Of a stretch of 64,000 bases of DNA, positions 1 to 64,000 are shown one piece after another. The stretch spans positions 1,709,001-1,773,000 of the forward strand of contig NZ_CP024920.1 of the NCBI RefSeq assembly GCF_002795865.1, given 5' to 3'. Under the pieces are notes generated by a model that had not been told where the DNA came from, made no database searches, and saw nothing but the letters and a program-made list of their open reading frames with translations. Made by a program: the position numbers and the translations under genes. The first letter of the stretch is position 1. Every line of letters begins with the position of its first letter. Source of the DNA: Qipengyuania seohaensis (GTDB taxonomy: Bacteria > Pseudomonadota > Alphaproteobacteria > Sphingomonadales > Sphingomonadaceae).

Positions 1-183
1 GCCGAGAAGCTCGTCGACCTGGAGTACCACTTCCAGCGCTGGCGGTTCGGCCATCTCAAGACGGTCGAGCGGATCATCGGCTTCAAGCGCGGCACCGGCG
101 GGACCCCGGGCGTGCCCTATCTCGCAGGCGTGCTGAAAGCGGCGTTTTTCCCGGAATTGCTGAGCGTAAGGACGGCAATATGA
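1..183 (+). CDS. kynA: Tryptophan 2,3-dioxygenase, C-terminal end (5' part outside window)
   Basis: The open frame enters from the left edge and gives 60 residues before a TGA. The stretch reads [28 protein letters not shown] sequence, which is the highly conserved C-terminal block of haem-dependent tryptophan 2,3-dioxygenase. The enzyme opens the indole ring of tryptophan to N-formylkynurenine in the cytoplasm. Its stop codon overlaps the ATG of the next gene (ATGA), and the next two genes carry out the following steps of the kynurenine pathway, which supports the identification although most of the protein is missing here. Confidence 0.9.
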
Positions 184-827
184 GCTCTTGGCGCAGATCG
201 CTCCGCATCTGGGATATCAGCCAGGTCCTGCGCCCCGGACTGCCGGTCTGGCCGGGCGATACCGAGTTCGGCTTCGAGCGGACATGGCGGATGGAGGACG
301 GCTCGCCGGTCAATGTCGGCAAGATGACGATGACCACGCATTCCGGCACCCATGCCGATGCCCCGCTGCACTATTCCGCCAACGGAATGGATGCCGCGAG
401 CATGGAGCTCGACCCCTTCATCGGAGAGTGCCTTGTTGTGGATGCCCGCGGCGTTTCCGGCGAAATCGACGTCGCCGACCTTTCGCACCTCGACAGCGTG
501 GACCGCGTCCTTTTCCGTACCTGGGACAGCTTCCCGCATGACGACTGGCGCAGCGACTGGACGCCGATTTCGGCCGAGGCGGTCGAGTGGCTGGCGCTGC
601 AGGGCGTCAAGCTGATCGGCACCGACGCGCCGAGCGTCGATCCGCAGGATTCCAAGACGATGGATGCCCACAAGGCGGTGGCGAAAAATGCCATGCGGAT
701 TCTCGAAGGACTCGTCCTCGACGAGGTGGAGGAGGGACGGTACGAACTCATCGCCCTGCCGCTGAAGATCGGGGGCGGGGATGCCGGCCTGACCCGCGCA
801 ATTCTGCGGGAAATACCAGATGCTTGA
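180..827 (+). CDS. kynB: Kynurenine formamidase
   Basis: 215 residues, the usual length for KynB. It hydrolyses N-formylkynurenine to kynurenine and formate. The cyclase-family metal motif HxGTHxDxxxH is visible around residues 55-65 ([12 protein letters not shown]). The ATG overlaps the kynA stop, and the C-terminus overlaps the start of kynU by 8 bases, so the three genes are almost certainly one translationally coupled operon. Confidence 0.93.
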
Positions 828-2073
828 GCGTGCACGCAGTCTCGATGCGGCCGATCCGCTGGCGCAGTTTCGCGAGCGGTTCGACGTACCCGAGGGTGTT
901 GTCTATCTCGACGGCAATTCCCTCGGCTGCCTGCCGCGCGCCACGCCAGCCCGGCTGGAGCAGGTGGTGCGAGAGGAATGGGGCCGCGACCTTATCCGCA
1001 GTTGGAACAGCGCCGACTGGATCCATCTCCCGCAGCGTGTCGGCGGCAAGATAGCACCGCTGATCGGCGCGCAGCCGCACGAGGTCATCGCCTGCGACAG
1101 CGTTTCGGTGAACCTGTACAAACTGATTTCGGCGGCGCTGGCCCTCCAGAACGTAAATGGGCGGCCCGGACGCAAAGTCGTATTGAGCGAGCCGGGCAAT
1201 TTCCCGACCGACGTTTACATGATCGAAGGCCTTGAAAAACAGGGGCTTGCAGAGCGCCGACTGGTCGAGCGCGGCCAGCTTCTGGACGCTCTGGACGAGG
1301 ACGTAGCCCTGCTGCTGCTTACCCATGCACATTACAAGACCGGCGAGCTATTCGATATGGAGGCTCTCACCCGCGCGGCGCATGAGAAGGGCGCGCTTGT
1401 GCTGTGGGACCTGTCGCATTCGGGCGGCGCGCTGCCCGTGCATCTTGCTGATTGCAAAGCGGATTTCGCCGTCGGCTGCGGATATAAGTATCTCAACGGC
1501 GGGCCTGGAGCGCCTGCATACGCCTTCGTCGCAACTAAACACCATGTAGCCCATGGCGTAGACGACATTGCACTTCGCCAGCCACTCTCGGGCTGGATGG
1601 GGCATGCAAGGCCATTTGCGTTCAGCGACGACTACACTCCTGCCGCCGGAGTCGACAGCCTGCTGTGCGGCACCCCCGGAATCCTCGGCCTCGCAGCGCT
1701 GGAAGTCGGTGTGGACCTCATCGCCGAGATCGGCATCAAGGCGCTTTACGCAAAGTCGCAAAAGCTGTCGGAGTTCTTCCGCCAGTGCCTCGCCGAAAGT
1801 GGGGTGGAGCTGGAACTCGTCAGCCCGTTCGACCCGTCACAGCGGGGCAGCCAGCTCTCCTTCCGGCACGAAGAGGCCTACGCCATCTGCCAGGCCCTTA
1901 TCGCGCGCGGTGTGATCGGCGACTTCCGCGATCCCGACATCCTCCGCTTCGGCTTCGCACCGGCTTATCTGCGCTTCGAGGACATGGCCGAAGCGGCACG
2001 ACACCTTTCGGAAGTGCTGGGCAGCGGCGAATGGCAGCGCGCCGAATTTCAAGAGCGCGCGGCAGTTACCTGA
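820..2073 (+). CDS. kynU: Kynureninase
   Basis: 417 residues, PLP-dependent, cleaving kynurenine to anthranilate and alanine. The PLP-lysine region GCGYKYLNGGPGAP and the upstream DLSHSGGA motif match kynureninases of fold type I. It is the last gene of the kynA-kynB-kynU operon, so the pathway visible here stops at anthranilate; no downstream anthranilate or 3-hydroxyanthranilate genes follow. No terminator is obvious between its stop and the repeat-bearing spacer at 2090. Confidence 0.95.
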   Translation: MLERARSLDAADPLAQFRERFDVPEGVVYLDGNSLGCLPRATPARLEQVVREEWGRDLIRSWNSADWIHLPQRVGGKIAPLIGAQPHEVIACDSVSVNLYKLISAALALQNVNGRPGRKVVLSEPGNFPTDVYMIEGLEKQGLAERRLVERGQLLDALDEDVALLLLTHAHYKTGELFDMEALTRAAHEKGALVLWDLSHSGGALPVHLADCKADFAVGCGYKYLNGGPGAPAYAFVATKHHVAHGVDDIALRQPLSGWMGHARPFAFSDDYTPAAGVDSLLCGTPGILGLAALEVGVDLIAEIGIKALYAKSQKLSEFFRQCLAESGVELELVSPFDPSQRGSQLSFRHEEAYAICQALIARGVIGDFRDPDILRFGFAPAYLRFEDMAEAARHLSEVLGSGEWQRAEFQERAAVT

Positions 2074-2091
2074 GGTCTGCTTTTGGGTGGT

Positions 2092-2147
2092 TAGCGGACT
2101 GGCAGCTTTTCGACAGAAGGGGCCAATAGCGGACCGCCAGCTTCCGA
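2092..2147. repeat. Two degenerate direct repeat units sharing TAGCGGAC
   Basis: TAGCGGAC occurs at 2092-2099 and 2127-2134. Each copy is followed by a similar tail (TGGCAGCTTTTCGAC versus CGCCAGCTTCCGAC), so these are two diverged copies of one unit 35 bases apart. A third TAGCGGAC lies at 3726, on the other side of the peptidase gene. The spacer to 2233 codes for nothing convincing. Confidence 0.55.
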
Positions 2148-2233
2148 CCCCATTCCCGACATCGGTCGAGTTTCGTTTACGGTTCGGGGTGGCAGCCTTG
2201 TCTTTGCGCGGCGCAAGATGCAGCCCGCCGAGC

Positions 2234-3673
2234 ATGACCTGTTCGATAAAGCCCATCGCCGTTTTCCTGCTCCCCGTACTTGCGGCGTGTACGTCGACCT
2301 CCACCCCTTCCGAGATGGCTCAGCCATGGCGCTCCGCCGGACCGATCCAGCCCATCGAGACCGCTCAAAGTGAAACCAATCCGGCGATCCGCGGTGTTTG
2401 GCAAAGCCGCGGTTATGGCCGAGTGTTGCGGATCGACGAGGCGGGGGTAACCCAGTTCGAAATCGGTGCGAGCTGCTACAGTCCGGTATATTCCGGCGAG
2501 GCGCTGAGCGCGATGGATTCCGTTTCCTACCGCTACTTTCGCACGCTGCCGGGCGGCGACAGCGCGATCTTCCAGTTGCTGAGCGGCGATACCAATGTGG
2601 TGTTCGACAGGCTCGAGGCGCTTCCCGAAGGATGCACCGAAGATCCGGTTTCCACGCCGCCGGCGGTTGCAGATGCCTTTCTCGATGCCTTCGATCGGCA
2701 CTATGCCTTTTTCGACCGTCGCCCACCTGGTCATGCGACCCGCGCCGCGCGCGTCCGCGCAGCAATCAGGCCCGACATGAGCGAGGCGGAATTATGGGAT
2801 GCTCTTGCGGGCTACATGCACTCCCTTTCGGACAGTCACACCAAGCTCATCGGCAATGTCGGGGGAGAACGTCGTCGGGTGCAAGACGGACAGGGCACGA
2901 CCCTGCCACGAATGCGGGCGGCTGAGGGCGGAGAGACTGCATGGCTCGTCGGCTTGATCGACACCACCATGGAAAAGCTGGGCGATACAGCGCAACACAC
3001 CGGCAACGACCGGGTCGTCTGGGGCCTGATCGACGGACGCATCGGCTATATTCAGATCTTCCAGATGGGCGGCTTCACGGACAGGAAGGACTTTGGCACC
3101 GAAGCTTGGGCCGCAGCCGAAATGAACGAGTTCGATCGCATAATGGACGAGGCCATGACCGCCTTCGCAGAGCGCGAAATCGAAAGCGTGATCCTTGATC
3201 TTTCGAACAATCGAGGAGGCTGGGACAAGATTGCCAAGGCAATTCCTGCCCGTTTCACGGACGAGCCCTATGTCGGTTTCACGACCGTTACCCGCGGATC
3301 GGGCCTCTCCCCGTTTCCGCACATGATCGAACCTGAATCCGGCCCGCGCTTTACCGGTCCGGTCTACCTGTTGACCAGCGATGTAACGGTTAGCGGAGGC
3401 GAACTCGCCACGCTGGCACTGAGGCAAAACCCCCGGGTAATCCATGCCGGAGGCGTGACACGCGGTTCTTTCTCAACCCCGCTGGCCAAGCGGCTTCCCA
3501 ATGGCTGGCTGCTCGAACTTTCCAACGAGGTCTTCGCGGCGCCCGACGGCAGGGTTTATGAGGAGAGCGGGATAGCCCCCCAAGTACCGCTCGAAGTCTA
3601 TCCCGCAGAGACACCGGTGGAAGGCCACTGGCACGCGGTCGAAGCGCTGGCAGCCATGATCAACACTCACTGA
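2234..3673 (+). CDS. S41 family peptidase, lipoprotein
   Basis: 479 residues from the ATG chosen at 2234. This start gives a short hydrophobic signal ending in a lipobox-like LLPVLAAC, so the protein is probably lipid-anchored in the envelope. A frame open further upstream would put the signal 50 residues inside the protein. The C-terminal half resembles the tail-specific protease/tricorn core (S41): IGYIQIFQM, the LDLSNNRGG loop and a TVSGGELATLAL block holding the likely nucleophilic Ser. No PDZ domain is obvious. The gene stands alone between repeat-bearing spacers; its substrate cannot be inferred. Confidence 0.8.
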   Translation: MTCSIKPIAVFLLPVLAACTSTSTPSEMAQPWRSAGPIQPIETAQSETNPAIRGVWQSRGYGRVLRIDEAGVTQFEIGASCYSPVYSGEALSAMDSVSYRYFRTLPGGDSAIFQLLSGDTNVVFDRLEALPEGCTEDPVSTPPAVADAFLDAFDRHYAFFDRRPPGHATRAARVRAAIRPDMSEAELWDALAGYMHSLSDSHTKLIGNVGGERRRVQDGQGTTLPRMRAAEGGETAWLVGLIDTTMEKLGDTAQHTGNDRVVWGLIDGRIGYIQIFQMGGFTDRKDFGTEAWAAAEMNEFDRIMDEAMTAFAEREIESVILDLSNNRGGWDKIAKAIPARFTDEPYVGFTTVTRGSGLSPFPHMIEPESGPRFTGPVYLLTSDVTVSGGELATLALRQNPRVIHAGGVTRGSFSTPLAKRLPNGWLLELSNEVFAAPDGRVYEESGIAPQVPLEVYPAETPVEGHWHAVEALAAMINTH

Positions 3674-3725
3674 TCTGCGATCTGCGTTCTTTTTCTAGCT
3701 GCAGCCAGGACTGCTATCGGGTCGT

Positions 3726-3743
3726 TAGCGGACATTCGAAACC
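3726..3743. repeat. TAGCGGAC repeat unit downstream of the S41 gene
   Basis: The bases GGTCGTTAGCGGACATTCG (about 3720-3738) share the core TAGCGGAC with the two units at 2092 and 2127. The tail differs from those two, so this is a partial or diverged copy. Confidence 0.4.
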
Positions 3744-3776
3744 CAACAGCTGCGTGGCGGCGGTAACCGCGCCGAC

Positions 3777-4385
3777 CTAAGCCTCCAGCTCGATGTCCCA
3801 GTAGAGCCAGTCCCGCCAGGTTTCGTGCAGGTAGTTGGGCGGGAACATCTTGCCATGCTGTTGCAACTGCCAGTGCGTCGGGCGGATCGGTTCGTGGTAG
3901 AGCGTCATCCCGGCCTGTTTCGGCGTGCGGCCGCCCTTCTTCATGTTGCAAGGCGCGCAGGCGGTGGCGATGTTCTCCCACGTCGTCTTGCCGCCCAGGC
4001 GGCGCGGCACGACATGGTCGAAGGTGAGATTGTTCATGTCGCCGCAGAACTGGCAGGAGAAGCGGTCGCGCAGGAACAGGTTGAAGCGCGTGAAGGCCGG
4101 GAATTCGGACGGTTTCACATATTGCTTCAGCGCGATCACGCTGGGGATCTTCATGTCGAGATTGGGCGAATGGACCTCGCGCTCATAGGTCTCGATCACG
4201 TCCACCCGGTCGAGGAAGATCGCCTTGATCGCGGTCTGCCAGGGCCACAGGCTTAGCGGATAATAGGACAGCGGCGTGTAATCCGCGTTGAGCACGAGCG
4301 AGGGACACGATTCCAGATTTCGTGTCGGATCCTCGTCGGCGCTGCGGAAGCGAGCCGCGCGTTCGAGTAACTCAGCCTTGAACAT
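3777..4385 (-). CDS. HNH endonuclease family protein
   Basis: 202 residues from the ATG at 4385, chosen because it begins the conserved-looking MFKAELLERA segment; the frame stays open upstream for 18 further codons. The C-terminal half has the HNH_5 layout: CxFC, then DHVVPRRLGG, then a second CAPC pair, giving a zinc-stabilised beta-beta-alpha-metal nuclease fold. Similar stand-alone HNH proteins are common in alphaproteobacterial genomes and their role is not established. It is divergently transcribed from gluQRS. Confidence 0.85.
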   Translation of the reverse strand: MFKAELLERAARFRSADEDPTRNLESCPSLVLNADYTPLSYYPLSLWPWQTAIKAIFLDRVDVIETYEREVHSPNLDMKIPSVIALKQYVKPSEFPAFTRFNLFLRDRFSCQFCGDMNNLTFDHVVPRRLGGKTTWENIATACAPCNMKKGGRTPKQAGMTLYHEPIRPTHWQLQQHGKMFPPNYLHETWRDWLYWDIELEA

Positions 4386-4501
4386 CAGTCGTAGACACGT
4401 GCGCGTCCCTCCCCGATGAGATTGAGAATGCACTTGCAAACAAAAGGGTCAAGACTGTTACAGACAGGCTATCCACAAGCTTATCCAGCGAGTCCCGTCA
4501 C

Positions 4502-5332
4502 TTGATCGTTTCCCGCTTCGCCCCCAGCCCCAATGGTTCGCTGCATCTCGGCCATGCCTATGCGGCGATCGTAGCGCACGATCTGGTGCGCGAGCGGGGC
4601 GGACGTTTCCTGCTGCGGATCGAGGATATCGACGGCGAACGATCGCGCCCCGAACTGGCCGACGAATTCCGCGCCGACCTCGAGTGGCTGGGGCTGGAAT
4701 GGGAAGAAGTGCCCGCGCAATCGACCCGGCTGGAGCGCTACGAAGAGACTGCGCTCGAGCTGCTGCATCGCGGCCTGCTCTACCCGTGCACCTGCACGCG
4801 TGCCGACATCCAGGCCGCCGAGCCGCGCCTTGGCCCGGAAGGCGCGATCTATCCCGGCACCTGCAAGGGCCGCCTGCTCGATCCCGAAAAGCCCGCTGCC
4901 CTGCGGCTGGATGCGGACCGCGCCATGGCCGAGGTGGGCGAGATATTCTGGGAGGACGAGCTTGCCGGCCTTATCATGGCGGACCCGCGCCCGCTCGGCG
5001 ACGTGGTGCTTGTGCGCAAGGACGCGCCCGCCAGCTATCACCTTGCCGCCACGCTCGACGATGCGGCCGACGGGGTCACGCTGGTCACGCGCGGGCAGGA
5101 CCTGTTCGCGGCTACCCATGTGCACCGGGTTCTGCAGGCGCTGCTCGATCTGCCGGTGCCCGATTGGCACCATCATCCGATCCTGGTCGACGAGACCGGG
5201 CAGAAGCTGGCCAAGCGGCGCGGATCGCCGAGCCTTGCCGATCGCAGGCTTGGCGGAGAGGACGGGCGGGAACTTGCCGACGCGCTGCGCGCTGAACAAC
5301 TTCCAGCTGGAATTTCGCTCGTCAGTACCTAG
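4502..5332 (+). CDS. gluQ: Glutamyl-Q tRNA(Asp) synthetase
   Basis: 276 residues. This truncated glutamyl-tRNA synthetase paralogue attaches glutamate to the queuosine at position 34 of tRNA(Asp). The class I signatures are present as HLGH near residue 17 and KLAKR near residue 237. Cys residues in YPCTCTRAD and YPGTCKGR fit the zinc site of GluQRS. It lacks the anticodon-binding C-terminal half of a full GluRS, as expected. The start is a TTG, with the protein beginning MIVSRFAPSPNG. A HIG1-like gene follows after about 10 bases. Confidence 0.93.
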   Translation: MIVSRFAPSPNGSLHLGHAYAAIVAHDLVRERGGRFLLRIEDIDGERSRPELADEFRADLEWLGLEWEEVPAQSTRLERYEETALELLHRGLLYPCTCTRADIQAAEPRLGPEGAIYPGTCKGRLLDPEKPAALRLDADRAMAEVGEIFWEDELAGLIMADPRPLGDVVLVRKDAPASYHLAATLDDAADGVTLVTRGQDLFAATHVHRVLQALLDLPVPDWHHHPILVDETGQKLAKRRGSPSLADRRLGGEDGRELADALRAEQLPAGISLVST

Positions 5333-5341
5333 GTAGGTCCT

Positions 5342-5572
5342 ATGAACACAGTCTTCGTAATCCTCATCCTCGCGGCCATGGTCATGGTCGTCGTGTCCCT
5401 CGTGCGCGGCGTGGTGGCGTTCCTCCAATCGACCAAGATTGATTTGCAGAGCGGCGAGCAGGTGGATGCCACCGAAATGCAGCTGAAGCAGAACAAGGCG
5501 ATGATGGCGCGTGTCAAATGGCAGGCGGTGGCCGTCGTGATCATGGCGATCATGCTCGCCGTTGCCGCCTGA
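5342..5572 (+). CDS. Twin-transmembrane (HIG1-like) protein
   Basis: 76 residues with two hydrophobic helices, about 3-27 and 55-76, joined by a polar loop. The block QNKAMMARVKWQAVAV before helix 2 matches the HIG1-type signature seen in small alphaproteobacterial membrane proteins. In mitochondria HIG1 proteins associate with respiratory complexes; a similar role here is only inference. It is packed between gluQ and the adenosyltransferase gene. Confidence 0.75.
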   Translation: MNTVFVILILAAMVMVVVSLVRGVVAFLQSTKIDLQSGEQVDATEMQLKQNKAMMARVKWQAVAVVIMAIMLAVAA

Positions 5573-5593
5573 TCCGATCTGGCGGGCGAAGGG

Positions 5594-6172
5594 GTGGTAA
5601 AGCTCAACAAGATTTATACGCGCACCGGCGATGACGGCTCAACCGGCCTCGTCGACGGGTCCCGCGTGGCAAAGCACGCGCCGCGCATGGATGCGATCGG
5701 GGTGGTGGACGAGGCGAACAGCGCGCTCGGCCATGCCGCCGTCGCCTTGACGGATAGCGAGCACGCACAGGCGCTGTTCCGCATCCAGAACGACATGTTC
5801 GATCTGGGCGCCGACCTTGCGACGCCTGCCGCTGACGGTGACGATTTTGCGCCTTCCGAAATGGTGCTGCGGATCGTCGCGGCGCAGGTGGCGTGGCTGG
5901 AAGATGCGATCGACGCGGCGAACGAGCATCTCGAACCGCTGACCAGTTTCATCCTGCCGGGTGGGAGCGAGGCTGCGGCGCGCCTCCACGTGGCACGTGC
6001 GGCGGTGCGCCGGGCAGAGCGCGCCTGCGTCGAACTGGCATCCAATGAACCGGTCAATCCGCAGGCGCTGGCCTATATCAACCGCCTCTCCGACTATCTC
6101 TTCGTACTTGCGCGGGCCGCCAATTCGAACGGCGCCGACGACGTGAAGTGGGTTCCCGGCGCAAATCGCTGA
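5594..6172 (+). CDS. ATP:cob(I)alamin adenosyltransferase, PduO type
   Basis: 192 residues starting at a GTG. The N-terminal YTRTGDDGSTGL motif binds ATP in PduO-type adenosyltransferases, and the conserved RRAERxxVEL-like helix appears near residue 140 (VRRAERACVEL). The enzyme makes adenosylcobalamin in the cytoplasm. No cobalamin biosynthesis genes or B12 riboswitch are nearby, which fits salvage rather than de novo synthesis. Confidence 0.93.
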   Translation: MVKLNKIYTRTGDDGSTGLVDGSRVAKHAPRMDAIGVVDEANSALGHAAVALTDSEHAQALFRIQNDMFDLGADLATPAADGDDFAPSEMVLRIVAAQVAWLEDAIDAANEHLEPLTSFILPGGSEAAARLHVARAAVRRAERACVELASNEPVNPQALAYINRLSDYLFVLARAANSNGADDVKWVPGANR

Positions 6173-6243
6173 AGCCGCGCTAGCCAGCGGCGTTCCTACT
6201 CGCTAGTGCAGCGCCTTTGCTGCATCTGCGAAGGGAAAATCAC

Positions 6244-7116
6244 GTGAGCAAGACGATCGCCATCATCGGTGCGGGCCAGATGGGCTCCGGCATTGCGCAA
6301 ACCATTGCGCAGCACGGTATGCAGGTGCTCCTCGCCGATGTGAACCTGGATGTGGCGGAGGCCGCCGTCGGCAAGATCGACAAGGCCCTCGGCAAGCTGG
6401 TCGGGCGCGGCAAGATCGAGATCGCGGATGCAGAAGCGACCATGGGCCGGATCACGCCAGTGGGCGACTATGCGCGCATGGACGAAGCGGAGATGATCAT
6501 CGAAGCGGCGACCGAGAAGGAAGAGATTAAGCAGGCGATCTTCGAAAAGGCGGGCCAGAAACTGCGCGCCGACGCGATCATGGCGTCGAACACCAGCTCG
6601 ATCCCGATCACGCGCATGGCGAATTATTCGCCCGACCCGGCTCGTTTCATCGGCCTGCACTTCTTCAATCCCGTCCCCGTGATGGGCCTGATCGAGGTCA
6701 TTCCCGGCCTTGCCACCAGCGAGGAAACCACCGCGCGCACCCGCGGCTTCGCAGAAGCGCTGGGCAAGGAAGTGGTGCTGAGCCAGGACGAGCCCGGCTT
6801 CGTCGTCAACCGCATCCTCTTGCCGATGATCAACGAGGCGATCTTCGTCCTCGGCCAGTCGACTGCAGGCATCGAGGACATCGACAAGGGCTGCCGTCTC
6901 GGCCTCAACCACCCGATGGGCCCGTTGCAGCTGGCAGATTTCGTGGGCCTCGACACCTGTCTTGACATCCTGATGGTGCTCTATCGCACCACGCGCGACA
7001 GCAAGTATCGTCCCGCCCCGCTGCTGGTGAAATATGTCGAAGCCGGCTGGCTCGGCCGCAAGACCGGCCGGGGCTTCTACGACTATTCGGGCGAGGCTCC
7101 GGTCCCCACGCGCTAG
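6244..7116 (+). CDS. 3-hydroxybutyryl-CoA dehydrogenase
   Basis: 290 residues from a GTG at 6244, preceded by GAAGGGA at a suitable distance and beginning [16 protein letters not shown], so the nucleotide-binding GxGxxG lies at the very N-terminus. [15 protein letters not shown] is the classic 3-hydroxyacyl-CoA dehydrogenase core with the catalytic His. The length is that of the single-function enzyme, without a hydratase domain. It interconverts acetoacetyl-CoA and 3-hydroxybutyryl-CoA, in butanoate or PHB metabolism. Confidence 0.93.
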
Positions 7117-7163
7117 GAACTTCCCGGCCTCGCCGCCCGTTGGTTGTGCAAAGGAGATTTTGC

Positions 7164-7508
7164 ATGACCGATACCAAGCCGGAGAGCCAGGAAATGCGCC
7201 AGTCGGGCCTCGCGCCCGAAACGCATAACGACGAGCAGGACGATCACCGCAGCCAGGCCCAGGAAGTGGCCGAACAGGCGCAGCAGGTGACGACGGAAAC
7301 CACCTCGCCGACCGAAAGCACAAAAGACGATAACCAGTCGGGCCTGATGGGCGATTCCACGCAGGACACCATCGATCACATGCGCGACATGGAAAGTTCG
7401 GGCCGGATCGACATGGACGCCTATCGCGGCGAGCCGAACCATGACGACAATGTCGACAAATACGGCAAGGGGCACAAGCCCGACGGCCTGCGCGGCGACG
7501 GCACCTAA
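7164..7508 (+). CDS. Hydrophilic hypothetical protein
   Basis: 114 residues after a good AAGGAG ribosome site (about 7151). The protein is almost entirely polar: rich in Asp, Glu, Gln, Thr and Ser, with no hydrophobic segment and no Cys, and is probably disordered. I recognise no family. It ends in a 4-base convergent overlap with the DUF202 gene. Codon use matches its neighbours, and the strong ribosome site argues that it is real. Confidence 0.7.
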   Translation: MTDTKPESQEMRQSGLAPETHNDEQDDHRSQAQEVAEQAQQVTTETTSPTESTKDDNQSGLMGDSTQDTIDHMRDMESSGRIDMDAYRGEPNHDDNVDKYGKGHKPDGLRGDGT

Positions 7509-7915
7509 CCTGCCAGATCGCCGTCGTTGAGAATCCACAGGCCCGCGACCAAGATCGCGGAGCCTGTGGCGACGGCATAAGCCATCACCTTGAAATTCGG
7601 CGTGCTGATCGCTTCGAACTCGTGCGGATCGAGCCGCGCGAGCGTCTTGCACGCCCGTCTTTCCGCCGTGACGGCGAGCCATGCGCCGCCCACGATGAAC
7701 ATGGTGGCGATCGCCTTGGCTAGCCAGGGCGGCTGAAATTCCCCGAACACGGCGCGGAAACCCAGCCCGATACCGATTGCAGCGAAAGCAGTGCGCATCC
7801 AGCCCGCAAATGTCCGCTCCATCGCCATGATGTTGCGGTCTTCGGCAAGGTCCGTGCGGAACTCAGCCCACTCGGTGCTCTTGTCTTTACCTTTTCGGGG
7901 ATCGTCTTGCGCCAT
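7505..7915 (-). CDS. DUF202 family (YidH-like) membrane protein
   Basis: 136 residues. The N-terminal half has LAEDRNIMAMERTFAGWMRTA, the DUF202 hallmark (an LAxxRTxLAxERTxLAWxRT-type motif), followed by three hydrophobic helices around 44-62, 68-84 and 112-131. These are inner-membrane proteins of unknown function; some are fused to or placed beside VTC-type or transporter proteins, but not here. Confidence 0.82.
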   Translation of the reverse strand: MAQDDPRKGKDKSTEWAEFRTDLAEDRNIMAMERTFAGWMRTAFAAIGIGLGFRAVFGEFQPPWLAKAIATMFIVGGAWLAVTAERRACKTLARLDPHEFEAISTPNFKVMAYAVATGSAILVAGLWILNDGDLAG

Positions 7916-7956
7916 GCCCCTTCAGCGTATGGGGCAAGCGGTGGTTCCGCAAGCCG

Positions 7957-8301
7957 TCACCCGACCGGTTCGGTCGATACCAATGGCTCGGTGTCGTTGA
8001 TCAACCAGCTGTTGTCCTGGGGCGAGGGTTCCATCGGCGCATTCAGCGTGCCCGCCTGCGAATACCATTCGTCCAGCGCGGGGTCCTGGCGGACCTGCGG
8101 ACGCGGAGCGGCGGCCTGCTGCTGCACGGGCGCGCCGGGCTGTGCGACCGGCGGGCCTTGCGTCTGTTCGCCCGTCTGCTCGGCGATCTGCTGGAGCATT
8201 CCGGGGTCTTCCTCGCGGCCGACCATGAAAACGACGGACAGCAGGAACAGCCCGATCATGATGAGCTTCTTGCGCTGTTTGGTAAAGACGCTGGTTTCCA
8301 T
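7957..8301 (-). CDS. Single-pass membrane hypothetical protein, Gln/Pro-rich
   Basis: 114 residues from the ATG at 8301; a TTG three codons upstream is an alternative start. One transmembrane helix (about 15-29, KLIMIGLFLLSVVFMVG) is followed by a low-complexity Gln/Pro/Ala-rich part, so it is a tail anchored by an N-terminal helix. It lies between the DUF202 gene and mutS, all leftward. I do not recognise it. Confidence 0.6.
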   Translation of the reverse strand: METSVFTKQRKKLIMIGLFLLSVVFMVGREEDPGMLQQIAEQTGEQTQGPPVAQPGAPVQQQAAAPRPQVRQDPALDEWYSQAGTLNAPMEPSPQDNSWLINDTEPLVSTEPVG

Positions 8302-8327
8302 GGGCAGCAACTATAGCGCCGCCTGGG

Positions 8328-10952
8328 TTAAACCTTTCTTTCCGCCGCTTGCGCCTTCAGCTCGTACAGCTTTTCAAGAGCTTCGCGCGGGCTGAGCGCG
8401 TCGACGTCGATGGCATCGATCAGCGCGCCGAGGCCATCGTCCTGCTCTTCGGCAGCTTCCACGCTCGCGGCGAAGAGGGGCAGGTCGCCAAGCCCGGCAG
8501 CAAGCCCGCCGGTTTCGGCGCGGCCCTTTTCCAACTTGTCGAGCACGGCTTTCGCCCGCTTGATGACAGGGGCAGGAACACCCGCCAGCTTCGCCACGGA
8601 TAGACCGTAACTGCGATCCGCCGCGCCCTTGGCCAGTTCGTGTAGGAGAACGAGATCGCCCTTCCATTCACGCGCGCGGACATGGTGCAGGCTGAGAGCC
8701 TCGCAGGTGTCGGCAAGGCGCGACAACTCGTGATAATGCGTTGCGAACAGGCAGCGGCAGGCAAGCTGTTCGTGCACCGCCTCAACCACCGCCCATGCCA
8801 ATGCCATGCCGTCATAGGTCGACGTGCCGCGCCCGACCTCATCGAGGATGACGAAGCTGCGGTCCGTCGCCTGGCTCAGGATCGCCGCCGTCTCGACCAT
8901 TTCGACCATAAAAGTGGAGCGTCCGCGCGCGAGGTTGTCGCTCGCCCCGACACGGCTGAACAGCCGGTCCGCTAGGCCTATCTTCGCGGAGGTGGCTGGG
9001 ACGAAGCTGCCCGCCTGTGCCAGCAGCATGATGAGCGCGTTCTGGCGCAGGAAGGTCGACTTGCCGCCCATGTTGGGGCCACCGATCAGCCACAGCCGGT
9101 CGTCCGGTCCCAGCGCGCAGTCATTGGCGACGAAACGTTCGCCCGCCTTCGCCAGCGCCTGCTCCACCACCGGATGCCGCCCGCCGGTGACGTCGAGGCA
9201 GGGCTCATCCAGCATTTCGGGTCGCGACCAGTCGCCTTCGACGGCGCGTTCCGCAAGCGCTGCGGACACGTCGATCCGGGCAAGCGCGGCAGCGGTTGCG
9301 GCGATGGCTTCGCGGTCGGTGCACACCTCGCCCACGAGCTGTTCGAAATGCTCTTCCTCGGCGGCAAGGGCGTGCGCACCGGCTTCGGCGATGCGGCTGG
9401 CTTCTTCGTGCAGGCCGACCGAATTGAAGCGGACCGCGCCGGCCATCGTCTGGCGGTGCGCAAAACCGCTGTCGGGCGCCATCAGCTTGTCGCCGTGCTT
9501 GGCGGGCACTTCGATGAAATAGCCGAGCACCTTGTTGTGCTTGATCTTGAGCGAGGCGGTTTCGGTCTCGTCGCGATACTTCGCCTCCAGCGCCGCAATC
9601 GCGCGCCGCGCATTGCCGCTGGTTTCGCGCAGCGCGTCGAGCGCGTGATCGTAGCCTTCGGCGATAAAACCGCCCTGGCTGCGTTCGGTCGGCGGGGAGG
9701 GAACGAGCGCGCGCGACAGATGGTCGACCAGTGCCCCGTGCCCGCCGAGCGCGCCGGCCATTCGGTCGAGCAGCGGGGGCAGGTCCGCGCTTTGCGAAAG
9801 CATGTCGCGCACGCGGCGCGCCTCCGACAGTCCGTCGCGGATCTGGCCCAGATCGCGCGGGCTGCCGCGGCCTGCCCCGATGCGGCCCAGGGCGCGCCCG
9901 ATATCGGGTGCCTGCCGCAGGATTGCGCGCAGGTCCGCGCGCAGCAGCGGGTCGACGTGGAAGTGATGGACGGCGGCGAGCCGTTCCTCGACCGCGCCGA
10001 GATCGGCCAGAGGGGCGGACAGGTCCTCGGCCAGTTGCCGCGCACCGGCGCCGGTGGCGCAGCGATCGACGCAGGCGATGAGGCTGCCTTCCCGCCCGCC
10101 GTTCTGCGCGGCGAGGATTTCGAGGCTGGTCCTCGTCGCCGCATCCATTGCCAAGTGCGCGCCCGATCCGCGCGCGACCGGCGGCAGGAGGAACGGCAGC
10201 TGGCCGCGCCCCGCATGGTCGAGATAGGCGATTAGACCGCCCGCCGCCGCCAGCATGGGGCGCGTAAAGTCTCCGAGGCCGTCCAGCGTCGCGACGCCGT
10301 GGAGCTGCTTGAGGCGTGCCTCGCCGTCTTCGCTGCGGAAGTCTGCGCGGGGCCGGGCGATCACCTCGTCAGTGCCGTCGTCCCAATCGTCCGGAGCGAC
10401 AATTTCGCTCGCTCCAAGACGCGCCAGTGCGGCATCGAGCCGGTCGGGCGCGCATTCTTCCAGTTCCATACGGCCGGTCGAAATGTCGCAGGAGGCGAGC
10501 CCGACCGCGTCGCGCACCGGGGCGATCGCGACCAGGAGGTTCGCGCGGCGCGGTTCCAGCAGCGCCTCTTCGGTCAGCGTCCCGGCCGTGACGAAGCGCA
10601 CGATGTCGCGCGCTACCAGCGTTTTCGAAACCGGCTTGCCTTCGCGCCTCGCGCGCTCCTTCGCCTCGTCGGGCGTTTCCGTCTGCTCGGCAATGGCGAC
10701 CCGGCACCCGCCCTTGATCAGGCGCGCAAGATAGCCTTCCGCCGCATGGACCGGCACGCCGCACATCGGCACCGGCTCTCCGCCGTGTTCGCCGCGGCTG
10801 GTCAGCGCGATGTCGAGCACGCCGGCCGCAACCCGCGCATCGTCGAAGAACAGTTCGAAGAAATCGCCCATGCGATAGAACAAGAGCGCATCGCCCGCTT
10901 CGCGTTTGAGCGCGAGGTATTGTTCCATCATCGGGGTGGGTTTGCCGGACAT
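8328..10952 (-). CDS. mutS: DNA mismatch repair protein MutS
   Basis: 874 residues, full length. Domain I begins with the mismatch-reading FYRMGDFFELF (Phe-x-Glu). The C-terminal ATPase has Walker A GGPNMGGKST, Walker B FVILDEVGRGTSTYDG and the GLSVAKLAG dimerisation region. It recognises mismatches and recruits MutL; mutL is not in the window. It is divergent from the malic enzyme gene, with 117 bases between. Confidence 0.98.
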   Translation of the reverse strand: MSGKPTPMMEQYLALKREAGDALLFYRMGDFFELFFDDARVAAGVLDIALTSRGEHGGEPVPMCGVPVHAAEGYLARLIKGGCRVAIAEQTETPDEAKERARREGKPVSKTLVARDIVRFVTAGTLTEEALLEPRRANLLVAIAPVRDAVGLASCDISTGRMELEECAPDRLDAALARLGASEIVAPDDWDDGTDEVIARPRADFRSEDGEARLKQLHGVATLDGLGDFTRPMLAAAGGLIAYLDHAGRGQLPFLLPPVARGSGAHLAMDAATRTSLEILAAQNGGREGSLIACVDRCATGAGARQLAEDLSAPLADLGAVEERLAAVHHFHVDPLLRADLRAILRQAPDIGRALGRIGAGRGSPRDLGQIRDGLSEARRVRDMLSQSADLPPLLDRMAGALGGHGALVDHLSRALVPSPPTERSQGGFIAEGYDHALDALRETSGNARRAIAALEAKYRDETETASLKIKHNKVLGYFIEVPAKHGDKLMAPDSGFAHRQTMAGAVRFNSVGLHEEASRIAEAGAHALAAEEEHFEQLVGEVCTDREAIAATAAALARIDVSAALAERAVEGDWSRPEMLDEPCLDVTGGRHPVVEQALAKAGERFVANDCALGPDDRLWLIGGPNMGGKSTFLRQNALIMLLAQAGSFVPATSAKIGLADRLFSRVGASDNLARGRSTFMVEMVETAAILSQATDRSFVILDEVGRGTSTYDGMALAWAVVEAVHEQLACRCLFATHYHELSRLADTCEALSLHHVRAREWKGDLVLLHELAKGAADRSYGLSVAKLAGVPAPVIKRAKAVLDKLEKGRAETGGLAAGLGDLPLFAASVEAAEEQDDGLGALIDAIDVDALSPREALEKLYELKAQAAERKV

Positions 10953-11069
10953 CCTCTACGCCGTAGCGGGGCGGCGCGCGATTCGGGAAGCGGCGCAAAG
11001 CGTCTTTCCCCCTATGACTTGTGACCAAATGCCCTTAGGGCGAGGGCAATAAAGGACACAGGGACATTC

Positions 11070-13334
11070 ATGGCCGACGAAAAACCGACCGCATTCACCA
11101 CGCGCGAGGCGCTGTTCTATCACGAGACGATCCGTCCCGGTAAGATCGAGATCATCGCGTCGAAGCCCATGGCCAGCCAGCGCGATCTCAGCCTGGCCTA
11201 TTCGCCGGGCGTGGCTGCGCCGGTCGAAGCGATTGCGGCAAACCCGCAGGATGCGGCGAAGTATACGGCGCGTTCCAACCTCGTCGCGGTCATTTCCAAC
11301 GGCACTGCGATCCTCGGCCTCGGCAACCTCGGCGCGCTCGCGTCGAAGCCGGTGATGGAAGGCAAGGCAGTCCTGTTCAAACGCTTTGCCGACGTGGATT
11401 CGATCGATATCGAACTCGACACGGAAGACCCCGACAAGTTCATCGAGGCGGTCGCGCTGATGGAACCGACGTTCGGTGGCATCAACCTCGAAGACATCGC
11501 CGCGCCCGAGTGCTTCATCATCGAGCAGGCCCTGCGCGAACGCATGAACATTCCGGTCATGCATGACGACCAGCACGGCACCGCGATTATCGCGGCCGCT
11601 GGCCTGATCAACGCCTGCCATCTGAGCGGGCGCGAGCTCAAGGACTGCAAGATGGTGGTCAACGGCGCGGGCGCCTCCGCGCTCGCGTGCACCGCGCTCA
11701 TCAAGGCGATCGGCATCCCGCACGAAAACGTGATCGTATGCGACCGTTCGGGCCCGATCACTCCGGGTCGCGAAGGCGTCGACCAGTGGAAGAGTGCGCA
11801 TGCCGTCGCGACTTCGGCGACCAGCCTCGAAGAAGCGCTCGACGGGGCGGATATTTTCCTCGGCCTGTCGGCCGCCGGTGCGCTGAAGCCGGAATGGGTG
11901 GAAAAGATGGCCCCCAAGCCGATCATCTTCGCCATGGCCAACCCGGTACCCGAAATCATGCCGGAGGATGCCAAGGCGGTCCGCCCCGATGCCATCATCG
12001 CGACCGGGCGCAGCGATTATCCCAACCAGGTCAACAATGTCCTCGGCTTCCCATTCATCTTCCGCGGCGCGCTCGACGTGCAGGCGACCGCGATCAACGA
12101 GGAAATGAAGGTCGCCGCCGCGCGCGCCATTGCAAAACTCGCCCGCGAACGCGTGCCCGAAGAAGTCGCCGCCGCTTACGGCGTCACGCACCAATTCGGC
12201 GAGGAATACATCATTCCCGCCCCCTTCGATCCGCGCCTCATGGAAGTCGTCTCCAGCGCGGTGGCACAGGCGGCGATGGATTCCGGCGTCGCCCAGGCCC
12301 CGATCGAGGACATGGACGAATACCGCCACAAGCTGAAAGCGCGCCTCAACCCGACCACGGCTGCGCTCACCAATATCTACGACCTTGCCAAGGCCAATCC
12401 CAAGCGCATGGTCTTTGCCGAAGCGGAAGAGGAAGTGGCCCTGCGCGCCGCGATCCAGTTCCGCGATTTCGGATACGGAGAGCCGATCCTGGTGGGCCGG
12501 ACCGACAAGGTCCGCGAAAAGCTGGTCGAGCTGGCGGTGGAAGATCCCGACGACTGGATCATCGAAAACTCCAAGGTGTCGGACAAGGTCCCGCCCATGG
12601 TGGACTATCTCTACAAGCGCCTGCAACGCCGCGGCTATACCCAGCGTGACGTCGCCCGCATGGTCAACCAGGAACGCAACGTCTTCGCCGCCCTGCTGGT
12701 GGCGTTGGGGCATGGTGACGGAATGATTTCGGGCCTCACCCGCACCTTCGCCCAGACCGCGCGCGAAGTGGGACGGGTGCTGGACGAAAAGCCCGGTGCG
12801 GTGCCCTTCGGCATCCACATGATGATCGGCAAGAACCACACGACTTTCCTCGCCGACACCACCATCAATGAACGCCCCACGGCAGAACAGCTTGCGCATA
12901 TCGCGCGCGAGACCGCTGCGGTCGCACGCCGTATGGGCCACGAGCCGCGCGTCGGCTTCATGTCCTATTCCACCTTCGGCAATCCGTCGGGCCAGTGGCT
13001 CGGCAATATCCGCGATGCGGTAGCGATCCTCGATGCCGACGATACGGTGAACTTCGAATATGAAGGCGAGATGGCGCCCGATGCCGCGCTCAACCCCAAG
13101 GTGATGGAGCTTTATCCCTTCAACCGCCTGTCCGGGCCGGCCAACGTGCTCATCATGCCCGGCCTGCAATCGGCGAACCTGTCGGCCAAGCTGCTGCGCG
13201 AGCTGGGCGGGGAAACGACCGTCGGCCCGATGATGATCGGCATGGAAAAGCCGGTCCAGATCGCGCCCATGACGGCCATCGCGCCGGACATTCTCACGCT
13301 GGCGGTGCTGGCGAGCGCGGGCGTGCTGGGCTGA
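11070..13334 (+). CDS. maeB: NADP-dependent malic enzyme with phosphotransacetylase-like C-terminal domain
   Basis: 754 residues. The malic enzyme part covers about 1-420 (SLAYSPGVAAP, HDDQHGTA metal and substrate motifs, NGAGASA dinucleotide loop). A PTA/PTB-like domain follows from about 430 to the end (RMVFAEAEE, IGPMMIGMEKPVQI). This MaeB-type fusion decarboxylates malate to pyruvate. The C-terminal domain in such fusions usually lacks phosphotransacetylase activity and is thought to sense acetyl-CoA. The next gene starts 4 bases later. Confidence 0.96.
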   Translation: MADEKPTAFTTREALFYHETIRPGKIEIIASKPMASQRDLSLAYSPGVAAPVEAIAANPQDAAKYTARSNLVAVISNGTAILGLGNLGALASKPVMEGKAVLFKRFADVDSIDIELDTEDPDKFIEAVALMEPTFGGINLEDIAAPECFIIEQALRERMNIPVMHDDQHGTAIIAAAGLINACHLSGRELKDCKMVVNGAGASALACTALIKAIGIPHENVIVCDRSGPITPGREGVDQWKSAHAVATSATSLEEALDGADIFLGLSAAGALKPEWVEKMAPKPIIFAMANPVPEIMPEDAKAVRPDAIIATGRSDYPNQVNNVLGFPFIFRGALDVQATAINEEMKVAAARAIAKLARERVPEEVAAAYGVTHQFGEEYIIPAPFDPRLMEVVSSAVAQAAMDSGVAQAPIEDMDEYRHKLKARLNPTTAALTNIYDLAKANPKRMVFAEAEEEVALRAAIQFRDFGYGEPILVGRTDKVREKLVELAVEDPDDWIIENSKVSDKVPPMVDYLYKRLQRRGYTQRDVARMVNQERNVFAALLVALGHGDGMISGLTRTFAQTAREVGRVLDEKPGAVPFGIHMMIGKNHTTFLADTTINERPTAEQLAHIARETAAVARRMGHEPRVGFMSYSTFGNPSGQWLGNIRDAVAILDADDTVNFEYEGEMAPDAALNPKVMELYPFNRLSGPANVLIMPGLQSANLSAKLLRELGGETTVGPMMIGMEKPVQIAPMTAIAPDILTLAVLASAGVLG

Positions 13335-13338
13335 TCCG

Positions 13339-14475
13339 GTGATCGCTTCGCAGCGGCACCTGTTCTCGATTCCGGAGGACGTCCACTACCTCAACTGCGC
13401 CTACATGGCGCCGTTGTCCCACGCGGTCAGCGCGGCGATGGTGGAGGGTGCCCGGCTGAAAGAGCAGCCGTGGAATTTCTACCCGCAGGACTTCTTCTCG
13501 CTGGTCGAGACGTTCCGCGAAAAGGCGGGGCGGTTGGTGGGCACAGCGCCCGACAACCTCGCCGTCGTGCCTTCGGTCAGCTATGGCCTCGCCGTCGCAG
13601 CCGCGAACCTGTCGGTCCGGCAGGGGCGGCGCGTGGTGACGCTGGGCGAGCAATTCCCGTCGAATGTCTATCCCTGGCAGGAACTGGCCCAGCGCGAGGG
13701 AGGCGAGGTGATCGCCGTCCGGCGCGAGGCCGATGCCTGCTGGACCCAAGCCGTGCTGGACGCGATCGACGCGGATACCGCTATCGTCGCCCTGCCGCAT
13801 TGCCACTGGGCCGACGGGCGCGTGGTCGACTTGGTCGCGGTGGGCGAGAAATGCCGCAGTGTCGGCGCGGCGCTGGTCCTCGACCTCACCCAGTCGCTTG
13901 GCGCAATGCCGATCGATTTCGATGCCGTGAAGCCCGATTTCGCGGTGGCGGCCTGCTACAAATGGCTGATGGGCCCCTATGGACTCGGCATTCTCTACGT
14001 CGATCCAAAGCACCACGGCGGACGGCCGATCGAACAGAACTGGATCAATCGCGCCGGATCGCAGGATTTCACCCGGCTCGTCGACTATCGGGACGATTAC
14101 CAGCCGGGTGCGCGCCGTTTCGATATGGGCGAGAAGTCCAACGCGCCCTCGATGATGGGGGCAGGCGCCGCCCTCGATTTCCTGCTGGATCATGGCGTCG
14201 GGCAGATTGCGGAGACTTTGGCTTTCAAGACCACACGCCTTGCCGAAAAGGCAGCGCAACTGGGTCTTACCTCCGCCCCTGTCGGCAAACGAGCGCCCCA
14301 CTTCCTGTCGCTGGAGTTTCCAGACGGGTTGCCGGACGGCCTCACCGAAAAACTGGGCGAAGCGAAGGTCTTCGTCTCCGCTCGCGGCCAGTCGCTGCGT
14401 GTGACGCCGCACCTCTACAATACCGAGGCCGACGAAGAGGCGCTCCTGGCGACCCTGCGCAAGGTCCTCGGCTAG
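13339..14475 (+). CDS. Class V aminotransferase-fold PLP enzyme
   Basis: 378 residues from a GTG just after maeB. It has the class V layout: HCHWADGRVVDL, then DLTQSLGAMP (PLP-binding Asp), then ACYKWLMGPYG with the PLP-lysine. Family members include selenocysteine lyase-like and isopenicillin epimerase-like enzymes, and the sequence does not let me choose a substrate. A second fold-type-I enzyme, kynureninase, lies at 820 and is only distantly similar. Confidence 0.82.
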   Translation: MIASQRHLFSIPEDVHYLNCAYMAPLSHAVSAAMVEGARLKEQPWNFYPQDFFSLVETFREKAGRLVGTAPDNLAVVPSVSYGLAVAAANLSVRQGRRVVTLGEQFPSNVYPWQELAQREGGEVIAVRREADACWTQAVLDAIDADTAIVALPHCHWADGRVVDLVAVGEKCRSVGAALVLDLTQSLGAMPIDFDAVKPDFAVAACYKWLMGPYGLGILYVDPKHHGGRPIEQNWINRAGSQDFTRLVDYRDDYQPGARRFDMGEKSNAPSMMGAGAALDFLLDHGVGQIAETLAFKTTRLAEKAAQLGLTSAPVGKRAPHFLSLEFPDGLPDGLTEKLGEAKVFVSARGQSLRVTPHLYNTEADEEALLATLRKVLG

Positions 14476-14589
14476 CTGCGAGCACCGTTCGTCGAGCGAT
14501 CTGCAATCCTGACATCGCGGTTCACGCGCGCGCAAGCCACGCGGCGACAGGGGGCGCAGCAACAGGGTTCGCAGAACAAGGAAATTCCC

Positions 14590-15198
14590 ATGAAGAAGAT
14601 ATTCGCAATGGCTGCGCTTGGCGCAGGCATGATCGCCGTCCCGTCGGTTGCGCAGGCGCAGAACGCTGCTCCCGGCGGCCTGCACATCGGCGTCATCGGC
14701 GGTTACGAAGGTCTCGATGTCGATGCCGAAGACGGCAGCGCCACCGCCAGCGCCGACAATGCGGTCTACGGCATCACTGCCGGTTACGACCTTTCGCTCG
14801 GCAGCGCCTTCGTCGGTGTGGAAGGCGAAATCTCGACCAGCGACGGTACGACCAGCTTCCCCGACAGCTTCGGCGGTGCGCGGGAGGGTCTGGAAACGAA
14901 CGGCCAGTATTACATCGGCGCGCGCGCCGGTTTCGCCGTGACGCCGGGCATCACCGCTTACGGCAAGGCCGGCTACACCGCGCTCGACACTACCGCCTTC
15001 ACCGAGAGCGGATCGCTGTCCGATCTCGATGAAAATGCCGACGGTTTCCGCTTCGGTGGCGGCCTGCAGGTCCAGCTTCCCGGACCGTTCGAGGCACGCC
15101 TCGAATATCGCCGCTCCAACTACAACAACCTGGCCGATATCGACCAGGGCGATGCCACGACCGACCAGGTCGTCGCCGGCCTCGGCGTGCGCTTCTAA
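14590..15198 (+). CDS. Outer membrane beta-barrel protein (porin-like opacity family)
   Basis: 202 residues with a clean signal peptide (MKKIFAMAALGAGMIAVPSVAQAQ) after an AAGGAA ribosome site. Alternating-residue strands follow, for example YGITAGYDLSLG, YYIGARAGFAV and EARLEYRRSNY, ending in VAGLGVRF with the terminal Phe that marks proteins inserted by the BAM complex. It is likely an 8-stranded OmpA/OmpW-like barrel of unknown cargo. It converges with the SDR gene. Confidence 0.85.
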   Translation: MKKIFAMAALGAGMIAVPSVAQAQNAAPGGLHIGVIGGYEGLDVDAEDGSATASADNAVYGITAGYDLSLGSAFVGVEGEISTSDGTTSFPDSFGGAREGLETNGQYYIGARAGFAVTPGITAYGKAGYTALDTTAFTESGSLSDLDENADGFRFGGGLQVQLPGPFEARLEYRRSNYNNLADIDQGDATTDQVVAGLGVRF

Positions 15199-15201
15199 GC
15201 C

Positions 15202-15858
15202 TTAGTAAGGCAGGTCCTTGCCGGTGTAGTCGACATAGCGGAAGCCGCTCTTACCCGCGGCGCCCTCGACCACATCGGCAAGGCCTTTCACGCTTTCATC
15301 GACGGTGATCTTGGCGTTGGGCCCGCCCATGTCGGTCTGGACCCACCCCGGATGGAGCGCGAGCGTGGCGATGGCGCGCGGGCCCGCGTCCTGCTCCGAA
15401 ACGCCCTTCGCCAGCATATTGAGCGCCGCCTTGCTGGTGCGGTAGAGTTCGAACCCGCCAGAGCTGTCTTCGATCGAACCCATGAGCGAGGTCATGAAGG
15501 CAAGCGTGCCGCCGTCCGAAATATGCGGCAGCACGGTCTTGGCGAGATGCACCGGGCCGAAGGCGTTGGTCATCATCACCTCGGCCACCTCGTCAGCAGT
15601 CGCTTCGACGGCCGACTGGTGCTTGGCCCCGGTGATTCCGGCATTCACGATCACCGCATCGACCTTGGTATCGAAGCCTTCGAAGGTTTCGGACTTGGTC
15701 ACGTCCATGGTCTCGATGCGCACGTCGTCGAGCGCGTGAAGCTCGTCGCTTGTGGATCGTTCGGTCGCGATGACGTCCCAGCCGCGGCTCTTGAATTCCC
15801 TGGCGAGGCCAAGGCCGATGCCGCGCGACGCGCCGACGATGAGGATTGTCTTGCTCAT
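15202..15858 (-). CDS. Short-chain dehydrogenase/reductase
   Basis: 218 residues. NAD(P)-binding GASRGIGLG sits at the N-terminus, with VNAGITG and the catalytic YRTSKAAL (Tyr-x-x-x-Lys) further on. The compact length and sequence resemble C-factor-like SDRs. Its start is 5 bases past the stop of the upstream aldehyde dehydrogenase gene, so the two are probably one operon handling carbonyl compounds. The substrate is unknown. Confidence 0.9.
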   Translation of the reverse strand: MSKTILIVGASRGIGLGLAREFKSRGWDVIATERSTSDELHALDDVRIETMDVTKSETFEGFDTKVDAVIVNAGITGAKHQSAVEATADEVAEVMMTNAFGPVHLAKTVLPHISDGGTLAFMTSLMGSIEDSSGGFELYRTSKAALNMLAKGVSEQDAGPRAIATLALHPGWVQTDMGGPNAKITVDESVKGLADVVEGAAGKSGFRYVDYTGKDLPY

Positions 15859-15863
15859 TGGAT

Positions 15864-17237
15864 TTATCCTTTCGCCGGATAGACCAGCGTTTTCAGGTTC
15901 ATGAATTCATGCAGGCCGTGGTGCGACAATTCGCGCCCGAAGCCCGATTTCTTGATGCCACCGAAGGGCGCTTCGATCTTGGAGCCGTTGACGGCATTGA
16001 ATGTCGTCATCCCCGCCTCGATGCGGTTGGCGAACGCCTCGCGTTCCTCCTCGTCCTTGGTCCAGACTGCCGAACCAAGTCCGAAGGGGATGGCATTGGC
16101 AATGGTGATCGCCTCTTCGATATCTGCCGCTTTGTAGATCTGGCCGACGGGGCCGAAGATTTCGTCCGTCCCGGTCTCGCTGGCGAGGGGTACGTCGGTC
16201 AGCAATCCGGCGGTCATCCACGCACCGTCGCGGTCCAGCTTTTCGCCCCCGAACAGGAGGGTGCAGCCTTCTTCCTTCGCCTTGGCGACCTGGTCGAGCA
16301 CGGTATCGCGCTGCGCTTCGCTCGACAGCGGGCCGAGCTCGGTATCGTCATCCATCGGATCGCCGAGATTCACGTCCTTCAGCGCCGCGATGAATTTCTC
16401 GGCGAAGGCGTCGTGGATGTCGGCATGGACGATGGTGCGCTTGCCGCAGATACAGGACTGGCCGTTGTTCTGGATGCGCGCGAAGACCGCGTCCTCCACC
16501 GCCTCGTCGAGATCGGCGGATGGCATGACGATGAAGGGATCGCTGCCGCCGAGTTCCAGTACGACCTTCTTCAAGTGTTTGCCCGCCTGCTGAGCCACCG
16601 CGCTGCCCGCGCCTTCGCTGCCGGTGAGCGTGGCGGCGACGATACGCGTGTCGGCAACCACGTCGCCGATGGGATCGGAGGAAACGCACAGGTTCTGGAA
16701 CAGGCCTTCCGGCCCGCCTGCCTCGAGGACCAGCTCTTCCATGCGGTGCGCCACGCCCTGCACGATGCTGGCGTGTTTCAGCACACCGACATTGCCTGCA
16801 AGGATGGTCGGGGCAAGGAAGCGCACGACCTGCCAGAAGGGAAAGTTCCACGGCATCACCGCGAGCACAGGGCCTTGCGGCAGCCAGCGCCCCTCGGCGC
16901 GGCCGCCGTCCGACAGGTCCCAGAATTCCGATTCCAGCATCGGCGGACCGGCCTCGGCGAAATGGCGGAAGAGGCTGGCGCACTTCTCGACCTCGCCGCG
17001 CGCCTGCGTGATCGGCTTGCCCATTTCGGTCACCGCGAGGCGGGCCAGTTCTTCCTTGTCGCTTTGGTAAAGGTCGCCGAGCGCGGAGAGCAATTCCACC
17101 CTTCTCTCGATCGGGCTGGTGCGCCAATCGCGATAGGCGCGCGTAGCCGTCTCAAGCTTCGCGTCGATCCCGTTGTCGTCGAGCGTTTCGTAAGTGGCGA
17201 TGCTTTCGCCAGTGGCGGGGTTGGTCGTGGTAATCAA
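15864..17237 (-). CDS. NAD(P)-dependent succinate-semialdehyde dehydrogenase family protein
   Basis: 457 residues, aldehyde dehydrogenase superfamily. Catalytic Cys lies in NNGQSCICGKR and the general-base Glu in LELGGSDPFIV; cofactor contacts PWNFPFWQ and LTGSEGAGS are present. The sequence resembles the GabD/SSADH branch, which oxidises succinate semialdehyde to succinate. No GABA transaminase is nearby, so the substrate remains uncertain. It is first of a two-gene leftward operon with the SDR. Confidence 0.9.
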   Translation of the reverse strand: MITTTNPATGESIATYETLDDNGIDAKLETATRAYRDWRTSPIERRVELLSALGDLYQSDKEELARLAVTEMGKPITQARGEVEKCASLFRHFAEAGPPMLESEFWDLSDGGRAEGRWLPQGPVLAVMPWNFPFWQVVRFLAPTILAGNVGVLKHASIVQGVAHRMEELVLEAGGPEGLFQNLCVSSDPIGDVVADTRIVAATLTGSEGAGSAVAQQAGKHLKKVVLELGGSDPFIVMPSADLDEAVEDAVFARIQNNGQSCICGKRTIVHADIHDAFAEKFIAALKDVNLGDPMDDDTELGPLSSEAQRDTVLDQVAKAKEEGCTLLFGGEKLDRDGAWMTAGLLTDVPLASETGTDEIFGPVGQIYKAADIEEAITIANAIPFGLGSAVWTKDEEEREAFANRIEAGMTTFNAVNGSKIEAPFGGIKKSGFGRELSHHGLHEFMNLKTLVYPAKG

Positions 17238-17297
17238 GCGGGCGCTCCTTTGGGCGTATACCCGTTCAATCGCCGCGCCCTGCCATGCGTTCCGCGC

Positions 17298-17999
17298 TTA
17301 TTTTCGGCGGAAGCGGAAGTACCAGACCTCGTGGCCATAGGTGTTGCGCGCCTTGTGCTCGTAACGCGTCTCGCACCAGCCAGAGGGGCGGTTCTCCCAA
17401 CTCTGGCGGCCATCGACCAGCCACTCGAAATCATTGTTAAAACGGCGCATGACCATCAGCGCGTGGCGCAGGTAAACCGGGTGGTCGGTGCCGAAGCGGA
17501 ACTCGCCGCCGGGCTTCAATTTGTCCGCGATCATGCGGACCGGCCCGTCGTTCATCATCCGGCGCTTGGCGTGCTTGGCCTTGGGCCAGGGGTCGGGATG
17601 GAGGAGGTAGAGCATGGTCAGGGCGCCGTCGGGCACCCGCGCGAGCGCCTGCAGGGCATCGCCGTGCTGGATGCGCACATTGGCGAGGCCGCCGTCCCGG
17701 ATATGGGTCAGCGCCTGCGCCACGCCATTGAGGAAGGGCTCGGCCCCGATGAAACCGTGGTCGGGCAACAGGTCGGCGCGATAAGCCAGGTGTTCGCCCG
17801 CGCCGAAGCCGATCTCGAAATGCAGCGGGCGGTCAAAACCGAACAGGCGCTCCGCCGTGACGGGGCCTTCGGTGGGCACTGCGATCTGGGGCAGCAGCTT
17901 TTCGACCAGTTCCTGCTGGGCGGCGCGCAAGGGCTTGCCCTGGCTGCGGCCATACAGCCGGTTGAGTGTAGTCGGATCGCCTTCCTTGAATGCTGACAT
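17298..17999 (-). CDS. trmB: tRNA (guanine46-N7)-methyltransferase
   Basis: 233 residues from the ATG at 17999, beginning MSAFKEGDPTTLNRLYGR; the frame is open further upstream but that part does not look like TrmB. SAM-binding FEIGFGAGEHLAYRA and LYLLHPDPWPKAKHAKRRM are the TrmB signatures. It methylates G46 of the tRNA variable loop. It diverges from the glycosyltransferase gene at 18100. Confidence 0.94.
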   Translation of the reverse strand: MSAFKEGDPTTLNRLYGRSQGKPLRAAQQELVEKLLPQIAVPTEGPVTAERLFGFDRPLHFEIGFGAGEHLAYRADLLPDHGFIGAEPFLNGVAQALTHIRDGGLANVRIQHGDALQALARVPDGALTMLYLLHPDPWPKAKHAKRRMMNDGPVRMIADKLKPGGEFRFGTDHPVYLRHALMVMRRFNNDFEWLVDGRQSWENRPSGWCETRYEHKARNTYGHEVWYFRFRRK

Positions 18000-18099
18000 G
18001 GGGCGCGGCGCTAAGCCGATTGCGCCCGACTTGTCCAGAGGCTGGCGAGGGCTTGCCGCTTGTGGCTGGCGCGAAACGAGGGCTAGGCGTGGAAACGAA

Positions 18100-18990
18100 A
18101 TGGCCGACACTGCCTCTCATCAAACGCGCGGCTTGCGCATTGCGGTGCTGATGACCTGCCATAACCGGCGGGCGACGACACTTCAGTGCCTGACCGCGCT
18201 GGCCCGCCAGCAGGGGTTTCGCGAAGAGGATCTCTACCTTGTCGATGACGGGTCGCAGGACGGCACAGATGGGGCTGTGCTCGCGCTGATGCCGCAAGCC
18301 CATGTCATCGAGGGCGACGGCACGCTGTTCTGGAACGGCGGCATGCGGCTGGCGTGGGAGCAGGCGAGGGCGGCCGAAATGCAATACGACTGGTTCTTCT
18401 GGCTGAACGACGATGTCGAGCTTTTGCCCGGCGCGCTGGAAAACATGCTGAGCGATGCCGACCGATCACGGGATCAGCACGGCGCGGTGATCTGCGCAGG
18501 CGCGACGATTTCGCGCGGGCCGGAGCGTGAGGTCACTTATGGCGGACATCTCAGGCCGAACCCTGGACGCCGTCCGCTGAGGATGAGGCTGGCCCTGCCG
18601 AATGGCGAGCCGCAAAGGGTCGATACGATCAGCGGCAATGCGATGCTGGTGTCGAAGTCCGCCTTCGAGCGCCTCGGCTCGCTCGATCCGATGTTCGAGC
18701 ATATCTACGGCGACCTCGATTATGGCCTGCGTGCCGGGGCTGCCGGCATCCCTTGCGTACTTGCGGGCAAGCCGGTCGGCTTTTGCGAGGCCAATTCGGT
18801 AGCGGGCACTTCGCTCGATCCTGCGCTATCCAAGTTCGCGAGACTGCGCGAGCGCTGGCGTGAGGCCGGTGCAATCCACGGGCGGGACTGGCGGCGCTTC
18901 GTGGCGAGATACAGCCCATCGCCGCTCACCCGGTTGGGCCATCGTCTTTCGCCCTATGCCCGTATCCTGCTGGACAAGCCCCGCAGATAG
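18100..18990 (+). CDS. Glycosyltransferase family 2 protein
   Basis: 296 residues from the ATG at 18100. GT-A fold: IAVLMTCHNR at the N-terminus, LVDDGSQDGT, then a DxD-like metal site in WLNDDVELLPG, and GNAMLVSKSAFERLGSLDPMF as the acceptor-side block. It most resembles GT2 rhamnosyl- or glycosyl-transferases of cell-surface polysaccharides. It stands alone, with no polysaccharide cluster around it; a perfect bidirectional terminator follows. Confidence 0.88.
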   Translation: MADTASHQTRGLRIAVLMTCHNRRATTLQCLTALARQQGFREEDLYLVDDGSQDGTDGAVLALMPQAHVIEGDGTLFWNGGMRLAWEQARAAEMQYDWFFWLNDDVELLPGALENMLSDADRSRDQHGAVICAGATISRGPEREVTYGGHLRPNPGRRPLRMRLALPNGEPQRVDTISGNAMLVSKSAFERLGSLDPMFEHIYGDLDYGLRAGAAGIPCVLAGKPVGFCEANSVAGTSLDPALSKFARLRERWREAGAIHGRDWRRFVARYSPSPLTRLGHRLSPYARILLDKPRR

Positions 18991-18992
18991 CG

Positions 18993-19030
18993 AAAAGGCC
19001 CGGCATCCCTTGCTCGGGGCCGGGCCTTCA
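18993..19030. terminator. Bidirectional terminator between the glycosyltransferase gene and ctrA
   Basis: Perfect 10-bp stem AAGGCCCGGC / GCCGGGCCTT (18995-19028) with a short loop, between two convergent genes. A-tract on the left and TTC on the right make it usable in both directions. Confidence 0.8.
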
Positions 19031-19055
19031 CTCGCTGTCCAAGCGGTTGATCGGA

Positions 19056-19751
<696 letters not shown>

Positions 19752-19812
19752 GGGTCTGGTCCCCCCTTGCCCCTGTTTGCGGTAACCCCCTGTAAAGAGG
19801 TGTTGCCCGTTG

Positions 19813-19866
19813 TTAACCACAGCAGGTCTGAACGGAAAAGGTTAACGTGGAGTAAAAAGGGTTAAC
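19813..19866. promoter_or_regulatory. Cluster of three TTAAC half-sites (probable CtrA boxes) upstream of ctrA
   Basis: TTAAC occurs at 19813, 19842 and 19862, all in the same direction. The first reads TTAACCAC, one base from the TTAACCAT half-site known for CtrA. A strict TTAA-N7-TTAA full site is not present. The cluster lies about 60-115 bases before the ctrA start codon. Confidence 0.5.
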
Positions 19867-19887
19867 ATTTTTCAGTGTTGCAGATGG

Positions 19888-19892
19888 GACTC
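19888..19892. promoter_or_regulatory. GANTC (CcrM) site near the ctrA promoter
   Basis: GACTC, a CcrM methylation target, sits about 140 bases upstream of ctrA, overlapping the rpoN stop. In Caulobacter a GANTC in the ctrA P1 promoter makes it sensitive to methylation state; the same use here is inference. Confidence 0.35.
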
Positions 19893-21345
19893 ACAATGAT
19901 TTCAGCTTCTTCTCGCGCCGACGCTGCGCGGAAGAGCCGATGCCGATGGCCTCGCGGTACTTTGCCACGGTGCGCCGGGCGAGGTCGAAACCCTCTTCAT
20001 TGAGTAGGTCGGCCAGTTTCTGGTCGGACAGGACCTTCTTCGGGTCCTCGCCGTCGCACAGCGTGCGGATACGTGCCTTGATCGCTTCGCTACTGGCGCC
20101 TTCGCCATCTGCGGCCCCGACGCCGCTGGAGAAGAAGTACTTCATCTCGAAGGTGCCGCGCGGGCAGTGGAGGTACTTGTTGCTTGTCACGCGGCTGACC
20201 GTGCTTTCGTGCATTTCGATTTCTTCTGCCACCTCGCGCAGGGTCAGCGGGCGCATGGCCGATACGCCTTCGCGGAAGAAACCCTCCTGCCGCTTCACGA
20301 TTTCGCTGGCGGTCTTGAGGATGGTCTTCTGCCGCTGGTCGAGCGCGCGGATCAGCCAGTCGGCCTCGCCCAGCTGTTCGTTGAGCCATTTGCGTGACGC
20401 CTTGTCCCGCGCGCCCGATTCCAGTTCCGTGTAATACTCGCGGTTCACCACCAGGCGCGGCAAGCTCGCCTCGTTGATCCGGATCGACCATCCGGTCTTG
20501 CCTTTGGGAGTGACGAGAACGTCGGGCACCACTGCCGCCTCGCTCGCGCCGCCGTACTGGCAGCCGGGCTTGGGATCGTAGCCTTTCAATTCGGCCAGCA
20601 TGTCGGCGAAATCTTCGTCGTCGACATCGCACAGGCGCTTCAGCCGGGCGATATCGCCATTGGCCAAGAGGTCGAGATTGTCGATCAGCCGCGCCATGCA
20701 GGGATCGTAACGGTCCGCTTCCTTGGCCTGCAGGGCCAGGCATTCGCTGATCGACCGTGCGCCGACGCCGGTGGGATCGAGCGACTGGACCAGCTCCAGC
20801 GCGCGCTCGATTTCCGCCAGCGGTGCGCCAAGCTCGTCCGACAGGTGGCGGAGTTCCGCCTGGAGGTATCCGGCCTCGTCGAGTTCATGGATGATGCGCG
20901 TTGCGATCAGGGCTTCGCGTCCGTCGTGCGCCTGCGCGCCGACCTGCTCCATCAGGTGCTCTGCCAAGGTGACCCCGTCCGAGCCGCGATTTTCGAGGTC
21001 GGGCATGTCATCGCCAAGACCGCCACCACTCGCTGCCTGCCCCCAGTCGCCCATGTCGCCGGGGGCGGCTTCGGGATCGAGCGCGTGCTGCGCGATGTCG
21101 AGCGCGGCCTCGCCGTCGGGGCCCGGGGCGCTGTCATGTTCGTCGGGTGATGTCTCGGGCGCGTCCTCTCCGGCCTCGCGCCGCGTTTCCCCGATTTCGA
21201 GCAGCGGATTGCTGTCCAACGCTTCGGCAACGAAAGTTTCGATTTCCAGATTGGATAGCGCCAGCAGCTTGATCGCCTGCTGCAATTGCGGCGTCATGAC
21301 GAGCGATTGCGTCTGCCGTAGGTCTAGCCTCGGACCGAGCGCCAT
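19891..21345 (-). CDS. rpoN: RNA polymerase sigma-54 factor
   Basis: 484 residues. The N-terminal activator-interacting region is Gln/Leu-rich (LRQTQSLVMTPQLQQAIKLL). An acidic stretch of about 90 residues follows, then the core-binding domain, and the RpoN box ARRTVAKYRE lies near the C-terminus. It directs transcription that needs AAA+ enhancer-binding proteins; none are in the window. It follows lptB after about 26 bases, an arrangement found in many proteobacteria. Confidence 0.97.
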   Translation of the reverse strand: MALGPRLDLRQTQSLVMTPQLQQAIKLLALSNLEIETFVAEALDSNPLLEIGETRREAGEDAPETSPDEHDSAPGPDGEAALDIAQHALDPEAAPGDMGDWGQAASGGGLGDDMPDLENRGSDGVTLAEHLMEQVGAQAHDGREALIATRIIHELDEAGYLQAELRHLSDELGAPLAEIERALELVQSLDPTGVGARSISECLALQAKEADRYDPCMARLIDNLDLLANGDIARLKRLCDVDDEDFADMLAELKGYDPKPGCQYGGASEAAVVPDVLVTPKGKTGWSIRINEASLPRLVVNREYYTELESGARDKASRKWLNEQLGEADWLIRALDQRQKTILKTASEIVKRQEGFFREGVSAMRPLTLREVAEEIEMHESTVSRVTSNKYLHCPRGTFEMKYFFSSGVGAADGEGASSEAIKARIRTLCDGEDPKKVLSDQKLADLLNEEGFDLARRTVAKYREAIGIGSSAQRRREKKLKSL

Positions 21346-21371
21346 AGGTCAGCTCCGGACGCGCGCCGTCG

Positions 21372-22169
21372 TCACAGCGTGAAGTTTTCGCCGAGGTAGA
21401 GGCGCTTGACGTTTTCGTCCGCCACCAACGCCTCCGGCGTTCCGGCAAACAGGACCTGTCCGCCATATATGATGCAGGCGCGGTCCACGATCTCCAGCGT
21501 TTCGCGCACGTTATGGTCGGTGATGAGCACGCCGATGCCGCGGGTCTTCAGATCCTTCACGAGGTCGCGGATGTCGCTGATCGAGAGCGGGTCGATGCCT
21601 GCGAAGGGTTCGTCCAGCAGCATGATCGACGGCTTGGCCGCCAGCGCGCGCGCGATTTCCGCGCGGCGGCGTTCACCGCCGGACAGCGCCATCGCGGGGC
21701 TGGAGCGCAGGCGGGTCAAGCCGAATTCGCCGAGCAGGCGCTCCAGCTCCGCTTCGCGCGTCGCGGCGTCAGGCTCTACCATTTCGAGCACGCAGTTGAT
21801 GTTCTGCTCTACCGTCATGCCGCGGAATATGCTGGTTTCCTGCGGCAGGTAGCCAAGGCCAAGGATCGCCCGGCGATACATCGGCAGCTTGGTAACGTCT
21901 TCGCCGTCCATCAGGATGCGGCCCGCATCGGGGCGAACGAGGCCCATGATCGAATAGAAGCAGGTCGTCTTTCCGGCACCGTTGGGACCCAGAAGGCCGA
22001 GCACTTCGCCCTTGCCGACCGACAGAGAAATGTCGGTAAGGACTGCGCGCTTGTCATAGCTCTTGGCGATGGAAATGACTTCCAAACCACCTTGCGGGAT
22101 GGGCGGGGCGGCATCGTGCACCGCAACGTTTTCAGGGCTCATGGTGAGATCTGCCATAGGCGTGGCCAT
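21372..22169 (-). CDS. lptB: LPS export ABC transporter ATPase LptB
   Basis: 265 residues. Walker A GPNGAGKTTC, signature LSGGERRRAEIAR and Walker B IMLLDEPFAGIDP are clear, and YLPQETSIFR is the LptB-type Q-loop region. It powers LPS transport with LptF/LptG from the inner membrane. The start is uncertain: ATGs at 22169, 22157 and 22142 are all in frame, and the first ~28 residues are non-conserved. The usual upstream partners lptC and lptA are absent here. Confidence 0.95.
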   Translation of the reverse strand: MATPMADLTMSPENVAVHDAAPPIPQGGLEVISIAKSYDKRAVLTDISLSVGKGEVLGLLGPNGAGKTTCFYSIMGLVRPDAGRILMDGEDVTKLPMYRRAILGLGYLPQETSIFRGMTVEQNINCVLEMVEPDAATREAELERLLGEFGLTRLRSSPAMALSGGERRRAEIARALAAKPSIMLLDEPFAGIDPLSISDIRDLVKDLKTRGIGVLITDHNVRETLEIVDRACIIYGGQVLFAGTPEALVADENVKRLYLGENFTL

Positions 22170-22351
22170 AGCACGCGTGACGTCTCTGGAAACCCCGCAC
22201 AGGTGAGGAATCGACGAACTGGCAGGATTTATGCATGGACGTCATGGAAGCCCTCTCGCGAGGCGCGTGGGTAATATATCGGAAGCCGCTTGCCAGAGTT
22301 TGGCAATTTTGAAACAATGCGAGTCGGAGAGAAAATACGGGGAGACGCCTG

Positions 22352-22726
22352 ATGGGCAAGGCAATCGACGACGCAGCCGCAGCCGAAACGCACGACACGG
22401 GACACCACCGCGACCTGCGACGGGCGATGAGCGACAATGTCGCCTACGCGCTGATCGTTTACACCGCCTTGCAGATTTTCATGACCGTCCACGCGATGAA
22501 GCAGGGCGTGTCCTCCATCCTTCCTTATCTCGCGCTCGTTGTGCTCGTGGCCGGTATCATTCCCGCCTGCCGCTGGTTCGAGAAGCGCTGGATCAATCTG
22601 TCGGACGCCGAAGCGGCCGATCCGAATATGATGGGTGCTTTCCGCCGCGACCAGGTCATGCTCTGGGCCCTGGCCATCGGCTTGCCCGTATTGCTCACCG
22701 CGGCATTCAAGCTGGCCTTTGCCTGA
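22352..22726 (+). CDS. Hypothetical inner membrane protein with three hydrophobic helices
   Basis: 124 residues after a GGGGAG ribosome site. A polar, His/Asp-containing N-terminus (about 30 residues) is followed by hydrophobic helices around 32-48, 55-72 and 102-123. I do not recognise the family. It is divergent from lptB and 64 bases before pmbA. Confidence 0.65.
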   Translation: MGKAIDDAAAAETHDTGHHRDLRRAMSDNVAYALIVYTALQIFMTVHAMKQGVSSILPYLALVVLVAGIIPACRWFEKRWINLSDAEAADPNMMGAFRRDQVMLWALAIGLPVLLTAAFKLAFA

Positions 22727-22790
22727 GCTTGCAGGCGCAGCCTTGGCCCTCTAGCCGGACCCCAACTGGGTTCAGCGGAGTTACTTCTAC

Positions 22791-24137
22791 ATGATCGATA
22801 CCGACACCGCGCTGGCGCGCTGCGAGGACCTCGTGGCGCTGGCCCGTTCCCTCGGAGCGGATGCGGCGGACGCCGTGGCGCGTGCGGATTCCTCTGAAAG
22901 CGTGACCGTCCGGCTGGGCGAACTGGAAGAGGTAGAGCGTACCGAAAGCGAAGAGATCGGCCTGCGCGTATTCGTGGGCAAGCGCTCCGCCTCGATCCAC
23001 ACCAGCGACTTCGCGCCCGAGGGATTGAAGGCGCTCGCCAAGCGCGCGGTCGAAATGGCTCGTCATGCACCCGAAGACCCCTATGCCGGGCTGGCCGACG
23101 CGAAGGACCTTTTCAGCGGCGAAATGCCCGATCTCGACCTGTTCGACGATACGCAGGTCGAACCTGCTGCCTTGCGCGAAGCGGCGCGCGCCACCGAAGA
23201 AGCGGCGCGGGCAGTCGAGGGCGTCACCAACAGCAATGGCGGATCGGCCAGCGCCGGCCAGGCGGTGGTCGCGCTGGTAACGTCGGAAGGCTTCGCACGC
23301 GGCTATTCGGGGACAGGTTTTTCGCTGTCAGCCAATGTCATAGCGGGCGAGGGCAGCGACATGCAGACCGACTACGCCTCGCGTAGCGCGCGTCATTATT
23401 CGGACCTGCCGTCGCCCGAGGAAATCGGGACGAAGGCCGGGGATCGCACCGTGGCCAAGGTCAATCCAGGATCCGTGCCCAGCGGCAAGATGCCGGTCAT
23501 CTTCGATCCGCGTATCGGCGCGGGCCTGCTCGGCCACCTGATCGGCGCGATGGGTGCGCCTGCGATCGCGCGCAAGGCCAGCTTCCTGCTCGGACATGAG
23601 GATAACGAGCTGTTTGACAGCGGTATCCGTATTGTCGAGGATCCGCTGCGCGTTCGCGGGATGCGCTCGCGCCCGTTCGATGGCGAAGGCGTTGCCAGCA
23701 AGCCGCGCGCCCTCGTTGAGAACGGACGGATTTTCGGCTGGCTGAGCAATGTCGCTTCGGCCCGGCAGCTCGACCTCGGCCTGACCGGCCATGCGGCTCG
23801 TTCGGGTGGCGGATCGCCAGGCGTCAGCGCCAGCAACGGCCACCTCGAAGCGGGCGAGGCAACGCCCGAAGAGCTGATGGCCGACATTGCCGATGGCCTA
23901 TATGTCACTGGGCTATTCGGTCAGGGAGTCAACATGGTCACCGGCGATTACAGCCGCGGCGCAACCGGCTTCCGCATCCGCAATGGCGAGATCACCAGCC
24001 CCGTGGCGGAAATCACCATTGCCGGAAATCTACTGGAGATGTTCCGCGCCATGACGCCTGCCAACGACCTCGAAATGCACAAATCGATCAACGTTCCGAC
24101 CATTCGCGTCGACGGCATGACGGTGGCTGGCGAGTGA
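22791..24137 (+). CDS. pmbA: TldD/PmbA family metalloprotease, PmbA subunit
   Basis: 448 residues. It belongs to the TldE/PmbA branch, beginning with the SLGADAADA-like segment and holding the GATGFRIRNG block near the C-terminus. The HExxxH zinc motif of TldD is absent, as expected for the non-catalytic partner. TldD/PmbA heterodimers degrade unfolded peptides and process some ribosomal peptides. Its stop overlaps the start of the next gene (TGATG). Confidence 0.92.
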   Translation: MIDTDTALARCEDLVALARSLGADAADAVARADSSESVTVRLGELEEVERTESEEIGLRVFVGKRSASIHTSDFAPEGLKALAKRAVEMARHAPEDPYAGLADAKDLFSGEMPDLDLFDDTQVEPAALREAARATEEAARAVEGVTNSNGGSASAGQAVVALVTSEGFARGYSGTGFSLSANVIAGEGSDMQTDYASRSARHYSDLPSPEEIGTKAGDRTVAKVNPGSVPSGKMPVIFDPRIGAGLLGHLIGAMGAPAIARKASFLLGHEDNELFDSGIRIVEDPLRVRGMRSRPFDGEGVASKPRALVENGRIFGWLSNVASARQLDLGLTGHAARSGGGSPGVSASNGHLEAGEATPEELMADIADGLYVTGLFGQGVNMVTGDYSRGATGFRIRNGEITSPVAEITIAGNLLEMFRAMTPANDLEMHKSINVPTIRVDGMTVAGE

Positions 24138-25522
24138 TGCGCTGGCTTGCCGCCCTTTCGCTGGCATTCGCCACGCCTGCGCTCGCGATCCTTCCGTCCG
24201 CTCCCGAACCGGTCGCCGAGGAAGCGCCGCCTGAAGCGCCTGCACAGGAAATCGACGCCACCGTCGATGAAGGGGCGGATGAACGCATTGCGGAGCGTAT
24301 CGAGGGAATCTTCGCCGAGCTTCCTGCCTTCCGGCAGGTGGAAGTAGGTGTGAGCTCGGGCGTGGTGACCCTTTCCGGAGTTGTGCCCGACCAGGATGCC
24401 ATCTCGCGCGCCGAGGCCATTGCCGGGCGCGTAAGCGGCGTCGTCACCGTCGAGAACGACCTTGAACGCGATGTCTCGATCGCGGCGCAGGGCGAAGGCC
24501 TGAACGCGCTGGCCGATCGCTGGTCGCAATTTCTCGCCATGCTGCCGCTCATCGGGCTGGCGCTCGGCGTTTGGGCGGGCATTGCCCTGGTCGGCTACCT
24601 GATCGCTGGCCTCGGGGCGCTGTGGCACAGGATCGCGCCGAACAGCTTCCTTGCCGAACTTATTGCCAGCGCCATCCGCTTCGTCTTCGTCGTCGGGGGC
24701 CTGGTCGTGGCGCTGGACATGATCGGCGCGGCGGCCCTTCTCGGTGCCGTGCTGGGCGGTGCAGGTCTTATCGGTCTCGCTCTCGGTTTCGCGCTACGCG
24801 ACACGATCGAGAATTACGTCGCCTCGCTCATGCTGAGCTTGCGGCAACCCTTTCGCGCCAACGACTGGGTCCTGATCGGCGACCTGGAAGGGCGCGTAAT
24901 CCGCCTGACCAGTCGCGCGACGATCCTGATGACGCTCGATGGCAACCACCTGCGCATTCCCAACAGCCAGGTTTTCAAGGCGGTCATCACCAATTTTACG
25001 CGCAATCCGCAGCGCCGCTTCCAGTTCGAATTGGGCGTAGATGCGGATGACGATGCGCGCGCCGCCCGCAAACTTGGACGCGAAGTGCTCGAAGGGCTGG
25101 ATTTCATCCTGCCCGAACCAGCGCCCGAGGCACGCATCATCGAGGTTGGCGATTCGAACGTAGTGATCCGCTTCCTCGGCTGGATCGACCAGAACGAGAC
25201 CGATTGGTGGAAGGCGCAGAGCCAGGCCATCCCGGCGGTGAAGGAAGCGCTGGAAGAGGCTGGCTTCGGACTGCCCGAGCCGATCTATCGCCTGCGCTTC
25301 GATCCGCGTTCAGCCACCCTCCCGTTCGAGAACCGTGCCGAAGGAACGCGCGAGAAAGAGCAGGAGGCCGTGGCGCAAAAGGCGCCGCAGATCACCGTTA
25401 CCGAAGCCGACGAGGACGTGCGGCCTGTCGACGAGATCGTGGAGATGGTCGAGGAAGAACGGCGCCAGACCGGCGGCGAGCAGCAGAAGGACCTGCTCGA
25501 CCGCGCGCGGCCTGTAGAGTGA
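24137..25522 (+). CDS. Mechanosensitive channel of the MscS family with N-terminal BON domain
   Basis: 461 residues from the ATG at 24137. Order: signal-like helix (1-16), acidic linker, a BON domain around 60-115 (VEVGVSSGVVTLSGVV), two or three membrane helices, then the MscS pore and beta domain (GLALGFALRDTIENYVAS, then FRANDWVLIGDLEGRV) and an acidic C-terminal tail. BON domains are thought to contact membranes. It is probably an inner-membrane osmotic safety valve, translationally coupled to pmbA. A second MscS protein is at 41648. Confidence 0.9.
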   Translation: MRWLAALSLAFATPALAILPSAPEPVAEEAPPEAPAQEIDATVDEGADERIAERIEGIFAELPAFRQVEVGVSSGVVTLSGVVPDQDAISRAEAIAGRVSGVVTVENDLERDVSIAAQGEGLNALADRWSQFLAMLPLIGLALGVWAGIALVGYLIAGLGALWHRIAPNSFLAELIASAIRFVFVVGGLVVALDMIGAAALLGAVLGGAGLIGLALGFALRDTIENYVASLMLSLRQPFRANDWVLIGDLEGRVIRLTSRATILMTLDGNHLRIPNSQVFKAVITNFTRNPQRRFQFELGVDADDDARAARKLGREVLEGLDFILPEPAPEARIIEVGDSNVVIRFLGWIDQNETDWWKAQSQAIPAVKEALEEAGFGLPEPIYRLRFDPRSATLPFENRAEGTREKEQEAVAQKAPQITVTEADEDVRPVDEIVEMVEEERRQTGGEQQKDLLDRARPVE

Positions 25523-25523
25523 C

Positions 25524-26057
25524 TTACTTGTTCGCTTCGTAGCGTTCGATCGCTTCTTCCACGATCTTGCGCGCTTCGGCGGCATCGCCCCAAGCGCCCA
25601 CGCGAACCCACTTTTCGGCTTCGAGATCCTTATAGTGGGTGAAGAAGTGCTCGATCTGCTGGAAGATGATGCTCGGCAGGTCCTTGGTTTCGCCCACGTC
25701 CGAATAATAGGGGAACGTGGTGTCGACCGGCACGCAGATCAGCTTCTCATCGCCGCCATGCTCGTCTTCGAGGTTCAGCACGCCGATCGGGCGCGCGCGC
25801 ACGACGCAGCCTGCGATGAAGGGCGAACGCGCGATGACAAGCGCGTCGAGCGGGTCGCCATCGGGGCTGAGCGTGTGCGGCACGAAGCCGTAGTTCGCCG
25901 GATAGCGCATCGGCGTGTGCAGGATGCGGTCGACGAATAGCGCGCCGCTTTCCTTGTCGAATTCGTACTTCACCGGTTCGCCGCCGGTGGGCACTTCGAT
26001 GATGACATTGAGGCTTTCGGGCGGATTGTCGCCAACGGGGATCATGTCGATGCGCAT
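25524..26057 (-). CDS. ppa: Inorganic pyrophosphatase
   Basis: 177 residues from the ATG at 26057, beginning MRIDMIPVGDNPP; the frame is open for 52 further codons upstream but that part is not pyrophosphatase-like. Family I signature DGDPLDALVI with metal-binding aspartates is present, as are KYEFDKESGALFVDR and the YPANYGFVP block. It hydrolyses pyrophosphate in the cytoplasm. Converges with the MscS gene one base away. Confidence 0.96.
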   Translation of the reverse strand: MRIDMIPVGDNPPESLNVIIEVPTGGEPVKYEFDKESGALFVDRILHTPMRYPANYGFVPHTLSPDGDPLDALVIARSPFIAGCVVRARPIGVLNLEDEHGGDEKLICVPVDTTFPYYSDVGETKDLPSIIFQQIEHFFTHYKDLEAEKWVRVGAWGDAAEARKIVEEAIERYEANK

Positions 26058-26172
26058 GGATACTCTTCTTCCGATTTTTCTGTTCGCCCCTCTCCCCAGA
26101 AAGACTTCGCGGGGCCGATAGCGGCTTGCGAAGCATTGCGGAAGGGGGACGATAGTCCTAATCGCGCCTCCC

Positions 26173-27453
26173 ATGGCAAAAACACCCCAAGCTATCCGTG
26201 GCACGCAGGACATTTTCGGCGCCGATGCAGAAGCCTTCGCCTTCGTGGTCGAGACTTTCGAACGCGTGCGCAGGCTTTATCGCTTCCGCCGCGTGGAAAT
26301 GCCGGTCTACGAGAAGACCGAGGTTTTCAGCCGGGCCATCGGCGAGACCACCGATGTGGTGTCGAAGGAAATGTATTCCTTCGAGGACCGCGGCGGCGAT
26401 TCGCTGACATTGCGCCCGGAATTTACTGCCGGAATCGCGCGCGCTTACCTCTCCAACGGCTGGCAGCAGCACGCCCCGCTCAAGGTGGCGACGCACGGGC
26501 CCTTGTTCCGTTACGAACGGCCGCAGAAGGGGCGCTATCGCCAGTTCCACCAGATCGACGCGGAAATCATCGGCGCAGCCGAACCGCAGGCGGACGTGGA
26601 ACTGCTGGCGATGGCCGACCAGCTGCTCAAGGAACTCGGCATCGAGGGTGTGACGCTGCACCTCAACACGCTGGGCGATGGCGACAGCCGCGAAGCCTGG
26701 CGTGCCGCGCTCGTCGAATACTTCCGCGCCGTGAAGGACGAATTGAGCGAAGATTCGCAGGAGCGGCTGGAGAAGAACCCGCTGCGCATCCTCGACAGCA
26801 AGGATCGCCGCGACCAGCGCTTCGTCGCCGATGCGCCCAAGATCGACGATTTCCTGACCGAAGAGGCGAAGGCCTTTTTCGAAGCCGTCACCAGCGGCCT
26901 AGATGCGGCAGGCGTGAAATGGCAGCGCGCCGAAAGCCTCGTGCGCGGCCTCGATTATTACCGCCACACCGCCTTCGAATTCATTCCCGACGAAGGCAGC
27001 GAGGCCGCCGGCAAGCTGGGTAGCCAGAGTACCATCCTCGGCGGCGGGCGCTATGACGGGCTGATGGAAAGCCTGGGTGGCGCGCCGACGCCTGCCGTAG
27101 GCTGGGCTGCAGGGATCGAGCGGCTGGCGATGCTAGTTGGTGATGCCAAGCAAGATAGGCTTGAAATCGCGGTGGCCGCGGAAAGTCGAGAGCGTGAAGC
27201 TGACGCTGCAGAGGCTGTAATTCTCTTCCGACGGCTAGGATTCCAAGCGGAACTGTTTGCGACGGGCAGCCCGCGCAAGCGTTACGATAAAGCTCGGAAG
27301 GCCGAGCCGGGAATTTTGATTTCTATGGATATTCGAGATGGTAAGCCGTTTCAGAATTGGCTTGGGACCTACCCAGATGTCGATCCAGAGCAGAAAGCGC
27401 TGAACGCATTCTCGGCCCGTTGGGAATTGCCTGAAGACGATCACTACGAATGA
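26173..27453 (+). CDS. hisS: Histidyl-tRNA synthetase
   Basis: 426 residues, class IIa. Motif 1, motif 2 ([20 protein letters not shown]) and the His-specific [12 protein letters not shown] and GGGRYDGL blocks are all present, followed by an anticodon-binding domain of about 100 residues. The last 110 codons differ in composition: by hand count about 48% end in A or T, against about 26% of the first 100. The reading frame is intact. Its stop overlaps the prfA start (ATGA). Confidence 0.96.
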
Positions 27454-28517
27454 AAGTCCCCGCCGAACGTCTTGACCAGATCGCCAATCGCTTCGCCGAG
27501 CTCGAGGCGCGCATGGCGTCGGGCCAGCTGGAAGGCGACGAGTTCGTCCGGGCGAGCCGCGACTATGCCGAGCTGGAGCCGGTTGCCAAGGTCGCGGCGG
27601 AAGTGAAAGCGGCGCGTGCCGAGATCGCCGAGCTGGAGGAAATGCTCTCCGATCCGGAAATGAAGGCCATGGCCGAGGAAGAGCTCGCCGCGCTGCGCGA
27701 ACGCCTCCCCGAGGCCGAACGCCAGCTCGCTATCGCCATGCTGCCGCGCGACAGTGCCGACAACAAGCCCGCCATGCTGGAAATCCGGGCCGGGACGGGC
27801 GGCGACGAGGCGGCGCTGTTCGCAGGCGATCTCTACCGGATGTACGAGCGCTTTGCGGCCGAGCAGGGCTGGAAGGTCGAACCAGTCAGCCTCAGCGCGT
27901 CCGAAGTCGGCGGTTTCAAGGAAGTCGTCGCCAATGTCACCGGCACCGGTGTCTTCGCGAAACTGAAATTCGAAAGCGGGGTCCACCGCGTCCAGCGCGT
28001 GCCCGAGACCGAAAGCGGCGGGCGCATCCATACCTCCGCTGCCACCGTGGCCGTGCTGCCCGAACCCGACGAGGTCGACGTGCAGATCGACCCGACCGAA
28101 CTCAAGATCGACACCTACCGCGCCAGCGGTGCAGGCGGCCAGCACGTCAACACTACCGACAGCGCGATCCGCATCACGCACTTGCCGACCGGAACGGTCG
28201 TCACCTGCCAGGATGGGCGCAGCCAACACAAGAACAAGGAAAAGGCGCTGCAGGTACTGCGCACGCGTCTCTACGACGCACAGCGCGAGGCGACGCAGGG
28301 TGCCGAGGCGGAAGCGCGCAAGGCCATGGTCGGCAGCGGCGACCGGTCCGAACGCATCCGCACCTACAACTTCCCGCAAGGCCGCGTGACCGACCACCGC
28401 ATCGGCCTGACCTTGCAAAAGCTGCCGCAGATCATCGCCGGGCCGGGCCTTGGCGAACTGATCGATGCGCTGATCGCGGAAGACGAAGCCAAGCGGCTCG
28501 CCGCCCTCAATGAATAG
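27450..28517 (+). CDS. prfA: Peptide chain release factor 1
   Basis: 355 residues, full length. GAGGQHVN holds the GGQ that triggers peptide release, and RVPETES holds the tripeptide that reads UAG/UAA. Its ATG overlaps the hisS stop, and prmC, whose product methylates the GGQ glutamine, follows after 9 bases. Confidence 0.97.
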
Positions 28518-28526
28518 GCCATTCCG

Positions 28527-29348
28527 ATGACGGTCGCCGATGCGATCCGCCAGGCGGCGGACCGTTTGTCCGCGACCAGCGATACCGCACGTCTCGATGC
28601 CGAGTTGCTGATGGCTCATGCGCTCGGCGTCTCGCGCTCGCGCATGCTGGTGACCTTGATGCGCGAAGACGAGCCGCCTGCTTTCGAGGGCCTTGTCGCG
28701 AGGCGCGCCGCTCACGAACCCGTGGCCTACATTACGGGAGTGCAGGAGTTCCGCGGTCTGGATTTCCGCGTCACGCCGGATACGCTAATCCCGCGCGGCG
28801 ATAGTGAAACCATCGTCGAAGCGGCCTTGGAAGTCGCCCCCGGCGCGCAGCGCGTGCTCGATATGGGCACCGGAACGGGCGCGCTATTGCTCGCCGTCCT
28901 CGACGAGCTGCCTGATGCGAGCGGTGTCGGTATCGACGCTTCGGACGCGGCAGTGGCTGTCGCGCAGGAGAATGGCGAGCGTCTCGGCCTCTCCGCGCGC
29001 GCGGGGTTCCTCACCCGCAGCTGGCTCGACAGTGATTGGCGCGACGGGCTGGGACAATTCGATCTCGTCCTTTGCAACCCGCCTTATGTCGAGCAGGATG
29101 CAGCACTCGATCCCGACGTGCGCGACTTCGAACCGGGGAGCGCCCTGTTTGCCGGTGCGGAAGGACTTGACGACTATCGCGCGATCATCCCGCAACTAGG
29201 CAAGCTTATTCTGCAGGGTGGGGCCGCAGTGCTCGAAATCGGCGTGAATCAGGCCGAGCAGGTTTCGGCCATCGCACGCGACTCGGGCTTCGAAACTGGG
29301 CTTCGCAAGGACCTTGCAGGCCGTGATCGGGCATTGATCCTGAGATAA
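28527..29348 (+). CDS. prmC: Release factor glutamine methyltransferase
   Basis: 273 residues. SAM-binding VLDMGTGTGALL and the catalytic NPPYVE motif that recognises Gln are present. It methylates the GGQ Gln of RF1 and RF2 and lies directly after prfA, as in many bacteria. Confidence 0.96.
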   Translation: MTVADAIRQAADRLSATSDTARLDAELLMAHALGVSRSRMLVTLMREDEPPAFEGLVARRAAHEPVAYITGVQEFRGLDFRVTPDTLIPRGDSETIVEAALEVAPGAQRVLDMGTGTGALLLAVLDELPDASGVGIDASDAAVAVAQENGERLGLSARAGFLTRSWLDSDWRDGLGQFDLVLCNPPYVEQDAALDPDVRDFEPGSALFAGAEGLDDYRAIIPQLGKLILQGGAAVLEIGVNQAEQVSAIARDSGFETGLRKDLAGRDRALILR

Positions 29349-29490
29349 GGCTTGGCAAAGCCGATTCGAGGCTCTAAATCTGGCCATAGGCCAGTGGTGC
29401 GCGGTTCATTTCGTCCCACCGGTTCTAGCTCCGACATTGCAGTTTTGGTGCGAGGCAATCGGCCCCGTATACCATGCACGAGAAGGAGCA

Positions 29491-29518
29491 CGCACGACGT
29501 CAGGAGGCGTCTTGTGCG
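29491..29518. other. Hairpin with AGGAGG in the loop, in the prmC-DUF4167 spacer
   Basis: CGCAC-GACG pairs with CGTC-TT-GTGCG (two-base bulge), with the loop TCAGGAGG between them. It lies about 65-90 bases before the DUF4167 start. The rest of the 233-base spacer (29349-29581) contains no convincing gene; it must hold the DUF4167 promoter. Confidence 0.3.
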
Positions 29519-29581
29519 CAAGGGGATTCGCGGCATTTGAGGGCTTTGCCTGTGCCGCGCCATTGATGAGGACGAGTATCC

Positions 29582-30232
29582 TTGAACAATAATCGTAATA
29601 ACCGCCGTCGCGGTCGCACTAATCGCAGTCAAGGCGGTGCCAATTCGGCTAACCGGATCGACAGCCGCGCACGCGGCAACGCTCCGCAGCTGCTCGACAA
29701 GTATAAGAAGCTTGCTCAGGACGCCCAGCACAATGGCGACCGCGTGCAGGCGGAATACTACCTGCAGTTCGCCGATCACTATTTCCGCGTGATTGCCGAT
29801 AACAAGGCACGCCAGGAAGAAGCCAAGTCGAAGCGCAACGATGAGCGCGGCGGCAATTCTTCCGATGACGATGAGGACGATGACGGCGACGACCGCCGCC
29901 AGAACCGCCGCCAGCGCCCGCGCCGCGACGACAAGCAGGATCAGTCCGGTGGCCGCCAGCGCAAGCAACGCGACAATTACGGCGATGACGACGACAGGTC
30001 CGACAACTCTTCCCCCCGCAGCGACGATGGCGAAGACAAGCCGAAGAAGCGTCGCGCTCCGCGCAAGGCCCCGAAGAGCATCGAGGGCGAGCAGGGTGTC
30101 GAGGGCGAGATCGACGCTGCGGCCTTGCCGCCTGCAATCGGCTCGAATGATGATGACGGCGAGGACAAGCCTGCACCGCGTCGCCGCCGTCGCAAGACCG
30201 AAGATACCGACGCGGAAAGCGCCGTCGGCTGA
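29582..30232 (+). CDS. DUF4167 domain protein
   Basis: 216 residues beginning at a TTG (MNNNRNNRRRGR). The N-terminal ~75 residues hold the DUF4167 core: an Arg/Asn-rich start, then a helical DKYKKLAQDAQHNGDRVQAEYYLQFADHYFRV. The remainder is a highly charged, Arg/Asp-rich, probably disordered tail, consistent with nucleic-acid binding. The family is characteristic of alphaproteobacteria and of unknown function. Confidence 0.9.
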   Translation: MNNNRNNRRRGRTNRSQGGANSANRIDSRARGNAPQLLDKYKKLAQDAQHNGDRVQAEYYLQFADHYFRVIADNKARQEEAKSKRNDERGGNSSDDDEDDDGDDRRQNRRQRPRRDDKQDQSGGRQRKQRDNYGDDDDRSDNSSPRSDDGEDKPKKRRAPRKAPKSIEGEQGVEGEIDAAALPPAIGSNDDDGEDKPAPRRRRRKTEDTDAESAVG

Positions 30233-30296
30233 GCTTGGCCATCGCGGCTGACGCTTTCGATTGCCATTGCCGCGCCCGTTGTTAACAGGCGTGGCA

Positions 30297-31892
30297 ATGG
30301 ATCGCATTTCCGAATTCCTCGATCGGCATCCGTACTGGAGCGCCCTCGCGCTCGGTCTCGTGTCGGCGCTCGGCTATCCGCCGCTTGGCCTGTGGCCGCT
30401 GGCGCTTGTCGGCATGGCCGCCTTCGTCTGGCTCATTCATCGACAGCGAGGCGCCAAGAGCGCGTTCTTCGCCGGATGGGTTTTCGGTGTCGCGCACTTC
30501 ACGCTGACCAACAATTGGATCGCGACCGCCTTCACCTACCAGGCTGAAATGCCCGCCTGGCTCGGCTGGCTGGCCGTCCCGCTCCTGTCGCTCTACCTCG
30601 CAGTCTGGCCTGCCCTCGCAAGCTGGGGGGCATGGCTGCTTGCGCGCAGGCACAACCTGTCCGTGTTCTCGCTCGCTTTCGGGGCGCTGTGGATTGCGGC
30701 GGAATGGTTCAAGAGCTGGGTCTTCACCGGATATGCATGGGGGCCGTTTTCGATGGCTTTCCTGGGCGACTGGACCCGCCCCGGGCTGGCACGGCTGCTC
30801 CCTGTCACAGGCACATATGCACTTTCGGGTATGCTGGTCGCGCTTGCCGGAGTGGTTGCCTGGTTTGTCGCCGGAAAGCGCCGTACCGCGCTTGGCATTG
30901 CCGGTGTGCTGCTCATTCTTGGCATGTTGTGGCCAGCGGGCACTGCCCGCGAAGGCACGCTCGCTCTTACATTGGTGCAGCCCAACCTGAAGCAGGAAGA
31001 GATCGACGATCCGACCAAGTTCGAAGATCAGTTCCAGCAGATCGCTTTCCTCAGCCAGAAACGGCGCGAGGTCAATCGGCGGCTGGTCCTGTGGCCCGAA
31101 AGCGGCGTGCCCGACTATCTTCGCGAAGGTTATCCGCAGCGTTACTACGACCGCATGACCGCGGGCGGTGATCCGGCATTTGCCCGCTTCCGCATCGGGC
31201 AGGCGATCGGCGATGGCGGCCTGCTTTTGACAGGCGCGGTCGATCTGGAGGTTGGCGAAGTCGAGGGATATCGAAAGGCCACCGGCGCCTACAACGCGAT
31301 CACGCCGATTAGTGCAGACGGGCTGATCGGACCGCGATACGCCAAGGCGCATCTCGTTCCTTATGGTGAGTATCTCCCGATGCGGGCGCTGCTGGAGCCG
31401 CTCGGCCTAAATCGGCTGGTGGCGGGCACGATCGATTTCATCCCGGGACCCGGTCCGCAGACGGTGGACCTGAAGCAGTACGGCAAGGCGGGCATGCAGA
31501 TATGCTACGAGATCGTCTTTTCCGGTGAAGTCGCGGATCGCAGCGACCGGCCCGACTACATCTTCAATCCATCGAACGATGGCTGGTTCGGAAGCTGGGG
31601 TCCGCCGCAGCACCTCGCACAGGCGCGGATGAGGGCGATAGAGGAAGGGCTGCCGGTACTTCGTTCCACCACGACCGGCATCAGCGGTGTCATCGATGCA
31701 CGCGGTGTGGTGCGCAGCCATATCGGCAGGGGAGAGGCCGACCGGATCGACGCGATCGTCCCGCCGCCGGCCGGTGCGACGCTTTTCTCCTTGCTTGGTC
31801 ACTGGCTGACACTCATCTGGACCGTGCTGCTGCTGGCCGGATCACTTGTTGCCATGCGGATGCAAGGCCGTTACGAGTCGAAGCACACATAA
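30297..31892 (+). CDS. lnt: Apolipoprotein N-acyltransferase
   Basis: 531 residues from the ATG at 30297, which begins just before the first of five to six N-terminal membrane helices. The nitrilase-fold periplasmic domain carries the triad: Glu in [10 protein letters not shown], Lys in [13 protein letters not shown], Cys in [13 protein letters not shown]. It adds the third acyl chain to lipoproteins; lipoproteins at 2234, 36164, 47125 and 58206 are plausible substrates. A final helix lies at the C-terminus. metK follows after 35 bases. Confidence 0.96.
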
Positions 31893-31927
31893 AGATTTCT
31901 TTATATCTCCTAATTTCCGGGGTCCCG

Positions 31928-33166
31928 ATGCGCGCAAGTTTCCTGTTCACGTCCGAGAGCGTTTCCGAAGGTCATCCGGACAAGGTGTCCGATCAGATTT
32001 CCGACGCCATCGTCGACCTGATGCTGGCCAAGGATCCCGAGGCGCGCGTGGCATGTGAAACCATGACTACGACGCAGCGCGTGATCCTTTCCGGCGAAAT
32101 CCGCTGCGCACCTATGTACGATGCGGGGAACCCCGAATGGGCGGAAAACGGCGGCTGGGCACCGGGCGCGAAGGAAGAGATCGAAAAGGCCGTGCGTCGC
32201 ACGGTCCGTGAAATCGGATATGAACAGGAAGGCTTCCACTGGAAGACCCTGACTTTCGAAAACCACCTTCACGGCCAATCTTCGGAAATCGCGCAAGGCG
32301 TCGATGCCAGCGGCAACAAGGACGAAGGTGCGGGCGACCAGGGCATCATGTTCGGCTTCGCCTGCAACGAGACGCCGGACCTGATGCCGGCGACACTCGA
32401 CTACAGCCACAAGATTCTCGAGCGGTTGGCGGCAGACCGCAAGAGCGGGGCGGCACCGTTCCTGGAACCCGATGCGAAGAGCCAGGTTACGCTCCGCTAC
32501 GAAAGCGGCGTTCCCAAGGAATGCACCGCGGTCGTGGTTTCGACCCAGCATGCAAAGGGTTATCACGAAGGCGACAAGGAAGCCGAACTGAAGGCCTACG
32601 TCCGCGGTGTCGTTTCCGACATCCTCCCGGAAGGCTGGCTGTCCGACAGCACCGAATGGCACATCAATCCGACGGGAGCCTTCGAGATCGGCGGCCCCGA
32701 TGGTGACGCGGGCCTCACCGGTCGCAAGATTATCGTCGACACCTATGGCGGTGCGGCTCCGCATGGCGGTGGTGCCTTCAGCGGCAAGGACCCGACCAAG
32801 GTCGACCGGTCCGCCGCCTACATCGCGCGCTATCTTGCCAAGAATATCGTCGCTGCCGGTTTGGCGCGTCGCTGCACGATCCAGCTCGCCTATGCGATCG
32901 GTGTTTCGAAACCGCTGTCGCTCTACGTCGATACGCATGGCACCAGCGCGGACGGCGTTACCGACGAGGCGCTGGAAAGCGCGATTGCCTCGATCGCAAA
33001 ACTCGGCGGACTGACCCCGCGCGGTATCCGCACCCATCTCGGACTCAACAAGCCGATCTATCGCCAGAGCGCTGCCTATGGGCACTTCGGCCGGCAGGCG
33101 GATGGCGAGGCATTCCCGTGGGAGCGCACCGACCTCATCGACGACCTGAAGGCGGCGCTGGCCTGA
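31928..33166 (+). CDS. metK: S-adenosylmethionine synthetase
   Basis: 412 residues. [17 protein letters not shown] at the N-terminus, the [12 protein letters not shown] loop and [16 protein letters not shown] are MetK signatures. It makes SAM from ATP and methionine. The 35-base gap to lnt is AT-rich and too short for a known SAM riboswitch. A terminator follows. Confidence 0.98.
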
Positions 33167-33179
33167 CCCACATACGAGA

Positions 33180-33210
33180 AAGGGCGGCCCGAACCGGACC
33201 GCCCCTTTTC
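33180..33210 (+). terminator. Rho-independent terminator after metK
   Basis: Ten-base stem GGGCGGCCCG / CGGACCGCCC with one mismatch (33182-33206), followed by CTTTTC. It ends the lnt-metK transcript and can serve the leftward membrane-protein gene as well. Confidence 0.8.
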
Positions 33211-33226
33211 TTGCAATAGATCCGGA

Positions 33227-33634
33227 TCACCTGAGCTTCACGCCTTCCGGCCGGGGTTCGCGCTGGTTGCCGTAATCGTCTTCGCGCAGCCACTGGCCGA
33301 CCTTGCGACCGAACTTGGCGACGGCATTCATGTTGAAGAAGTGCATGAAGCCGAGAGCGACAACGACAAGGCCGATCTTCGTCGAGAGGAACTCGAGCAC
33401 CTCGGCAGGGCCTTGGGGCTCGCTGCCGAACCGCAGCGTCAGCAGGATCCACCCCAGGTTGACGAGGTAAAAGCCGACGACGAGCAAATGGTTCGTCGAG
33501 TGGGCGAGATTGTCGTCATGTCCGAAGCATTCTTTCAGGAACACGATCCCGTTCTTCGAAAGCGTGCGCGCGACCCAGATCGTGAGCCCGATGCTGATCA
33601 CGAGATAGGCGAAATATGCTGGAACGAGGTACAT
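33227..33634 (-). CDS. Small membrane protein of unknown function (GbsR-associated)
   Basis: 135 residues with three hydrophobic helices, about 1-22, 48-66 and 86-104, and a polar basic tail. GAGGAG lies just upstream of the ATG. I recognise no family. A 20-base palindrome 16-35 bases before the start is nearly identical to one before the neighbouring regulator gene, so the two are probably regulated together; the protein may be the target that this regulator controls. Confidence 0.72.
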   Translation of the reverse strand: MYLVPAYFAYLVISIGLTIWVARTLSKNGIVFLKECFGHDDNLAHSTNHLLVVGFYLVNLGWILLTLRFGSEPQGPAEVLEFLSTKIGLVVVALGFMHFFNMNAVAKFGRKVGQWLREDDYGNQREPRPEGVKLR

Positions 33635-33649
33635 GAGACTTCTCCTCTA

Positions 33650-33669
33650 ATTTCTGAAATTTGAGAAAT
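33650..33669. promoter_or_regulatory. Palindromic operator upstream of the small membrane protein
   Basis: ATTTCTGAAATTTGAGAAAT, an imperfect palindrome with half-sites ATTTCT and AGAAAT. It matches the site at 34284-34303 at 18 of 20 positions. Probable binding site of the adjacent GbsR/MarR-type regulator. Confidence 0.65.
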
Positions 33670-33715
33670 AGGTAGTTAGAACACTTCGATCTGGCTCCTT
33701 TCCTGTCTGTTGGGA

Positions 33716-34264
33716 TCAGGTCTTCGTCTTGCCGCCCGGCAGGAGACGCGCGACGCGGCTGCCGAGCTTCATCAAGGTCACGAGGGTCGACTTGGGCAGC
33801 CGCCGAACGTCGGCATACCAGCCCGCAAGATTACCGATGAACTCGTGCATCCGCCCCACGCGCTCGCGAAGGTGCTCGGGCACATCGTCTCGCTTGGCCA
33901 GGCTTTCGGACAGCTCACCCAGAAGCTGGATCGTCGGATCGATCTCGCGGCGCTTGCGCTCGGCGGTGATCTTCATGAGCATGTCCCACAGATCGCTCTC
34001 CGCGATGAAGTGGTCGCGCCGGTCGCCCTCGACATGGACGCGGCGCACGATCTGGTAGGACTGGAGCTCCTTCAGACCGTTCGAAACGTTGGAGCGGGCG
34101 AGGCCCAGCTTGTCACAGATGTCCTCCGCGTGGCGCGGGCGATCCGACAGATAGAGCAGGGCGTGGATCTGCGCGACCGAGCGGTTGACGCCCCATTCGC
34201 TGCCCATCTCACCCCAGTGCAGGATGAATGCGCGCGCTTCGGGGATTTCGATGATCTCGGCCAC
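33716..34264 (-). CDS. GbsR/MarR family transcriptional regulator
   Basis: 182 residues from a GTG at 34264. It contains a winged helix-turn-helix (DICDKLGLARSNVSNGLKELQSYQIVRRVHVEGDRRDHF, residues about 45-85) like the GbsR family, and helical regions on both sides for dimerisation. GbsR controls glycine betaine synthesis in Bacillus, but no betaine genes are nearby. A palindrome overlaps the promoter region just upstream, suggesting autoregulation. It also lies upstream of, and is transcribed in the same direction as, the three-helix membrane protein gene. Confidence 0.85.
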   Translation of the reverse strand: MAEIIEIPEARAFILHWGEMGSEWGVNRSVAQIHALLYLSDRPRHAEDICDKLGLARSNVSNGLKELQSYQIVRRVHVEGDRRDHFIAESDLWDMLMKITAERKRREIDPTIQLLGELSESLAKRDDVPEHLRERVGRMHEFIGNLAGWYADVRRLPKSTLVTLMKLGSRVARLLPGGKTKT

Positions 34265-34283
34265 GACTCGGCTCCCTTTTGTG

Positions 34284-34303
34284 ATTTCTGAAATTACAGA
34301 AAT
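34284..34303. promoter_or_regulatory. Palindromic operator upstream of the GbsR-type regulator
   Basis: ATTTCTG-AAATTA-CAGAAAT, a perfect 7-bp inverted repeat, 20-39 bases before the regulator's GTG start. Same site as at 33650-33669. Confidence 0.7.
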
Positions 34304-34340
34304 TACGGGAGACGTCAATAAGGAGTGCTGTGTTTTCCGA

Positions 34341-35489
34341 TCAACTGGCGTTGTGTTCGCCCTTTGCAGGGGAGGCACGATCGAGCGTCATCTCGGCATC
34401 CGAGAAGGAGAACGGACTGCGGAGGCCGGGTACGCCTTCGGGCGAAATACGCATTCCGCGCGCCTCGACCTGGGGGTCTGCGAACACTTGGTCGAGTGTA
34501 TTGATGGGGCCTGCGGGCACGCCCTTGTCGGCACAAGCGGCAAGCAGGTCTGTGCGCGACCACTTGGCCGTCTCGCCCGCGATCAGGCCATCGATTTCCG
34601 TGCGATTTGCGACCCGTCCTTCATTGGTCGCGAAACGCGAGTCCTCCAGCAGGTCGGGCCGATCAAGCAGCGCCAGCAGCTTGCGGAAAAGCGCGTCATT
34701 GGCGGGAGCCAGCACGACGGGTCCGTCCTTCGTCGGAAAGACCCCATAGGCACTGACCTGCGCATGGGCATTGCCCATGCGGGGCGGGTTCTGGCCGGTC
34801 GCGAAATAGCTCATCGCCTGGTTCGCCAGCAGGCCTACCGAGCAATCCAGCAAGCTCATGTCGATCCACTGACCCTTGCCGGTACGATGCCGCATCAAGA
34901 GCGCAGATTGTACGGCGTTGGCAGACCAAAGCCCGCAAGCAAGGTCGCTGATCGAGACTCCGTGTTTCATCGGATCGCCATCCGGTTCGCCGGTAAGGGA
35001 CATGAACCCGCTCATCGCCTGGATGACGAAATCATATCCCGGCTCGTCACGGCGCGGACCATCCTGGCCGAAGCCGGTGATGGAGCAATAGACCAGCGCG
35101 GGGTTCGTCTCGGCGAGCGAAGCATAGTCCAGACCGAACTTGGCGAGCGCACCGGGCTTGAAGTTCTCGAGCACGACATCCGCGCCAGCCGCCAAAGCCT
35201 TTACTGCGGCGAGATCCTCCGCGTCGCGGAAATCGGCCTCGATCCCGCGCTTGCCGCGATTGCAGCCGTGGTAATAGGCGGCGGTCTTCTCGCCGCCGTG
35301 CTCGATCCAGGGCGGGCCCCAGATGCGTGTGTTGTCACCTTCGGGGCTTTCGACCTTGACGACGTCTGCCCCGAGGTCGGCAAGGATCTGTCCAGCCCAC
35401 GGTCCCGCAAGCACACGCGCCAGCTCGAGCACTTTTAACCCCGCGAGCGGGGCATTCTCGTTGCGTGGTTTGTCGAGCCAGTCGGCCAT
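34341..35489 (-). CDS. CaiB/BaiF family (class III) CoA-transferase
   Basis: 382 residues from the ATG at 35489. Type III CoA-transferase fold: LKVLELARVLAGPWAGQILADLGADVVKVE at the N-terminus and the catalytic Asp in PGYDFVIQAMSG. Members transfer CoA between carboxylic acids such as formyl, succinyl or carnitine derivatives; the substrate is not determined here. It is last of a four-gene leftward operon, 7 bases after scoB. Confidence 0.92.
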   Translation of the reverse strand: MADWLDKPRNENAPLAGLKVLELARVLAGPWAGQILADLGADVVKVESPEGDNTRIWGPPWIEHGGEKTAAYYHGCNRGKRGIEADFRDAEDLAAVKALAAGADVVLENFKPGALAKFGLDYASLAETNPALVYCSITGFGQDGPRRDEPGYDFVIQAMSGFMSLTGEPDGDPMKHGVSISDLACGLWSANAVQSALLMRHRTGKGQWIDMSLLDCSVGLLANQAMSYFATGQNPPRMGNAHAQVSAYGVFPTKDGPVVLAPANDALFRKLLALLDRPDLLEDSRFATNEGRVANRTEIDGLIAGETAKWSRTDLLAACADKGVPAGPINTLDQVFADPQVEARGMRISPEGVPGLRSPFSFSDAEMTLDRASPAKGEHNAS

Positions 35490-35496
35490 CGCGGCG

Positions 35497-36162
35497 TCAG
35501 CCCAAGGCAACCTCGTAACGGGCAGTCGTCTTGGCCGCGATATCTTCCTCGCTCACGCCAGATGCCAGCTCGATCAGCCGGAACGGGCTCTCATGGTCGG
35601 ATCGCTTGAAGACGCCGAGGTTCGTGATGATCATATCGACCACGTTCTGGCCGGTTAGCGGTAAGGTGCATTCCGGGATGAACTTGGGGTCGCCCGCCTT
35701 GCTGTTGTGGTCCATGACCACGATGATCTTCTTGACGCCCGCGACGAGATCCATCGCGCCGCCCATACCCTTGATCATCTTGCCCGGGATCATCCAGTTG
35801 GCGATGTCGCCATTCTCGGCCACTTCCATCGCGCCAAGCACGGTCAGGTCGATATGTCCGCCGCGGATCATTGCAAAGCTGGCCGCGCTGTCGAAATAGG
35901 CGCTGTGCGGCAGTTCGCTGATGGTCTGCTTGCCCGCGTTGATCAGGTCTGCATCTTCCTCGCCCGCATATGGGAAAGGACCGATGCCGAGCATCCCGTT
36001 CTCGCTTTGCAGGGTGACGTGCATACCATCGGGGATGTGGTTTGCCACCAGCGTCGGAATGCCGATGCCGAGGTTCACGTAATAGCCGTCTTCCAGCTCC
36101 TGCGCGGCGCGGGCAGCCATCTGGTCGCGGTCCCAGCCGATCTTTTCTGCTGTCTCGCTCAT
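35497..36162 (-). CDS. scoB: 3-oxoacid CoA-transferase subunit B
   Basis: 221 residues from the ATG at 36162, which has GAAGG eight bases upstream; an ATG five codons earlier is less well supplied. The class I CoA-transferase Glu nucleophile lies in [12 protein letters not shown]. With subunit A it moves CoA between succinate and a 3-oxoacid such as acetoacetate. Its start is one base beyond the stop of the phosphatase gene, which separates it from scoA. Confidence 0.94.
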
Positions 36163-36163
36163 G

Positions 36164-37069
36164 TCAATTGCCTTCATTCATGATTGCCGGGGCGTCGGAG
36201 GGTGCGGTTTCCGGAGACCAGCGGGTGCCTTCAGGAAAAACCTGCTCCACCGTGCCTTTCAGCGAATATCCGTAAACGGGGTTGGGCAGGACGAACCAGC
36301 CGTTGCCCCAGAGCTGGGCGAGATCGCCGCGCGCGGCCAGTTCGCGCCGTTCGAGCGGAGCGAGCGCATCGTCGTTGAAGATGTCGGCGAAGTCTCCAAG
36401 GTTGTCTCCGGCGAGCGCGACGACGCAGTAACGCTCCGCGATAAGGGCGCGGCGGCCGTCCTTGTCGCCGCTGTTCACGCCGTCGTCGCCGCGCAGGAAC
36501 AGCGTGTCGCGGTGGACCGCCTCGCCAAGGCCTGCGGCCGCGATCGCGCGTGCGGCGCCTTCGGGGCTGAATTCACGATTGGTGTTGAAGACCGGGGTGA
36601 TGCCCGCTTCGCGAAGGCGGCGGATGCCGGTCACTGCGCCGGGAACGGGTCGGATGTAGCTGGCACCCGTCTTTTCCCATTTTTCCCACGTCTCCTTGGA
36701 AAAGGAATTTCCGGTGGACGTGGTCCAGTATTCATAACCCTGGTTGAGGATGACCGTCTCGTCGACATCGAACACGACGGCGAGCGGTTTCCAGCTGTCT
36801 CCTCGCGCACAGCTTGCCGGTTCGGCGATCGCGCCGCCGACACCCATGGCAACCGATTGCGGGACCCGGCGCTCGCGCGAGCGGGCGATCGCGTAATCCG
36901 CGATATTGCGCCAGGACTGGATCGAGGCACCGGCCGCTTCGCCCGAGCCATAGAGCCACTGCATCGTATCGGGCGCATCGGCGGAAGCGACCGGCGCTTC
37001 GGGAGCAGGGGTCGTGACGCAACCGGCCAGCGCAAGCGCTGCAATCGAGGTCATGATTGTGCGCATCAT
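36164..37069 (-). CDS. 5'-nucleotidase, lipoprotein e(P4) family (class C acid phosphatase)
   Basis: 301 residues. A lipobox-type signal ([12 protein letters not shown]) predicts an outer-membrane lipoprotein. The HAD motif [11 protein letters not shown] holds the two catalytic Asp residues, and GDNLGDFAD is the second acidic motif; together they are the DDDD signature of class C phosphatases. In Haemophilus the e(P4) protein dephosphorylates NMN and haem-pathway nucleotides. Its start overlaps the scoA stop (ATGA), and it lies between scoA and scoB, which is an odd place for a periplasmic enzyme. Confidence 0.93.
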
Positions 37070-37773
37070 GCTTCGGCCCTCTCACGCGTCGTCACGAATT
37101 CGATCTTCTTGTCGTATGGTGCTCCCACGATCATGCGCTGGACGTAGACGCCCGGCAGGTGGATGCAGTCGGGGTCGAGGCTGCCGGTCGGCACAATCTC
37201 TTCCACCTCGACCACGCAGGCCTTGCCGCAGGTCGCGGCGGGCTGGTTGAAATTGCGCGCAGTCTTGCGGAAAACGAGGTTGCCCGTTTCGTCCGCCTTC
37301 CATGCCTTGACGATGGCGAGATCGGCGAAGATTCCGCGTTCGAGGATGTAATCTTCCCCGCCGAAACTCTTCACTTCCTTGCCCTCGGCCACCTGCGTCC
37401 CGACGCCTGTCTTGGTGTAGAAACCCGGGATGCCAGCGCCGCCGGCGCGCATGCGTTCGGCGAGGGTTCCCTGAGGGCAGAATTCCACTTCAAGTTCCCC
37501 GGAAAGGAATTGCCGCTCGAATTCCTTGTTCTCGCCCACGTAGGAAGAGATCATCTTCTTGACCTGCTGGGTGCGCAGCAGCATCCCGATCCCTTCGTTG
37601 TCGATCCCGGCATTGTTGCTGGCAAAAGTGAGGCCCTTCACGCCGCTCTCGCGGATCGCTTCGAGTAGGCGCTCGGGTATGCCGCACAGGCCGAAACCAC
37701 CGCTGGCAATCAGCATGTCGTCCCTGAGCAGGCCCTCGAGGGCGGAAGCGGCATCTGGGTAAAGCTTGTTCAA
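37066..37773 (-). CDS. scoA: 3-oxoacid CoA-transferase subunit A
   Basis: 235 residues. The subunit A hallmark SGGFGLCGIPE is near the N-terminus, with FASNNAGIDNEG and GVYVQRMIVG further on. It leads the operon scoA - acid phosphatase - scoB - CaiB-type transferase. It precedes the phosphatase with a 4-base overlap. The acyltransferase gene upstream ends 51 bases before its start and is probably a separate unit. Confidence 0.94.
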   Translation of the reverse strand: MNKLYPDAASALEGLLRDDMLIASGGFGLCGIPERLLEAIRESGVKGLTFASNNAGIDNEGIGMLLRTQQVKKMISSYVGENKEFERQFLSGELEVEFCPQGTLAERMRAGGAGIPGFYTKTGVGTQVAEGKEVKSFGGEDYILERGIFADLAIVKAWKADETGNLVFRKTARNFNQPAATCGKACVVEVEEIVPTGSLDPDCIHLPGVYVQRMIVGAPYDKKIEFVTTRERAEA

Positions 37774-37824
37774 CGCAATCTCCGTGGGTTTCGCGTGGCT
37801 CCTATCGGCAGGGGCGGGGGTGGG

Positions 37825-38889
37825 TCAATCGCCAGCGATCCCCTCGGGCAATTCTCTGGCCGCCCTCGGCTTCGACTTGCCGAACTTGCCGATCAGGGCG
37901 TTGGCGAAATGCGGGAAGAACTTGCGCAGCAGAGCAAAGCCGATCGCACCCCCGGCAAAGACGAGGAACGGCGCAATCAGCCAGAATATCGCATAGGCGC
38001 TTGGCGGGGCGATACGGCTCCAGACTAGCCACAATGCCAGAACTGCAAAGCCATGGGTCAGGAATACGAAGAAGCTGTAGCCGGCAAGGCCCGCCAGCCT
38101 TTTGCCGATACGGGTAGCTGCAAGCGGGGCGACGGCAACCCAGATCAGCGGCACGGCAATCGTTTTGAAATAGGTCAGGTTGCGGATGTCGAACCACGCG
38201 ACGGCGACACTCGCGATCACAAGCAGGGCTATGGCAGCGGGCCAGAACCTGTCCAGCCTGCCAAGGTCCACCTTGTGCAGCGCGAGCAGGGCACCGAGGT
38301 AAAAGCATGCCGGCATGAGTGCGCGATTGATCACCGGCCCATCGAGGTCGAAGACGAAGAACAGCCATACTACGGGCAGCGCCCACCACCCGGCCTTGCG
38401 CGCCACCCACAGGAAAAGCGGGTAGGCGAGCATCAGCAGGAAGAGGTCGCGCAGGAAGTTGAGGGGGTAATTCAGCGGGCCTTCCCGCCAGGCGAAGGCT
38501 GCATCGAGGATCACGGAGAGGTCCGCCGGGTATAGCTGGAACCGAAAATCGTGAGACAACATGCCCTGCGACTGGATCACATAGAGCAGCGCTACGAATG
38601 GGATGTTCCAGAGCAGGAAGGGCCACAGGAGCCGCTGCGACTTCTGGATCACGACCGACCGGTAATCGAGACGCTCGGGCTGCAGGAAGAGCAAGTAGCC
38701 TGAAATGACGGTGAGGACGGGGACTGCGGCGCGGAAAAGCGCCCTGGAGAAGCTGTACTTCACCATTCCGAAGATGTCCGAGTGCGGCGGCGCTTCGACC
38801 ATTGCCGGGGGAATGTGCACGACCACGATCCCGAAGATCAGGATCGTACGAAGCAGGTTGATCCGGATGCTGTCTGTTCTGGAGACCAT
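37825..38889 (-). CDS. Acyltransferase family 3 membrane protein
   Basis: 354 residues from the ATG at 38889 (MVSRTDSIRINLLR). It has about ten hydrophobic helices and the acyltransferase_3 features: an N-terminal His in VVVHIPP, then FRAAVPVLTVISGYL. Such enzymes O-acetylate surface glycans, LPS or small molecules. No polysaccharide genes surround it. Confidence 0.85.
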   Translation of the reverse strand: MVSRTDSIRINLLRTILIFGIVVVHIPPAMVEAPPHSDIFGMVKYSFSRALFRAAVPVLTVISGYLLFLQPERLDYRSVVIQKSQRLLWPFLLWNIPFVALLYVIQSQGMLSHDFRFQLYPADLSVILDAAFAWREGPLNYPLNFLRDLFLLMLAYPLFLWVARKAGWWALPVVWLFFVFDLDGPVINRALMPACFYLGALLALHKVDLGRLDRFWPAAIALLVIASVAVAWFDIRNLTYFKTIAVPLIWVAVAPLAATRIGKRLAGLAGYSFFVFLTHGFAVLALWLVWSRIAPPSAYAIFWLIAPFLVFAGGAIGFALLRKFFPHFANALIGKFGKSKPRAARELPEGIAGD

Positions 38890-39091
38890 GCAGGTCCATC
38901 GCACAGGACTATCGCAGGGGAAAGCGATCGCGGGCATCGCCGCCGTACCTGTACCCGGTCGGGACAAATCCTGGCGCTGCGGCTGCCGGCGAATGACCGT
39001 GCTGCAGTAGCGAAATGGTTACCGGATTGCATTTCAGCGACTTAACGCACCTATGATGCGTTTGACGCAACAAACCTTGTTCTTTTCGCAT

Positions 39092-39199
39092 TTGCACAAT
39101 TTTCGTTCCCCCCGCATATGTGCATCTGCCTTTCAGGCATCCTCTCCCAAGACTTTCAGACCCGGTTGGTCATTCCTCGGAATACCAGCCGGGTTTTTT
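39092..39199 (+). ncRNA. Candidate small RNA ending in a strong terminator
   Basis: The hairpin ACCCGGTTGGT / ACCAGCCGGGT (39160-39194, one GU pair) followed by TTTTTT is a textbook rightward terminator. No rightward gene precedes it for more than 5 kb, since the genes to the left all run leftward. The segment before it has a small hairpin (TGCC-TTTCA-GGCA) and an unpaired CCTCTCCC, resembling the pyrimidine-rich loops of some alphaproteobacterial sRNAs. A weak TTGCAC/CATATG promoter lies at 39092-39120. It could instead be a leader attenuator of the downstream ATPase gene. Confidence 0.35.
39160..39199 (+). terminator. Orphan rho-independent terminator
   Basis: Eleven-base stem and a six-T run on the plus strand; the minus strand shows only an A-tract before and no T run after, so it works rightward only. 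Confidence 0.8.
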
Positions 39200-39315
39200 C
39201 TTGCCCGCCGCAGGCTCGTTTTCGGACCTCTCGGGCGCCTCGCTCATTGCAACTTCGTGTCCTGTGCCCATTTCTGGCATGACGAATTCGAATTGAAGCA
39301 AGGGAGAGTACCCGG

Positions 39316-41625
39316 ATGGCCGATGCCGATGCAGCGACTGCGGTGGATGAGAAGACGGTAAGACTTCAGGTTGCCGCTGCGCGCCAGGAAGAAAGCGGCC
39401 AGGGAATTGCGCGCATGCCGCGCTCCGCTTTCCAGACACTGGGCATTACCGAAGGCGACACCGTCCAGATTACCGGCAAGCGCGACACTGTCGCAATCGC
39501 CATGGCCGCCTACGATGAAGACCAGTCGCTCGACGTCATCCGCCTCGACGGTTTGCAGCGTGGCAATGCGGAGGTCGGCTCCGGCGAACATGTGAAGGTC
39601 GTGGCGGCCGAATCGCGGCCTGCCACGCGGGTGATCTTCGCTCCGGCCAACCGCGAGATGCGGCTGCAAGGTCCGGCTCAGGCGCTGAAACGCAATTTCT
39701 TCCAGAAGCCGATCATGGCCGGCGATCTCGTTGCGACGACTGGCCAGCAGCCGGTTCAGAACATGCCGCCAGAAGTGCGCCGCATGTTCAACGCGCCCGC
39801 CTATGCGCTTACGCAGATCAGGCTGTCGGTCGTGTCGACCAGCCCCAAGGGTATCGTCCATATCGACGAGAACACCGAGGTCGAACTGCGCGCCGAATTC
39901 GAAGAGCCGCGCGATGCACGCGCAATCATCAATTACGACGATGTCGGCGGCATGGGCGAAACCATCCAGCAACTGCGCGAGATGGTCGAACTGCCCCTTC
40001 GCTACCCCGAACTCTTCACCCGGCTGGGCGTCGATCCGCCCAAGGGCGTCCTGCTCCATGGTCCGCCCGGCACTGGTAAGACCCGCCTTGCTCAGGCCGT
40101 CGCCAATGAAAGCGATGCCAACTTCTTCACCATCAACGGACCCGAAATCATGGGGTCGGGCTATGGCGAAAGCGAAAAGGCGCTGCGGCAGGTTTTCGAA
40201 GAAGCCACCAAGTCGGCGCCCGCCATCATCTTCATCGACGAGATCGATTCCATTGCCCCGAAGCGCGACCGGGTGCCGGGCGAGGCAGAGAAGCGGCTCG
40301 TTGCTCAGCTCCTCACGCTGATGGACGGTCTGGAAGCGCGTTCGAACCTCGTGGTGATCGCAGCGACAAACCGTCCGGACGCCATCGACGAGGCGCTGCG
40401 CCGTCCGGGCCGCTTCGATCGCGAGATCGTGATCGGTGTGCCCGACGAGAAGGGGCGCCGCGAAATCCTCGGCATCCACACGCGCGGCATGCCGCTTGGC
40501 GACAGGGTCGACCTGCAGGAACTGGCGAAGGCTACCTACGGTTTCGTTGGTGCGGACATCGCGGCGCTGGCACGCGAAGCGGCCATCGATGCCGTGCGCC
40601 GCATCATGCCCAAGATCGACCTCGACGAACGGACAATTCCGCCCGAGGTGCTCGACGAATTATGCGTGACGCGCGAGGATTTCCTCGAAGCCCTCAAGCG
40701 TATCCAGCCCTCGGCCATGCGCGAAGTCATGGTGCAGATGCCCAATGTCGGCTGGAGCGACATCGGCGGCGTCGGCGATGCCATCGAAAAGCTGAAAGAA
40801 GGCATCGAACTGCCGATGAAGAATCCCGACGCCTTCCATCGGCTCGGGATCAGGCCTGCCAAGGGCTTCCTGCTCTATGGCCCTCCGGGCACTGGCAAGA
40901 CCTTGCTGGCGAAGGCCGTGGCCAAGGAAGCCAAGGCCAACTTCATCTCGATGAAGAGCTCTGACCTGCTGTCGAAATGGTACGGCGAAAGTGAGCAACA
41001 GATCGCGCGCATGTTCAAGCGCGCCCGATCCGTCGCGCCGTGCGTGATTTTCATCGACGAGATCGACAGCCTCGTTCCGGCGCGCGGAAGCGGACAGGGC
41101 GAACCGCAGGTCACAGGCCGCGTGGTGAACACCATCCTCGCGGAGATGGATGGGCTGGAGGAGCTCCAGTCGGTCGTCGTCATCGGCGCCACGAACCGGC
41201 CGACGCTGGTCGACCCTGCGTTGCTCAGGCCGGGTCGGTTCGACGAGCTGGTCTATGTCGGCACGCCCGACAAGCCGGGCCGCGAACAGATCCTCGGCAT
41301 TCACACGGCCAATATGCCGCTTGCCAAGGATGTCTCACTGGCGGACGTGGCCGCCAAGACGGAACGCTTCACCGGTGCAGACCTTGAGGATGTGGTTCGC
41401 CGTGCCGGCCTCAACGCTCTCCAGCGTGCGGGCGGCGACGTGCAGGAAGTCACGGGCGTGGATTTCACCGAAGCGCTGAAGGACAGCCGCGCGACCGTGA
41501 CCTCGAAAATGGAAGCGGAGTACCGCAAGATGCGGGGCGAGCTGAAGAAGCGTGCAGCCGAAGTGCAGCCGATCGGCTTCATTCACGAAGGCATGGTCGA
41601 AAGCACCCGCGAGCAAAAGCACTAA
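39316..41625 (+). CDS. Cdc48/VAT-like AAA ATPase
   Basis: 769 residues. Order: N domain about 1-200 (double-psi barrel type, like archaeal VAT and eukaryotic Cdc48/p97), then two AAA modules. D1 Walker A is GPPGTGKT near 249 with FIDEIDSIAPKR; D2 Walker A near 522 with FIDEIDSLVPARG. The D2 pore loop reads KWYG (as in Cdc48/VAT-type unfoldases), while D1 has GYGESE. Such proteins unfold proteins for proteolysis; in bacteria they are uncommon and their partner protease is unknown. No proteasome or ubiquitin-like gene is nearby. Confidence 0.93.
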   Translation: MADADAATAVDEKTVRLQVAAARQEESGQGIARMPRSAFQTLGITEGDTVQITGKRDTVAIAMAAYDEDQSLDVIRLDGLQRGNAEVGSGEHVKVVAAESRPATRVIFAPANREMRLQGPAQALKRNFFQKPIMAGDLVATTGQQPVQNMPPEVRRMFNAPAYALTQIRLSVVSTSPKGIVHIDENTEVELRAEFEEPRDARAIINYDDVGGMGETIQQLREMVELPLRYPELFTRLGVDPPKGVLLHGPPGTGKTRLAQAVANESDANFFTINGPEIMGSGYGESEKALRQVFEEATKSAPAIIFIDEIDSIAPKRDRVPGEAEKRLVAQLLTLMDGLEARSNLVVIAATNRPDAIDEALRRPGRFDREIVIGVPDEKGRREILGIHTRGMPLGDRVDLQELAKATYGFVGADIAALAREAAIDAVRRIMPKIDLDERTIPPEVLDELCVTREDFLEALKRIQPSAMREVMVQMPNVGWSDIGGVGDAIEKLKEGIELPMKNPDAFHRLGIRPAKGFLLYGPPGTGKTLLAKAVAKEAKANFISMKSSDLLSKWYGESEQQIARMFKRARSVAPCVIFIDEIDSLVPARGSGQGEPQVTGRVVNTILAEMDGLEELQSVVVIGATNRPTLVDPALLRPGRFDELVYVGTPDKPGREQILGIHTANMPLAKDVSLADVAAKTERFTGADLEDVVRRAGLNALQRAGGDVQEVTGVDFTEALKDSRATVTSKMEAEYRKMRGELKKRAAEVQPIGFIHEGMVESTREQKH

Positions 41626-41647
41626 ACCACGCGGCGGTGGGCGTCGA

Positions 41648-42727
41648 TCAGGCGCCCGTCGCCCGCAGGTTCGCCGCCTCGACTTCCAGCCGGTGGCGGA
41701 TGAGCGCGTCCGGCTGGTTCTCGCGGAGCCATTCAACCATGTGTTCGCGCACAGCGCAGCGCAGGTTGAAGAGGTCGCCGATCGTCTCCGCGCTCATCGA
41801 AAGGCGCAGCTCGATGCTCTCCGGATAGGCTTCGGTCATCAGAAGAGCCACATTGCGCCCGTCCCACAACGGATGCGCTTTCACGAAACGCTCGAATTCC
41901 TCGCGGATCGGCTCGACCGTGGTTGCGGGATCGAGGTGCAGCATGACCGGTCCGGTCAGCTTCTCGCTCACGCGGGACCAGTTTTCGAAGGCGTTCTCCA
42001 GGAACACGGTGGTGGGTACCACCAGCACCCGTTCATCCCAGGTCCGCACGGTCACGAAGCTCATGCGGATTTCCTCTACCCTGCCGGCCTGGCCTTCGAC
42101 CTTCACCAGATCGCCGATCCGCAGGGGTTGGGTGAGCGCCATCTGCAGGCCGGAGATCAGCGATTTGAGAGCGGGCTGTGCGGCGGCGCCGATAGCAAGT
42201 GCCGCAAGACCCGCTGATGCGAGCAGCGTGGTCCCCACCTTGGCGACGCCGGGAATGCTGAGCATGACAAGCGATACGGTAATGATGACGATTGCGAACG
42301 TCGCAGTACGCGACAGGATCGATATGCGTGTGCGCAAGGACCGCGTGGCGACTTCATCGCCGGCGAGTTCGACCTGTTTCGAGTAACCGGCCGCAAAACC
42401 CTTCACCAGCGAGTAGGCCACCCATCCGAGAACGAAGGGCGTCAGGAACGAGCTGAAGACATCCCAGCCATCGCCGACCAGATGGTTGTTTTCGGCAGCA
42501 ATGGAAATCGCAAAACCGATAATCGCCCAGCGCAACGGTTTGCGAACCCGTTCGACGATGACGTCGTCGATCTGACTGTTCGAAGTCTTCGTGAACTTAC
42601 GCAGCGCGGCAAAGATGACATAGTGCAGCAACACGGCCAGCACGATCGCACTCGTAAGAACGATAGCTGTATGGAGGAGACCCTCGTAGGAAACGGGCCA
42701 GTTTCGCGGATCGTAACGCTCAAACAT
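41648..42727 (-). CDS. Small-conductance mechanosensitive channel (MscS family)
   Basis: 359 residues. Membrane helices fill the first ~180 residues, then the pore and beta domain with AIGAAAQPALKSLISGLQMALTQPLRIGD and VEGQAGRVEEI. There is no BON domain, unlike the channel at 24137. It converges with the Cdc48-like gene, and the histidine kinase gene ends 12 bases from its start. Confidence 0.9.
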   Translation of the reverse strand: MFERYDPRNWPVSYEGLLHTAIVLTSAIVLAVLLHYVIFAALRKFTKTSNSQIDDVIVERVRKPLRWAIIGFAISIAAENNHLVGDGWDVFSSFLTPFVLGWVAYSLVKGFAAGYSKQVELAGDEVATRSLRTRISILSRTATFAIVIITVSLVMLSIPGVAKVGTTLLASAGLAALAIGAAAQPALKSLISGLQMALTQPLRIGDLVKVEGQAGRVEEIRMSFVTVRTWDERVLVVPTTVFLENAFENWSRVSEKLTGPVMLHLDPATTVEPIREEFERFVKAHPLWDGRNVALLMTEAYPESIELRLSMSAETIGDLFNLRCAVREHMVEWLRENQPDALIRHRLEVEAANLRATGA

Positions 42728-42739
42728 CTAGGGTTGCAA

Positions 42740-44050
42740 CTAGGGAGCCTCCGGATCGCTTGCAAGCGAAGTCGCAGCCTGCTCGATCGGCAGGTCGATC
42801 GTCACGATCAGTCCGTCTTCGGTGAAGTCGCGCTCGACCGTCCCGCCGAATTGCCGCGCTGCACTGTTCATCAGCAGGCTGCCGAAACCCTTCCTGTCCG
42901 GCTCTCCGTCGAGGGGCACACCCGTTTCGCGCCACACAAGGCGGACCCTGTCGTTCTTGCGGGTCCAGCTGACGTCGATCGTCCCGCCATGCGCCCAGGC
43001 GCCATATTTGACCGCATTGGTCGTCAGTTCGTGGAAGACCAGGCCGAGCGGTGTGATCCGCTTGGCAGGCAACAGGACTTCGGGCCCATCGATCGTCGCC
43101 GTCTGCGTCGACGACCTGTAAGGCGCGAGCGAAGTATCGATCAGCGCCTCCAGCGAAGCCAATTGGGTATCCAGCGCTCCTTGGCTTACCTCGTGCGCAG
43201 TGAGGAGTGCGCGAATACGTTCGGCAATGCTGTCGGTTACGGGCTTCGCTTCGGGTTTGTCGCGTGCGCTCATCTGCACGATGGCGAGCACCACCGCGAA
43301 CAAGTTCTTGACGCGGTGATTGAGCTCGCGAGCGAGAAGGTCCGCGCGATCGCGTGCCTCGCCAACCGCAGCGGCCTGCGCCGCTTCCACTTCCGCACGC
43401 GCAGCCCGGGAAACGAGCCGAACGCCGAGCAGGATCGCCACGAGGATGAGGATGATAAGTCCCCCGAGCAGCGGCAGAATGCGCGCTTCGAGGCGGGCCG
43501 TGTCGGCGGCCTGGCGTCCAAGTATCTCCCGCTCGATCACGCGCATTTCATCGACGGCCCGGCGCAGGCGCTCCATCGCTTCCTGCCCTTCATCGGAAAG
43601 GACTGCGCGCCTTGCATCGAGCAGGCGTCCGTCATCGATCAGCATGACGGACTGTTCCATTTCGGAAAATTTCGCCCGGGCGAGCGCGTCGATCTGGTCG
43701 AGCAATTCGGCCTGGCGGACCGTGGTCTCATCGCCGAGCAGGCCGCGCAGACGCCGGAGGGCGGGTTCGATCTGTTCGCTACCCTGAGCGTAGGATGTCA
43801 GGTAGCGGCGATCGAGCGTGATCAGATATCCACGCTGTCCCGTCTCCGCATTGAGCGCAGCAAACTCGACTTCCTGCAATTCGGCCAGGACGCTGGCTGT
43901 CAGGCGCGATTGCTCGCGTTCGAGACGCTCGCCTTCCAGCGTCTGGTAGACGAGGAAAATCAGGGCGAACATAGCGCCGAAAATGATCAGCGACAGGACC
44001 GCATTGGGCCAGCGCTGCCCCCGGCGCACTAGGGCTGCAAGGTCGTTCAA
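42740..44050 (-). CDS. CHASE3-HWE sensor histidine kinase
   Basis: 436 residues from a TTG start. Helices at about 16-36 and 191-213 flank a CHASE3-type periplasmic sensor (EFAALNAETGQRGYLITLD). The cytoplasmic part has the HWE/HisKA_2 phosphorylation site RELNHRVKNL with His245, then HELTTNAVKYGA as the N-box. HWE kinases often feed the alphaproteobacterial general stress response, but no NepR or EcfG gene is here. Its start overlaps the polA stop (TTGA). Confidence 0.93.
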   Translation of the reverse strand: MNDLAALVRRGQRWPNAVLSLIIFGAMFALIFLVYQTLEGERLEREQSRLTASVLAELQEVEFAALNAETGQRGYLITLDRRYLTSYAQGSEQIEPALRRLRGLLGDETTVRQAELLDQIDALARAKFSEMEQSVMLIDDGRLLDARRAVLSDEGQEAMERLRRAVDEMRVIEREILGRQAADTARLEARILPLLGGLIILILVAILLGVRLVSRAARAEVEAAQAAAVGEARDRADLLARELNHRVKNLFAVVLAIVQMSARDKPEAKPVTDSIAERIRALLTAHEVSQGALDTQLASLEALIDTSLAPYRSSTQTATIDGPEVLLPAKRITPLGLVFHELTTNAVKYGAWAHGGTIDVSWTRKNDRVRLVWRETGVPLDGEPDRKGFGSLLMNSAARQFGGTVERDFTEDGLIVTIDLPIEQAATSLASDPEAP

Positions 44051-46881
44051 TGTGCCGCGTCCCAGCTTGTGCCGGTGCCGATTTCGACACCCAGCGGCAC
44101 GTCGAGCGAGACCGCCGGCTGCGCTGCTCCAGCCATCACCTCTTCGATCACTTCGGAGGCCTTGGCGACATCGCCTTCGGGCAATTCGAAAACGAGTTCG
44201 TCATGCACTTGCAGCAGCATTCTTACCTCGTGCAGCCCGGCCTCGGCCAAGGCATCTTCCATCCGGACCATGGCGCGCTTGATGATATCGGCGCTGGTCC
44301 CCTGGATGGGGGCGTTGATCGCCGCGCGCTCGCTTCCTTGGCGCTCCGCCTGGTTCTTGGAGCCTATGCGCGGGAACCACGTCTTGCGGCCAAACAGCGT
44401 TTCGGAATAGCCGCGCTCCCGCACCGTCTCGAGCGTTTCCAGAATGTAACGCTGGATGCCCGGGAAGCGCTGGAAATAGGTATCGATCATGTCCTGTGCC
44501 TCGTCGGGTTCGACCCCGAGGCGGCCGGCCAGTCCCCAGCGGGAAATGCCGTATAGGATCGCGAAATTGATCGTCTTTGCACGGGCGCGGGTATCGCGCG
44601 TCACCTCGCCGAACATTTCGGTCGCCGTGCGCGAATGGATGTCCTCCCCATTGGCGAAAGCATCCTTGAGCGGGCCGACATCGGCCATGTGCGCGGCAAG
44701 ACGCAATTCGATCTGCGAATAGTCTGCGGCGAGCAGCACATTGCCTTCGTCGGCCACGAAGGCCTCGCGGATCTGGCGGCCGATGGCCGTGCGAATCGGA
44801 ATGTTCTGCAGGTTCGGGTCGGTCGATGACAGGCGTCCGGTCTGCGCCCCTACGAGGCTGTAGCTGGTATGTACCCGGCCCGTTTTCGGATTGATCGCTT
44901 CCTGCAGCGCATCGGTATAGGTGGACTTCAGCTTGGTGAGCTGGCGCCATTCAAGGACCTTATCCGCGATTTCGGCGCCTTCGCCTGACAAGCGCTCCAG
45001 GATCGATTGATCGGTGGAATACTGTCCGCTCTTGCCCTTCTTGCCGCCCTTGTACCCGAGCGTATCGAACAACACGTCGCCGAGCTGCTTGGGGCTGCCG
45101 ACAGTGAACTCCTTGCCGGCGAGCTTGTGGATCTCGGCTTCGAGCCGACCCGTTTCGGTCGCGAATTCCTGCGATAGTCCGGCGAGCCGGGCGCGGTCGA
45201 CCTTGATGCCGCGCTGTTCCATGCGTGCCACCACCGGCACGAGCGGCCGATCGACCCTCTCGTAGATCGCGGTTCCGCCCTCCAGGGGCAGGCGGCGCTT
45301 GAGGTGCCTGTAGAGCCGCCATGTCACATCGGCATCCTCGGCCGCATATTCGGTCGCCTTGTCGAGCGGCACTTCCCCGAACGGTATCGCCTTCTTGCCC
45401 GTGCCGCATACTTCCTTGAAGGTGAGGCATGTATGGGAAAGGTGGCGGTCCGCCAGCTCGTCCATGCCATGGCCGCCACCGATCCCGTCAAGGCCGCGGC
45501 CTGCATCGAGATCGAAGCTGATAACCATCGTGTCCTCGACCGGCGAAACAGCGACACCGTATCGCGACAGGACGTTGAGGTCGTATTTGCCGTTATGCAG
45601 GACCTTGATGACTGCGTCTGAAGCGAGCAGCGGGCGCAGGGCATCCAGAGCTTCGTCCAGGCCGATCTGGTCCGGCTTCTCGGCGAACATGTCCGTTCCG
45701 CCATGGGCAAGCGGAATATAGCACGCGTCGTTCGGCCCGATCGCGAGGCTGATGCCGACCAGATCGGCGGCCATGCTGTCGAGGGCGCTAGTTTCGGTAT
45801 CGACTGCCAGCAGGCGAGCCTTCTGAGCGCGGGCGATCCAGTCCTCGAGCCGGTCGAGCGTCTGGACGCACTCATATGCCGACCGGTCGATTGCGGGCAT
45901 CTCGGGCAGCGGCTGGACGGAACCTTCGGGAGCCGAAGCGGCTCCGGCGTTTTCCTGCTTGGCCGGGTTGAGATCGTTCGACTTGCCGGGACTTCCGCTA
46001 CCCGCCTCGAGGCGGCGCAACAGGCTGGTGAAGCCGTGCCTTTCGAGAAACGCGGCAAGCGGTTCGCTCGGCACGCCGTCCAGTTTCATGTCGTCGAGAT
46101 CGACGGGAAGACCGCAGTCTTCCTTCAAAGTGACGAGGACGCGGCTGAGTTCGGCATCCGCGCGGCGCTCGATCAGGCGTTCCTTGAGCTTGCTTTTCTT
46201 CATGTCCTCGGCTGCGTCGAGCGCAGAGGTCAGGTCGCCGTGTTCGGCGATCAGCTTGCTGGCGGTCTTGGGGCCGACCCCGAAGATGCCAGGAATATTG
46301 TCGACCGAGTCCCCCATCAGAGCGAGGACATCGCCGACCTTCTCGGGGCGAACGCCGAATTTCTCCTCGACTTCCTCGATATAGATGCGGGCGTTCTTCA
46401 TCGTATCGAGCATGTCGATGCGCGCGCCGTTCTTTTCGCCGACCAGCTGCATAAGGTCCTTGTCGGAAGAAACGATCGTCACGTCCCAGCCCTCGGCCTG
46501 CGCGGCGCGGGCATAGGAAGCGATCATGTCGTCGGCTTCGACATCGGGCTCTTCGATACACGGGAGCGAAAAAGCGCGGGTCGCATCACGAATGAGCGGG
46601 AACTGCGGAACGAGGTCCTCTGGCGGATCGGGCCGGTTGGCCTTGTACTGGTCGTAAATTTCGTTGCGAAAAGAATGGCTCGACTTGTCGAGCACCACCG
46701 CAAGGTGGGTGGGGCCGTCTGCCTTGTCGAGATCCTCGGCCAGCTTCCAGAGCATGGTCGTATAGCCGTAGACCGCGCCGACCGGTGTCCCTTCGGGATC
46801 GGTTAGCGGCGGCAAGCGGTGGTACGCCCTGAATATGTAGGCGGATCCGTCGACAAGATAGAGGTGGTTTTTATCAGCCAT
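44047..46881 (-). CDS. polA: DNA polymerase I
   Basis: 944 residues from the ATG at 46881 (MADKNHLYLVDGSAYIFRAYHRLPP). The first ~290 residues are the 5'-3' exonuclease. The 3'-5' exonuclease has LLAVDTETSALDS, so the proofreading Asp-x-Glu is present. The polymerase has ADYSQIELR and VHDELVFE. It fills gaps in repair and lagging-strand synthesis. Confidence 0.98.
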   Translation of the reverse strand: MADKNHLYLVDGSAYIFRAYHRLPPLTDPEGTPVGAVYGYTTMLWKLAEDLDKADGPTHLAVVLDKSSHSFRNEIYDQYKANRPDPPEDLVPQFPLIRDATRAFSLPCIEEPDVEADDMIASYARAAQAEGWDVTIVSSDKDLMQLVGEKNGARIDMLDTMKNARIYIEEVEEKFGVRPEKVGDVLALMGDSVDNIPGIFGVGPKTASKLIAEHGDLTSALDAAEDMKKSKLKERLIERRADAELSRVLVTLKEDCGLPVDLDDMKLDGVPSEPLAAFLERHGFTSLLRRLEAGSGSPGKSNDLNPAKQENAGAASAPEGSVQPLPEMPAIDRSAYECVQTLDRLEDWIARAQKARLLAVDTETSALDSMAADLVGISLAIGPNDACYIPLAHGGTDMFAEKPDQIGLDEALDALRPLLASDAVIKVLHNGKYDLNVLSRYGVAVSPVEDTMVISFDLDAGRGLDGIGGGHGMDELADRHLSHTCLTFKEVCGTGKKAIPFGEVPLDKATEYAAEDADVTWRLYRHLKRRLPLEGGTAIYERVDRPLVPVVARMEQRGIKVDRARLAGLSQEFATETGRLEAEIHKLAGKEFTVGSPKQLGDVLFDTLGYKGGKKGKSGQYSTDQSILERLSGEGAEIADKVLEWRQLTKLKSTYTDALQEAINPKTGRVHTSYSLVGAQTGRLSSTDPNLQNIPIRTAIGRQIREAFVADEGNVLLAADYSQIELRLAAHMADVGPLKDAFANGEDIHSRTATEMFGEVTRDTRARAKTINFAILYGISRWGLAGRLGVEPDEAQDMIDTYFQRFPGIQRYILETLETVRERGYSETLFGRKTWFPRIGSKNQAERQGSERAAINAPIQGTSADIIKRAMVRMEDALAEAGLHEVRMLLQVHDELVFELPEGDVAKASEVIEEVMAGAAQPAVSLDVPLGVEIGTGTSWDAAH

Positions 46882-47124
46882 CGTAGGGGTGATTAGCAGT
46901 GAGTCGCCGGTTTGGGGAGCGCAAAGGCCATGAAAAAATATGGCCGGGAAATGGCGGAAATCCGGCAATTCGATGGCAAATGGGGCATGAATATGGCGAA
47001 TTTGCTTGCAGCGCCACAATCCCGCCATTATTTAGACATCGTGAGGCCCGATTTCGGACCTTGCGTCGGAGAACGGAATTCCGGCTCTCCGGCCCATAAA
47101 CTCGCTGTTCAAGGAATTTTCTTT

Positions 47125-47376
47125 ATGCGTAAGATCGCTCTTTTCGCTGCCGCTTCGGCTGCTGCTCTCTCGCTCGCTGCTTGCTCGGAAGCTACCGAAG
47201 ACGCAGCTGCTGACACCGCTGACTCGGCTGCTGCAGACGCAGAAGCAAACATGGAAGCCGCTGGCGAATCCATGGAAGCTGCTGGCGAAGATGTTGCTGC
47301 TGAAGCTGACGCAGCTGCTGCTGAAGTCGAAGCTGAAGTCGAAGGCGAAACCGAAGCCGAAGCAGCTGCTGACTAA
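47125..47376 (+). CDS. Small Ala/Glu-rich lipoprotein
   Basis: 83 residues after AAGGAA at 47111. Signal peptide ends in the lipobox LSLAAC, so it is lipid-anchored; the mature part is nearly only Ala, Glu, Asp and Val with MEAAGE repeats and is probably helical or disordered. Such small lipoproteins of unknown role are common in this order. The 243-base spacer to polA shows a possible promoter (TTGCAG, then TTATTT 16 bases on, near 47006-47033). A strong terminator follows. Confidence 0.85.
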   Translation: MRKIALFAAASAAALSLAACSEATEDAAADTADSAAADAEANMEAAGESMEAAGEDVAAEADAAAAEVEAEVEGETEAEAAAD

Positions 47377-47410
47377 TCCAGCACGCTTCGCCGGTTAACC
47401 GACGAAACAA

Positions 47411-47442
47411 GAAGGGCGGTGCCGCAAGGCGCCGCCCTTTTT
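47411..47442 (+). terminator. Rho-independent terminator after the small lipoprotein
   Basis: Twelve-base stem AAGGGCGGTGCC / GGCGCCGCCCTT (one GU pair) followed by TTTT. The A-tract on the left lets it also serve the leftward hydrolase gene ending at 47477. Confidence 0.85.
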
Positions 47443-47476
47443 CGTGTCCGTCTGATCTTGATCGGAGACGGCGGGA

Positions 47477-48505
47477 TTAGCCGCCGGTGTGCTCTGCGTT
47501 GGTCCAGACGCGCTTGCGCTGTCCGTTCTGCGCCGAATAGCCATCATGAAGCGCGCGGGCGATCTGGGCGATCTTTGCTTCACGATTCAGGCGCGATCCC
47601 TGGCCCGTGACATAGATGGCGACTGCCACAGCGCGGCCATCGGAAGTTTCCAGAATGCCAACGTCACTCGAAGTGTTGTTGAGCGATCCGGTCTTGTGGC
47701 TAACCTTCACGCTGGCCGGCATGAGAGCTGGAATGCGACGTTTGCCGGTCCTTGTCCGGCTCATCGCGCCCAGCAGTACGCGGCGGCTTTCCGCCGACAG
47801 GTACTTGCCCTGGTAAAGCCCCGAAAGCAGCTCGAGAATTGCATTGGGGGTAGCGGCATCGCGCCGATCGATATGCTGTGCGGGGTCGTATTCGCCGTCA
47901 TCTCTGACCAAGGTCGCGATATCGCGATCAATGCTGAACTCTTCGATGCCCTGCCTGCGCATCCAGTCGTTTACCGCTTCCGGCCCGCCGACAACGCGCA
48001 GCAGCGCATCGGTCGCCGGGTTGCTCGACCGGGTGATCATGATTTCGATCAGGTCGATCGCCTTCATGTACTCGCCCTCGTAAACAGGCGCGCGCGGGCT
48101 GGAGAACTTCGCCGACCTGCGCGGAAGAAGCAGCGGGAATTCGCTCGTCAGGCTCCACTTGCCCTTTTCCACACCCTCAAGGAAGGTGGCGGCGACGGCG
48201 ATCTTGCTGGTACTGGCCATCGGGAAGAGCTGGTCGCCAAGAACCGAAACCGTCTTGCCGGTCGACAGGTCGACTGCGGCAACGCCGATGCGCCCGTTGG
48301 ACCCGTCGGCCAGTTCGGCGATGGTCTGTTCGAGAGCGTTTTCGTAGATAGCCTCGAAGCTCTGGGGCGCGCGTTCCTCGGTGCCCAGGGCCCTGTCGAA
48401 CTGCGCCTGGTAGTTTGCGGTCTGCGCATTTGCGCCGGTGGACGCGCCAACGGCAAAGGCCGCCGCAACAAGTATCTTGCCTAGTTTCCTCATCCTCATG
48501 TCCAT
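47477..48505 (-). CDS. Class A beta-lactamase-fold serine hydrolase, probably degenerate
   Basis: 342 residues with a signal peptide (cleavage near GANAQ), so periplasmic. Ser-x-x-Lys is at 98-101 (STSK) and KTG at 271-273, the nucleophile and base of the fold. However the SDN loop reads SSN (160-162), and the region where Glu166 is expected reads IATL without Glu. So it may bind beta-lactams or act on peptidoglycan peptides, but efficient deacylation is doubtful. Its start is uncertain: ATGs at 48505, 48499 and 48493. Confidence 0.8.
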   Translation of the reverse strand: MDMRMRKLGKILVAAAFAVGASTGANAQTANYQAQFDRALGTEERAPQSFEAIYENALEQTIAELADGSNGRIGVAAVDLSTGKTVSVLGDQLFPMASTSKIAVAATFLEGVEKGKWSLTSEFPLLLPRRSAKFSSPRAPVYEGEYMKAIDLIEIMITRSSNPATDALLRVVGGPEAVNDWMRRQGIEEFSIDRDIATLVRDDGEYDPAQHIDRRDAATPNAILELLSGLYQGKYLSAESRRVLLGAMSRTRTGKRRIPALMPASVKVSHKTGSLNNTSSDVGILETSDGRAVAVAIYVTGQGSRLNREAKIAQIARALHDGYSAQNGQRKRVWTNAEHTGG

Positions 48506-48561
48506 ATGTCTAGCAAGCCCTTGGTTAGGCCTTGCTTAACGAAACCGGGTGCGGAAAGGCA

Positions 48562-48596
48562 AGCGCCCGAGCGACAGAATGTGTCGCCCGGGCGCT
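48562..48596. terminator. Long hairpin, probable terminator of the host-attachment-family gene
   Basis: Fourteen of fifteen pairs between AGCGCCCGAGCGACA and TGTCGCCCGGGCGCT, with a 5-base loop. The minus strand follows it with TTGCCTTTCC, so it probably ends the leftward transcript from 49033. Confidence 0.6.
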
Positions 48597-48625
48597 CGAT
48601 GCTTTCTGACGGGGGGTCTCTGCTA

Positions 48626-49033
48626 TCAGGATGCGGCAATAACCTTCTCGATCTGCTCGGTGGTTTCGCCGGTCACGGTCTTGTTGATCTCGCCGACCAG
48701 GCGCTTTTCCAGCTCGCTATGATAGTGCCGTCGCATCTCGCCGAGCGTCTTGGGATCCGCAATCACCAGCACGTCGGTGATCTCCCCCGAGATCGCCTTG
48801 GCATTGAGCCATTCGGCAGCAGCGGCACCATGGGCCAGTTCATTGAGGTCGGTTGCACCGGTGCGCTGACCCAGATCGTCCTGGTGACGCACTCCGGCGC
48901 TGAAGTTGCTGGGACTGAGGTCCGGTTTGGTTGCGTCGCCAAGCTTGGGTTCGAACGGCTTTCCGTTGTTCCTCATGATCGTGAAGCTCTCGCCGTCTAC
49001 GATTGCGACATGCGCCTTATGTGGCACTTTCAT
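48626..49033 (-). CDS. Host attachment family protein
   Basis: 135 residues, matching the small family first named after a plant-attachment protein of Agrobacterium (VAIVDGESFTIMRNNG, then the ITDVLVIADPKTLGEMRRHYHSELEKRLVGEINKTVTG block). The fold resembles the archaeal release factor/Pelota core. In free-living bacteria its role is unknown, so the name is only a family label. It is divergent from the DUF305 gene. Confidence 0.88.
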   Translation of the reverse strand: MKVPHKAHVAIVDGESFTIMRNNGKPFEPKLGDATKPDLSPSNFSAGVRHQDDLGQRTGATDLNELAHGAAAAEWLNAKAISGEITDVLVIADPKTLGEMRRHYHSELEKRLVGEINKTVTGETTEQIEKVIAAS

Positions 49034-49238
49034 CGGTTTCTCCTCGGATGCTTTTAGGGTCTCTTCCTACCAACGAGCCAGCGTCCGATTTGGTCCGCCA
49101 AGCGCCAATCATTTGCGCACTTCGCCGGACTGCCGACGATGATCGACCAGCGACTTGTGCCCGCGGCCTTTGCGCTTGACCCGCCCGGCGCGGTCGGGAC
49201 TATGCGCGCCAAGGGTTTGGGAATCGCAGAGGACTGAC

Positions 49239-51431
49239 ATGAAAACGACACTTCGCACCATGGTTGCGGGCATGCTGCTCACGACTTCGCACGCAGCGCT
49301 GGCACAGGAAGTGCCGATCGTTCTGCCCGGAGCGCCGGGCGAAGCTCCGCGCGTGATCGACCGTGAAGAAGCGATTGCGCTTGCAGACACTTCCTACTCG
49401 CCTGGCGATGTCGCCTTCATGCAAGGCATGATCACCCACCACCGTCAAGCGGTCCAGATGTCGGAACTTGCACAGGATCGCACCAGCAACGATGCGGTGA
49501 GCAAGATTGCAGCAGGCATCCTCGCCACGCAGAAAGACGAAATCGCCTTCATGACCGAGTGGCTTGAAGCGCGCGGTGAGGCTGTTGCGATGGATCATTC
49601 CATGCATGCCGGTCACTCTGATCATTCGACCATGAAAGGCATGGCGACCCCTGCCCAGATGGCCGAACTGACAGCATCAAGCGGGACGGATTTCGACCGC
49701 CAGTTCCTGCGCTTGATGATCGAGCACCACAAGGGTGCGCTCGCCATGGTCAAGACGCTCCACGAGGCGCCGGGCAGCGCGTACGAGCCGGTGATGTTCG
49801 AGTTCACCAACGATGTCGTTAGCGACCAGCAGGCCGAGATCGACCGCATGAACGCGATCCTCGCCCAGCTGTCGGCCGATCCGAGAGCCACCCTGACTGC
49901 CGGCCTGCGCGATGCGGGCGAGGCGATTTCCGGCTTGCGCCTGGTAGCGGCCCAGCCCAAGCCGGCAGGCTTCTTCGACCCCAAGAACCCGGCGCAGTTG
50001 CAGCCGCTGATCGAAAAGGACGAGGACGAGAAGAAGGCCAAGAAGGACGGCGACGAAGAAGAGGATGAGCCCCAGTTCGGCAAGCGCGGCTCGCTGCTGG
50101 ACTTCGCCAATACCGACATGGCCTTTTCGGGGGATCTGCTGGTGGCAGGCAGCTATCACGGCTTCAACGCATACCGCCTCGGCGATGACGGCGTGCCCCA
50201 GCTGGTAAGTTCCACGGTCTGCCCGGGCGGACAGGGCGACGTATCCATCGTCGGCGATCTCTTGGTCATGAGCGTGCAGGACAGCCGCGCCCGCATCGAT
50301 TGCGGCTTGCAGGGCGTAGACGGCAAGGTCAGCGCAGACCGTTTCCGCGGTATCCGCATCTTCGACATTTCGGACATCACGCGGCCGCGACAGGTCGGGC
50401 TGGTCCAGACCTGTCGCGGCAGTCATACCCATTCGATCGTATCGGCAGACGACGATACAATCGTCCTCTACAATTCGGGCACATCCTATGTTCGTGACGA
50501 CGAGGAATTGGCCGGATGTTTCGATACCGCCGGTGACGAGACCGCGCTGTTCAGTATCGACGTGATCGAGATCCCCGTCGCCAATCCTTCGGCGGCCCGC
50601 ATCGTCGATAGCCCGCGCGTTTTCGCGTCCGATGGGCAAATTGCCGGCCTGTGGCGCGGCGGCAATCACGGCGAGGGCACGCAGGAAACGAATGTGACCA
50701 ACCAGTGTCACGACATCACGGTGTTCCCGGCCAAGAACCTCGCTGCCGGTGCCTGCTCGGGCAATGGCATCATCATGGACATTTCCGATCCGCGCAAACC
50801 GGTCCGGATCGCCGACGTCACCGACAAGGGGTTTGCCTATTGGCACTCCGCCACTTTCAGCAATGACGGCTCCACGGTCCTCTTCACCGATGAATGGGGC
50901 GGGGGCGGCCGTCCGCGCTGCCAGGCAGGCGATCCGATGGATTGGGGCGCCAACGCTTTCTATGCACTCGAAGGCGGCAAGCTCGAATATCGCGGCACTT
51001 ACAAGCTTCCCGCACCGCAGAGCGACAAGGAAAACTGCGTCGCGCACAACGGCTCGATCATCCCGGTCCCGGGCCGCGATATCTTCGTGCAGGCATGGTA
51101 TCAGGGCGGCATATCGGTGATCGACTTCACAGACCCGGCAAACCCGTTCGAGATCGCCTATTTCGATCGCGGACCTATCGATGAAGACCAGCTGGTCACC
51201 GGCGGCTACTGGTCGGCCTATTGGTATAACGGACGTATCTACGCGACCGAAATTACCCGCGGGCTCGACATCTTCGCGCTCGAGCCGAGTGACTTCCTCA
51301 CCGCAGAAGAGATCGCGGCGGCGGAAGCGGCGCAGTTCGAGGGTGAGCTGTTCAATCCGCAAACGCAGACGCAGGTCACCTGGCCCGACGAGGTGGTCAG
51401 AGCCGTAGAAGAAAGCCGCAAGGGAGGCTGA
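49239..51431 (+). CDS. DUF305 domain fused to an LVIVD-type beta-propeller
   Basis: 730 residues from the ATG at 49239 (AGAGGA just upstream), with a signal peptide ending near residue 23, so exported. DUF305 (ferritin-like, two HH motifs: MITHHRQAV and MIEHHKGAL) covers about 30-230. A charged linker (EDEKKAKKDGDEEEDE) follows, then LVIVD-type propeller repeats to about 690. It has several Cys and His-rich stretches. DUF305 proteins often bind copper, but binding here is only inferred. Divergent from the host-attachment gene. Confidence 0.88.
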   Translation: MKTTLRTMVAGMLLTTSHAALAQEVPIVLPGAPGEAPRVIDREEAIALADTSYSPGDVAFMQGMITHHRQAVQMSELAQDRTSNDAVSKIAAGILATQKDEIAFMTEWLEARGEAVAMDHSMHAGHSDHSTMKGMATPAQMAELTASSGTDFDRQFLRLMIEHHKGALAMVKTLHEAPGSAYEPVMFEFTNDVVSDQQAEIDRMNAILAQLSADPRATLTAGLRDAGEAISGLRLVAAQPKPAGFFDPKNPAQLQPLIEKDEDEKKAKKDGDEEEDEPQFGKRGSLLDFANTDMAFSGDLLVAGSYHGFNAYRLGDDGVPQLVSSTVCPGGQGDVSIVGDLLVMSVQDSRARIDCGLQGVDGKVSADRFRGIRIFDISDITRPRQVGLVQTCRGSHTHSIVSADDDTIVLYNSGTSYVRDDEELAGCFDTAGDETALFSIDVIEIPVANPSAARIVDSPRVFASDGQIAGLWRGGNHGEGTQETNVTNQCHDITVFPAKNLAAGACSGNGIIMDISDPRKPVRIADVTDKGFAYWHSATFSNDGSTVLFTDEWGGGGRPRCQAGDPMDWGANAFYALEGGKLEYRGTYKLPAPQSDKENCVAHNGSIIPVPGRDIFVQAWYQGGISVIDFTDPANPFEIAYFDRGPIDEDQLVTGGYWSAYWYNGRIYATEITRGLDIFALEPSDFLTAEEIAAAEAAQFEGELFNPQTQTQVTWPDEVVRAVEESRKGG

Positions 51432-51509
51432 TCGCCCCCCGAAGTGGAACAATCACGGAGCGCCGAGGTATAGACCCCGAGCCATTTTTGAGGCTGTGGG
51501 GGAATATCT

Positions 51510-52535
51510 TTGAAAAATCTGAGCCTTGTCGGGAAAGCGATTTTCGCAATCCTCGCACTGTTACTGATCCTCTCGCTGGTGTCGCTTTACGATACCAACC
51601 GCGGCGCTGTCCGCATGCTCGACTTTCTGCGCGAGCCGATGATGATCCTCGCCGGGATCTTCGGGATCGCGGCGATATTCCTTGCGCGGCCCCGATGGAT
51701 TACGGCCTTGCTGCTGGCTTTCGTGACCATCGGGATCAATCTGTGGCGTCTGTGGCCCTACACATTCCTCGCCTCTCCGCAGGTCGCTCTGCCGGATGAG
51801 GTAGACGGAATGAGCTGTGCCCGCTTGCTCGCTTTCAACGTGCTGCAATCGAACGATCAGTATGACCGCACGGCGCAACTGATCGATAGCGTCGACCCCG
51901 ACATTCTGCTGCTCATGGAAACGAACGCAAAATGGGTCGAGCAACTGGCCCCGCAACTTTCCCGCTATTCCTATCGCCTGGATATGCCGCTGGAGAATAA
52001 GTACGGAATGGCGTTCGCGACGAGACTCCGCACCGACCGGGCCGAAATGGTGGCGAACACCAGCTCCAACACGCCGACCCTTTATGCGACGCTTCGCATG
52101 GGCGACGGTGCGCGCTTCGAGGTAATAGGCCTGCACCCGAGGCCTCCGCTGCCGGGCGAATCGACCGCGATGCGCGATGCGAATATCGCGAAGGCTGGCG
52201 CAAGAACCCCGGATAGTCTCGACAATGTGCTGGCCATCGGGGATTTCAACGACGTCCCGTGGTCAAGAACGACGTCGCGCTTTGCACGCGAGGGCGAATA
52301 TTTCGACCCGCGCGCCGGACGTGGCAGTTTTCCGACATTCCCGGCCGACTATTCCTTTGCCGGCTGGCCCCTAGACCAGATCTTCGTCAAGAACGGCGTG
52401 AGGGTCGAGGAACTGGAGATCGGCCAGGATGTGGGTTCTGACCACCTGCCACTGATCGCGAAGGTTTGCGTGGATCCGAATTCGCCCAATGCCGATATCG
52501 ACGGTGCGGACCTGACTGATACCGACGCAGGCTAA
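51510..52535 (+). CDS. Endonuclease/exonuclease/phosphatase family protein
   Basis: 341 residues from a TTG start preceded by GGGGGA. Three membrane helices lie in the first ~90 residues, then the EEP catalytic domain: AFNVLQSN, ETNAKW (metal Glu), GDFNDVPWS and GSDHLPLIAKV with the catalytic His. It is a periplasmic-facing membrane-anchored metal-dependent phosphohydrolase or nuclease; the substrate is unknown. Confidence 0.88.
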   Translation: MKNLSLVGKAIFAILALLLILSLVSLYDTNRGAVRMLDFLREPMMILAGIFGIAAIFLARPRWITALLLAFVTIGINLWRLWPYTFLASPQVALPDEVDGMSCARLLAFNVLQSNDQYDRTAQLIDSVDPDILLLMETNAKWVEQLAPQLSRYSYRLDMPLENKYGMAFATRLRTDRAEMVANTSSNTPTLYATLRMGDGARFEVIGLHPRPPLPGESTAMRDANIAKAGARTPDSLDNVLAIGDFNDVPWSRTTSRFAREGEYFDPRAGRGSFPTFPADYSFAGWPLDQIFVKNGVRVEELEIGQDVGSDHLPLIAKVCVDPNSPNADIDGADLTDTDAG

Positions 52536-52578
52536 CTGTTTACGCAGGCGCGTTGTTCAGGATGCAAGCCCAAGAAAA

Positions 52579-52608
52579 AGGCCCGGCAGGATCGCTCCCG
52601 CCGGGCCT
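52579..52608. terminator. Terminator between the EEP gene and groL
   Basis: Stem AGGCCCGGCAGGA / TCCCGCCGGGCCT with one mismatch (12 of 13), between convergent genes. AAAAA lies on the left and CTTCTT on the right, so it works for both. Confidence 0.75.
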
Positions 52609-52638
52609 CTTCTTAGCCTGTCGGCTGGTCGGTTGAGC

Positions 52639-54327
<1,689 letters not shown>

Positions 54328-54342
54328 TCAGGTGGTCAGGGC

Positions 54343-54627
54343 TCAGCCCATGATCCCCATGATGTCGCTTTCCTTCATGATCAGCAGGTCTTCGCCGTCG
54401 AGCTTGATCTCGGTGCCGGACCACTTGCCGAACAGGATACGGTCGCCGGGCTTCACGTCGAGAGCGACGAAAGCGCCATCTTCGCGGGTGCCCGGGCCGA
54501 CAGCGACGACTTCGCCTTCGCTGGGCTTTTCCTTGGCGCTGTCGGGAATGATGATCCCGCCGGCGGTCTTTTCTTCTGCTTCGATGCGGCGCACGAGAAC
54601 TCGGTCGTGCAACGGACGAAATGCCAT
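54343..54627 (-). CDS. groES: Co-chaperonin GroES
   Basis: 94 residues from the ATG at 54627 ([16 protein letters not shown]). The mobile loop [18 protein letters not shown] and [13 protein letters not shown] are diagnostic. It caps GroEL. The upstream region holds a CIRCE element and an RpoH-like promoter, so the operon is under dual heat-shock control. Confidence 0.99.
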
Positions 54628-54662
54628 AGTGATGACCTTTCTACTGAGAGTGAATACCTGAA

Positions 54663-54689
54663 TTGGCACTCCCACATAGAGAGTGCCAG
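54663..54689. promoter_or_regulatory. CIRCE element (HrcA operator) of groESL
   Basis: TTGGCACTC-N9-GAGTGCCAG, the HrcA-binding inverted repeat with the canonical 9-base spacer and 7 inner pairs; the outermost bases deviate from TTAGCACTC. It lies 36-62 bases before the groES start. Confidence 0.88.
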
Positions 54690-54697
54690 CGAGGCGC

Positions 54698-54725
54698 AAA
54701 TGGGGATGAGGCATGGCTGAGTCAA
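54698..54725 (-). promoter_or_regulatory. RpoH-like promoter of groESL
   Basis: On the minus strand TTGACT, 14 bases, then CCCCATTT: the sigma-32 -10 motif CCCCATnT is exact. It ends about 8 bases before the CIRCE element, so RpoH activation and HrcA repression meet at one promoter. Confidence 0.65.
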
Positions 54726-54823
54726 CAGCTTCGGCAACGGAATTTTTTCGAAATAGGATCGCCCGGAAGCAGTTCCTACCGGAGTAGCCCGATGTTGTCC
54801 GGCAAACGCTTTGGAGGAAAGCG

Positions 54824-56230
54824 CTAATTGGCTGTTGGTGTCAGGCCAAGCCCATCGCGGCGATGCCAGCGCCAACCCAGCAGGATCGCCGCGAAGGTCA
54901 GGCCGGTCGCGAGGCCAATCCAAACGCCGATCCCCTCGAGTGGCGTATAGAAACCGAGGATGATGGCTGTCCCGATGCCGGGAACCCAATAGGAGAACGC
55001 CGCGATCCACATGGGCGCGCGCGTATCCTGCAGGCCGCGCAAGGCACCCGCAGCGACCGCCTGCATACCGTCGAACAGCTGGAACGCGGCGGCGATGACG
55101 ATATATTTGAGAGCAAAGCCGACCAGGACCGCGTTCTGCGGATCCCAAGGATCGACGTAGATAGCGATCAGCGGCTTGGGGATCAGGATCATCGCCAGCG
55201 CAGTGATCGCCATGAAGCCCGTGCCGACCCCGATGGCCATCCAACCGGCGCGCTTGATACCTTCCGGATCGCGCGCTCCATAAAAATAGCCGACCCGGAT
55301 CGTTGCGGCCTGCCCGATGCCGAAAGGCACCTGGAAGGCGAGGGCGGCAATTTGCAGCGCCACCGTATGGGCAGCGAGCTGGCTTGCGCCGATATTTCCC
55401 ATGAGGAATGCGGCTGCTCCGAAGATGCCGGCCTCCGCGGTGATGGTCAGCGCGATGGGCGCTCCGATGCGGACGATATGCATGAAGCGCGGCCAATCCG
55501 GCGACCACCAGCGGCCGAAAATGCGATACCGGTGAAGGCGCGGATCGAGGCGGATGACCAGAACATACGCCGTAAGAGTGGTAATCGTGGTGATGATCGT
55601 GGCGACCGCGGCACCGCGCAGACCAAGCTCGGGTGCGCCCAGATTGCCAAAAATGAACGCGTAATTGGCCAGCGCATTCACGAAGATGCCGGCAGCCGTG
55701 ATCGCAGTCGCGAGAATGGGCCGGTCAAGCGTCGACACGAAACTGCGCAGGACGTTGTTGAACAGCATGGGTATGAGAGAGAGCACGAGGATCGAGTTGT
55801 ATTCGATCGCGAGATCGATGATCGCGGCATCCTGGCCCGTGATCCGCATTATCGGACCAAGCGACAGGCACAGTCCCATGCCTATCGTTCCGGCGAAAAG
55901 TGCGAGCCACATGGCCATCCGCACGCTACGCCGGACCGGCCTCAGCGCTGGCGCTCGGGCGCCAAGTTCGGCTGCGGCGACTGGGGCCACCGCACCGGTC
56001 AGGCCGGAAAACGCCCACAGGACGAGACCGAACAGCGCGATCGCCAGAGCGGATGCCGCCAGTTGCGCCTCACCCAACCGCGCGATGAAGATCACGTCGA
56101 CAGCATAGGTCAGCATCTGGAGCAGGTTGGCTGCCGCCAGCGGCCAGCCAAGCCTTAGGGTCGCGCGAAATTCGCGGCGCCAACCATCGACGTCCAAAGA
56201 CGTGGGCGCACCTTGCTGCGCATCCTGCAT
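54824..56230 (-). CDS. MATE family multidrug efflux transporter
   Basis: 468 residues with about twelve hydrophobic helices in two halves. The N-terminal half has [25 protein letters not shown] and the second half [22 protein letters not shown], both typical of NorM-like transporters. It exports cationic drugs or metabolites in exchange for Na+ or H+. Confidence 0.92.
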
Positions 56231-56382
56231 CGCCGCGTGTTATGACATGAGCAGGTCCGAACCAATGCCGGTCGCCCTTCCGCGATTACGCGGTGACAAA
56301 CTGGCACCGCTTTGCCACAGTAGGGCGCTGGGCCAACCATGGACCGGATCCATGAGACGAACGAGATTATCGAGAATACAGA

Positions 56383-57072
56383 GTGGCCGAGGAAGCAAAC
56401 TTTTCAGAAGCAGCAGCGACGAGTGACGATCCTCGGCGTCGATCCAATCGCCTGGTGCTGCGCCTCCGCACCGGAGTGGGGCAGGCAGGACGCGCGTTCG
56501 ATGCGGAAGTGCTGAACCTTTCGCCCAGCGGCATGTTGGTCAAGACAAGCGCAAGTCTTTCGCTCGACGATCCGCTCGAAGTTGTCTTGCCGAAAGTGGG
56601 ACCGGTGATTGCGAAGGTGGTCTGGTTCGACGACCAGCTTTATGGATGCAGCTTCGCGAACCAGCTGACCGACGAAGAAGTCGAGGCGGCCAATGTCGTA
56701 TCCGGCGATACCGACGAGACCCACGGGGTCGACAATGAAACGCTCGGCTCCCGGATAAAGCGCCTGCGCAAGAACCGGGGATTGTCCATGCGGGCCCTTG
56801 CGGGTCTTGCCGGCGTCAGCAAGCCGACCTTGTGGAAATGGGAAAGCGATCGGGTTCGGCCGCGCCACACCACGATGCAACGTCTTGCCGTTGAACTGGG
56901 GATTTCGGAACTCGAACTCGTCTACGGCGCGCCTGCGGCCCGTACGAACGAAGAGCTGGAATCGGGATCGCTAGCGGACATCGTCCGCGATGCCCGACGT
57001 CGCATTGCCGATGCAGCAGGGGTCGACGAGAGCCGTGTCGATGTCCGCATCGATTGGGGCGAAGAAGACTAG
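56383..57072 (+). CDS. PilZ-XRE fusion, predicted c-di-GMP-responsive DNA-binding protein
   Basis: 229 residues from a GTG. The N-terminal PilZ domain (about 15-105) keeps both c-di-GMP signatures, R19xxxR23 and N45xSxxG50. An XRE-type helix-turn-helix follows at about 124-180 (LGSRIKRLRKNRGLSMRALAGLAGVSKPTLWKWE). The C-terminus is charged. Separately PilZ and XRE domains are common, but a direct fusion of a motif-complete PilZ to an XRE domain is unusual. It is a plausible c-di-GMP-controlled regulator and lies beside the Tad pilus locus. Confidence 0.85.
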   Translation: MAEEANFSEAAATSDDPRRRSNRLVLRLRTGVGQAGRAFDAEVLNLSPSGMLVKTSASLSLDDPLEVVLPKVGPVIAKVVWFDDQLYGCSFANQLTDEEVEAANVVSGDTDETHGVDNETLGSRIKRLRKNRGLSMRALAGLAGVSKPTLWKWESDRVRPRHTTMQRLAVELGISELELVYGAPAARTNEELESGSLADIVRDARRRIADAAGVDESRVDVRIDWGEED

Positions 57073-57078
57073 GTCGAG

Positions 57079-57729
57079 TTAGGGGCGTGCTGGATCCGGT
57101 GCGGCTTTGAGCACGAGCCGGTCCCGAATAGCGTCGTAGGTCAGGTCGACACCCGAGCTACGGACATTCTCGAGCGTCAGTCGCTTTTGATCTGGCAAGT
57201 CTGCGACCTGCCGGTCAAGGTTGAGGTCGGCAAGGGCGCTTGCAAGTGTATCACGCTCGACCTCGATGCGCGTGCCTCCCATCAGGAAGATCGGCAGGCT
57301 CGTTTCGCCTGCTCCGTCCCGCACGAGACGCTTGCGAACTTCGACGCCGTCAGGCCCGCCGTCGAAGGCGGGTTCCAGGCGATAGGACAGCTTCAGGACC
57401 TCTCCACCGTGATCGAGGCTTTCGGGTCCCTTGGCGGCTGGCGGCAGGACCACGTCCAAAGGTGCCGCGGCCTCTGGAGTTGGGGCACTGGACGCTGTCT
57501 CTTCGGAATCCGCGTCCCGGACCAGGGGTTGGATCGCTGGCAGTTTGGTCTTCGTCTGATTGGGCTGGAGCGCGACCCGCAAGATGCCGCCCTCTCTTGC
57601 CTGTCGGTCGGCATGCGAATTTGCGCCGACACCCGCTAGCCCGATCAGGGCAAGTGCCAGGACGATACCGAAAAGGGTGGCTTTTTGCCGTGCCCCCCCG
57701 GACTTATTTATCGTCAATCCGCCGACCAT
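57079..57729 (-). CDS. Membrane-anchored hypothetical protein at the end of the Tad operon
   Basis: 216 residues from the ATG at 57729; a TTG two codons upstream is an alternative. One N-terminal transmembrane helix (about 21-38), then a periplasmic, Pro/Ala-rich part and a C-terminal conserved-looking domain (LEVRK-type, DLTYDAIRDRLVLKA). No family recognised. It starts next to the cpaA stop and may be part of the pilus operon. Confidence 0.6.
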   Translation of the reverse strand: MVGGLTINKSGGARQKATLFGIVLALALIGLAGVGANSHADRQAREGGILRVALQPNQTKTKLPAIQPLVRDADSEETASSAPTPEAAAPLDVVLPPAAKGPESLDHGGEVLKLSYRLEPAFDGGPDGVEVRKRLVRDGAGETSLPIFLMGGTRIEVERDTLASALADLNLDRQVADLPDQKRLTLENVRSSGVDLTYDAIRDRLVLKAAPDPARP

Positions 57730-57731
57730 GC

Positions 57732-58196
57732 TCAACCTGGCATGGTCAGGGCGGCGTATCCGACAGTACCTACTGCGATTGCGACACCGTAGGGCAATTT
57801 TGCAAAGTCATCCTTGCGGCGCTTCATCCCCTTGATGAAGCGTTTGAGAGTGAACCAGAAGAGTGCGAGAATACCCCCCGACAGGACGATGGCCAGTGCC
57901 AGGGCAGGCGCGTCCATGATCGGGAAAAACGCGGCGGACCCTGCGTAGAATTTCCCGTCGCCCGCACCGAAGATGTTCCAGACGAACATCAAATAACCGA
58001 TCAAGAACGCAACAGCCACGTGAACGGCATGCCAGCCCAAAGCCGCCCATCCGTCCATGGCCAGCGCCAGGCCGAGGCCGGCCAAGGCAAGGAGCACTGA
58101 CACGATATTCGGCAGCTTACGCCACACGATATCCGTAATTGCACCGACAGACGAAAGCGCGGCGAGAACGCCGAACGAGATTGTCGCGAGGGCCAT
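57732..58196 (-). CDS. cpaA: Prepilin peptidase CpaA/TadV (A24 family)
   Basis: 154 residues, membrane protein. The two catalytic aspartates of aspartate-type prepilin peptidases are in the TDIVWRKLPN and GAGDGKF motifs. It cleaves Flp-type prepilins at the inner membrane. Here it sits at the end of the operon, after tadD, instead of beside flp as in Caulobacter. Confidence 0.9.
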   Translation of the reverse strand: MALATISFGVLAALSSVGAITDIVWRKLPNIVSVLLALAGLGLALAMDGWAALGWHAVHVAVAFLIGYLMFVWNIFGAGDGKFYAGSAAFFPIMDAPALALAIVLSGGILALFWFTLKRFIKGMKRRKDDFAKLPYGVAIAVGTVGYAALTMPG

Positions 58197-58205
58197 TACT
58201 GCTGC

Positions 58206-59036
58206 TTAATCCTTGCTGTCGCCGGATTTCGCTGCCCGAAGACTTACCCGCATGGGATATCCGCTAGCGACCGAACCTTCAGTTTCGCTCTTCGCACCGA
58301 TCCGCACGCGCATCGGGTAATTCGCGGAGGACTGGATGCGTACCTCGGTCGGACGCGCCGACACACGCGGTCGGACCGGCTGCCCGCTGACCCGAATTCT
58401 TACAGAGGGTGTCTGGGTGACAGGAGCTTCGCCGGCTTCTGCGGTGCGGACCCGCACGCGCGCTTTTTGCGGCTCGGCCCCGTCGAGCGCGATCCGCGCG
58501 GTTGCCATCCCCCGCTCAAGCGTGATCTTGCGTTGTTCCCCACCACTGGTGACGAGACGCTCTTCGTTTACCGGCTCTTCCGAAAGGCCGGATTCCGATT
58601 GCGCAAATTCGGTAAAGGCCTTGCGCGCTTCTTCTTGCTGAGCGTGAAGCGTGCGCATGTCCTGCGCAAGGTCGCTGGCGTAAAACCGCTCGAGATTCGC
58701 AGCGAACTTCGCGTCCTGCGGTGAAAGTGTCACTGCCGCACGAAAGTAGCGTTCCGCCAAATCACCGCGCCCGATCCGGGCATAGGCAACGCCCAATGCG
58801 TTGGCGGCATCAGGAGCGGTCTGGCGGTTCAAAGCCGCGCGCTGCAGGGCCGGGATCGCATTGCCGTACTGGCCATCCGCAAGCAGGCGCCGTCCTTCTT
58901 CGAGATCCGCCTCGCCGAACAGGGGCTGGGTGGAACGGGTGTGGTCGCCGAAGTTGAAGGCGTTGATGAAGCTTTGGCAGCCGGACAACGGCATAACTAC
59001 CGCCAGCGCGGCCAGCGTTGCAGGAACTTTCTTCAT
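58206..59036 (-). CDS. TPR lipoprotein, TadD-like
   Basis: 276 residues from the ATG at 59036, with AGGAGG upstream. A lipobox (LSGC) and TPR repeats in the first ~150 residues (LGVAYARIGRGDLAERYFRAAVTLSP) match TadD, a pilus assembly lipoprotein. The C-terminal half is Arg/Thr/Val-rich without a recognisable domain. Its start is one base after the tadC stop. Confidence 0.85.
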   Translation of the reverse strand: MKKVPATLAALAVVMPLSGCQSFINAFNFGDHTRSTQPLFGEADLEEGRRLLADGQYGNAIPALQRAALNRQTAPDAANALGVAYARIGRGDLAERYFRAAVTLSPQDAKFAANLERFYASDLAQDMRTLHAQQEEARKAFTEFAQSESGLSEEPVNEERLVTSGGEQRKITLERGMATARIALDGAEPQKARVRVRTAEAGEAPVTQTPSVRIRVSGQPVRPRVSARPTEVRIQSSANYPMRVRIGAKSETEGSVASGYPMRVSLRAAKSGDSKD

Positions 59037-59037
59037 A

Positions 59038-60012
59038 TTATCCTCCTCCAGACATAGCGGGACCGATGTCGCGCACGAACATGATGACAGCCGGCAGGAC
59101 CAGCACACCGATCATCGTCGGCAACATGCATGCGACAAGCGGGATGGAAATCAGCACAGGGATGCGGTGGGCTTTTTCCTCGGCTCGCATCCTGCGCGCC
59201 TCACGCATTTCATTCGCGTAGACGCGCAAGGTATTGGCGATGCTCGTTCCCAGCTTGTCCGACTGGATCAGCAGCGTGGCAAACGAACGGATTTCATCGA
59301 CGCCCGAGGCATCTGCAAGCTGGCGCAGCGCGGTTTCGCGCGATGCACCGGCACGCGTCATGAGGACGGTTTCGATCAGCAAGTGCGCGATGAGGGGGTG
59401 CGAACGGGTCATTTCCCGGCCAACCCGGTCAAGCGCGGACTCAAGGCCCAGGCCCGCTTCCACGCACACCAGCACGAGGTCGAGCGCGTCAGGGAAGCCG
59501 TTGATTATTTCGGACCTGCGGCGATCGGCTTTCGCGCGAATGAAAAGGTTCGGAATGTAGAGACCCAAGGCTGCTAGGATCGAGCAATAAAGGTAGATCG
59601 AAAGCAGGCCTGGCGGCTCGGTGCTGAACGAAATCAGCAGCAGGAAAAGTCCAGGCAGCAGAAACACCATGCCGATCCGCGCCATAGTGTACACGCGCGG
59701 CGCGCTGGGGCTGGAATATCCAGCCATCTTCAGCTGTTTCTCGAGCTTGTGGTTCTTCGGGTCGGTCAGGCTGAGGCCAGTTCGTTCAATACTGTCGGCG
59801 ATTTTCGCCCAACGGCTGTCGGATTCTGTGCGTACGAGGTTGGTTTTCTCATTCGCGGCAGCGTGGGAATCCAGCCGCGCAATCTGTTGGCTGGCCCTGC
59901 GGCGTGCCTCGACGCCGTTTACAACGATCAGGATCACCCCGGTAACCAGCGCGAAAATCAGCGCAAGTACCAAGAGGCGTACGACAAGACTGGTGGCAGC
60001 GAGTTCGAGCAT
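59038..60012 (-). CDS. tadC: Tad pilus inner membrane protein TadC
   Basis: 324 residues, GspF-like fold: helices near the N-terminus and C-terminus around a cytoplasmic domain (VEAGLGLESALDRVGREM, GTSIANTLRVYANEMRE). It pairs with TadB as the polytopic platform of the Flp pilus machine. Confidence 0.93.
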   Translation of the reverse strand: MLELAATSLVVRLLVLALIFALVTGVILIVVNGVEARRRASQQIARLDSHAAANEKTNLVRTESDSRWAKIADSIERTGLSLTDPKNHKLEKQLKMAGYSSPSAPRVYTMARIGMVFLLPGLFLLLISFSTEPPGLLSIYLYCSILAALGLYIPNLFIRAKADRRRSEIINGFPDALDLVLVCVEAGLGLESALDRVGREMTRSHPLIAHLLIETVLMTRAGASRETALRQLADASGVDEIRSFATLLIQSDKLGTSIANTLRVYANEMREARRMRAEEKAHRIPVLISIPLVACMLPTMIGVLVLPAVIMFVRDIGPAMSGGG

Positions 60013-60013
60013 G

Positions 60014-61015
60014 TCAGACCTTCAGATCGATTAGCTTGCGAATGGTGAAGACACCGATGAAGTACAGAACGATCAGGAAAATCGAGCCGAATATGAAGAT
60101 CGGGTCATCCGCAACGTCGAGGTAGAATTCCGGGGCGCCGAGGAACGTTGTTACGAACGCGAAGATAGGTAGGATGCTGAGCATCCAGCCCGTCATTCGG
60201 CCTTCGGAGCTCAAGGCGCGGACTTTCATGTACATGGACGCACGGTCACGGATGACCCCGGCAAGGTTCTCTAGAATTTCCGCCAGGTTGCCGCCGGTTT
60301 CACTTTGCACCGAAAGCGAAACCACGAACATGCGCATGTCCTCGAGTTTCCAGCGGTCGGCCATGGAATCGAGCGCGGTGGTCAGATCTGCACCGTAGGT
60401 GATTTCATCGCTGACGAGGCCGAATTCAGAACCGATCGGATCCTCCATCTCCTGTGTCAGCAATTCGATGGCCGAAGCAACCGGGTGGCCCGAACGCAAG
60501 GCACGTACGAAGATATCCAGCGCAACCGGGAATTGTTTTTCCATCGTCTTGCGCCGGCTGTTCGCAACTTGCGCCAGGATGAAATATGGTATGCCTGCGC
60601 CAGCAGCGACGGCGAAGAGAAGACACAACTGCACCGCGCCGAAACCGATTTCGGCACCTGCACCGACAGCAATTCCCAGAGCGATAATGAAAAGCAGGCC
60701 AATGCCGATCGCCATCGCGATAATGACCTGCGAGATGCTGAAAGTGACGCCAGAGGTGTAGATCATGTGCTCGAAACTGATCGCCATGCGCCGCAAGAGC
60801 GGTGGCAACGCTTCGTGTTCGCGCGGACGGTTCTTCAGCAGTTCGCCGTAAAGGTCCTCGCGCGTCGTGCCCTTCTGGATGAGCGACATGCGGCGATTGG
60901 TTGCCACCGTATGGGCGCGGCGGGCGGCGATCGCACGGCCGACCGTCTGGAATAACAGGAACGCCGCTGCGAAGATCGCAAGCAGGAATACGATGCGGAT
61001 GATCTCGGTCGTCAT
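60014..61015 (-). CDS. tadB: Tad pilus inner membrane protein TadB
   Basis: 333 residues, GspF-like. The GspF-type segment VALDIFVRALRSGHPVASAIE and SVQSETGGNLAEILENLAGVIRDR match TadB. Its start overlaps the cpaF stop (TGATG), and tadC starts 1 base after it. Confidence 0.93.
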   Translation of the reverse strand: MTTEIIRIVFLLAIFAAAFLLFQTVGRAIAARRAHTVATNRRMSLIQKGTTREDLYGELLKNRPREHEALPPLLRRMAISFEHMIYTSGVTFSISQVIIAMAIGIGLLFIIALGIAVGAGAEIGFGAVQLCLLFAVAAGAGIPYFILAQVANSRRKTMEKQFPVALDIFVRALRSGHPVASAIELLTQEMEDPIGSEFGLVSDEITYGADLTTALDSMADRWKLEDMRMFVVSLSVQSETGGNLAEILENLAGVIRDRASMYMKVRALSSEGRMTGWMLSILPIFAFVTTFLGAPEFYLDVADDPIFIFGSIFLIVLYFIGVFTIRKLIDLKV

Positions 61016-62409
61016 CAGCCCAGCTTCATGTCCGGACGGAACAGTTCGGGCGAAAGGTGCATGCCGTGGGTTTCAGCCTCGTCGAGGAACTTGGGCCGGA
61101 TGCCGGTGGCCTCGAAGTGGCCGAGGACCGAACCGTCGTCGGCACGTCCGGTCATACGGAAGCGGAAAATCTCCTGCATGGTGATCGTTTCCCCTTCCAT
61201 GCCGGTGATCTCCGACAGGCTCTTGATCTTGCGACGACCGTCGGAAAGGCGTCCGACCTGGACGACGACGTTGATAGCCGATGCGATCTGGGCCCGGGCA
61301 CTCTTCGACGTAATGTCGATGCCGCTCATGCCGATCATCTGTTCGACGCGGCTCAAAGCGTCGCGAGGCGTGTTGGCGTGGACTGTGGTCATCGAGCCGT
61401 CGTGGCCGGTATTCATTGCTTGCAACATGTCGAAGGCTTCACCGGCGCGGACCTCGCCCACGATGATGCGATCGGGACGCATACGCAGGGCGTTCTTGAC
61501 GAGATCTCGCTGCGTGACTTCGCCCTTGCCTTCGATATTGGCCGGACGTGTCTCGAGCCGGGCGACGTGCGCCTGCTGTAGCTGGAGTTCGGCCGAGTCT
61601 TCGATCGTAACGATGCGCTCTGCCTCGTCAATGTACGAAGACATGGCATTGAGCAGCGTCGTTTTACCCGAGCCGGTACCCCCCGAGATGAGCACGTTGC
61701 GGCGGGACTTCACGATCGCCTCGAATACCGGTGCCATCTGTTCGGGAACACTGCCCAGATCGATCATCTTGGCGATGCTGATCGGGCTCTTGGCGAACTT
61801 ACGAATGGATACCAGCGATCCGTCGAGCGCGAGCGGTGCGACAATGGCGTTCACACGCGAACCGTCTGCAAGGCGCGCGTCGACGAAGGGCGAGCTTTCA
61901 TCGACCCGGCGCCCGACTGCGCTAACGATCTTCTGGATCACGCGCATCAGGTGCTTTTCGTCCTGGAACCTGGTCGGCACCGGCTGAAGCATGCCGCGCT
62001 TTTCGACGAACACCGTGTCCGGACCGTTTACCAGAATATCGGTAATCGTTTCGTCGGCAAGAAGAGGTTCGAGCGGACCGAGGCCCATAAGTTCGTCAAC
62101 CAGCTCCTGAACCAGTTTCTCGCGTTCCTCTCGATTGAGCGGTTCGTCGAAATCGGCGAGCAACTCAGGAAGAATGCTGGAGATCTGAGCCTTGATCTGT
62201 TCGGTCGGGGTCTGCTCCAGCATGGCCAGATTGAGACGGTCGAGCAGGCTGTGGTGGATCGACAGCTTCAGCCTGAGCATCTTTTCCGTATGCTCGTCCT
62301 TCTTGCCGAAGAGGATCCGCTCTTCGTCCTCTGCCGAAATCAGGTCGGCATCGCCATGCTGCGTGACCGGCGTCTCGTGCGACGTCTCGTCGAGTTTGGT
62401 CTTCCACAT
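61015..62409 (-). CDS. cpaF: Tad pilus ATPase CpaF/TadA
   Basis: 464 residues from the ATG at 62409. The GspE-family ATPase has the Walker A GGTGSGKTTLLNAM, the Asp box VTIEDSAELQL, the His box region GHDGSMTTVHAN and the Walker B IIVGEVRAGEA. It powers pilus assembly and retraction at the inner membrane. Confidence 0.96.
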   Translation of the reverse strand: MWKTKLDETSHETPVTQHGDADLISAEDEERILFGKKDEHTEKMLRLKLSIHHSLLDRLNLAMLEQTPTEQIKAQISSILPELLADFDEPLNREEREKLVQELVDELMGLGPLEPLLADETITDILVNGPDTVFVEKRGMLQPVPTRFQDEKHLMRVIQKIVSAVGRRVDESSPFVDARLADGSRVNAIVAPLALDGSLVSIRKFAKSPISIAKMIDLGSVPEQMAPVFEAIVKSRRNVLISGGTGSGKTTLLNAMSSYIDEAERIVTIEDSAELQLQQAHVARLETRPANIEGKGEVTQRDLVKNALRMRPDRIIVGEVRAGEAFDMLQAMNTGHDGSMTTVHANTPRDALSRVEQMIGMSGIDITSKSARAQIASAINVVVQVGRLSDGRRKIKSLSEITGMEGETITMQEIFRFRMTGRADDGSVLGHFEATGIRPKFLDEAETHGMHLSPELFRPDMKLG

Positions 62410-62410
62410 G

Positions 62411-63592
62411 TCAGTAATCCTTCCCGATCTTCGCACTGATCGAAGTGGCCAGGTCGCCGATCTGGCGAGAGAGGCGTGCGCGCTTCTGGAGCGCTGCGAC
62501 ACTCACGCCCTGCAACTGGGCTTCTTCCACCAGCTGCGTATCTTCTTCGAGAGTTTGGACGACGTCGTATCCCAGAAGTTCTTCCATCTGCGACACGTCG
62601 GAACGCTTGAAGAGACCCCCGGACAAACGATTGAGCACGACCGAAATGTTCTGGCGTTCGCGGCCCAGCATCTGGAGGAGCGACAATTTACGCTTTACGT
62701 GACGCAGCGCGGAAATCCGGCCTACGCCCACCACGACAACCTCGTCTGCCGATAGCAGGATCGGCATCGCCCAATTGGGCAGCGTCGAAGGCATGTCGAG
62801 CACGACTGCACTGTAACGCTTGCGGGTTTCGCGCAGCATCCGGCCGATTTCATCCGCCGATGCGCTTTCGATCGGCTCGATATCGTCGGGCGCGGCAAAC
62901 AGGTCGAGGTCATCCCCGCAATCGATGGCCACCGAGCGCATCAGCTCGTCGTCGATCCTGTCGATCGCTTCGAACAGGTGGCTGATCGTCATGCGCGGGC
63001 TCTTGTCGAGATAAGCGCCGGCATCGCCGCTTTGCAGCGAAAGGTCGATGAGAGCGGTGCGGGCCCCTTCGCCCAGCCGCGAACTCATCATCGTGGCCAG
63101 TTGCGTGGCGACAGTGCTGGCGCCCACGCCGCCTGCCGCACCGAGAACTGCGATAACCGGAGCCAGAGTGACCGGCGTTTCGGGTCGGACCGGCTTGGCA
63201 GCGCGCGCAACATCGACGATTGCAGCGATGAGCTCCTCGCTCGAGAACGGCAGCTCCAGCACGTCCACGACGCCTTTGCGCAGCAACGAGCGTACGGTTC
63301 TCACCGGTGCAACCTGCAATCCGGCGATGACCGGGAGACCGGGGCGCTTGGCCCGCAGCCGTTCCAAACGAGCAAGCGAGTCCGGATCTTCGGAGTCGAT
63401 TTCCACAACTGCGATCGCAGCCTGTTCCACCGCTGCAACGGGGAAGTCCTCGGCTGTGCCCAGGCGGTGCAAGGTTACGGAATCTTCGAGAATGGCGATA
63501 TTGCCGAGCGCCTCTTTGCGCGCGAACACGTGCACGCCTTCCGGAAGGGTCATTCCATTGTCCGTTTCATATGTGTCGGAAAAATCGGTCAT
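62411..63592 (-). CDS. cpaE: Tad pilus assembly protein CpaE (MinD-like ATPase)
   Basis: 393 residues from the ATG at 63592. A receiver-like N-terminal domain without an obvious phospho-acceptor is followed by a MinD/ParA-type ATPase with a deviant Walker A (GAAGGVGASTVA). CpaE localises the pilus machine. It starts 7 bases after the TadE/G stop. Confidence 0.92.
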   Translation of the reverse strand: MTDFSDTYETDNGMTLPEGVHVFARKEALGNIAILEDSVTLHRLGTAEDFPVAAVEQAAIAVVEIDSEDPDSLARLERLRAKRPGLPVIAGLQVAPVRTVRSLLRKGVVDVLELPFSSEELIAAIVDVARAAKPVRPETPVTLAPVIAVLGAAGGVGASTVATQLATMMSSRLGEGARTALIDLSLQSGDAGAYLDKSPRMTISHLFEAIDRIDDELMRSVAIDCGDDLDLFAAPDDIEPIESASADEIGRMLRETRKRYSAVVLDMPSTLPNWAMPILLSADEVVVVGVGRISALRHVKRKLSLLQMLGRERQNISVVLNRLSGGLFKRSDVSQMEELLGYDVVQTLEEDTQLVEEAQLQGVSVAALQKRARLSRQIGDLATSISAKIGKDY

Positions 63593-63599
63593 GGCGCTC

Positions 63600-64000
63600 T
63601 CAATTTGAATAGCTGCCAGCGCCATCTTCGGCGGTCAGCGAATAGGCGAACTCGGGCAGCGCAATAGTACCCGTAAACAGGCTATAAATCGGTGTGTGCT
63701 GCATGTTGATCAGCTTCACCGTCACAATTGGTGCGACATCGGGGCCGTTGGGGTCTCCCGAAAATCCGAGGCCGGACCAGTCGTACTCGATGCGTACGTT
63801 GCTGGCCTGAATTTCCGATTTTATCTCCTGCATTCGATCTACGATACTCGTGAATGCGGAGGAGTTAGCGGTCGTTGGAAAGCTGCAGCTTCCTTTGCAA
63901 GTGCAACCGCTGCTGGTGCATGCCAGCCCTGGAAAAGCCGATTGCGGTACAATTGTGCCCTGTTCAATTCCGCCGCTCGTCGCAAAACTGTAGCTCGCCA
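63600..64000 (-). CDS. TadE/TadG-like pilus assembly protein, C-terminal part (gene continues past right edge)
   Basis: The frame is open to the window edge, giving about 133 residues: a Cys-rich stretch (ACTSSGCTCKGSC) and the conserved-looking EYDWSGLGFSGDPNGPDVAPIVTV and PIYSLF segments of TadE/TadG-family pseudopilins. The N-terminal membrane helix and start lie outside. The remaining Tad genes (flp, cpaB, cpaC) are expected further right. Confidence 0.7.
   Translation of the reverse strand, partial: ASYSFATSGGIEQGTIVPQSAFPGLACTSSGCTCKGSCSFPTTANSSAFTSIVDRMQEIKSEIQASNVRIEYDWSGLGFSGDPNGPDVAPIVTVKLINMQHTPIYSLFTGTIALPEFAYSLTAEDGAGSYSN

Follow-up and report, generated by a model that had tools for sequence, protein, structure and literature searches.

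A PilZ-XRE protein beside an accessory Tad pilus locus of Qipengyuania seohaensis as a candidate c-di-GMP-responsive transcription factor

PilZ is the best-known receptor domain for the second messenger c-di-GMP. Most c-di-GMP transcription factors use helix-turn-helix (HTH) domains, whereas MrkH couples PilZ with a novel kind of DNA-binding domain, as passages of a 2025 review have it (PMC12564702). MrkH of Klebsiella pneumoniae is the closest known system to the protein considered here, which we call PilZ-XRE: according to parts of PMC3161979, it likewise combines a c-di-GMP PilZ domain and DNA binding in one protein, and it binds DNA and activates a fimbrial operon (type 3 fimbriae). Yet MrkH is without an HTH; the same parts of PMC3161979 report no obvious HTH homology and propose that the N-terminal portion binds DNA, whereas PilZ-XRE has a canonical XRE HTH after its PilZ domain and does not belong among proteins of the MrkH type, which bind DNA without a recognisable HTH. 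The MrkH structure 5kec matched our model of PilZ-XRE only weakly. A later structural paper on MrkH reportedly implicates the PilZ domains themselves in DNA binding.

Three further systems invite comparison. Alg44 shares the PilZ fold and motif set (R17/R21/D44/S46 in Alg44), but in the portions of PMC12564702 that treat it the PilZ domain is joined to a membrane fusion domain and serves alginate synthesis, not DNA. BldD of Streptomyces is, like PilZ-XRE, a c-di-GMP-responsive HTH regulator, its HTH being N-terminal (parts of PMC4151990 and PMC7288161), but it is the C-terminal domain that binds a c-di-GMP tetramer (same part of PMC7288161). PlzA of Borrelia is a PilZ protein reported to bind nucleic acids, but with a tandem xPilZ-PilZ arrangement (parts of PMC10333796). 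No PilZ-HTH factor is named in the available portions of PMC10333796 or PMC7288161; the latter counts 221 PilZ architectures in Pfam, so the PilZ-XRE architecture need not be unseen, only unstudied. Our search of the open-access literature, outside of which most subscription journals lie, found no characterised PilZ-HTH factor, and the statement in the preliminary description of this locus that the family is established thus holds for PilZ and XRE separately and not for their combination. We know of no PilZ domain in BldD or, unlike in PilZ-XRE, in XRE/HTH_3 regulators of the SinR, P22 c2 and DdrO type, and of no HTH in PlzA. The terms Tad, pilus, pili, c-di-GMP, PilZ and flp do not occur in PMC9241875, on Qipengyuania genomics.

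The window, that is, the whole stretch of 64,000 nucleotides analysed (contig NZ_CP024920.1, positions 1,709,001 to 1,773,000), contains the features of Table 1. The preliminary description had proposed a motif-complete PilZ domain fused to a full XRE HTH, and Pfam searches bear this out, with PF07238 at 41.8 bits against a cut-off of 22.5, HTH_31 at 44.7 bits over residues 121-176 and HTH_3 at 42.7 bits over residues 125-179 (cut-off 23). The signatures R19xxxR23 and N45xSxxG50 lie exactly where they had been placed, residue numbers being counted from the predicted GTG start (a near ortholog, P0001, has 269 aa and is predicted with an N-terminal extension). By sequence, intact PilZ motifs and a P22 c2-like HTH are joined in one chain. 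In an AF2 model built from 28 sequences (mean pLDDT 79.7; under 50 for residues 1-24, which hold R19 and R23), the PilZ part resembles the c-di-GMP-bound PilZ domain of Alg44 (4rt0) by PDB structure comparison, while the HTH part has the cI/Cro-like five-helix fold and lies near P22 c2, 434 Cro and SinR, some of them solved on DNA; the matches listed included no conspicuous PDB chain that combines a PilZ with an XRE domain. The C-terminal block ADIVR..RRRIA.AAGV....V.I.I (residues 196-226) is kept in most relatives, has no Pfam match and possibly serves dimerisation. The 2.94-Mb single-contig host genome holds 13 GGDEF matches and 13 PilZ matches in 12 open frames, the top PilZ match being PilZ-XRE, and the window protein as query returns a single PilZ-XRE match.

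Table 1. Coordinates of the PilZ-XRE gene, its promoter block and its neighbours in the window.
Feature	Position	Strand	Remarks
MATE transporter, divergent neighbour of PilZ-XRE	54824..56230	-	PF01554, 159 bits
Conserved 28-bp block with dyad symmetry, GGTGACAAACTGGCACCGCTTTGCCACA	56292..56319	+	between divergent MATE and PilZ-XRE genes
PilZ-XRE gene	56383..57072	+	229 aa, GTG start; orthologs and paralogs found
PilZ domain, residues 18-99, with R19xxxR23 and N45xSxxG50	56434..56679	+	PF07238, 41.8 bits
XRE helix-turn-helix over residues 121-179; lysine 152 falls in its recognition region GVSKPTLWKWE	56743..56919	+	
Conserved C-terminal tail, residues 196-226	56968..57060	+	paralog alignment; helix 197-212 in AF2 model
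218-aa Tad2-locus protein, convergent with PilZ-XRE	57079..57735	-	no family match of note
Prepilin peptidase (CpaA-like)	57732..58196	-	PF01478
TPR protein (TadD-like)	58206..59108	-	TPR_16
TadC-like	59038..60012	-	T2SSF
TadB-like, Tad2 marker	60014..61015	-	T2SSF; TadB_TadC_N below its cut-off
CpaF/TadA-like ATPase	61015..62502	-	T2SSE, 227 bits
CpaE-like ParA ATPase	62411..63625	-	AAA_31, CbiA
TadE-like minor pilin, cut by window end	63600..64000	-	PF07811 on L134:17601-18209

We read PilZ-XRE, with a probability of roughly 60%, as a predicted cytoplasmic c-di-GMP-responsive transcription factor of the XRE type, belonging to a lineage associated with the neighbouring pilus locus (Tad2) and probably autoregulated. 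In this mechanism c-di-GMP would bind the PilZ domain and order the N-terminal RxxxR arm, and the bound messenger would alter the seating of the C-terminal HTH, as a dimer, on DNA. Judged from sequence and model, binding of specific DNA appears very likely and binding of c-di-GMP quite likely; that the second changes the first is a reasonable expectation.

The family to which the protein belongs is broader than its genus. At E <= 1e-3 we recovered 66 database relatives, all with HTH domains and 65 with a precomputed PilZ domain. Among 17 related named loci, 15 are from Qipengyuania or Erythrobacter and one from a Sphingomonadales bin, the remaining one, from Nocardioides, matching the HTH part only. 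Both domains are found together in records named Altererythrobacter, Croceibacterium and Sphingobium as well; PilZ-XRE is therefore at least a Sphingomonadales family, whose members already carry PilZ or XRE labels in databases.

Within this family, 36 of 74 aligned rows read WKWE at residues 151-154, by which the set is defined, and in a tree of the 74 rows these 36 form one clade (support 98/92). Lysine 152 is present in the set by definition, alanine occupying the position in 37 of the 38 others, and it may point to a DNA target common to the clade. Of the 26 Tad2-adjacent proteins, 25 fall in the clade, and the one outside it is the long-branched row of G191; the label Tad2-adjacent changes six times on the tree, among grouped rows, and Tad2 has therefore been lost or gained repeatedly beside the gene. 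Four fragments out of 78 rows (L131, L190, L192 and L193) were dropped before the tree and the motif counts; one of them, L190 (G066, contig C7), reads WKWE and does not adjoin Tad2. WAWE is read at L169 (G015) and L191 (G194), neither of which is beside Tad2 or has an ORF under a rule demanding an ATG, GTG or TTG start.

These alignments bear on whether the PilZ domain still senses its ligand. The full set R19/R23/[DN]45/S47/G50 is found in 34 of the 36 clade members and in 24 of the 25 that lie beside Tad2; R19 is gone in two clade members (L112 and G223, one of them beside Tad2), as against 9 of the 38 other family members. Such losses, together with the non-binding PilZ domains described in parts of PMC10333796 and PMC7288161, would suit an ordinary XRE repressor whose PilZ domain has lost c-di-GMP sensing and persists as a protein-interaction or dimerisation module. 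We consider this quite improbable, for R23, [DN]45, S47 and G50 are retained in all 74 sequences counted.

The preliminary description had also placed the gene next to a Tad pilus locus, which the prepilin peptidase, TPR, T2SSE, two T2SSF and ParA-like ATPase genes confirm. With the window TadB as query, all 60 genus genomes give a distant Tad match (E about 1e-32 to 1e-42) and 23 give a second, close match (E 6e-102 or better), and it is a locus with such a close match that we call Tad2; the pilus genes beside PilZ-XRE are a second, accessory Tad system, the distant one lying elsewhere in the genome. On the minus strand the Tad2 order is flp, cpaB, cpaC, a 408-aa ORF, two TadE genes, cpaE, cpaF, tadB, tadC, tadD, cpaA and the 218-aa gene. 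RcpC/CpaB, secretin, TadE, T2SSE and T2SSF domains were confirmed; neither the 408-aa ORF nor the 60-aa pilin, named flp by inspection, has a Pfam match.

The neighbourhoods fetched were those of 19 close members of the genus and 18 more distant ones besides the host genome (G244 and G235, among the 18, match incompletely), and of two second places, in G221 and G244. PilZ-XRE adjoins Tad2 inside one 20-kb stretch in all 23 Tad2 genomes among the 60 of the genus, and in G066 and G189, of two other genera, the flp leader and Tad2 lie downstream of it, so that the link is stronger than had been claimed. Seventeen of the 23 loci, the host's included, are convergent like the window, while in six Tad2 lies downstream of PilZ-XRE on the same strand. 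MATE stands on the other side of PilZ-XRE in both arrangements (G222 alone has no MATE marker), and thus it is Tad2 that has been inverted relative to the gene. The 218-aa protein marker adjoins PilZ-XRE in 16 of 16 fetched convergent-type loci. By inspection, L114 and L154 have a gene similar to the 218-aa one on the strand opposite PilZ-XRE. In the inverted group an M23 peptidase gene lies between PilZ-XRE and this look-alike (L114:8908-9813 and L121:8935-9594, assigned by a family match on the L114 copy and by inspection on L121), and its product perhaps aids passage of the pilus through peptidoglycan.

A further 10 of the 60 genus genomes carry a lysine-152 PilZ-XRE without Tad2 (in G244, one of these, the C-terminal tail looks broken), so the gene is not present only with its Tad locus. 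Fisher's test on 23/23 against 10/37 gives p 4e-9, uncorrected for relatedness; most of the adjacency seen in the genus is a matter of inheritance. In the 199 genomes of the family, full-length PilZ-XRE is only weakly associated with Tad2 (12/44 against 23/155, p 0.07; with G194, a match in two pieces, 13/44 and p 0.04; neither p is corrected for relatedness), the 35 full-length genomes having been hand-picked as those with one match spanning both domains, with divergent or split ones besides G194 uncounted. In family genomes with both, the two are together in 5 of 12 and apart in 7 of 12 (together in 5 of 13 with G194). In G191 the last Tad2 gene is followed by a divergent PilZ-XRE whose residue 152 is tyrosine, and a lysine-152 protein is encoded elsewhere in the genome. 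A dedicated Tad2 regulator throughout the family was rejected as a general rule on account of the weak co-occurrence and is kept for the lysine-152 clade only.

Such a distribution raises the alternative that PilZ-XRE, though responsive to c-di-GMP, regulates its own gene, MATE or genes elsewhere, its adjacency to Tad2 reflecting shared history at one site. Consistent with this, it still adjoins MATE in seven of the ten Tad2-less genomes (L098, L103, L105, L116, L119, L124 and L126), in five of which (L098, L103, L105, L116 and L119) it lies within 2 kb of rplL; in the host genome some 41 kb separate it from rplL, which lies past Tad2 and a large adhesin locus, and the gap is where Tad2 sits. 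We nevertheless find it unlikely as the whole account, since in G066 and G189, whose fetched stretches show neither a groESL nor a MATE marker, PilZ-XRE is still beside Tad2, since both relative orientations occur, and since none of the window's other markers lies near PilZ-XRE in three of the ten Tad2-less genomes (L122, L123 and L125). PilZ-XRE is, in sum, a real, conserved and apparently uncharacterised regulator that is genetically tied to the accessory Tad pilus, and control of Tad2, be it direct or indirect, is likely.

As to a direct target, the likeliest site would be the 28-bp block in the gene's own divergent promoter, and it is on this account that PilZ-XRE is read as probably autoregulated. 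Within the block two inverted repeats overlap, CGGTG-N9-CACCG and TGGCA-N6-TGCCA, and the block occurs once in each of 8 of the 60 genus genomes (six exact, two with one mismatch), always upstream of PilZ-XRE; it is absent from the other 52 at up to 3 mismatches, and its reversed control has no match in the 60. Between the host and L107, whose PilZ-XRE proteins are 68% identical, the block is identical at 28 of 28 positions, as against 35% and 25% for the flanking 40 bp aligned without gaps; the flanks are more alike between closer genome pairs. No further copy exists in 40 kb around the host locus. No near copy was found in 17 flp upstream regions (best 11 or more mismatches of 28), nor, on the sense strand, in the 400 bp upstream of PilZ-XRE in other clades (11 or more mismatches); an alignment of the 12 upstream regions of L094-L105 showed no comparable block at the gene start, the remaining groups having been scored against the host block only.

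From its sequence the block may be an operator, a core promoter or both, and it might serve MATE. A single copy between the MATE and PilZ-XRE starts is also what would be expected if the targets were local, and its absence from flp promoters and other clades supports local regulation, not pilus control. The block was rejected as an operator shared by PilZ-XRE and Tad2, since the flp upstream regions have no near copy of it. A GGTR...YACC dyad common to the clades, seen in 11 of 42 upstream regions where 5 would be expected, is driven by near-identical copies and is not claimed. Reading TGGCAC...TTGC in the block as a sigma-54 promoter was rejected on consensus, the spacing being one base short. 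The preliminary description's proposal of direct control over the pilus finds no support here: the sole strongly conserved dyad found belongs to the gene's own promoter and has no counterpart in that of flp and Tad2, and ten genomes keep the gene without the locus. Autoregulation at the block itself is a tentative proposal, somewhat short of even odds, and direct control of Tad2 by PilZ-XRE is rather doubtful.

Directly upstream of the Tad2 flp gene, past the window end, an alignment of flp upstream regions reveals a conserved structured leader of ~130 nt (L135:3362-3491, minus strand; G000:C1:1778352-1778481), a candidate riboswitch or protein-bound leader. In 36 sequences (35 distinct), 32 cells keep pairing through two-sided changes as against 4.9 in shuffles, a figure to be read with two cautions, since fitting the alignment to a related model favours structure and the shuffles ignore relatedness; none of 500 shuffles scores as high, and slid structures score far lower. 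Of the 199 family genomes, 16 have a match to a covariance model searched under strict filters, fewer than half of the 44 with Tad2. A second model matches 37 of the 396 genomes searched in the order, and each of the 37 belongs to the window's family, whose share of the 396 is not specified. Rfam holds no credible match, the best (E 0.019, below the gathering score) overlapping the end of the pilin gene and the spacer. The 3' hairpin, CGGAAATAGANGCCGG, is nearly invariant; its pattern turns up at 24 places, spread over 23 of the 199 genomes, where the control gives a single match. Sixteen of these places adjoin TadB, six fall within predicted ORFs, one is at the end of a contig and one is upstream of a PilZ gene.

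The leader suggests another account, in which Tad2 expression is set mainly by this structure and other regulators and PilZ-XRE is a mere neighbour. In its favour, Tad2 genes follow directly in 15 of the 16 family genomes where the model finds the leader (in the other it stands at a contig end), and outside the genus PilZ-XRE is unseen in the fetched stretch of 10 of 13 leader-bearing Tad2 loci. An RNA leader and a transcription factor can, however, coexist, and we judge this account improbable. The c-di-GMP-responsive factor preferred here admits of a bolder and more speculative extension, which we think unlikely as it stands: that sphingomonad PilZ-XRE proteins form an undescribed class of c-di-GMP-gated HTH factors, whose lysine-152 lineage was recruited as a switch for the accessory Tad system, with the pilin mRNA bearing a new structured leader of its own. 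If so, second-messenger or metabolite input would gate the accessory pilus at two levels. A one-chain PilZ-XRE would connect c-di-GMP to transcription in the simplest way possible; its many natural paralogs would allow comparisons of specificity, and the 28-bp candidate site offers a defined test target.

Three minor observations concern the surroundings. In G119 the leader hairpin recurs as CGGAAATAGAAGCCGG (L233:6737-6752, minus strand), with a stand-alone PilZ gene of 118 aa about 165 bp downstream of it. Past the window end, L135:4752-18764 (plus strand) holds a 3226-aa ORF with Ig- and cadherin-like repeats and, after it, OmpA, outer-membrane efflux and ABC-transporter genes, likely a type I secreted adhesin next to Tad2. 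Within the window, at 49155-51431, inspection shows a 758-aa ORF in which a DUF305-like N-terminus is fused to LVIVD-like repeats.
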